A DNA stretch of 27,614 nt from a virus, in IMG/VR virus record IMGVR_UViG_3300025732_000212, positions 1 through 27,614 of that record. One strand, 5' to 3'. The number at the start of each line of letters is the position of its first letter. The stretch's first letter is position 1. Made by a program: the position numbers and the translations under genes. A model generated the notes under the pieces. It searched no databases. It saw only the letters and a list, made by a program, of their open reading frames with translations, and was not told where the DNA came from. Shown here piece after piece: positions 1 through 27,614 of this stretch.

Positions 1-3000
1 TCAGTGCTCAGGTCCGAGATGTTGTAGAACTTGTCGAGGTATCCAATGGTTTCGCCATGGATCGTCCAAGGGTACGAGTAGTGGAACCCAGTCTTTTCCG
101 GTGCCTGCTTCACGTTGACTCCAAGCAGAGCAACGACAGATCCGAATGGGACGTCAGCCAGCTCAGGATCTGCAATGTCACGGGCAATGTCTGCAGGTGA
201 GATTCCAGCAGCGGTCAGTTCCTTCGCGGTGATCGGAAGAGCCTTGCGCTGCATCTGGGTCAGCAGCGGCTCCATGTCAGCGAAGTTGAGCTGCTTGTTC
301 TGCACCGCAGCCTTCAAGTCAGCCAGTGAGTTGATCTTGCTGAACTTGTCACGGGCCGACTGCTTGATCGACTTGGCCGTCGAGTTGACGATGGCTGATG
401 ACATCGCAGCAATCTGAGAGTCCGCTGCCCTCTTGGTGATTGTTTTGGAATCAATAGCAGCCTGCATTGCCTCGATATAGGCGAGCTGGCCTGTCTGATT
501 CTTGAGATGGTTGATCGGGCTTTGAACGGTGATTCCGACAATCACGTTGCCGTTGGGATCGGCGTCCTTCTTTAGGCGACTGATAAATCGGTCGGCAGTT
601 GCCTGATCAGAGAACGCCCATCCACCACCGTTGAAGATGTTCATAAACCCGCGCCCACCTTGGCCTAGGACGCTGAGTTTCCGCTTCGCACCAGTAGGAC
701 CAACGGCCATCTCTCCGATGCCCATACGGTCAGCAGCAAGCGCAATGATCTTCCTGTCCGCGTAGTCCTCCAGCTTCACCTTGTCACTGGCAGGCATGAA
801 CCTGCCAATGTCGGCCTTGGGTATGGTGAACGTCTCGGAGTCAGGAGCTATGACTACATCCCCCGCTTGTCGAACCGTCCGGTCGGCTTGCCGGCCTTCT
901 TGGCCGCCTTCCGCGCCACCGAGAGCGCGATTGCCACGGCCTGCTTCTGCGGTTTGCCGGCCTTCATCTCCCGGGACACGTTGCTGCTGATCGACTTCTG
1001 GCTGTAGCCTTGCTTGAGTGGCATCTGCTTTCCTTTCTGCTTGGGTTTGGGTGTCGTAGATCCCGATCAGTTTGCCGTCGGGACCGTAGAGTCTGTGCTT
1101 GGCACCGCTGACGATGCGGTAGCCCTCGTCGGAGTTGATGACCGACTTGTCGCCGATGGTCTCGGCAGGCATCCAGCGCTGCTTCGAAAGCTGGTAGGCT
1201 TCCTCGGAGAACTTCGCTTTGAAGTCCATCGGAGTCATCGAGCCAACACGATCCAATCGGAAGCTGCGAACGAACTTGCTTCCGCTCTTCTCAGCAGCGC
1301 CCACGAAGTCACCGAGGAACTTGGCCTTCTCAACTCCGAAGATCTCAGCAGATCGGCGAGCGCCTTCCTTCTGGTCGAGGTTGGTGAAGTACCTCGCCAG
1401 ATCGGTCATAAACCCATCTGTGTTGCTCCACAGGCCACCGATGCTGCCATCCTTCTTCAGCAGCTTGCTCAGTTCGTTTCGGACCTTGGTGATGTCGATG
1501 GCGTTGACCACCGGATTGTCGGCCTTTGTGATCTTGAAGCTGTACGGGGAGAACTCCCGTTCGCTGACTTTGATTCCACTGCTGTATTTGGGCGAATCCT
1601 TACCAGTGAGCCTATTCCTCACTCGGCGAAGTGCTGCGAAGTAAGTGACGAACAGGCTGTTTCCGTTCTCCATTGCCAGATTGACGGCACGGATCTTGTC
1701 CTTCATCCGTGAGCTGATCGTCTGCGATTGCTCGATGGCACTGAGCTGCTCCGGACTGAACCTGCCTGTAATTTCACCGTCGACCATCCGAGCCCCCGGG
1801 ATCTTCTCGGTGATGGATCGCAACGAGGTCAGATCCTTGTCGTCGCGTGCTCGGATCTCTTCGCTGGAAAGGTTCCTGATGCTGCCATCGGGCATCTGCT
1901 CGGCCAATCCGAGATCGACCAGCTCCTTGGCTGCCAACGGGTTGGAAATGTCCTCCGGCTTCAGCACGCGGCCACCGCGGCTGTCGTCTAGCATGATCTT
2001 CTCGTCCAGCTTGCGACGGGCACGCACCAGGTCACGCAACATGGCGTTCACCTGGGGCGAGGCCTGCTTCAGATCCGGGAACAGCACCGAATCGGTAGGC
2101 TTCACGCCGAAGGTGCGCTCAATAGCCGCGGCAGCGTTGGCGATGGCCTTGCTGGCGTTCTGCGTCAGTGCGGCATCCAGAAGCTGTCTGGTGAGGCCTG
2201 AGAAGCCCTTGAGCATGGCGTCAGGCTTCTGACCAGCAATCAGTGCTGCGAAGTGCTCCGCAGCCAGCTCCGAGGCAATGTAGTCGGCCTTCTTGTTGAT
2301 CGTGTCGAACTGGGCAAGCTCTGCGGCACGCTGGGCATTTCCTGCAGCCAGCTTGTCGCGGTACTCGTTGAACCGAGCCTCAATCTCGGCGTCTGAGAAA
2401 ACGCCATCGGCCAGCTTACGAATGACGTCGCCATCCTGAATCCAGCGTCCGACAAGAGCGTTCTTGATCTCGGTGGCGCCACCTGCTAGCTGCTCGCTCT
2501 TTTCAAGAGCATGGAACAGCTCATGGCCGAGAGTGTACAACGGGCTGTCGCCTTTGCCTTTGCCGAGGATGTCGGCATTGATGACGATGGTCGGGCGGTC
2601 TCCAATCTCAACCTGCACGCCACGGGCACGGCCCTTGTACTGATCAACGAAGTCAGCGTCCGACAGGTACTTGATGTCGACATCACCGAACCGGCCTTTG
2701 ACCAGTCCTTCGACATCCATCAGCGCCGAGGCTGCATCGACGCCGTGCGTATCTCGGACACGCTCAAACAGCGCCTTGGTCGTCGGATCCTGCTGTGAGT
2801 CAATGAAGCGCCCAAGGTCGCCAGCACGGGCTTCTGCAGCAGCCTTGCCGGTGAGCTTCTGGTAAGCACGGCCACCGAGAGCACCAAGAGCACCTTGAGC
2901 AGCACCAGATCCGAGTCCAGCAGCAGCGCCTTCCTCGCCACCGGAAAGGTAGCCGAGGCCGGTTCCCAATACGGCACCCTCTAGTCCGCCAGCGGTGCCA

Positions 3001-4010
3001 CGCAGAGCAGCATCAACCGCGGCATCACCACCGTACTGCCCGATCACACCCAGCATACGCTGGCGAAGGTTGGCGCCAGGTGCAGCTCCGATAGCCTCCA
3101 GAGGGCCGATGCGCGAAGGCTGGGTCATCAGGTTCTCGCCGGCCATTGCCAGTGCCTCACCGGCCTCGCGTGCGGTACGGATACCGGCAGGGATAGCGGC
3201 AAAAGCTGCGGCCTCTGGAGCAATTCCGAGAGCACCAGCAACACCGGCTGTTGAAGCAGCGGTGCGAAGCGCTTCTGGAGTCATTCCAAGAGCTTCCGCT
3301 GTCATGCGCTCGGCAGCGCCGGCAAAGCGCTCCAGCGGCCTTGCAACGCCAGCAACAGCACGTCCCGCAAGCTGAGTGCCTTTACCGACAGCACGGGCCG
3401 ATAGCTTTCCAGCACCGAACACCTCGCCGATACCAGGCAGCAGCATCGTCGGGTCGGCGATCAACGAGACGCCCTGAACAAACTCCGGGTTGGTGAACTC
3501 CGGTGGCACCACGATGCCTTCTTGACCTTCCTCAAGCCTGCGTGAAGTGCGTGCAAAGTCGCGTGCCTCAAGAAACTGGTTGTACTGCGAGTCAGGCGTG
3601 CCGGTGCCGGTGACCAAGTCCTTGAACTTGAACAGCGGCGAGTCCGGGTTCTCCGACTGCGCCACGAGGCCGTAGAGCTGCCGAGTGCCTTGAGCAGCGC
3701 CCTCGATGTAGTTGAGCGGGTTTGCGGCAGCTCCGGTAGCACCTTCGGCCAACGCACTGCCAATCATGCCTGCAGCGGCATCGACCGATTGCGCGATGGT
3801 GTTGATCCAGTCGGTCTGCTTGGTCTTGTTGTACTCCTTGAACAGATCGAACTGCTCGCGGGTAGGAACGAAGTCAGGGTTCTGCAATGCCTGCGCCACA
3901 TCCTCGCCAGTAGGCGGGAACTGGTCGGCAAGAATGCGTTGGGCTTCCTCTTGGTTGACCGAGTCAGGAAACTCGACCACCTGAGCACCGACCTGCACCT
4001 GGTATGGCAT
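1..4010 (-). CDS. Giant internal virion protein with HExxH metallopeptidase-like motif (3' end outside window)
   Basis: The reading frame opens at an ATG (4008-4010) just after the previous gene and stays open to the left edge, giving at least 1336 residues. It is the last of a run of virion core-type genes, so I infer a protein packaged in the head or ejected with the DNA, as podovirus internal core proteins are. Residues 170-380 are alanine/glycine-rich and partly hydrophobic. Residues 496-500 read HELFH in the context TLGHELFHALE, a classic zinc-binding HExxH motif. Similar metallopeptidase motifs are known in phage polyvalent and internal proteins. A third zinc ligand is not assigned. Residues about 940-990 contain HRLYGPDGKLIGIYDT, a small repeat-like phage module. 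Residues about 996-1052 are Q/R/G/E-rich low complexity and coincide exactly with a nested gene in another frame. The coding assignment is firm. The function is inferred from position and the motif. Confidence 0.8.
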   Translation of the reverse strand, partial: MPYQVQVGAQVVEFPDSVNQEEAQRILADQFPPTGEDVAQALQNPDFVPTREQFDLFKEYNKTKQTDWINTIAQSVDAAAGMIGSALAEGATGAAANPLNYIEGAAQGTRQLYGLVAQSENPDSPLFKFKDLVTGTGTPDSQYNQFLEARDFARTSRRLEEGQEGIVVPPEFTNPEFVQGVSLIADPTMLLPGIGEVFGAGKLSARAVGKGTQLAGRAVAGVARPLERFAGAAERMTAEALGMTPEALRTAASTAGVAGALGIAPEAAAFAAIPAGIRTAREAGEALAMAGENLMTQPSRIGPLEAIGAAPGANLRQRMLGVIGQYGGDAAVDAALRGTAGGLEGAVLGTGLGYLSGGEEGAAAGLGSGAAQGALGALGGRAYQKLTGKAAAEARAGDLGRFIDSQQDPTTKALFERVRDTHGVDAASALMDVEGLVKGRFGDVDIKYLSDADFVDQYKGRARGVQVEIGDRPTIVINADILGKGKGDSPLYTLGHELFHALEKSEQLAGGATEIKNALVGRWIQDGDVIRKLADGVFSDAEIEARFNEYRDKLAAGNAQRAAELAQFDTINKKADYIASELAAEHFAALIAGQKPDAMLKGFSGLTRQLLDAALTQNASKAIANAAAAIERTFGVKPTDSVLFPDLKQASPQVNAMLRDLVRARRKLDEKIMLDDSRGGRVLKPEDISNPLAAKELVDLGLAEQMPDGSIRNLSSEEIRARDDKDLTSLRSITEKIPGARMVDGEITGRFSPEQLSAIEQSQTISSRMKDKIRAVNLAMENGNSLFVTYFAALRRVRNRLTGKDSPKYSSGIKVSEREFSPYSFKITKADNPVVNAIDITKVRNELSKLLKKDGSIGGLWSNTDGFMTDLARYFTNLDQKEGARRSAEIFGVEKAKFLGDFVGAAEKSGSKFVRSFRLDRVGSMTPMDFKAKFSEEAYQLSKQRWMPAETIGDKSVINSDEGYRIVSGAKHRLYGPDGKLIGIYDTQTQAERKADATQARLQPEVDQQQRVPGDEGRQTAEAGRGNRALGGAEGGQEGRQADRTVRQAGDVVIAPDSETFTIPKADIGRFMPASDKVKLEDYADRKIIALAADRMGIGEMAVGPTGAKRKLSVLGQGGRGFMNIFNGGGWAFSDQATADRFISRLKKDADPNGNVIVGITVQSPINHLKNQTGQLAYIEAMQAAIDSKTITKRAADSQIAAMSSAIVNSTAKSIKQSARDKFSKINSLADLKAAVQNKQLNFADMEPLLTQMQRKALPITAKELTAAGISPADIARDIADPELADVPFGSVVALLGVNVKQAPEKTGFHYSYPWTIHGETIGYLDKFYNISDLST
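854..1024 (-). CDS. Nested 56-residue basic phage protein (DUF6496-like) inside the giant gene
   Basis: This short frame begins at ATG 1022-1024 and ends at TAG 854-856, on the same strand as the giant gene but in a different frame. The protein starts MPLKQGYSQKSISSNVSREM and continues with AGKPQKQAVAIALSVARKA, ending in a lysine/arginine-rich tail. From memory this matches a small family widespread in phages (MPLKKG...ISSNI...EMKAGKPQKQAVAIAL..ARKA), usually listed as DUF6496. Its function is unknown. The ATG is preceded by AGAAAGGAAAGCAG, so an AGGA ribosome site lies 6 bases upstream, better than many genes here. The giant protein over the same DNA is low-complexity, as expected when a real gene is read out of frame. 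The frame and ribosome site are visible; the family name is from recall. Confidence 0.75.
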   Translation of the reverse strand: MPLKQGYSQKSISSNVSREMKAGKPQKQAVAIALSVARKAAKKAGKPTGRFDKRGM

Positions 4011-4013
4011 AGA

Positions 4014-5672
4014 CTATTCGAGCTTCTTGGTCAGCGGATTGTAGCGAACAAAACCAGAACGAGTCGCAGCGGGTTGCTGCTGATCAGGCTTCAACACCTC
4101 AAGCCCAATGGACTTGGCTCTTGATTCAATAGCCCTAGCAGACTTTTGCAGCATCGTCTCAAACGCCTGAATGTTGGACTTCTTCAGTGAGAAAATTGAA
4201 GTCGGATCTGGAATCACGCTATTCAGCAGCTTGAAATCTTCAGGGGTTATGGTTCCCGGACCAATGATATTGATGCGTTCAATTCCTCGAAGACCGGAAA
4301 CTAATGAGTTGGCTCGCGCCCTCACCTCAGGGGTCTGCTGCATAGCAGCACCCATTTTTGCGATGTCCAACAGTTCAGCAATGGCCTTCCGGCTATCAAG
4401 CACGTTGGAATACTGTTCTCGGAACTTGGAAGCCTCAGCTTCAGTAGGAGCAGTTCCGCGGAACTCAGGGAAGTCGATTGTCAATCCCCTGACCTTCAAC
4501 ATATCTCCAATGTTCGCCTCCTTGGCAGGAACGAACTGCTCCTTGTCACCGAAGCGAACCACAGCACCCATGTTTCCAATCTGCTCGATAGTGGTCGGCC
4601 TACGCTGACCAGCGACTTCAAGCACCTTGTCGAGGCTAGCAAACACCTCTGGATTCATGCCCTGCTGCGCCGCAAACTGGGCCATGTTCTTGCGCAACTG
4701 CTCATACGGCACCTGCTCGGTACGAGTGACAGGAGTCGTAACCTCAACCGGCGGCAAGAACTGGGCGGCAGGCTGTTGAGCAGCAGGCTGAGTGGTGAAG
4801 TCCTCACGCCGAGGCATGGTGGCAGGCTTGGCCTGAGCAGCCTGAAGCTGGGCCTGAAGTTGCTGAACTCTAGGAAGATTCTGAGCAATACGCCCAGCAA
4901 CCTGCTGCGGGGTCTCGGTGACAGTGGCTTGACCAACGGCCAAGCCTCCGCCCATGCCACCTTGCAACGAAGGAATACGGAACTGCCTAGGAGTCTCAGA
5001 GACCAACGGCTGAAGCTGGGCCAACTGGGCCTGAATGTCGGCAGCATTGACTGCAGGAGCAGTCTGCTGCTGATACTGCCTCAAAGCCTGCAGGTAGCCC
5101 TGTTCGTTGAACGTAGGCGCAGCCTGAGGCTGCATGGCAGGCTGCACAGGTCCGACAGGCTGCACCGTCTCGGTGACCTGATCGCTGACGCTCACCTCGG
5201 TAGGCATCGTCATGCCGTAGCGCATCAGCTCACCAAGCTGCTGCTGGGTGGTGATCTGGTTCTTGATCTGCTGAGTCTGAAGATCCTGCAACTCACGCGC
5301 CTTGGCCTTATCAGCCCGATCCAGATAGAACTCGGCGTTCAGCAGCGTGGCCTTCTTCTGCGGGATGGACATCGACGAGAACTTCTCGATATCGCCCAGC
5401 AACTTCGATTCGGGCGACCGATCGTCCATCACGTTGCCACTACCAGCAACTGACTGCAGGTAAGGAGCAAGCGACTCCAATCGAGCAGTCAGGAACTCGT
5501 TCTCAGCCTTGCGCTCGCCATAACGCTGCAGCGCCTGTCCGATGACATTGCCTGCCGTCTGAAGACCTTGGCCAATGGCTTCGCCACGGGACGCCATAGC
5601 CTGCAGGTAGCCCGGCGGAATGACGTTCGAAGAACCTCCTTGGAACGGTGTGGAATAGCCGTATTGAGCCAT
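4014..5672 (-). CDS. Internal virion protein, glutamine/alanine-rich, 552 residues
   Basis: The gene starts at ATG 5672, 12 bases after the preceding gene, and stops 3 bases before the giant gene. The first 60 residues are glycine/glutamine-rich and resemble the start of phage core proteins (residues 24-50 contain LQAMASRGEAIGQGLQTAGN). Residues about 60-145 look helical and charged. Residues 150-345 are a long low-complexity Q/A/P segment with repeated QAQLAQLQ-type runs. The C-terminal 150 residues are a better-ordered helical region with the stretch GLRGIERINIIGPGTITPED, which I associate with structural proteins of podo-like phages. No enzyme motif is seen. Its place between two other core-type genes argues for a DNA-ejection or inner-core role. 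This is inferred from synteny and composition only. Confidence 0.7.
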   Translation of the reverse strand: MAQYGYSTPFQGGSSNVIPPGYLQAMASRGEAIGQGLQTAGNVIGQALQRYGERKAENEFLTARLESLAPYLQSVAGSGNVMDDRSPESKLLGDIEKFSSMSIPQKKATLLNAEFYLDRADKAKARELQDLQTQQIKNQITTQQQLGELMRYGMTMPTEVSVSDQVTETVQPVGPVQPAMQPQAAPTFNEQGYLQALRQYQQQTAPAVNAADIQAQLAQLQPLVSETPRQFRIPSLQGGMGGGLAVGQATVTETPQQVAGRIAQNLPRVQQLQAQLQAAQAKPATMPRREDFTTQPAAQQPAAQFLPPVEVTTPVTRTEQVPYEQLRKNMAQFAAQQGMNPEVFASLDKVLEVAGQRRPTTIEQIGNMGAVVRFGDKEQFVPAKEANIGDMLKVRGLTIDFPEFRGTAPTEAEASKFREQYSNVLDSRKAIAELLDIAKMGAAMQQTPEVRARANSLVSGLRGIERINIIGPGTITPEDFKLLNSVIPDPTSIFSLKKSNIQAFETMLQKSARAIESRAKSIGLEVLKPDQQQPAATRSGFVRYNPLTKKLE

Positions 5673-5684
5673 ATTCTTTGAATG

Positions 5685-6506
5685 TTATCGACCGCGGCCA
5701 GCAAGAGCGCCGCCACCGATGGCACCAAGGCCACCGAATAGACCGCCAAGCAAACCAGAAGTGGCAGAAGCACCTGCAGAAGCAGCGCCCAAGGCGGCCT
5801 GCTGGTTGCCTCCGTAGATATTCGCAGCGTAGGCACTCTCGGGCTGGAACAACTGACCAGGGTTGAATCCCTGGGCCTGCCCCAAGAAGCCCTGAGATCC
5901 GGCAAAGGCCTGCGAAGGCCGTCCCAGCACCTGCTGGAAGACGTCGCCATAGACTCCCTGTCCGGCCTGCAAGGCGCCCATGGCCTGCTGCTGGCGTTGC
6001 TGCTGCAGACCGGCAGACACAAGCTGCGAGCGCAAAGCCTCTTGGAACTGCGCATTAGGGCCGCCAGCCATGCCCCTAGCAGCCAATCCGGCACGGGCCT
6101 GCTGCTCGGCCATACGCTGCTGGTCGGGCGTCAAACGGCCACCAGCCAACAGGCCAGAAGTGGCGTTTCTAGCCAGAATGTCAGCGATTTGCGCCTGCTC
6201 TGGCGCGGCACCACGAATGGCCTCACGGGCTTGCGGTCCAAGACGGGCGATGTCGGCAATATCGCCAGCACGGGAACGGCTACGGGCAGCCGCCTCAACC
6301 TCGCCCATCGTCGGCGCGATCTGCTCCTTGTAGAGCTGCAGCAGCTCCGGGGTAGCCTGTCGCAACAGGTCGATCTGAAGCGCTTGGTACTTGGGCGCGA
6401 ACTGAGCCTCCGCAGCGTACTTCTGCGGCGCCAGCTCAAGCTGGGTGCGAAGCGTGTCCGCGGTCTCTTGAGCGTAGTTGCGTGCTGGAGGAGCTTCGAC
6501 TGTCAT
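5685..6506 (-). CDS. Internal virion protein with glycine-rich hydrophobic C-terminus, 273 residues
   Basis: The ATG overlaps the previous stop codon (ATGA at 6503-6506), indicating translational coupling. The N-terminus contains NYAQETADTLRTQLELAPQKY, a signature I recall at the start of an inner-core protein family in environmental podovirus-like phages. The middle is Q/A/R-rich and helical (residues 120-190). The last 40 residues (GLLGGLFGGLGAIGGGALAG) form a glycine-rich hydrophobic segment that could insert in a membrane, as expected for a T7 gp14-like ejection protein. No catalytic residues are apparent. The structural assignment is fairly sure; the ejection role is inferred from position and the hydrophobic tail. 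Confidence 0.7.
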   Translation of the reverse strand: MTVEAPPARNYAQETADTLRTQLELAPQKYAAEAQFAPKYQALQIDLLRQATPELLQLYKEQIAPTMGEVEAAARSRSRAGDIADIARLGPQAREAIRGAAPEQAQIADILARNATSGLLAGGRLTPDQQRMAEQQARAGLAARGMAGGPNAQFQEALRSQLVSAGLQQQRQQQAMGALQAGQGVYGDVFQQVLGRPSQAFAGSQGFLGQAQGFNPGQLFQPESAYAANIYGGNQQAALGAASAGASATSGLLGGLFGGLGAIGGGALAGRGR

Positions 6507-6907
6507 AGATGCTTGGATGCCACCTTGAAGATCGGCATAGAGCCTTTCTTGTAGGTGGTCAGTTTACCGTTTCGATAACCGATGGCCGGCAGAATCGCCG
6601 ACTCAGGCCGGTCGTGGAAGAACTTAGCCGCCACAGCCATGGCGAACACCGCGCAATCCGCGGCGAATTGATGCCAGTACCAGTGGTCGCCATTGGGATC
6701 GCTTGCTTGCCATTTCCACGCCTTCGGCTCGGCACCCATCTGACGCCAGCCTACCAGCACGGCGACCACCTGATCGTCCTGTGTGGCGATCTTGAGCGTG
6801 CCCTGCTGCGCGTGGAACAGCACATAGTCCTCCACGGCCTCCCGGGTCCAGCCCTTGAAGCTGTCCGGGAGCTTACGCAGCAGATAGTCTGTGATCGGTT
6901 TGATCAT
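6503..6907 (-). CDS. Small virion-region protein, possibly GNAT-like (T7 gp13 position), 134 residues
   Basis: I chose ATG 6905-6907 (MIKPITDYLLRKLPDSF) because it lies 2 bases after the preceding stop and because upstream in-frame sequence is only the out-of-frame reading of that gene. The middle (VVAVLVGWRQ, then WYWHQFAADCAVFAMAVAAKFF) and the late segment ILPAIGYRNGKLTTY resemble the strand-helix pattern of small acetyltransferase-fold proteins that sit just before internal core genes in podoviruses. No acetyl-CoA loop is convincing, so an enzymatic role is not claimed. It could equally be a chaperone or minor virion protein. The gene itself is well supported by tight packing: TGA then ATG upstream, ATGA overlap downstream. 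Confidence 0.7.
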   Translation of the reverse strand: MIKPITDYLLRKLPDSFKGWTREAVEDYVLFHAQQGTLKIATQDDQVVAVLVGWRQMGAEPKAWKWQASDPNGDHWYWHQFAADCAVFAMAVAAKFFHDRPESAILPAIGYRNGKLTTYKKGSMPIFKVASKHL

Positions 6908-6909
6908 GC

Positions 6910-7308
6910 TCAGTCTTGTGGCTGCACTCGGGTCTGGAACAAATACACGTCGCACTGCTGTCCAGCACCTGTAACGGTATCGAATGCTCTGGCAGTGATG
7001 TAGATGAACAAATACGAGTTCGCACCCGGGAACACAGACTGCACCGTGAATGGCGCTGTGTAGGTGTTGAACGCCGAGGTGTTCTCGATTGTCCTCAAGT
7101 AACCAGGTTCCGAGTTGATGTCGAACTTGATCGTCGTGGTAGGAGGAACAGGCCTGCCATAAAGGTCAGTGATCGTGATCAGCGTGACCGCAGGGTTTAT
7201 GATCGTGTTGAGACTCTCTGGGTCGAGCGTCGAGCTGTTGGAATAGATGATCGGAAACGTCGTCCCAGTCGGGACCGGCGCTCCTTCATTGAACCAGGCA
7301 GCGTGCAT
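6910..7308 (-). CDS. Putative virion protein, beta-rich, 132 residues
   Basis: The start is ATG 7306-7308, which overlaps the preceding stop as TGATG, so translation is probably coupled. The protein ([18 protein letters not shown]...) has no signal peptide. Its composition is rich in T, V, I and Y, with segments such as TLITITDLYGRPVPPTTTIK and SYLFIYITARAFDTV typical of an immunoglobulin-like or other beta-sandwich domain. The phrase ITDLYGRPVPPTT is close to the polymorphic Ig-like domains found in tail and fibre proteins. It lies between a fibre-like gene and the core genes. Family not recognised; a tail-associated or adhesion role is an inference from composition and context. Confidence 0.7.
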   Translation of the reverse strand: MHAAWFNEGAPVPTGTTFPIIYSNSSTLDPESLNTIINPAVTLITITDLYGRPVPPTTTIKFDINSEPGYLRTIENTSAFNTYTAPFTVQSVFPGANSYLFIYITARAFDTVTGAGQQCDVYLFQTRVQPQD

Positions 7309-8036
7309 CAGGCGTTGAAGTTGGCGATTTGCTTGCCGTAGACGTTCGAACCGATGCAGGTGAACACGAACAGGTCGGCCTTGTTGGCACCAGTCGTCAG
7401 CGTCGGTGTGCTTCCGGCCTGCCACTGCATCGTCTTACCGCCAGAAGCCGAGAAGGTCGCAGTCAGCGTACCTCCGGCAGTCTGCTTCACCTTCACCAGC
7501 ACGGTCTTGCCGTCGTCGTTGGCGCCGAAGGTAAGCGTGACAGCCACGTTGCCGGTAGGCGTCAGATCCCAAGTCAGGCTTGTGCCGACATTGACGGTCG
7601 GTGTGGTCGAGCTGCTGGTCTGCGGAGCCGTCGAGAGCTTGGCCGAGGTGACCGAGTTATCCTTCAGGCGGATCGTGGTTCCGCTGGTCTCAATCGTGGT
7701 CTCGTCAGGCACCAACGAAAGCAGAGTCTTGGTCTGGGCCACCGTCAGGTCGACCGGAGTCGCGCTGCTTCCGGTGTTGTTTCCCTTGATGCTGTTGGCA
7801 GCCATCGTCGCCAGTTTGGCGTTGGTGACAGCGTTGTCGGCGATCTTTCCGGTGGTGACCGCCAGATTCTGAATGGCATCAGAATTGACCGAATTAGAAC
7901 CGATGGTCAGCGTGCCGCCGTCGATGGTGCCTGTGATGTTGACCGTGGGCGTGCCAAGGAGGTTGAGCGTCGAGGCCGACAGTGTGGTCGTCGGGCTGAT
8001 CGTGGTGCCTGGGGTGACGTTTACGAAGAGTGGCAT
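7308..8036 (-). CDS. Tail-fibre-like protein, 242 residues
   Basis: The gene begins with ATG 8034-8036, 6 bases after the nozzle gene. The first half is low-complexity T/S/N-rich sequence, including [19 protein letters not shown] and [11 protein letters not shown]. This [11 protein letters not shown]-type repeat is common in phage tail fibres. [19 protein letters not shown] is also a recurrent fibre motif. The last 90 residues (from about 150) form a predicted beta domain ([20 protein letters not shown]) that resembles C-terminal fibre tip or attachment domains. It follows the adaptor and nozzle genes, the usual place for a fibre or fibre adaptor. No chaperone or enzymatic motif is seen. The fibre call is from repeats and context. 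Confidence 0.75.
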
Positions 8037-8042
8037 GGTAGT

Positions 8043-10868
8043 TTAGACGTCGTTCTTGCCGTAGAGTCGGAATGCGATGCCGATGACCTTGGCGCTGTAG
8101 ATGTCGAGCGAGCCCTGATCGGTGGTGATCAGCGGCTGCACAGAGGCCGAATGCTTGCGCAGTCGGGCCTTGTGGCTGAAGAACTGGTGCAGACCGGCTT
8201 TCCAGCCGTTGTTGCCGCATCGGAACTGGGTGGTCACCGAGTAGTCCTCGCGGTACGGGGCCAAGAAGTTGTCGCCGGTGTTGTTCGTGTTGTAGGTGCC
8301 GCTGCCGTAGGTGTAGTAGGCCGTGCGGTCCTTGGTCTGGTCGGTGGCAACCGTGTAGAACTCATTCACGCCGTCGAACTGGGCGGTGATGGAATAGCGG
8401 GTGTTCCAGTTGCCCAATTCGAACTGGATATCGGTCCACTGCTTGTGGTCGACGTTGTCCTCCCCGGTGTAGCCGCGGAACTTCACCTCGGTGCTGATCT
8501 GGGTCAGCACACCGTTGCGGTCGGCATCCACTAGACCGAGCGTGTCGAACTGATGGATCAGGCCGCTCTCATCAGCCCAGCACAGCGTATCGGTGCCAGC
8601 CACGATGACGCGGCACCAGTACTTAGGAATGAGCATCGAGCCCTCCCAGTAGCCTTCCCAAGCCTTGTTCAGGAAGTTGTAGACCAGCGTGCGCTGATTG
8701 GTGCCATCACCACCCTCGACAGGAACGCTCAGGATGTAGCGGTTGGAGAAATAGGTGCCGCAGGCGTTGCCCCAGAAGGCTTGGTCGATGTCGTCGACGA
8801 TGTTTTGGATCTGGTCGGAGAGTGGCACCACCACCGACTGGCTGATGCCGAACTCGGTCTGGCGCAGGCTGATGATGCCGCGCTGCGACAGGAAGATGAC
8901 GTCGGAGCCAGTGCCAGCGATTGAGGCCTGAGACACGCAGCCGAACTCACGGGTGATCTCGGTCAACCGGGTGGTCGACAGGTCGCCGTACAGGTTCTCC
9001 ACAGCCAAAACCGATCTCTCCTTGAACACCAGCAGCGTCGTGGCATTGAACGGATACAAGGCCACCACGCGGTCATTGCTGCCGGTGTTGAGCTTGAACT
9101 CGTTCAGCACCGGGCTGTAGTGCAGCGGATCAAGCACGTCAGAGACCGCCAAGTAGTCGTTTCCGTACAGCAACAGCAGACGGTTCTGGAAATAGAGCCC
9201 CTCGCGTCCTGGAGGAACTGAAGCACCGGATGCATTGGATCGCTTGATGCTGCCGGTGACGTTGGACGTGGTGACGTCCACCAAGGTCGAAGGCATGGCC
9301 ACTGAGGCAGTCGGCGTGGTCGAGTAGGTGCCACCATTGACGATTGTCACCGAGCTGACGATTCCATCGGTGACGGTAGCGGTCAGGCTTGCTGCAACAC
9401 TGGATGTTCCAGAGACCGTGATCACCGGGGCCGAGAGGTAGCCGGAGCCCTGGTTGAGGATAACGGCGTCGATGATGGAGATATTGGGCGACGTGCCGCT
9501 TGTGGTGAGCTGGATAACTGCTCGACTGGCGTCGTTCAGCGAATCGGTTTCCTCGGTCGTGCCAGAGAAAAGGCGCAGCGTGTTGTTGTCGACCGGATAG
9601 GCGTAGTAGATCTTGTTGGTGACGTTGGCCCCACCGTTTTCAATGTTGGACAGCGTGACCTGATCGCCCGGGATGAAGTTGTGGTTGAAGACTGCAATGG
9701 TGTCCGCGGTAGCGTCGGAACTATTGATCGACAGCGTGGACGGGATGCGATTGAAGCCGGCGTCGAGCGCAGACGGGTTGGTTGCCGTGCTCTGCATCAG
9801 GATCGGCATACCGTCGTTCAGGTTGTTGACGATGTCCTGCGCTAAATCGTAGCCGGTCGTGTTGCTGGCCAGCTCAATGTAGTAGCGAGCGTTGTTCTCT
9901 GGGTTGAGTGGCAACGAGTTGGTCTTGGCCCGAGCATCAGCAAGAGTCAGGTGGAGCGAGATCTCCTGATTAACCACGTTGACGTAGAGCTGGAAGCCTT
10001 GACCAGACCCGGGTGACGCATTCCAGAGGGGAGCAGCATCGCCAATCTGGCCGACGTTTACGATGTCACCAGTAGCCAAATCAGGCACCACATTCAGTGT
10101 GATCTCGGTGGATGCCTCTTGAGAAAGAAGGGCGTCGTTTTCACACAAGATTGCATCGTTGCCCTCGGTGTTGATTGAGTCGTAGACGATTCCAGTAATG
10201 CTGTCGAAGTAGTAGCGAGCATTCCCCGGGCGCAGCATGACCACGCCGTTGGTGGCCTGAATAAGGCGAACCGGCAGGTAAATGTCGTGTCCGTTCAATG
10301 ACACTTCCACGGGAGACTGGTTGGGCCGGATGCACCAGACCTTGCCTTGGCCACCGTCCGATGTCCGTGCCTCGTTGACTGCAACCAGCAGTGCGTTGGC
10401 TCCGGTGTCCGGGTCGCGGTAGGGCAGCACGCCGAGAATGTCCTCAAAAGGAGCGGTTGAGGCGTAGAACTGAACCGTTTTGTTGGCAGGCGACGGCGCG
10501 AAACTGAATGCCGCAGTGCTGAAGGTCGCGTTGGTGTTGTCGTCTAGCGTGCAGAGCGTGCCGTTGGAGAAGATTTGAGTGTTGGCATCGACATCAGAGA
10601 CCACTTGCGAGTTCGCAGGGATCTGAGTGCCGGATACAGGAACACCAACCGATGATCCAGAGGTGAGTGTGACAATGCGTGATCCGCTAGACCAGCGACC
10701 ACCCCACTTGGGCTGCACAATGCCCCAACGGTTCTTAATGACCTGATCCTCAAAGCGTCGGTTGACGGCATTGGAAACGTAGGAGGCAGGAATCAACGCA
10801 GGGTCAATGCGTGATACAACTCCAACGAATCCATCGTCGATTGCACCGATTTGAGGCAAGTCAGGCAT
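8043..10868 (-). CDS. Tail nozzle / tubular protein B-like, 941 residues, with beta-repeat insertion
   Basis: The start ATG 10866-10868 is one base after the adaptor stop. The N-terminal 60 residues (MPDLPQIGAIDDGFVGVVSR, then NAVNRRFEDQVIKNRWG) and residues about 560-720 (NRLLLLYGNDYLAVSD, LLVFKERSVLAVENL, IFLSQRGIISLR) match the beta-propeller type of long nozzle or DNA-stabilisation protein found in podovirus tails. It would form the distal tail tube with the adaptor. Residues about 463-527 are an insertion with two GSGY/GGTY...P repeats (ILNQGSGYLSAPVITVSG, then SVTIVNGGTYSTTPTASV), a beta module also seen in phage spikes and adhesins. No peptidoglycan hydrolase motif was noticed. The assignment rests on pattern recall, length and its place directly after the adaptor. 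Confidence 0.78.
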   Translation of the reverse strand: MPDLPQIGAIDDGFVGVVSRIDPALIPASYVSNAVNRRFEDQVIKNRWGIVQPKWGGRWSSGSRIVTLTSGSSVGVPVSGTQIPANSQVVSDVDANTQIFSNGTLCTLDDNTNATFSTAAFSFAPSPANKTVQFYASTAPFEDILGVLPYRDPDTGANALLVAVNEARTSDGGQGKVWCIRPNQSPVEVSLNGHDIYLPVRLIQATNGVVMLRPGNARYYFDSITGIVYDSINTEGNDAILCENDALLSQEASTEITLNVVPDLATGDIVNVGQIGDAAPLWNASPGSGQGFQLYVNVVNQEISLHLTLADARAKTNSLPLNPENNARYYIELASNTTGYDLAQDIVNNLNDGMPILMQSTATNPSALDAGFNRIPSTLSINSSDATADTIAVFNHNFIPGDQVTLSNIENGGANVTNKIYYAYPVDNNTLRLFSGTTEETDSLNDASRAVIQLTTSGTSPNISIIDAVILNQGSGYLSAPVITVSGTSSVAASLTATVTDGIVSSVTIVNGGTYSTTPTASVAMPSTLVDVTTSNVTGSIKRSNASGASVPPGREGLYFQNRLLLLYGNDYLAVSDVLDPLHYSPVLNEFKLNTGSNDRVVALYPFNATTLLVFKERSVLAVENLYGDLSTTRLTEITREFGCVSQASIAGTGSDVIFLSQRGIISLRQTEFGISQSVVVPLSDQIQNIVDDIDQAFWGNACGTYFSNRYILSVPVEGGDGTNQRTLVYNFLNKAWEGYWEGSMLIPKYWCRVIVAGTDTLCWADESGLIHQFDTLGLVDADRNGVLTQISTEVKFRGYTGEDNVDHKQWTDIQFELGNWNTRYSITAQFDGVNEFYTVATDQTKDRTAYYTYGSGTYNTNNTGDNFLAPYREDYSVTTQFRCGNNGWKAGLHQFFSHKARLRKHSASVQPLITTDQGSLDIYSAKVIGIAFRLYGKNDV

Positions 10869-10869
10869 A

Positions 10870-11799
10870 TCAGCGGTTGGGCACGATTATCTGCCGCACA
10901 TACTTCTCCTGAGTCGCAACCTTGTCGATCTCCTTGGTCAGCTCTACCTCTCCTAACTCAAGGAACTGGTTCCCAAGGTCGATCTTGCCGTCAACCCGCA
11001 GCATCTGGCCTGCAGCCTTCAGCGCACAGATCTCGCAGAAGCGGTACGGGAAGGCATAGGCACTAGCCTCCGCGGCGTTGGCAAGCAGCGGCGGAACCTT
11101 GCGGAACTCAAGCCACACATATGGCAGCTCGTTCTCAACGAGGATGCCGTCGTCGGTGAACGTGTAGGTGACCTCCTGTTGACGCCATGTCACCCGAGGG
11201 TCGGCAGGCCACGCAGAGAACGTCTCGCCAATGGTGACGGCTCGGGTCGTGCCATCCGGGTTGGTCGTCTGCGAGACATTGCGCAGGAACTTGTTCAGGA
11301 TGCCCCAGTAGGCCGTGTTGGTCGGGACAGTGCCGGCCGGTGCAATGGCGTAGAGCTGGTAGTACTCCTGCGTCACCGGGTACAGGACGATCTGGCCGAT
11401 GGTGTAGGACGTGGTGCTGTCCCAGTTGCCGTCACTGTTGCCGTAGGACGGTTGAGATTGTGCCCAGTAGATCGAGTTCAACGTGCCGTTGGGGCCGCCA
11501 GTGGTCGGGCTCTGACCGGCGCCCGGCGTGATGTTGACCCACTGGTAGTACTTCTCCTCGACCGGGAAGTACACCACGTCACCGGCACTGTAGGTGTCCT
11601 GGTAGGAATAGGTCGGCGCGAAGAACTCCTGCTGATACACGGTCTGCTCGGGCCAGTCGAAGCACTCCCAGGCGCTCCGTAATGACATCGAGATGAACGT
11701 GCGGAAGAAGTTGGACTCCTCGGTCGTCAGCGTAGAGAAAACGCGCCCAGTGAGCTCACAGGCGCGTTGCAGGACGTAGTCGTATGAAACGGTTCTCAT
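10870..11799 (-). CDS. Head-tail adaptor (tail tubular protein A-like) with two CBM5/12-like modules, 309 residues
   Basis: The N-terminus (YDYVLQRACELTGRV, residues 6-20) and the C-terminal helical part (FPYRFCEICALKAAGQMLRV) are typical of connector or tail tubular A proteins that join portal to nozzle. Two similar segments are inserted in between. Residues about 66-112 read SAGDVVYFPVEEKYYQWVN...IYW, and residues about 126-166 read TIGQIVLYPVTQEYYQLYA..TVPTNTAYW. This pattern (GD/GQ.V.Y....YYQ......P....YW) is the CBM5/12 carbohydrate-binding fold seen in chitinases and phage proteins. If they are exposed, the neck could bind glycans. The start is the first ATG, 6 bases after the preceding stop. 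Confidence 0.78.
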   Translation of the reverse strand: MRTVSYDYVLQRACELTGRVFSTLTTEESNFFRTFISMSLRSAWECFDWPEQTVYQQEFFAPTYSYQDTYSAGDVVYFPVEEKYYQWVNITPGAGQSPTTGGPNGTLNSIYWAQSQPSYGNSDGNWDSTTSYTIGQIVLYPVTQEYYQLYAIAPAGTVPTNTAYWGILNKFLRNVSQTTNPDGTTRAVTIGETFSAWPADPRVTWRQQEVTYTFTDDGILVENELPYVWLEFRKVPPLLANAAEASAYAFPYRFCEICALKAAGQMLRVDGKIDLGNQFLELGEVELTKEIDKVATQEKYVRQIIVPNR

Positions 11800-11805
11800 T
11801 TTTGG

Positions 11806-12051
11806 CTACCAGGATTTGCACGCCCAGTACTTCGCCGACAGTTTGCTTCCGGGATTATCACATCCATGACGCGCCCGGAAGGACGCACGCCGCTCTGGGA
11901 TGTGCTTCTTTATGGTCATGTCAGGATCGCCGAAACGAACCAAGGCAACCTTGTCGCCTTCCTTGGCGAGCACAGCGAACTTCTTCGACTCGCCGGGAGT
12001 GCGCTTGGGCTTGTTGTAGCCCGAGAACTTGTTGCCCTTGTAGTTGATCAT
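11806..12051 (-). CDS. Small basic conserved phage protein (DUF6321-like), 81 residues
   Basis: The ATG overlaps the lipoprotein stop (ATGA, 12048-12051). The sequence contains PKRTPGESKKFAVLAKEGDK, ALVRFGDPDM and, near the end, ASFRARHGCDNPGSKLSAKY. This succession (KEGDKV.L.RFGD ... R.SF.ARH......LSA.YWACK) matches a small family common in many phages, recalled as DUF6321, of unknown function. It lies between the lysis-type genes and the adaptor gene. It is basic (many K and R), with cysteines at the C-terminal end that could bind metal or pair. The call as a real gene is strong; the role is unknown. Confidence 0.75.
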   Translation of the reverse strand: MINYKGNKFSGYNKPKRTPGESKKFAVLAKEGDKVALVRFGDPDMTIKKHIPERRASFRARHGCDNPGSKLSAKYWACKSW

Positions 12052-12278
12052 TGCTTCGGAAGCACATACCAGCCGGCAGGCAGCGTCACCTTGGACGGCC
12101 CCACCAGCTTCTTGTCCTTGTCGAATCCGTACACGCTGGCCTGCACAGGCGCAGCGATCATCACCGGGTCACCGTGCGGCACCATCACCACCTTCGTCTG
12201 CTGGCAGCCCAGGCAGATCGGCAATGCGATCAGCCAGATCAGCCTTGAGCTGCTCAGGTGCTTTGCCGTGTTGAACAT
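12048..12278 (-). CDS. Lipoprotein, outer-membrane spanin-like candidate, 76 residues
   Basis: The N-terminus has a short positive start, a hydrophobic stretch (RLIWLIALPICLGC) and a cysteine at residue 25 in a lipobox-like LGC context, so signal peptidase II processing is expected. The mature part (QQTKVVMVPHGDPVMIAAP then LPAGWYVLP) resembles small lipoproteins found after holin-like genes in phage lysis cassettes. Its start lies inside the preceding small gene in another frame, the nested arrangement typical of Rz/Rz1 pairs. A spanin role is inferred from location, overlap and lipobox. The protein lacks the proline-rich character of classical Rz1, so the call stays tentative. Confidence 0.68.
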   Translation of the reverse strand: MFNTAKHLSSSRLIWLIALPICLGCQQTKVVMVPHGDPVMIAAPVQASVYGFDKDKKLVGPSKVTLPAGWYVLPKQ

Positions 12279-12342
12279 CGGTGGGTGGTGTTTCTCTGAA
12301 CCAGTCGAGCAGAGCCTTCAGGATCTGGTAGATCCAGTTCAC
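12169..12342 (-). CDS. Small GTG-start protein overlapping the lipoprotein gene, inner spanin-like candidate, 57 residues
   Basis: This frame starts at GTG 12340-12342, overlapping the stop of the upstream holin-like gene as GTGA, and ends at TGA 12169-12171. The product begins MNWIYQILKALLDWFRETPP and continues with a charged helical part (PEQLKADLADRIADLPGLP). The N-terminal amphipathic/hydrophobic helix (residues 2-15) and charged remainder, plus the lipoprotein gene starting within it in another frame, mimic an embedded i-spanin/o-spanin pair. It is short for an i-spanin and the N-terminal helix contains a lysine, so membrane insertion is not certain. It fills what would otherwise be a 60-bp gap and has no internal stop. 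Confidence 0.6.
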   Translation of the reverse strand: MNWIYQILKALLDWFRETPPTDVQHGKAPEQLKADLADRIADLPGLPADEGGDGAAR

Positions 12343-12530
12343 TCGGGCTTCTTCTCGGTCTCCTTGGCATCCTTGGCCATGATCAGGCCGAAGCCAGCAG
12401 TCGCCGCGGCAATGGTCGAGGCCAGGTCGACAGTGGTCGCAGGATCACCATCGAATAGAGCCTTCAGAGCACCGCCAATGGCGACGAGGATGGCGCCGAT
12501 ACCGGCCAGCGTGGTCTTGGTGTTTTTCAT
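12339..12530 (-). CDS. Small membrane protein, holin-like, 63 residues
   Basis: I chose ATG 12528-12530, which overlaps the preceding stop (ATGA). The product MKNTKTTLAGIGAILVAIGG... has a first hydrophobic segment at about residues 8-28 (LAGIGAILVAIGGALKALF) and a second, weaker one at about 39-54 (STIAAATAGFGLIMA), then a charged tail ending KETEKKPE. Two membrane segments with a charged C-terminus fit small class II holins or related phage membrane proteins. Its neighbours on both sides are another small membrane protein and the spanin-like pair, supporting a lysis cassette. The longer in-frame start upstream would run through the previous gene out of frame and is rejected. Confidence 0.65.
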   Translation of the reverse strand: MKNTKTTLAGIGAILVAIGGALKALFDGDPATTVDLASTIAAATAGFGLIMAKDAKETEKKPE

Positions 12531-12703
12531 TTCTTGAAGAAGAGCTTGTAGGCGCCGTAGAGCGCACAGATCAGACCAACCACCGCAGTCGCCAGTCGGA
12601 CCCAATCGGTCAGCACCGGGATGAACGATGCCGCGGTAGCACCGGCAGCGGCTGCAAGTGATATGATCGGGCCGTTGGTTCCTGCGTGGTTGGTCGCGTC
12701 CAT
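12527..12703 (-). CDS. Small membrane protein, holin candidate, 58 residues
   Basis: This gene starts at ATG 12701-12703, 3 bases after the preceding TAA, and ends at TGA 12527-12529, overlapping the next ATG. The protein reads MDATNHAGTNGPIISLAAAA, then ATAASFIPVLTDWVRLATAV, and ends VGLICALYGAYKLFFKK. It has one or two hydrophobic stretches (about residues 13-30 and 36-55) and a basic C-terminal tip, the usual look of a phage holin. It lies between two other very small genes with matching spacing, which makes chance unlikely. Whether this protein or the next membrane protein is the holin, or one is an antiholin, cannot be decided from sequence. Confidence 0.65.
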   Translation of the reverse strand: MDATNHAGTNGPIISLAAAAGATAASFIPVLTDWVRLATAVVGLICALYGAYKLFFKK

Positions 12704-12706
12704 GGG

Positions 12707-12859
12707 TTATTCGGTCTTGGCTTGGGCAGCGGTGAGGATGATGTCGGCCAAAGGAACGCCAACCTTGGCGTTCTGGTAGCCACCGGCCTTGATGGCGATG
12801 TCAATGAGTTGCAGGAGGCTGTTGGTCTGCTCCTGAGTCAGTGTAATGGTGATTTCCAT
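12707..12859 (-). CDS. Small conserved-type phage protein, 50 residues
   Basis: The start ATG 12857-12859 follows the previous TGA by one base. The product is MEITITLTQEQTNSLLQLID, then IAIKAGGYQNAKVGVPLADI and ILTAAQAKTE. It looks like the small acidic proteins (strand, then helix-loop-helix, with LTQEQ...LL.LID...KAGG.......L..II) that sit beside tail genes in many phages. No membrane segment or catalytic motif is present. The longer in-frame version upstream would overlap the neighbour out of frame and contains an implausible arginine/cysteine-rich segment. Function is unknown. Confidence 0.65.
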   Translation of the reverse strand: MEITITLTQEQTNSLLQLIDIAIKAGGYQNAKVGVPLADIILTAAQAKTE

Positions 12860-12860
12860 A

Positions 12861-13274
12861 TCAGGCGGCAGTGTCGGCAGACACAGGCTGGTCCGCAACC
12901 AAAACCGGCTCCACCTGCGGCAACATCGGAGGAACAATCATCACCGGCGGCGATGAAGGCTGCGCCGCCCACGGCAGCGGCGGAGCGATGATCGGCGGGT
13001 TGATCTGGTTCTCGATTTGCGCGGAGACGTTCGCCTCAATCGCGCTCTGATCGACGCCATTGCTGAAGCACCAGCCGAGGACTTGCGCTTCGGTCAGATC
13101 AGGATACGGCGTGAAGCCCTCCGTAGGAGGAGCGAACGACGCGCTGCCGTAGCAAGTGCCGCTGTACTGATCCTGCGTGCCGTTGCAACGCCAGTCGGCG
13201 GTGATGACGACATCGGTGAGAGTGCCTTCGGTGGGTTTGACCAACAGGCGTTCGATGATCCAAGAGATGTTCAT
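12861..13274 (-). CDS. Small tail-associated protein (DUF7936-like), 137 residues
   Basis: The protein starts MNISWIIERLLVKPTEGTLT and continues VVITADWRCNGTQDQYSGTC, with later LTEAQVLGWCF and IEANVSAQIENQINPP. This succession (.W.I..L.V.......T..DVV..A.WR..G......G......F......LTE..VLGW......... IE..V..QI..Q) matches a small family found next to tail fibre genes, recalled as DUF7936, of unknown function. The last 45 residues are proline/valine-rich (PPIIAPPLPWAAQPSSPPVM) and probably disordered. The start is the first ATG, 11 bases after the tail-fibre gene stop. Placement directly after the fibre suggests a virion or assembly role. Confidence 0.7.
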   Translation of the reverse strand: MNISWIIERLLVKPTEGTLTDVVITADWRCNGTQDQYSGTCYGSASFAPPTEGFTPYPDLTEAQVLGWCFSNGVDQSAIEANVSAQIENQINPPIIAPPLPWAAQPSSPPVMIVPPMLPQVEPVLVADQPVSADTAA

Positions 13275-13285
13275 GGTGGTATGGA

Positions 13286-14185
13286 TTAGGCGGTGAAGTA
13301 AGTGTAGGTTCCTTGTATACGATATCCATCAACCCAAACGGTTGCGTTGTCGTACAGAAAACAACCAGCGTTTGATGATGAATTGTAAAGTACCTGACCC
13401 ATTTTTCCGGTTGCTGAGTTTTCCCTAAATGCTCCACATGGAATGGATGATCCAGCATGGTTGAAAGGAAGACTGAATTGTAATGCACTTGAAGCAGTTC
13501 CTTTATTAACAATGCTAAAATCAAAGTTAACAACAACAACACGCCCAACCTTTGTGTAATTTGCTGAATTAACAGTTACAGTGGTTGGAGTTCCAGATGA
13601 AGCTCCGATCGTCGGGGTCCAAGTCCCCTCCTCGTAATCGTCGAGCGTGTTCGCATCGGACGAAGCGACTTGGGTGGCGGGGAAGTTGATACCGCTCGAA
13701 AGCTGCAATGCACCTTTTCCAGCGGAAGGCACAACCCCCACCCCAAGTCCGGAGGCGTTGAGGGTCATGGCGGATGTGCTGTTAATCGAGAAACCAATTT
13801 CATTGGTTCCAGAATTGTAAGCACCATTACCAGCCGAAACAGCAAATGAAGGTAGAGAAGCGTTTGACGAAGACGACAAATAACGCAATGCAGTTACTCG
13901 ACCGTTGACATCCAATGTATCAGCCGGAGTCGCCGTCCCAATACCCACCCGATTGTTCGCGCTATCAACCTTCAGGGTGCTGGTATCCACCGTCAGATCG
14001 CCGGTGATGGTGGCGGAGGCGAGGGTGGCGGTGCCGCCTGCCCCGAGGATCTGGTTGCTGGTGATCTTCTTCGTGGTGCCCGATGCAGCCATCGAAGTAT
14101 CTGAGACATCCACAATCGGCAGAACGTCTGCCGCGGGATCGACGGTGGTGATGGCCGCCAAGGCCGTGATTTTCGTGTCTGCCAT
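13286..14185 (-). CDS. Tail fibre / receptor-binding protein, 299 residues, mosaic
   Basis: The N-terminal part (MADTKITALAAITTVDPAAD, then DVSDTSMAASGTTKKIT) is the recurrent start of phage fibre proteins that begin ADTKITAL. Residues about 60-100 (LTVDTSTLKVDSANNRVGIG) are the TGDLTVD...NRVGIGT..P repeats of fibre shafts. Residues about 183-195 include NTLDDYEEGTWTPT, the known junction to C-terminal receptor-binding heads; the head follows to residue 299. The DNA for the head (about 13300-13560) and for residues about 100-130 (about 13800-13900) is visibly richer in A and T than the shaft DNA between them, so the gene is a mosaic. Receptor specificity cannot be predicted. Confidence 0.82.
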   Translation of the reverse strand: MADTKITALAAITTVDPAADVLPIVDVSDTSMAASGTTKKITSNQILGAGGTATLASATITGDLTVDTSTLKVDSANNRVGIGTATPADTLDVNGRVTALRYLSSSSNASLPSFAVSAGNGAYNSGTNEIGFSINSTSAMTLNASGLGVGVVPSAGKGALQLSSGINFPATQVASSDANTLDDYEEGTWTPTIGASSGTPTTVTVNSANYTKVGRVVVVNFDFSIVNKGTASSALQFSLPFNHAGSSIPCGAFRENSATGKMGQVLYNSSSNAGCFLYDNATVWVDGYRIQGTYTYFTA

Positions 14186-14190
14186 AGTGT

Positions 14191-14424
14191 CTAGTTTGCT
14201 TGGATGATGAGTTTGCCTGTGTCCTCTTGGAGCAGGAAGTCCCCGTTCTCCAAGTCTAAAGAGTCGAAAGTGCCGAAGGTGATGACGATCTTATCGCTGT
14301 TCTCCAGCAGAACGAAGAAGTCATCCTCCTGCAGCAAGTCACGCCGCAGTATGGGATAGTCCGCACCGCCGCCGCCGCCAGCGAACCGCTGGACGTCAAC
14401 GCCGAGGCCTAGTCCCAGTCTCAT
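14191..14424 (-). CDS. Small virion-region protein, 77 residues
   Basis: The gene starts at ATG 14424 and stops 5 bases before the tail-fibre ATG. The N-terminus is glycine-rich (MRLGLGLGVDVQRFAGGGGG); the rest contains repeats LLQEDDFFVLLEN and DFLLQEDTGKLII. Repeated LLQE.. / LLENSDKI strands are common in small phage proteins located near head or fibre genes. It is acidic and probably beta-rich. Function unknown; a minor virion or decoration role is inferred from location between a small structural-type gene and the fibre. Confidence 0.65.
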   Translation of the reverse strand: MRLGLGLGVDVQRFAGGGGGADYPILRRDLLQEDDFFVLLENSDKIVITFGTFDSLDLENGDFLLQEDTGKLIIQAN

Positions 14425-14427
14425 TGA

Positions 14428-14682
14428 TTAGACCCACTTGCGGTTGTACGCCACGATACCGCCGCTGCTGAGAGCGAGCGAGGTGAACACACCGGAGATC
14501 GAATCGCCGGCCTGTATGGTCACGCCAGAGCCCAATCCGGTGATGTTGGACGTGCAGCCCGACAGGATCGACGTCGAGACGGCATGGATCTCCATCCAGT
14601 TGCCGCTCACCGTGCCGTCGGCCGCAGTGATGTATTTGCCGCCGAACTCGCCGGCGAGCTGACGATTAGAGCCAACATTCAT
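14428..14682 (-). CDS. Small virion-type protein, possible head decoration, 84 residues
   Basis: I chose ATG 14680-14682 because it overlaps the previous stop (ATGA). A 23-residue upstream extension would lie entirely inside the preceding gene. The protein starts MNVGSNRQLAGEFGGKYITA and has a compact beta pattern: GNWMEIHAVSTSILSG, SNITGLGSGVTIQAGDSISG and FTSLALSSGGIVAYNR. This G.W..I....D/T....L....I.G....T...G..I.G.F..I.L.SG.VIAY pattern is frequent in small phage proteins downstream of capsid genes. It may be a decoration or head-completion protein; this is an inference. Confidence 0.68.
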   Translation of the reverse strand: MNVGSNRQLAGEFGGKYITAADGTVSGNWMEIHAVSTSILSGCTSNITGLGSGVTIQAGDSISGVFTSLALSSGGIVAYNRKWV

Positions 14683-15059
14683 AAAGTGAACTTCTGACTG
14701 CTCCTCTTTGTGCCACCTTGCCAACCGACCTGCAAGCGTGTACCCCCGCACTTAACCCTCACCTCCGGGTTGTCACGCTCGATCTCCTTCAGGAACTGCG
14801 AGTCTTTCCAGCAGTCGTAGCCGTACTTGGTGCCCCAGGCATGGTACAGCGTAGGATCGATGCGCATCCGAAGACGGCCGATGCCATCCACACTGCGCAA
14901 GTCGGTCTGCGAGTCCTTGGCGATCCGCTTCTGCTGGATGCCGGCCTGCACCCAGTCCTTCTGGATGCCGCTTTCGAACTCCTTGATGACCGCACGGCGC
15001 AGATCGCCGGGAAGGTCGTTCAGTGCGTTTCCGATCACTGATGAAACATTCTGATGCAT
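14679..15059 (-). CDS. Hypothetical protein after the capsid terminator, 126 residues
   Basis: The ATG (15057-15059) sits only 8 bases after the T-run of the capsid terminator, and I see no ribosome-binding site in front of it. The N-terminus (MHQNVSSVIGNALNDLPGDL) is followed by a helical segment and then RLRMRIDPTLYHAWGTKYGY and CWKDSQFLKEIERDNPEVRV, probably a mixed fold ending in a basic tail. I do not recognise a family with certainty, though similar proteins follow capsid genes in environmental phages. It overlaps the next gene by ATGA. An unusual point is that expression must come from transcription that reads through the terminator. Confidence 0.68.
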   Translation of the reverse strand: MHQNVSSVIGNALNDLPGDLRRAVIKEFESGIQKDWVQAGIQQKRIAKDSQTDLRSVDGIGRLRMRIDPTLYHAWGTKYGYDCWKDSQFLKEIERDNPEVRVKCGGTRLQVGWQGGTKRSSQKFTL

Positions 15060-15066
15060 AGACAGA

Positions 15067-15105
15067 GAAAAGGGGAGGCTGCCGGGTTTGTCCAGCAGCC
15101 TCCCC
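15067..15105 (-). terminator. Intrinsic terminator after the major capsid gene
   Basis: The perfect 11-bp inverted repeat GGGGAGGCTGC (15072-15082) / GCAGCCTCCCC (15095-15105) has a 12-base loop. On the minus strand it is followed by TTTTCTCTG (15071 downward). It lies 13 bases after the capsid stop codon. This is a strong factor-independent terminator and probably a partial one, since tail genes follow on the same strand. The layout mirrors T7, where a terminator follows gene 10. Confidence 0.93.
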
Positions 15106-15118
15106 GTGTTTGGAGCAA

Positions 15119-16177
15119 TTAGCTCGCGCCGTTGAAGAAGCCGAAGCCCGACGGGTTTTTCACAACCAAGCCGGCAATGGCCTCGACCAACCGAGCAGGA
15201 CCGCCACCAGCGTCAGGCAGAGCCTTGACCTGCGGCAGCTTGGCATAGCGCACCTCGGCCATGTCCATGGGGATGACGTATCCCTTGTAGGCCTGAGCCG
15301 ACAGCGAGGTGCTGTTCTTGCCACCGATGAAGGTGGTGGGGTGCAGGATCAGACGGCCGAAGTCGCCTTCGAAGATGTCGATGCTGTTCTTGAAGGTGTC
15401 GTTGCCCAGCTCCTGATTGAACGTGCGCACCGAGGTGGCAGCAATCGTGTTGGTGTTGGCAACCTGGGTGGTGCCCGAGGCAGTCAGATTGGTGAACGCA
15501 CGCTTCAGCGTGGTGCCCAAGATACAATCGTAGTCGCGGAAGGTGCCGGTGTTGCCGTAGATGGCAGTCAGCACATTCTGGGCGGTAGCCTCGGTGAACG
15601 AAGCAGAGGCCGTGGTGTCGACAGCGCCGGAGGCAGGCAGGAACACCGAGCCAGAAGCGCAAGCGCCGATGTTGGAAGCGTTGGTGCTGTTCAACCAGTT
15701 ACCGAGCGATCCGGTCAGGTACGGGTTGGTGCCGTTGTCAGCCTGAGCGGCCTGGTTGGTGCACATGAAGGTCGACTCCATGTCGCGCTTAATCTGAACG
15801 AGCTGCTTGGCGATGCCGTTGGCAAGCTCATCGGTCACGCCGGCAACGTCCTGAGTCTCGGCGATGAAACCGATGCGCAGGTCGCGGCGGAAGGCCTGGC
15901 CGTAGTTGTTCAAGCGGGTCCGGTTGGCAACCGGGTTGGCAGCGTTAGAGACGGTCACATCGGTGCCGTCGACAACGCCCTGGAGAACCGGGGCGCCGTA
16001 ATTGTCGACCTGCCAAGAGAACTGCATATTCCCGAGGTCTTTGCCCTTGGGGGCCATGGACACGAACGGGGTCGACTTGGCATCGACGATGGCGATGTAG
16101 TCCGCCAGATCTTCACGAGCGGCGGAGGTGGAAGCGAGCGGCACAGAGCCGCCCTGATTGGGTTGGAGCAGAGGCAT
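15119..16177 (-). CDS. Major capsid protein, SU10/DUF5309-type HK97 fold, 352 residues
   Basis: The N-terminal third has the hallmark layout of this capsid family: LADYIAIVDAKSTPFVSMAP, then WQVDNYGAP...EGVDGTDVTVSN-like text (residues about 55-80), then RTRLNNYGQAFRRDLRIGFI and a helical segment with VQIKRDMESTFMC. The C-terminal part contains DYDCILGTTLKRAF and RLILHPTTFIGGKNSTSLSA, typical of the HK97-fold P- and A-domains. It follows the scaffold gene by 2 bases, with AAAGGA about 10 bases before the ATG giving a good ribosome site. It is the largest highly expressed head gene and is followed by a strong terminator. The family name is from recall, but the function is well supported by order and motifs. 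Confidence 0.88.
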   Translation of the reverse strand: MPLLQPNQGGSVPLASTSAAREDLADYIAIVDAKSTPFVSMAPKGKDLGNMQFSWQVDNYGAPVLQGVVDGTDVTVSNAANPVANRTRLNNYGQAFRRDLRIGFIAETQDVAGVTDELANGIAKQLVQIKRDMESTFMCTNQAAQADNGTNPYLTGSLGNWLNSTNASNIGACASGSVFLPASGAVDTTASASFTEATAQNVLTAIYGNTGTFRDYDCILGTTLKRAFTNLTASGTTQVANTNTIAATSVRTFNQELGNDTFKNSIDIFEGDFGRLILHPTTFIGGKNSTSLSAQAYKGYVIPMDMAEVRYAKLPQVKALPDAGGGPARLVEAIAGLVVKNPSGFGFFNGAS

Positions 16178-16179
16178 GG

Positions 16180-17205
16180 TTAGAACATCCTTTTCAGTAA
16201 TTGAGCCAGTTCACTTTGACTCCCGGTCTTCGAAAACTTCGACTTTGCCTGCTGCAGGCCGACCGCAGCCGCATCCTTTTTCACAGGAGCAGCAGTAGGT
16301 TTGCCCGGCTGACTCGGCGCCTTCACGATGGGCTTCACCGCGGGTTTCCCCTTCGATGCCTCCAACCGCAGCTTCCGGCCAGCGATGAAATCGCCGATGA
16401 GCACCTGGTACTCTGGAAGGCTTGAGAGCTGCGGCAACTGCCGCAACACCGTCTGCGCTTCCGTGTACTCGGTACTGGCACGGTCCTTCCACCAAGGATA
16501 GAGCTGCTCGGCCACCGGCTTGATCTGCTGATAGTTCTGCAAGAATCTCGCACGATTTGGGATATGCAGATCCAGCGCATCTTCGACACGCCTCTTGATC
16601 TGCTTCACCTCATCCGCGCTGTACTCCCTGCCGTCTACTTCGCAGCCGTCGATATTGTCCTCGCACCACCGCTTCAGGTTCCGGGCTTTGCTCCACTCAT
16701 CGTTGAGTTTGGACGCATCCCAGACATCAGCGAATGGGTCGTTGGACGCCACCGAAGGCACAGGCCGCTCGGCTTGAGTCTGCTCCAGCTTGCTCTTGGC
16801 GTCGTTGAGTTCACGCTCTAGCGCCTCGGCCTTCTCCAGCGCCTCTTTCTTCTGGCGCGTGAGCTTGTCGATACGCTTACGGAAGCCCAACGACTCGTCG
16901 TTGTCTTCGGATTCCGAAAGAACTTCATCAGGCGGCTCGGCCTGACTCTCCGTTTCTTCAGCGGTCGGTTCCGCTGCCTGTTCCTCGTCCGCACTCGCGG
17001 CCATAGGCTCAGGCTCCGACTGTTCAACGGACTGCTTCGCCTTCTCTTCCTCCCCGCTGAATCTTGACTTCAGCAGCTTCGCCAACGCCGATTCGTCGAA
17101 CTGCATCGGGTTGAGTGGGGGCCGTTCCGTGTTTTGGGCAGGTTGCGCTTCCTGTGTCGTATTCGGGATGTCCATGCTGTTTTGACCCTGCAAGCCGGGT
17201 ATCAT
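16180..17205 (-). CDS. Scaffolding protein, acidic coiled-coil, up to 341 residues
   Basis: It lies between portal and capsid genes, where scaffolds sit. Residues 50-105 are strongly acidic and disordered (PEPMAASADEEQAAEPTAEE). Residues about 107-150 form a charged coiled coil (KRIDKLTRQKKEALEKAEAL). The C-terminus is basic (LAQLLKRMF after a lysine/proline-rich linker), the usual capsid-binding end of scaffolds. The longest frame starts at ATG 17205 with little upstream ribosome site. A second ATG at 17175 (MDIPNTTQEA) has AGGG about 10 bases upstream and may be the true start. There is no protease motif, so it may be a re-usable scaffold. Confidence 0.82.
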   Translation of the reverse strand: MIPGLQGQNSMDIPNTTQEAQPAQNTERPPLNPMQFDESALAKLLKSRFSGEEEKAKQSVEQSEPEPMAASADEEQAAEPTAEETESQAEPPDEVLSESEDNDESLGFRKRIDKLTRQKKEALEKAEALERELNDAKSKLEQTQAERPVPSVASNDPFADVWDASKLNDEWSKARNLKRWCEDNIDGCEVDGREYSADEVKQIKRRVEDALDLHIPNRARFLQNYQQIKPVAEQLYPWWKDRASTEYTEAQTVLRQLPQLSSLPEYQVLIGDFIAGRKLRLEASKGKPAVKPIVKAPSQPGKPTAAPVKKDAAAVGLQQAKSKFSKTGSQSELAQLLKRMF

Positions 17206-17255
17206 TCGCCAGGGTGGTTAAAGGCCCACCAAGAAGCCGTTGTTGTAGTGAGATA

Positions 17256-17498
17256 TCAAGAATGACGAGAAGTCAAATCTTTCTCACTTCTGAGCGAGCT
17301 TATTAGCAAGCTCAAATCTTGTATGGCAGCAGCCCTGCCGCAGTTGTATGCGCGGTCCTCGGCTGACAGGTTAGGCAATATAGCAGAACGACTCTCGTCC
17401 TCTGACGTATCTGCAATGATCTGCAGGAATGCCGCAATTACCGGGTGCTCGTCGGATACAGACAGAGCCTCGGCCAGTTGTTCTTGGTTGAGTTTCAT
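17256..17498 (-). CDS. Small protein after portal, 80 residues
   Basis: The start codon overlaps the portal stop (ATGA, 17495-17498). The product is MKLNQEQLAEALSVSDEHPV, then an acidic helical segment, AEDRAYNCGRAAAIQDLSLL and a polar tail. Helix-rich and without membrane segments, it resembles small proteins that lie between portal and scaffold in podovirus-like phages. The AYNCGRAAAIQDL stretch is typical of those. Function unknown; possibly assembly-related. Confidence 0.7.
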   Translation of the reverse strand: MKLNQEQLAEALSVSDEHPVIAAFLQIIADTSEDESRSAILPNLSAEDRAYNCGRAAAIQDLSLLISSLRSEKDLTSRHS

Positions 17499-19579
17499 TG
17501 CACTCCGAGGCGGCCAGTGACCGCATTCTGCTGTTGCTGAACCGAGAACTGCAGGTTCTCGATGTACTTCTGCAAGTTAGCTTGGAAGAGCTGATCCTGC
17601 TGCAACTGGGCCTGATACTTCGGATTGCTCGCCAGCACCTGCTGTGCGAATTGCAGGCGCATAGCAGCCGTCGGGTCGTTCTCACGCAGCATCGGGGGAT
17701 TTCCGAGGCTGATGAGCGCAATCTCGTCGTTGGTCTCGCCGAACATCTTCTGGGCAGCCGGTCCCTGCTGCATGACCAGCTCGCTCGCAAGGTTGGGGTC
17801 GATGCTGCGCAGGGCCACCGAGATCAACTTGGCCCGGTCGATGACGCCGGCAGTGTCGAGAGGCAGCACCAAGGTGCTGATGGCCTTGAGCTTCTCGGTC
17901 ACCAGGTCGGTCGACAACTCGCGGATGTCGAACTTCAGCATGACATCGAAGTCCTGCACGTTCTCAGGCAACTGCGTGGTGGAAGCCGTGATGCGCATGA
18001 TCTCCGCTGGCCCGACGTACTGCAGCGTCAAGGCAAGCACCTGCCGGAAGGCCTCGGTCCACCCGTGCAGCCAGTTGTTGATCAGGCGCTGCTGGCGCAT
18101 CTGGGTGACCGCAGGCGGCACCTTCTCGGTGGGGCGCCCGAAGTACCGATCGGTCTGGGCCATCACCGAGTCGATCAGGTTGAAGGCAACACCAGGCTCC
18201 CGGGCGGGAGGCGCTAGGAAGCCGATCTCGCCGCGGCGCAGCACCGGCACCTGCACGGCCGGCCCAATCTTCAGGTTGCCACCACGAGTCTTCGGAACCT
18301 CGATGGGCGGCAGCGTCGCCAAGCTGGTGTAGTCGAAGATCGAGTCGCGCTGGGCCTTCACCTCGTGCTGCCAGGTCGAGCAGATATCGGGCACGCCGCG
18401 GCTCTCGGTGATCTGACGATGCACCACCTCCGAACGCCACACCACAAATGGATACTGACCGTGCGAGTATTCCAGAGCTTCGAAGTAGCCCCACTTGTCG
18501 CCCACCTGAGGGCTGAACACCGTGTAGAACACGCCCGGGATACCGTCTGAATCCACAGCCTTCTGGTAGGCGTAGCAGACCTCGATCAGGTTCTCGCGGT
18601 CGAGCAACGAGTTCTCAGCCAGTCCAACGCTGTACGAGAAGTCCGAGTAGTCGCTGAAACGGCCCATCGTGTTGATGGCCTCCTGCGCCCACTCGCGGTC
18701 CCAGCCCTCGACATCGACCTTGTTCAGCAACTGCGCCTCGGTCATGTAGAACCGGCGGAAAATCACCCGGGCCGACTGGATATCGGTGGTCTCCGGCGGG
18801 AAAACCAGCTCGTCCCACGGCGCCAAGGCCGCGATCATCGGCTTGTTTGTAACCATCGTGGGCACCGGGAAGTCACACTCGCCCTCGTCGCGCAGCTCGC
18901 GCACAGCCTTCAATGCCCGACGCTTCTTCAAGTTGGGGAAGGCAGCCATCAGCAGCTCCGCGGACTGGTCGTCGGCCTCTGGATTGGCGATCAGGTTGGG
19001 CAGATCAGCCAGAACCGAGCCCTCTGGCGACTGCGCAGCCAAGGCCATCACCTGGTCCATCGTCAGGTACTGCTCCTTCTGCCCAAGCTCCTGCTGCCAG
19101 GTGACGTGAACACCTGCCCACCCGTAGGTCCACAGGTACTGCGACAGCAGCTCTACCTCACGGGTCAAATCGTTGTACATCCGGGCGTTCATAGCCCAGT
19201 CCATCAGGTTGTGAGCGGTCACAGCCTGATCCAACTGGCTGACGTTGGTAGGGGAAACCCGCAGCATCGAGCGCCAGAATGACGTCGAGCACAGATCCAC
19301 AAGGCCATTGATCACCTCATCGGCCAACGGGATGCGCGTGTCGCTAGCACCATCCCAAGGAAACGCCGGCTTGTTCCGGTTGGCGTCATTCCACTTCTTG
19401 CCGTCGTCGGTCTGACCAGCCCACCGGCAGTACCGCACCTGCTCGACACGGTCGATCCTAGCGAAACATCCGTAATCGGTAGCACTGCGCCGCAACTCCT
19501 CGGTCAATGCAGGCACATTTGGCTCCTCGCCGACCCGGGCCATCACGTCTGTCGCCGTCTTGTAGGAATCTCCTTGCAT
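17495..19579 (-). CDS. Portal protein (head-tail connector), 694 residues
   Basis: The gene follows the large terminase by 11 bases. The length fits large portals of podoviruses. The early part has RYCRWAGQTDDGKKW and the W..A.D.R.PL.D..I..LVDL..TSF pattern (residues about 65-105). The middle (residues about 385-430) has YPFVVWRSEVVHRQITESRG, then VPDICSTWQHEVKAQRDSIF, the typical portal 'stem' region with RG.P....  .HE.KA.RDS. The C-terminal 100 residues are glutamine-rich (QQVLASNPKYQAQLQQDQLF), as in portal barrel or crown regions. It would form the dodecameric channel for packaging. There is a credible ATG start after TerL. Confidence 0.88.
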   Translation of the reverse strand: MQGDSYKTATDVMARVGEEPNVPALTEELRRSATDYGCFARIDRVEQVRYCRWAGQTDDGKKWNDANRNKPAFPWDGASDTRIPLADEVINGLVDLCSTSFWRSMLRVSPTNVSQLDQAVTAHNLMDWAMNARMYNDLTREVELLSQYLWTYGWAGVHVTWQQELGQKEQYLTMDQVMALAAQSPEGSVLADLPNLIANPEADDQSAELLMAAFPNLKKRRALKAVRELRDEGECDFPVPTMVTNKPMIAALAPWDELVFPPETTDIQSARVIFRRFYMTEAQLLNKVDVEGWDREWAQEAINTMGRFSDYSDFSYSVGLAENSLLDRENLIEVCYAYQKAVDSDGIPGVFYTVFSPQVGDKWGYFEALEYSHGQYPFVVWRSEVVHRQITESRGVPDICSTWQHEVKAQRDSIFDYTSLATLPPIEVPKTRGGNLKIGPAVQVPVLRRGEIGFLAPPAREPGVAFNLIDSVMAQTDRYFGRPTEKVPPAVTQMRQQRLINNWLHGWTEAFRQVLALTLQYVGPAEIMRITASTTQLPENVQDFDVMLKFDIRELSTDLVTEKLKAISTLVLPLDTAGVIDRAKLISVALRSIDPNLASELVMQQGPAAQKMFGETNDEIALISLGNPPMLRENDPTAAMRLQFAQQVLASNPKYQAQLQQDQLFQANLQKYIENLQFSVQQQQNAVTGRLGVQ

Positions 19580-19590
19580 AGTGTCTTGTG

Positions 19591-21321
19591 TTAGTATCCA
19601 CCGCCGCCGCGACTATCAAAGCCCCCACGGCCGACAAAGGCAAGGCCCGAGACCAACAACATGCCCAGGCAATCAATCGGATCCTTGGTCGCACCCTTCT
19701 GCCCATCCCTGCCAGTATGCTCCGACAGCGCATAGATCAGGTTCGTGCAGTCGTTCACAACGTACAATTGTGGCTCGTTAATCGACGTCAGCTCTTGAGT
19801 GGCATCGTAGGAGAGCTGCGAGTTGATCGCACTCGTCCGCTGGTCCACAGGCACGCCCGGCGCCGGTATGAAGGCCATGCCATCATCAGCGGGATCGTCT
19901 GATTCAGCCAACAGATCAATCAGCGTAGTGCCTCCAGCCTCCGATAATGCAGGCGATCCACCCGCTTTCGGGTCGATCAACCGCATCACCGGCTCGCCAT
20001 AGCCCAAGTCCGACTCAATCTGCCGGAACAGCCTCCGGTACTCCGAGATCGACCGCCCAGCCTCCAGCGTCTGAGCAGGCCCGGGCTTGCCGTCAGCCTT
20101 CTCACTAGGCAGCACCCACTCGCCATAGTTGGCGAAGTCAGGGAACTCCCGCACCACCACCCGCTTCCCATCCTCGTACACCAGCATCCACAAGGCATAC
20201 CAGTTACGAGCACCCGCGGGGTCGCACACCATGTACAACGTCCCGCCAGCAGGCACCGAGGAAGCCGGGATGCAATGGATCTCAGGCCTGAACCGCGCAA
20301 AGGCCTTGCCGATGTTGTCACTAGCCCACCCATAGGCCCGTGTCAGTATCTGACCCATAGGCGAAGCCACCAGCTTCGACTTCATCTCATCGAACGGATT
20401 GTAGGGATTGTCCTCCGAGAAGAAGAACACAGTCCTTCTGTTAGTCTGATTCTGCACCATAGTGCGAGCAGCCTTGCCCACAGGCCACGTCGGCAATCCT
20501 TGTTTGCCCTTGAGCAACTCAGCATCGTGGAACTTGGTGATCGCAGACCCCGCGGTGAACTCCTTGTAGACCGAGGCCACACCCTCCAGCGGCGTCTGTG
20601 TGATCAACAGCTTGCCCCTCCTTGTAATCAACCGATACCGCAGCGTCTCCACCCAGCTCTGTGGCACCAACTCGTCGCACCAGATCAAGTCAGCCTCACG
20701 CCCCTCAATCGTGTTCTCCGATTGCGTGTAGTTCAGGAAGTCGCACCGCGAGCCATTAGGCAGAATGAATGAGCCATCTGTGAAACCATTCTTCCTGCTG
20801 TAGTTCAAATAGTGGATACGGCCCTTCTTGGTAGCTCGTAGTGCGACAGGCAGATAATTGTATATCGCAGGCTGCTGCACAGTAACACTAGTGGCATGAC
20901 TAGTGTGACAACACAGTACACTAGCATTCTCCTTCTCAATCAGCGTTTGCACAACACGCCTAGCTGCCCACAAGGTCTTACCAGCACGGTTGCCGCCGCT
21001 GATCAATAGCTCCTGGGTGGCGCCATACTCCGCATTGGCCACCTCCCAGTGGTCCGGGATGTAGCCGTAGGTGTACGGATCAGCCTTCTCCAGTAGGACA
21101 AGCTGAGTGCGCTTCTGCTTCAGCTCCAGTGCACGGGGGTGCGATGCATCGACCTTGGGGATGACAGGGTGCTGCGGCTGTTCGTTCCACCAGGCTGTGT
21201 TGCACGCCTCGGTGCAGAAGCGCTTTTGCTTAGGGCCGCTGTGATGCTTGATGACTTCGAATGGCGCATTGCAAGTCATGCAGCGCGGTGCGGAGGCGAC
21301 GGCGGAGTGCTGTGAGTTCAC
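19591..21321 (-). CDS. terL: Terminase large subunit with N-terminal zinc knuckle
   Basis: With a GTG start at 21319-21321 the protein has 576 residues. Residues 14-40 form CMTC...CTEAC (CxxC-x18-CxxxC), a zinc-knuckle-like element. The ATPase Walker A is GGNRAGKT (109-116), and Walker B is LIWCDEL (212-218, D216-E217). The nuclease region has VCDPAGA, LIDPKAGG and, near the end, KDPIDCLGM, consistent with the RNase H-fold acidic triad. It packages the genome through the portal. The start is uncertain: ATG at 21279 would cut the zinc motif in half, while earlier in-frame GTG 21498 would read the preceding small gene out of frame as S/P/R-rich text. I prefer 21321. No clear ribosome site precedes any choice, so translation is probably coupled to the overlapping upstream gene. 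Confidence 0.88.
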   Translation of the reverse strand: MNSQHSAVASAPRCMTCNAPFEVIKHHSGPKQKRFCTEACNTAWWNEQPQHPVIPKVDASHPRALELKQKRTQLVLLEKADPYTYGYIPDHWEVANAEYGATQELLISGGNRAGKTLWAARRVVQTLIEKENASVLCCHTSHATSVTVQQPAIYNYLPVALRATKKGRIHYLNYSRKNGFTDGSFILPNGSRCDFLNYTQSENTIEGREADLIWCDELVPQSWVETLRYRLITRRGKLLITQTPLEGVASVYKEFTAGSAITKFHDAELLKGKQGLPTWPVGKAARTMVQNQTNRRTVFFFSEDNPYNPFDEMKSKLVASPMGQILTRAYGWASDNIGKAFARFRPEIHCIPASSVPAGGTLYMVCDPAGARNWYALWMLVYEDGKRVVVREFPDFANYGEWVLPSEKADGKPGPAQTLEAGRSISEYRRLFRQIESDLGYGEPVMRLIDPKAGGSPALSEAGGTTLIDLLAESDDPADDGMAFIPAPGVPVDQRTSAINSQLSYDATQELTSINEPQLYVVNDCTNLIYALSEHTGRDGQKGATKDPIDCLGMLLVSGLAFVGRGGFDSRGGGGY

Positions 21322-21535
21322 GGCGGAGGTGTGTGTTTTCGAGGGTGAGATCGAGGTTGTCCTGGGTGGCGAGGGTGAGCGCGGTGAGGTAGAGGCTTTC
21401 CTGATATTTTTCGTTTGGAGGAACCCGTCGCCTTTTAGGCGTTGCCGCAATCCGCCGACCCCCTCCCCCGGGGGGTGCCGCGGTGACTGCTGTTCCACCT
21501 GCCGTAACGGGGTAGGACACTGGCTTTCTGCTCAT
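21230..21535 (-). CDS. Small basic coiled-coil protein overlapping the TerL start, 101 residues
   Basis: The frame starts ATG 21535 and ends TGA 21230, overlapping the start of TerL by about 90 bases in another frame. The N-terminal 35 residues are low-complexity (TAGGTAVTAAPPGGGGRR). After KRRRVPPNEKYQ come leucine-rich heptads (LYLTALTLATQDNLDLTLEN, then LRRELTALRRRLRTALHDL) that look like a real coiled coil, whereas the competing TerL-frame translation there is S/P/R/T-rich junk. It is the first gene after the candidate late promoter. Basic and coiled-coil, it could bind DNA or partner with a terminase subunit. No family recognised. Confidence 0.68.
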   Translation of the reverse strand: MSRKPVSYPVTAGGTAVTAAPPGGGGRRIAATPKRRRVPPNEKYQESLYLTALTLATQDNLDLTLENTHLRRELTALRRRLRTALHDLQCAIRSHQASQRP

Positions 21536-21696
21536 GGTGCAACGTGCGTTTGGCCCAATGTTTACGCGGGTTTGCTGCGTGTTTGCGTGACCAAGTGAAT
21601 ATAATACGGATTGTGCATCAATGCGTCGAAACAGGCCTAAACTCGCGTGTTTCGGTGGTTGCCGCGGTGGAGGGGTAGGACATTTGGCGCTACTAC
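21536..21696 (-). promoter_or_regulatory. 161-bp intergenic region before terL block: candidate promoter and dyad
   Basis: This is the only clear gap between the TerS-like gene and the head operon. On the minus strand there is a -10-like TATTAT (21601-21606) with TTCGAC (21625-21630) 18 bases upstream as a possible -35. A perfect 7-bp dyad CGAAACA / TGTTTCG (21627-21633 / 21648-21654, 14-base centre) overlaps the -35 and extends upstream, a plausible operator. No T-run follows the dyad, so it is not a terminator. A motif GGGGTAGGACA (21672-21682) recurs within the first gene at 21509-21519, each near TGCCGCGGTG. The promoter is predicted by eye only. Confidence 0.5.
21627..21654. repeat. Perfect 7-bp inverted repeat overlapping the candidate -35
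   Basis: CGAAACA at 21627-21633 pairs with TGTTTCG at 21648-21654 around a 14-base centre. It has the geometry of a repressor or activator operator beside a promoter. The HTH proteins encoded nearby (TerS-like and the 115-residue protein) are possible binders, but nothing in the sequence proves this. Confidence 0.45.
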
Positions 21697-22329
21697 CTAA
21701 ACCGCATCGGGCAGTTGCTCGTCGTTCACGGGGGTCACATCGCGCTCCTTCAGGTCCTTCATTAGGTCGCGGTGGTTTACGCTGGCTGTCATAGCGAGGT
21801 GAATGCTGGTAGGCTGGCCCTTCAGTGTGGACAATTTATCCAAGGTCACGCCTATGGCGATGGGTAGTGTTCTATCGTCGATGTAGTTGATAGATGTTTC
21901 TGCAAGTCGCTTAGTGCCTTTCCAAATAGCTACCTCCATGAACCCCGTGACATCCTTACGCCACTCTTCCTCAGTCTCGGGATAATCCATCGGAACCTTG
22001 ACGCCTCTTATGTATTTGAACGTGGCTCCCTCTGTTAAACCAGCCTCCTGACTTATAGTCTGCAATGACTTGTTGTGTATCACGCCTTCAACAATGGCGT
22101 CCGCTTTCTCCTGTGTCAGTGTCGAATTGAAGTGCTGGTTTGGGTTCTCTGTCTTCTTGTATCCCAGCTTCTCTGCTGTCTTGAGCACCTTCTCGATAGT
22201 CTCTTCTGGGTAGCTCCTTATGCCTTTGAGGATACGGTTGACGTACACCTCGTTGACACCAGAGGCCTCAGCGATAGTCCTCTGTGACACTCTGCCTTCC
22301 CGCTTTCTCTTATCGGGCTTACCCGGCAT
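21697..22329 (-). CDS. HTH DNA-binding protein, terminase small subunit candidate, 210 residues
   Basis: ATG 22327-22329 is the natural start; a longer version would use TTG. Residues about 13-58 form a LacI-type helix-turn-helix: VSQRTIAEASGVNEVYVNRI followed by YPEETIEKVLKTAEKLGY. A second HTH spans about 88-110 (LQTISQEAGLTEGATFKYIR). Residues 148-172 (NYIDDRTLPIAIGVTLDKLS, then LKGQPTS) match a pattern seen in phage small terminases and packaging-linked proteins (..LP.AIG..TDK...L.G..). Two HTHs and a position just before TerL suggest recognition of the packaging site. It could instead be a late-gene regulator. It overlaps the glycosyltransferase stop by 11 bases. Confidence 0.65.
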   Translation of the reverse strand: MPGKPDKRKREGRVSQRTIAEASGVNEVYVNRILKGIRSYPEETIEKVLKTAEKLGYKKTENPNQHFNSTLTQEKADAIVEGVIHNKSLQTISQEAGLTEGATFKYIRGVKVPMDYPETEEEWRKDVTGFMEVAIWKGTKRLAETSINYIDDRTLPIAIGVTLDKLSTLKGQPTSIHLAMTASVNHRDLMKDLKERDVTPVNDEQLPDAV

Positions 22330-23131
22330 AAGGCGCAAAGCTGTAGGGGAACTCTCCCCAATGGTTGAGTTGTTTCTTGGGCATCATGGAGTAGTGCGGC
22401 ACTTCGCACAGGCTCATCCTGAAGGCTGCAGCGAAGTCTTCTGAGAGGTACTCCAGTTGTCCCGGCATGGTGTCCACGGCGAACGGCATCCACAGCGTTG
22501 GGAACTCCTCGACGCGCACGTCCTTGCACCAGTCGATTCTGTAGGGGGGTGCTATGTCCACCCTCCCGAGCTTTTCTAACGTCTCTACGAGGCGTTTACG
22601 AGGGATTGCGAGGCATCCGCTTGCGAACATCTGAATCGGCACCAGCTCACTAGCCGACTCTGCGTTGGCAGTTTGAAACTTCAGGGCCTGCAGGTGCTCT
22701 GTTTTCGGACGCAGGGCTGGCCTAGCCGGAAGTGTTCTGCAGGGGTAAGGGATGCAGACGGTAGCCTGGTGCTGATGGGCGAGCTCTGCCATACGCACGA
22801 TGTCGGCCGCGGCGAACTCCACGTCATGGTCGATCTGCACCCAGACGTCCTTGCCGGAGTCGAGGAACCACTTGGTTGCGCGGCAACGGCTGCGGCTAAT
22901 GAGTGCATCCTCGCGGATCGTGCGTAGGTCGGTCTGGCGATCTCCACGTGCGAAGGTGGCTGTCAGGTCGACCCAGGACATCAGGCAGGCTGCTGAGATG
23001 CCGCCGTAGGCATAAAGGCTGACGTGGATGGAAGGCCTTGTGCCATCCTTGGTCTCTGGCTGCACCACCGACTTCGGCTTGGGTGCGTAGAGGAACGGAT
23101 CGTCGATGGGTGGATTGGTTGGGGTGCTCAT
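22319..23131 (-). CDS. GT-A fold glycosyltransferase, 270 residues
   Basis: I use ATG 23129-23131 because it overlaps the HTH gene stop (ATGA); the 34-residue upstream extension is arginine-rich and sits inside that gene. Residues 36-58 start the nucleotide-binding fold (HVSLYAYGGISAACLMSWVD). Residues about 75-103 read ALISRSRCRATKWFLDSGKD, then VQIDHDVEF, in which D101-H-D103 is the DxD metal/nucleotide-sugar motif. FASGCLAIPRKRLVETL (169-185) and LSEDFAAAFR (229-238) are typical acceptor-side motifs. The sugar and acceptor (DNA base, capsid or host surface) cannot be read from sequence. The presence of a cytosine methyltransferase upstream makes DNA modification a possibility. Confidence 0.78.
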   Translation of the reverse strand: MSTPTNPPIDDPFLYAPKPKSVVQPETKDGTRPSIHVSLYAYGGISAACLMSWVDLTATFARGDRQTDLRTIREDALISRSRCRATKWFLDSGKDVWVQIDHDVEFAAADIVRMAELAHQHQATVCIPYPCRTLPARPALRPKTEHLQALKFQTANAESASELVPIQMFASGCLAIPRKRLVETLEKLGRVDIAPPYRIDWCKDVRVEEFPTLWMPFAVDTMPGQLEYLSEDFAAAFRMSLCEVPHYSMMPKKQLNHWGEFPYSFAPYAG

Positions 23132-23475
23132 TTGGATTCTTGGGAGAGGCCTGCTGCTTCGCGTTCTCTGGCTAGTGTCAGTTCGTGGCCTTTGGAGATC
23201 ATGTAAACGATGGAACCGCGGGGCACATTGCACGCTTTGGCGGTGCCATCGAGGCTGAGGCCCATATTACGGAGCTGGTAGGCGCGAATCATGGATTCGG
23301 GGTGGTGCCTGACGGCTTGCTGGGCGTAGTCCTCGATGAGCATGGGATCTGGCGAACCGTCTTCGAGGAACTTCTGGTTTGCCGGGTAGGATATCCAACC
23401 AGCCTTGACGGCCCGGGCGATTATCTGCGGCGCTTCAGACAATAGCCTGAGGTTGTCGTTGTGTGTTCTGCTCAT
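23128..23475 (-). CDS. Small HTH protein, 115 residues
   Basis: The start ATG (23473-23475) comes one base after the helicase stop. The protein is helical. A probable HTH lies at about residues 71-94 (GLSLDGTAKACNVPRGSIVY), preceded by a conserved-looking RAYQLRNM. It ends in a charged helix, REREAAGLSQESK, and overlaps the glycosyltransferase gene by ATGA. It could be a regulator, a replication accessory or a second packaging factor. No family recognised. Confidence 0.68.
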   Translation of the reverse strand: MSRTHNDNLRLLSEAPQIIARAVKAGWISYPANQKFLEDGSPDPMLIEDYAQQAVRHHPESMIRAYQLRNMGLSLDGTAKACNVPRGSIVYMISKGHELTLAREREAAGLSQESK

Positions 23476-23476
23476 A

Positions 23477-24775
23477 TCAATAGATAGGAGATGGGTCTGT
23501 GAAGCGGCAGTATTGGCCTTCGTACCATAGGTTGATCAGACCGCACTCGCCGTCCCGTTGTTTGGCGATGATGATGGCAGCTTCGCCTGAAGCCTCCGAT
23601 CTGTCACGATTCAAAAGCATGACAAGGTCGGCATCGCGTTCGATCTGGCCGCTGTCTGCTAAGTCGGTGAGGCGTGGCTGCCTGCCTTTTTCTTTCTCCG
23701 ACTCTCGGTTGAGCTGGGCAAGGCATAGCATCGCGACTCCCGTTTGCACTGCGATGTCCTTCAGCTTGCCCGATACCTCTGCGACCTCGTAGGTGCGCTT
23801 CTCAGAGCGATCGGCTGCCTTGATCTTCTGCAGGTAGTCCACAATGACCAGACGCACACCATGCTTGCGCACAGCTCGTCGCACATTGGCCATGATGTTT
23901 GAGATGCTGTGAATGCTTGAGCCATCAATGAACAATAGTGGGCTGTTGGCTACCTTGCCCGATGACAGCATCATCGACTTCATGTCGGCCTCGTTCAGGT
24001 TGCCGCTCTTGAGGCTCTGCATCGGGATGCTTCCAACGGTCGATATGGTGCGTCTGAAGATTGCCTCCTTGCTCATCTCTAGGCTGATGAAAAGAGTCGG
24101 CACCTTGGACTTGATCGCAGCGTGTTCTGCAATGGCGATTGCAATGGCTGTTTTACCGATGCTCGGACGGGCTGCGATGATGGCCATCTCACGGGGCTGC
24201 AAACCGTCGGTCTTTTCATCCAGGTGAAAGAAGCCGGTGGGGATGCCGGAGAGCTGCCCCTTCCGGTTGAACCGATCCTGCATCTGGTCGATGAATGACC
24301 CGGCGACCTGTTTGCTGGTTGTGAGTGTCTCACGGGACACGTCAATGCTGAGCCCTGCTTCGGCATTAGAGACGATTTGATCGGGCTGGAGGGTCAACAT
24401 AGCGGACTCGCGTATCAGGCGGTCTCCAGCGTCTCTGAGCTGGCGTCTGTGGGCAGCCTCGACGATTGCCTTGGTGTAGTAGGTCAGGTTGGCCGGGCTG
24501 GGGCAGACTTCCATGGCCTGATTCCAAGCATCGAACGGGGCAGGCAGTTGGCCATAGGCTTTCTTCCATTCCTTGTGCAGGTCGGAGAGGGTCGGGCTTT
24601 TGCCTTCCTGAACCATACCTCGGATGACATCGAAGGTCAGCCTGAGTTCATCCCGTTGAATCCATTCGCTTCTGATTTCCGATACGGCATCCGAGGATGT
24701 GTCGATGGTTCCGTTCAGGCAGGCTCCGATCATGCCGTATTCGTCATCGTTGGCGTGGAAGGGATCGTTTGTCAT
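23477..24775 (-). CDS. Replicative DNA helicase, DnaB-like, 432 residues
   Basis: The start overlaps the initiator stop (ATGA, 24772-24775), so production is coupled to the initiator. The N-terminal 150 residues form the helical DnaB-N type domain. The RecA-like core has Walker A ARPSIGKT (202-209; DnaB consensus GRPSxGKT), motif 1a SLEMS (231-235), Walker B LVIVDYLQ (309-316), the LAQLNRESE sensor (352-360) and the DLADSGQIERDADLV arginine-finger region (371-385). It would unwind DNA at the fork after loading by the adjacent initiator. The length matches phage DnaB homologues. The second residue of Walker A is arginine, as usual; the leading alanine in place of glycine is a mild oddity. Confidence 0.92.
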   Translation of the reverse strand: MTNDPFHANDDEYGMIGACLNGTIDTSSDAVSEIRSEWIQRDELRLTFDVIRGMVQEGKSPTLSDLHKEWKKAYGQLPAPFDAWNQAMEVCPSPANLTYYTKAIVEAAHRRQLRDAGDRLIRESAMLTLQPDQIVSNAEAGLSIDVSRETLTTSKQVAGSFIDQMQDRFNRKGQLSGIPTGFFHLDEKTDGLQPREMAIIAARPSIGKTAIAIAIAEHAAIKSKVPTLFISLEMSKEAIFRRTISTVGSIPMQSLKSGNLNEADMKSMMLSSGKVANSPLLFIDGSSIHSISNIMANVRRAVRKHGVRLVIVDYLQKIKAADRSEKRTYEVAEVSGKLKDIAVQTGVAMLCLAQLNRESEKEKGRQPRLTDLADSGQIERDADLVMLLNRDRSEASGEAAIIIAKQRDGECGLINLWYEGQYCRFTDPSPIY

Positions 24776-25521
24776 AGGCTGTCCTTCCAGTTGAGTTCCT
24801 TTTTACCAACCGGATTTGACATGACGCCAGAAGAGCTTTGAGGTCGGTAAAGGCCTTTCCAGCCTGATGCGATTGAATGCTCTACGATAGACGGGAACTC
24901 AGCAGGCGTGAACTCACGCGACCACTTGGTCAGTGCTGCGGTCAGGCCGGTCTTTTTGTAGGACTCACGCTTCTCCGACTTGTACTGCAGCCACAGCTTG
25001 ACGGCATCGAGGCAGTTCTGAGTGCGGATGCTTTCCGGCAGTTCGATGCCATGGGCGACTTCCCACGGAGACTTCGGTGTCGGTGTATGTATTATAGGAG
25101 TAGGAGATGGAGACGGAAAGCATACTTCTGGTACTGATTCGGCATATGCCTTGGCATCGTCTGGCATATCCTCTGGCAATGCGTTGGCATGGTTTTTCCA
25201 CCTCAGATTGGCAATATCCCGCTGTTTTTCGCTTCTTTCCTTTTGTTTGGTCCGTTCCTTCTCCAATCGCTTGTTCCGGTAATGGCCATCGTCTCCTGCC
25301 TCAAACTTGCTTTGGCATATGCCTTGGCAATGCGTTGGCATACCATGGCACATCCGCTGGATGTCGAGCTCGGTAACGAAGCCTTTCGACCATTGAAGGC
25401 ACAGCAGGCTGATGTAGGCACCACGCTCCTCGTTGGTCATGGTCATTGTGCCTGCTAGGAAGTCGTCGGCATAGAACTGAAATGCCGGGGCTCTTCCTTT
25501 TTGTTTCTTCTCCTTGTTCAT
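24772..25521 (-). CDS. Replication initiator / helicase loader, DUF1376 N-terminus, 249 residues
   Basis: The N-terminal part (APAFQFYADDFLAGTMTMTN, then EERGAYISLLCLQW, residues 11-44) is the DUF1376 pattern of phage replication initiation proteins. Residues 84-107 are a charged helix (RNKRLEKERTKQKERSEKQR). Residues 111-150 are a flexible linker with PSPSPTPIIHTPTP. The C-terminal domain ends with SIASGWKGLYRP (217-228), as in helicase-loading domains. The gene lies directly before DnaB with an ATGA overlap. Residues 57-70 and 111-128 are encoded by the repeat clusters and so look compositionally odd (CHGMPTHCQGICQ; HANALPEDMPDDAKAYAE). The start ATG 25521 has no good ribosome site; the GGGG of the hairpin is 14-18 bases upstream. 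Confidence 0.85.
   Translation of the reverse strand: MNKEKKQKGRAPAFQFYADDFLAGTMTMTNEERGAYISLLCLQWSKGFVTELDIQRMCHGMPTHCQGICQSKFEAGDDGHYRNKRLEKERTKQKERSEKQRDIANLRWKNHANALPEDMPDDAKAYAESVPEVCFPSPSPTPIIHTPTPKSPWEVAHGIELPESIRTQNCLDAVKLWLQYKSEKRESYKKTGLTAALTKWSREFTPAEFPSIVEHSIASGWKGLYRPQSSSGVMSNPVGKKELNWKDSL
25141..25351. repeat. Two clusters of about 11-bp-spaced TGGCA repeats: iteron-like origin inside the initiator gene
   Basis: Core GGCA(T) occurs at 25141, 25153, 25163, 25175 and 25186, and again at 25314, 25326, 25337 and 25347, with steps of 10-12 bases (one helical turn). TGGCAATGCGTTGGCAT (17 bases) is identical at 25174-25190 and 25325-25341. GGCATATGCCTTGGCA (16 bases) is identical at 25141-25156 and 25314-25329. 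The two copies are read in different codon frames of the initiator, so DNA rather than protein is conserved. GGCATATGCC is itself a palindrome. An AT-richer stretch (TGTATGTATTATAG near 25085-25098) lies beside the first cluster and could be the unwinding element. Lambda O has the same design. Confidence 0.75.
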
Positions 25522-25675
25522 GTATCAAACAGAAAACCCCACCCAGACCGTGGTAGGAACTCCCGCAGAAGCAACGGGACGTGGCACGGAAAGGGTGGGG
25601 AAAAGTTGGTTGGACATGGCTTCTGGTTGTAGTGTCGGCGCTCACTTCCTACGGCTCGCGCTGACGTACTGCTCC
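25522..25675 (-). other. 154-bp gap between methyltransferase and initiator: hairpin and possible 30-codon ORF
   Basis: An imperfect hairpin spans 25537-25600. The outer stem is CCCCACCC / GGGTGGGG, then a 3x3 internal loop, then CCGTG / CACGG, with an inner TCCCG / CGGGA. On the minus strand it ends in GGGTGGGGTTTTCTGTTT, which could act as an intrinsic terminator or a structured leader just before the initiator ATG. A 30-codon frame (25525-25617) begins MSNQLFPTLSVPRP and ends TGA 3 bases before the initiator start. It has only a weak ribosome site. Nothing else recognisable is present. Confidence 0.5.
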
Positions 25676-26986
25676 CTATCGTCCTGCTTCCTCGTCGTCT
25701 AGCTCTCTGATGAGCGTGCAAAACGCTCTGTGCGCTGTTGCTGGGACAACACCGTTACCGAGCAATCGGAGTTCATCCGTTCTATTGTCACAGGAGACGC
25801 ACAACTGGGCATAGTCCATCCCACTGGAAGGCCCATCAGGGTCTCCACCCAGCGGGGGTTTAGCTTGCCGCATCCCATCGCCTTGGCTTCCGCTTCCGGT
25901 AGCATTGACGCTAGCTTCTCCCGATTCCCGGCTCCACCCGCAAGACCGGTCGGGCCTCCCGTCACTCCCGATGACGCTGGAGTCGGCCACGTCTCGGACT
26001 TCATCTGATTGCTCAGACCCACCTGCCTCGACTTGTCGCTCCTCCTGTCGCTCGCATCCGGTGTCGACCAGCTCTTCACCTGTTGATCCAGCTTGTCGAT
26101 CATGCTCCCGTCCTTCTGCCTGTGCGCTCCGGTCGATACCGTGGCTGTCTGCCACAACCCTTGGCGGCTCCCATCCGTACTGCTGCTCGCCGGGACGGCT
26201 GGGCCATGCTGCTTCACCACCACCGTCGTCAGACTCTCCTGACTCCCCTTCATGCCTCTGGAGCGATCCTGAAAGCCCTGCCGCACCTCCGAGGCTACTG
26301 GCGAGGGCCAGTTTTGAGCTATCACCGCCGTCGTCAGAGTTGTGTCGAATGTGCCTTTCGGAATGGATATTTTCTCCCCCTGTTTGTTGTATCGGTAGTT
26401 GACCTGATGATTCGCCCCGTTTTCCGCATAAGACTGAGTCGCTCCATGACCTTGCCAACTTTCCCCGTGCCGAACTGTAGGCCAGGATGAACACCCGCTT
26501 GCGCTGGTGCGGTGCGCCGACTTCAGACGCGCTGAATATGCCCCACGTCGTTCTGTAACCCATTCTTGCCAGGTCTTCGATGACGTCGGACAGCCCCAAG
26601 CTGATATGTCCTTCGACGTTCTCAAAGAAGCAGATTCGGGGTCTGAGAAGTCGAATGCCATCTGCAATCCACGGCCACAGGTGCCGCGGGTCTTGCTTTC
26701 CTTTGCGCTGACCGGCTGCGCTGAAGGGTTGGCATGGATATCCCCCAGTGAGGATGTCCACGCGGTCACGAAAGTCCGACCAAGGGAAGGTCTTAAGATT
26801 CGGCCAGATAGGTGCCGGGTCCATGAATCCCGCTTCCATTTTCGCAACCAGATTGCTGATGGCGAAGGCTTCGATCTCACAAAGAGCGACTGTGCGCAGA
26901 TCTGGGATTGCTCGTTGGAGTCCAAGCTCAATGCCTCCGTATCCAGCGCACAGGCCAATGTGTGTAACTGACGAGGTAGAATCCAT
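25676..26986 (-). CDS. C5-cytosine DNA methyltransferase, 436 residues
   Basis: The motifs appear in the canonical order: motif I GLCAGYGGIELGL (11-23), motif IV GGYPCQPFSAAGQ with catalytic Cys85, motif VI FENVEG (121-126), motif VIII QRKRVFIL (161-168) and motif X LRLLGNGVVPATAHRAF (406-422). It methylates cytosine in DNA, perhaps protecting against host restriction. The target-recognition region (about 170-400) is low complexity (LAYSSARGK, LALASSLGG, VVADSHG, VADSSVIG), a pattern I recall from phage Dcm proteins. A second frame covers the entire gene. The ATG is 5 bases after the ATG of the other frame, and both follow one AGGA. The 3' part therefore deserves scrutiny as a dual-coding or frameshifted region. 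Confidence 0.85.
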   Translation of the reverse strand: MDSTSSVTHIGLCAGYGGIELGLQRAIPDLRTVALCEIEAFAISNLVAKMEAGFMDPAPIWPNLKTFPWSDFRDRVDILTGGYPCQPFSAAGQRKGKQDPRHLWPWIADGIRLLRPRICFFENVEGHISLGLSDVIEDLARMGYRTTWGIFSASEVGAPHQRKRVFILAYSSARGKLARSWSDSVLCGKRGESSGQLPIQQTGGENIHSERHIRHNSDDGGDSSKLALASSLGGAAGLSGSLQRHEGESGESDDGGGEAAWPSRPGEQQYGWEPPRVVADSHGIDRSAQAEGREHDRQAGSTGEELVDTGCERQEERQVEAGGSEQSDEVRDVADSSVIGSDGRPDRSCGWSRESGEASVNATGSGSQGDGMRQAKPPLGGDPDGPSSGMDYAQLCVSCDNRTDELRLLGNGVVPATAHRAFCTLIRELDDEEAGR

Positions 26987-26991
26987 GTCAT
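25699..26991 (-). CDS. Overlapping full-length frame over the methyltransferase gene with WPTP repeats, 430 residues
   Basis: This frame opens at ATG 26989-26991 and runs 430 codons with no stop, in +1 register to the methyltransferase. It is not random text: it has four related repeats (SSWPTVRHGE at 168-177, NWPSPVASEV at 227-236, SWSTPDASDR at 307-316, TWPTPASSGV at 334-343) followed by KLNPRWVETLMGLPVGWTMP (376-395). I recall the WPTP...KLNPRWVETLMG layout from proteins annotated as DNA methyltransferase C-termini or hypothetical proteins in environmental phages. AGGA lies 5 bases before its ATG, better spaced than for the methyltransferase ATG. Whether it is translated, fused by frameshifting, or the relic of an ancestral frame is undecided. 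Confidence 0.5.
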   Translation of the reverse strand: MTWILPRQLHTLACALDTEALSLDSNEQSQICAQSLFVRSKPSPSAIWLRKWKRDSWTRHLSGRILRPSLGRTFVTAWTSSLGDIHANPSAQPVSAKESKTRGTCGRGLQMAFDFSDPESASLRTSKDISAWGCPTSSKTWQEWVTERRGAYSARLKSAHRTSASGCSSWPTVRHGESWQGHGATQSYAENGANHQVNYRYNKQGEKISIPKGTFDTTLTTAVIAQNWPSPVASEVRQGFQDRSRGMKGSQESLTTVVVKQHGPAVPASSSTDGSRQGLWQTATVSTGAHRQKDGSMIDKLDQQVKSWSTPDASDRRSDKSRQVGLSNQMKSETWPTPASSGVTGGPTGLAGGAGNREKLASMLPEAEAKAMGCGKLNPRWVETLMGLPVGWTMPSCASPVTIERMNSDCSVTVLSQQQRTERFARSSES

Positions 26992-26998
26992 GGTGTTC

Positions 26999-27614
26999 CT
27001 AGTAGCTAGGCATCAGAACATCCGCCACCTGCTGCGTGAGCTTCACGTCCTGCAGACAGTAGTCGATGGCTGCCTGGCGGTTGGTCTTCCACAGGTTGGC
27101 GAAGTCGGCGCCGTTGCCGCTCTTCTCCCCGAGCCCTAGGTGCCTGCTGATGGCTCCGAGGCTTCCGTGGGCACGGTTGTCCCCAAGCTGCCACACCTCG
27201 CGCAGGTCGACGATCAGGTCGTTCCAGTAGCGGCCGTGGCGTATCCAGTAGGGAACGGCGACACGATGGCGCCAGCTCCTCTTGATCAAAAACGGCAGGT
27301 CGAAGGCCTTGCAGTTGAACCCAATGAGGCGCGGCTGGCGTTCCCAGGTGTTCAGCAGCTCCCACCATTGCCGGAGCATGGCGGCCTCGCCGTCAGCGTC
27401 TGACGACAGGATTGCAGGCTCGTCGCGCTCGAGGCGGTAGCCTATGCACAGCACTTGGCCGCTCAGTGCATCCAAGGCAGCGTTCTTGATGTAGTCGGTG
27501 ACGTGGTTCTCCTCGGCCTGCCGGATACGCTCGGCGATCTTGTCGGGATCTTTGGTGTTACCGAGCTTCACGTCGCTGGGATTGAAGGCCGGGATGACAA
27601 GCTCGCCAAACGGG
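26999..27614 (-). CDS. 3'-5' exonuclease, DEDDy/DnaQ-like (5' end outside window)
   Basis: The frame is open to the right edge, giving the C-terminal 204 residues. A GTG at 27571 is not the real start, because the in-frame upstream text PFGELVIPAFNPSDVKLGN continues the family pattern. Motif II is IGFNCKAFDLPFL (N and FD acidic site), and motif III is DYCLQDVKLTQQV (tyrosine and aspartate of DEDDy). Motif I (DxE) must be outside the window. It removes 3' nucleotides, probably as a stand-alone proofreading or recombination nuclease near replication genes. The HGSLGAISRHLGLGEKSGNG segment is typical of phage members. It ends 7 bases before the methyltransferase-locus ATG. Confidence 0.85.
   Translation of the reverse strand, partial: PFGELVIPAFNPSDVKLGNTKDPDKIAERIRQAEENHVTDYIKNAALDALSGQVLCIGYRLERDEPAILSSDADGEAAMLRQWWELLNTWERQPRLIGFNCKAFDLPFLIKRSWRHRVAVPYWIRHGRYWNDLIVDLREVWQLGDNRAHGSLGAISRHLGLGEKSGNGADFANLWKTNRQAAIDYCLQDVKLTQQVADVLMPSY

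Follow-up and report, generated by a model that had tools for sequence, protein, structure and literature searches.

A locus on the minus strand of the viral contig analysed here (27,614 nt, hereafter the window) carries two reading frames that overlap almost completely, and both are conserved. They very probably encode the two polypeptides of one C5-cytosine methyltransferase. ORF A would supply the catalytic chain and ORF B, in the +1 frame relative to A, the specificity subunit; the two would assemble, and the phage DNA would be methylated. Dual coding of the locus is well supported. The view that B is a subunit of the same methyltransferase as A is strongly supported by the distribution of the motifs over the two frames and by homologues in which both parts are joined, and B is most likely the DNA-recognition half of the enzyme.

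Two overlapping frames and their conservation

ORF A (25676..26986, minus strand; alpha-like) encodes a catalytic C5-cytosine methyltransferase chain of 436 residues, which matched PF00145 (E = 1.7e-31) and phrog_363 (E = 2.3e-56) and whose AF2 model resembles M.HhaI. ORF B (25699..26991, minus strand; beta-like) encodes 430 residues and matched phrog_1008, labelled 'DNA methyltransferase', with E = 1e-20. No family was matched by B in Pfam or NCBIfam and no relative of its profile was found among solved structures; when the DNA of the locus was compared with phage records by blastn, short catalytic-motif matches alone were returned. The shared translation start lies at 26984..27000 (minus strand), where a single AGGA (27000-26997) precedes both ATGs, that of B at 26991 and, 5 nt downstream, that of A at 26986. 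An earlier, sequence-only reading of this DNA had described two frames open over about 430 codons and two ATGs 5 bases apart behind a common AGGA, and both descriptions were confirmed.

Viral contigs were scanned for relatives with B and, independently, with A. The best 80 of 262 relatives were kept from the former scan and the best 80 of 134 from the latter, which combined to 151 loci, about 80 of them distinct and half picked via A alone. Both frames were open in all 151 loci, at identities falling to ~44% for A and ~36% for B, and the third frame over A held 10 to 35 stops (mean 18). The sequence-only reading had proposed to look for stops in B among relatives and to ask whether homologues of B overlie a methyltransferase frame: no stop was found, and B lay +1 to A in every locus. 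The same reading had offered a recently frameshifted gene as one possibility. This is refuted, since ~80 viral loci have kept the arrangement as they diverged and it is likewise conserved in many bacterial phyla. Much the same holds for a decaying frameshifted methyltransferase gene or an error of sequencing or assembly. The motifs of one enzyme are indeed spread over two frames, and two loci, L178 and gp69/gp70 of phage Jarcob, are plainly frame-swapped; however, an identical register in ~80 distinct viral loci, in cultured phages and in genomes of many phyla, with no stops in either frame, makes decay or error scarcely credible. Both were rejected on the conservation of the arrangement.

Synonymous shuffling of A led to an expectation of 5.1 stops per locus in the B frame, and shuffling of B to one of 11.4 stops per locus in the A frame; none was observed in either frame in 78 loci. 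For the catalytic region alone, the expectation was 2.75 B stops, and the probability that a locus has none was 3%; again, none occurred in the 78 loci. The stop codon of B falls within the region from motif IX to motif X, as expected for the end of B.

To estimate selection, each change within 68 sequence pairs was classed as synonymous or nonsynonymous for A and for B, and the pairs were bootstrapped; the ratios are NN/SN and NS/SS for A and NN/NS and SN/SS for B. In the catalytic region, dN/dS was 0.23 and 0.11 for A and 0.63 (0.56-0.70) and 0.30 (0.26-0.35) for B, the intervals here and below being approximate because sequences recur among the pairs and the counts are pairwise rather than phylogenetic. 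In the module/linker region, B with 0.58 (0.49-0.65) and 0.51 (0.40-0.67) was under stronger constraint than A with 0.89 (0.83-0.94) and 0.78. The IX-X region gave 0.30 and 0.41 for A and 0.32 and 0.44 for B. The +1 frames of three neighbouring genes served as control and yielded 0.84-1.01 and 0.55-1.00, a baseline that is itself slightly below 1 (SN/SS down to 0.55). The B values fall under those of the control frames, and selection on B over the catalytic domain is moderate. These counts show that both frames are under purifying selection, which answers for A and B alike the question of codon-position constraint that the sequence-only reading had raised.

Could B nevertheless be an accidental open frame, stop-free merely through the G+C content and the conservation of A? 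Part of the similarity of B over the catalytic domain does derive from the conservation of A, and the control +1 frames lie slightly under neutrality. An accident does not, however, account for the stops that the shuffles led us to expect and that are missing in 78 loci, nor for a module region in which B is constrained more than A. Furthermore, the dual arrangement holds at the low G+C of Paenibacillus phages, in which the B frame is closed except for its nested ORF, and single-chain homologues read the C-terminal half of B in frame. We hold an accidental frame to be highly improbable and rejected it on the selection seen in the module and motif IX regions.

Division of the motifs between A and B

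Residues 1-187 of A (26426..26986, minus strand) form the folded catalytic large domain with motifs I-VIII, modelled by AF2 with a pLDDT mostly of 75-95. PCQ lies at 84-86, ENV at 122-124 and QRKRV at 161-165, and the motif residues (I, IV PCQ, VI ENV, VIII) are nearly invariant among 69 homologues. Residues 190-400 (25787..26419, minus strand) follow as a disordered linker (pLDDT ~30) of ~210 residues, which reads through the DNA of the B module array and motif IX. Confidence returns in a helix at 401-435, which bears motif X as LLGNGVVP at residues 408-415 (25742..25765, minus strand; helix pLDDT 87-90, LGNGVVP invariant). Compared with M.HhaI, the A model gave a Z of 18.8 over 194 aligned residues (5..436 on 10..327). 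Model and comparison together identify A as a large domain without a folded small domain or motif IX. The linker, with a near-neutral dN/dS of 0.78-0.89, yet never interrupted by a stop, behaves as expected if it is merely read through to motif X. Among the features of a PF00145 methyltransferase, the catalytic large domain and motif X are thus present in A, whereas motif IX and the putative target-recognition region between VIII and X are absent from A and present in the +1 frame, in B. The statement of the sequence-only reading that A carries all catalytic motifs including X is borne out for I-VIII and X; motif IX has to be taken out of it.

In B, the N-terminal part (residues 1-169, 26485..26991, minus strand) overprints the catalytic domain of A. 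It is open in all loci, has a dN/dS of 0.63 / 0.30, and no known counterpart of it was found. Residues 170-376 (25864..26484, minus strand) comprise five modules headed by W-x-[TS]-x, putatively for target recognition, with boundaries at 170-227, 228-279, 280-307, 308-334 and 335-376 and with WPTV, WPSP, WQTA, WSTP and WPTP as unit heads. The array is followed at residues 377-392 (25816..25863, minus strand) by LNPRWVETLMGLPVGW, a nearly invariant segment of B which we assign to motif IX. Its counterpart in a single-frame homologue from a Pyramidobacter MAG (L363) sits between VIII and X and was aligned by HMMER, weakly and collinearly, to residues 273-289 of M.HhaI, the motif IX of that enzyme. 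AF2 returned a poor model for B alone (pLDDT 51, pTM 0.24). Four WPTP-type repeats plus a further motif had been noticed in B beforehand. Repeats and LNPRWVETLMGLPVGW stand, with the correction that there are five W-x-[TS]-x units and that one of them is literally WPTP; what had been missed is that B provides the missing part of the small domain, motif IX together with an array at the corresponding position.

Among relatives, B mostly holds 1-7 units with a median length of 36-37 aa, varying in order and number, and strict parsing of 29 B proteins distinguished 14 recurrent module types. The module string differs in 49 of the 50 pairs whose catalytic DNA is at least 93% identical. The units thus shuffle, and they are located between VIII and IX, as are the modules of the single-frame ShiLan gp70; shuffling and location suggest that they are target-recognition modules, and a multispecific array is a plausible reading of B.

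Both frames might also be translated with B acting on its own, for instance as a regulator or a restriction inhibitor, and not as a methyltransferase subunit. An N-terminal half without known counterpart or solved relative would suit such a protein. But B carries the motif IX that is missing from A, and single-chain homologues unite the two families, so that we judge an independent B to be quite unlikely.

The position of the motifs bears equally on a programmed +1 frameshift from A to B past motif VIII, by which catalytic domain, array and motif IX would be made as one fused polypeptide. The product would resemble natural single chains, namely gp70 of mycobacteriophage ShiLan and L363. However, since I-VIII are in A, IX in B and X in A again, a second shift would be needed to return to motif X. 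A shift past motif VIII would not need B to be open across the whole catalytic region, and B has an ATG of its own. In all 72 relatives that could be scored, this ATG precedes the A start by 2, 5, 8 or 11 nt, and an SD-like motif lies before it in 44 of the 72 (in other subfamilies, the B start is located inside A). The paired ATGs favour two initiations off one ribosome-binding region over frameshifting, which we regard as very improbable. Programmed frameshifting, another suggestion of the sequence-only reading, is not required here and would demand two shifts; true dual coding, suggested alongside it, is supported by the conserved open frames, purifying selection in both and the conserved paired starts.

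In the two-chain reading that we prefer, ORF A would give rise to an alpha chain in which a disordered spacer connects the SAM-binding catalytic large domain (I-VIII) to motif X. ORF B, begun 5 nt upstream at the same ribosome-binding region, would give rise to a beta chain that constitutes the small domain, with the variable recognition-module array and then motif IX. Provided that B is translated and binds A, alpha and beta would join as one active enzyme. This enzyme would methylate the phage's own DNA, most likely as an anti-restriction modification, and module swaps in B, if the modules do serve recognition, would change or add target sequences.

Joined forms and known two-chain enzymes

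Five arrangements were distinguished among the loci. In the window type, A holds I-VIII and X, and B the modules and IX. In a second arrangement, A holds I-VIII, and B the modules, IX and X (L175, L189, L194, L221, L333). Gordonia and Rhodococcus phages (L156, L157, L160) represent a third, with I-VIII, IX and X in A and the LPTP array alone in +1; the motif split is thus not uniform. All parts are in one frame in the fourth (ShiLan, L363, L197), and the frames are swapped in the fifth (L178, Jarcob gp69/gp70).

In ShiLan gp70, a single frame encodes the catalytic domain, the LPTP modules and motifs IX and X; the protein matches the families of both A and B, phrog_363 (E = 4e-79, residues 1-385) as well as phrog_1008 (E = 2e-61, residues 196-388). 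Its catalytic domain is homologous to A, its LPTP array and motif IX to B. Unlike the window, it keeps everything in one frame save two further LPTP units. These still stand in the +1 frame, their DNA being read in the A frame as a VADA-type linker, and they suggest that the ancestor of ShiLan gp70 had two frames, which an indel in the array joined. In L363, too, I-VIII, IX and X are all in one frame. In Mycobacterium phage Jarcob, a frame change near motif VIII divides a ShiLan-type single chain in two (L162:1986-3156), and gp69 and gp70 are annotated as two DNA methyltransferase genes. In L178, the frames are swapped past motif VIII; the N-terminal part of A leads into the C-terminal part of B, and vice versa.

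A wider reading has, in our view, about even chances: a very widespread class of phage and bacterial C5-methyltransferases would be obligately dual-coded, with a shuffling array of recognition modules in the subunit read from the alternative frame, cassette exchange would have to keep both frames open, and single chains such as ShiLan gp70 would have arisen by frame fusion. If this is true, new specificities are gained through in-frame exchange of module cassettes with two frames kept open.

The sequence-only reading, right about dual coding, missed that a two-polypeptide precedent exists in M.EcoHK31I (YGGCCR). Lee, Kam and Shaw reportedly found in 1995 that the frame of the EcoHK31I small subunit is nested in the large-subunit gene in a different frame; a second ORF overlapping the first in another frame is what is observed here. 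According to PMC3404938, M.EcoHK31I is composed of two polypeptides: motifs I-VIII, X and, by prediction, the recognition domain belong to the large one, motif IX to the small one. The window likewise has I-VIII and X in the large chain and IX in the second. Unlike in M.EcoHK31I, B covers nearly all of A, the starts are 2-11 nt apart and B exceeds 400 aa. A multi-module array in B occupies the recognition position, whereas the recognition domain of EcoHK31I is predicted in the large subunit; the middle of A is here disordered and near neutral. By its matching motif split and overlap, the locus is EcoHK31I-like in organisation and probably in function. With the loci found here, the EcoHK31I oddity of 1995 becomes a general architecture.

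M.AquI (CYCGRG), described in PMC3404938 as having I-VIII separated from IX-X in two chains, is like the window in that the catalytic motifs I-VIII and motif IX belong to different chains. A minority of loci (L175, L189, L194, L221, L243, L333) is M.AquI-like in that A stops before IX and B carries IX, sometimes with X. Unlike M.AquI, the window keeps motif X in A, and A reads through the whole module array of B. In multispecific phage C5-methyltransferases of the SPR and phi3T type, exchangeable recognition domains of ~40 residues are said to be arrayed between VIII and IX, as described by Trautner et al. in 1996. The array in B, whose modules recur and shuffle among relatives, occupies the same position; that of the multispecific enzymes lies in the catalytic chain and frame, that of the window in the +1 frame. 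What sets the window apart from M.EcoHK31I is an overlap over the full length, starts that nearly coincide and, as it seems, a recognition array placed in B; the two-polypeptide type itself is known but obscure.

Occurrence and annotation

A frame-blind DNA pattern for the LNPRWVETLMGLPVGW-type motif IX was scanned over viral contigs and genomes, and catalytic domains were detected by HMM. Among the matches listed, 74 viral loci had a detectable catalytic domain; motif IX was in the +1 frame relative to it in 73 of them, and A spans IX in 67. For 74 bacterial-genome loci, the corresponding numbers were 72 and 69. As the pattern selects one motif IX class, these fractions describe that class among the matches listed and not all C5-methyltransferases. 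The genomic loci include Pseudomonas, Kluyvera, Lelliottia, Paenibacillus, Lachnospiraceae and Treponema as well as MAGs of Verrucomicrobia, Planctomycetes, Nitrospirae, Anaerolineales and Gemmatimonadetes, and many of them may be prophages. A plasmid search returned five records only. To our knowledge, overlaps of ~200 to >400 codons with both proteins conserved are rare and usually deemed curiosities of small viruses. Here, such an overlap recurs in phages with dsDNA and in the genomes of bacteria from many phyla, and the pair mostly goes without annotation.

Our literature search for overlapping or alternative-frame methyltransferases found none. In PHROGs, phrog_363 and phrog_1008 are both labelled 'DNA methyltransferase' and entered as two families, and nothing in the entries seen marks them as overlapping halves of one locus. 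Paenibacillus phage Tadhana, cultured and low in G+C, has B as a nested ORF (TADHANA_55) whose frame is closed to either side of it; A and B alike are annotated there as cytosine methyltransferase, and the Tadhana B is matched by 71 phage records. A few Paenibacillus phages list both the A and B genes. Two cytosine methyltransferase genes are listed in a P. larvae phage genome paper, in which no comment on an overlap was found.

Gene callers often retain one frame only, as in RefSeq E. coli (without B) and Alfacinha3 (B only). The annotation of many phage cytosine methyltransferases may therefore lack the specificity subunit, and a methyltransferase of this kind would appear inactive or untypable if cloned alone. 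In Acidovorax phage Alfacinha3, gp46 (L158:2005-3171), annotated as a cytosine-specific methyltransferase, is the B frame, and the overlying catalytic A has no CDS. A homologue of the Lelliottia locus L392 is present in E. coli (NZ_CP090448.1:1254490-1255205) and three other genomes, where a DNA cytosine methyltransferase is listed under the match and no separate B-frame gene; in two genomes, an Ea22-like protein is additionally listed there.

Elsewhere in the window, the minus-strand ORFs 17495-19579, 4014-5672, 10870-11799 and 16180-17205 (694, 552, 309 and 341 aa) had no PHROGs match at E 1e-5. Two further long frames on the plus strand are probably compositional: a 357-aa ORF at 15110-16183, antisense to the major head protein gene, and a 401-aa ORF at 7329-8534, antisense to the minus-strand ORFs 8043-10868 and 7308-8036.
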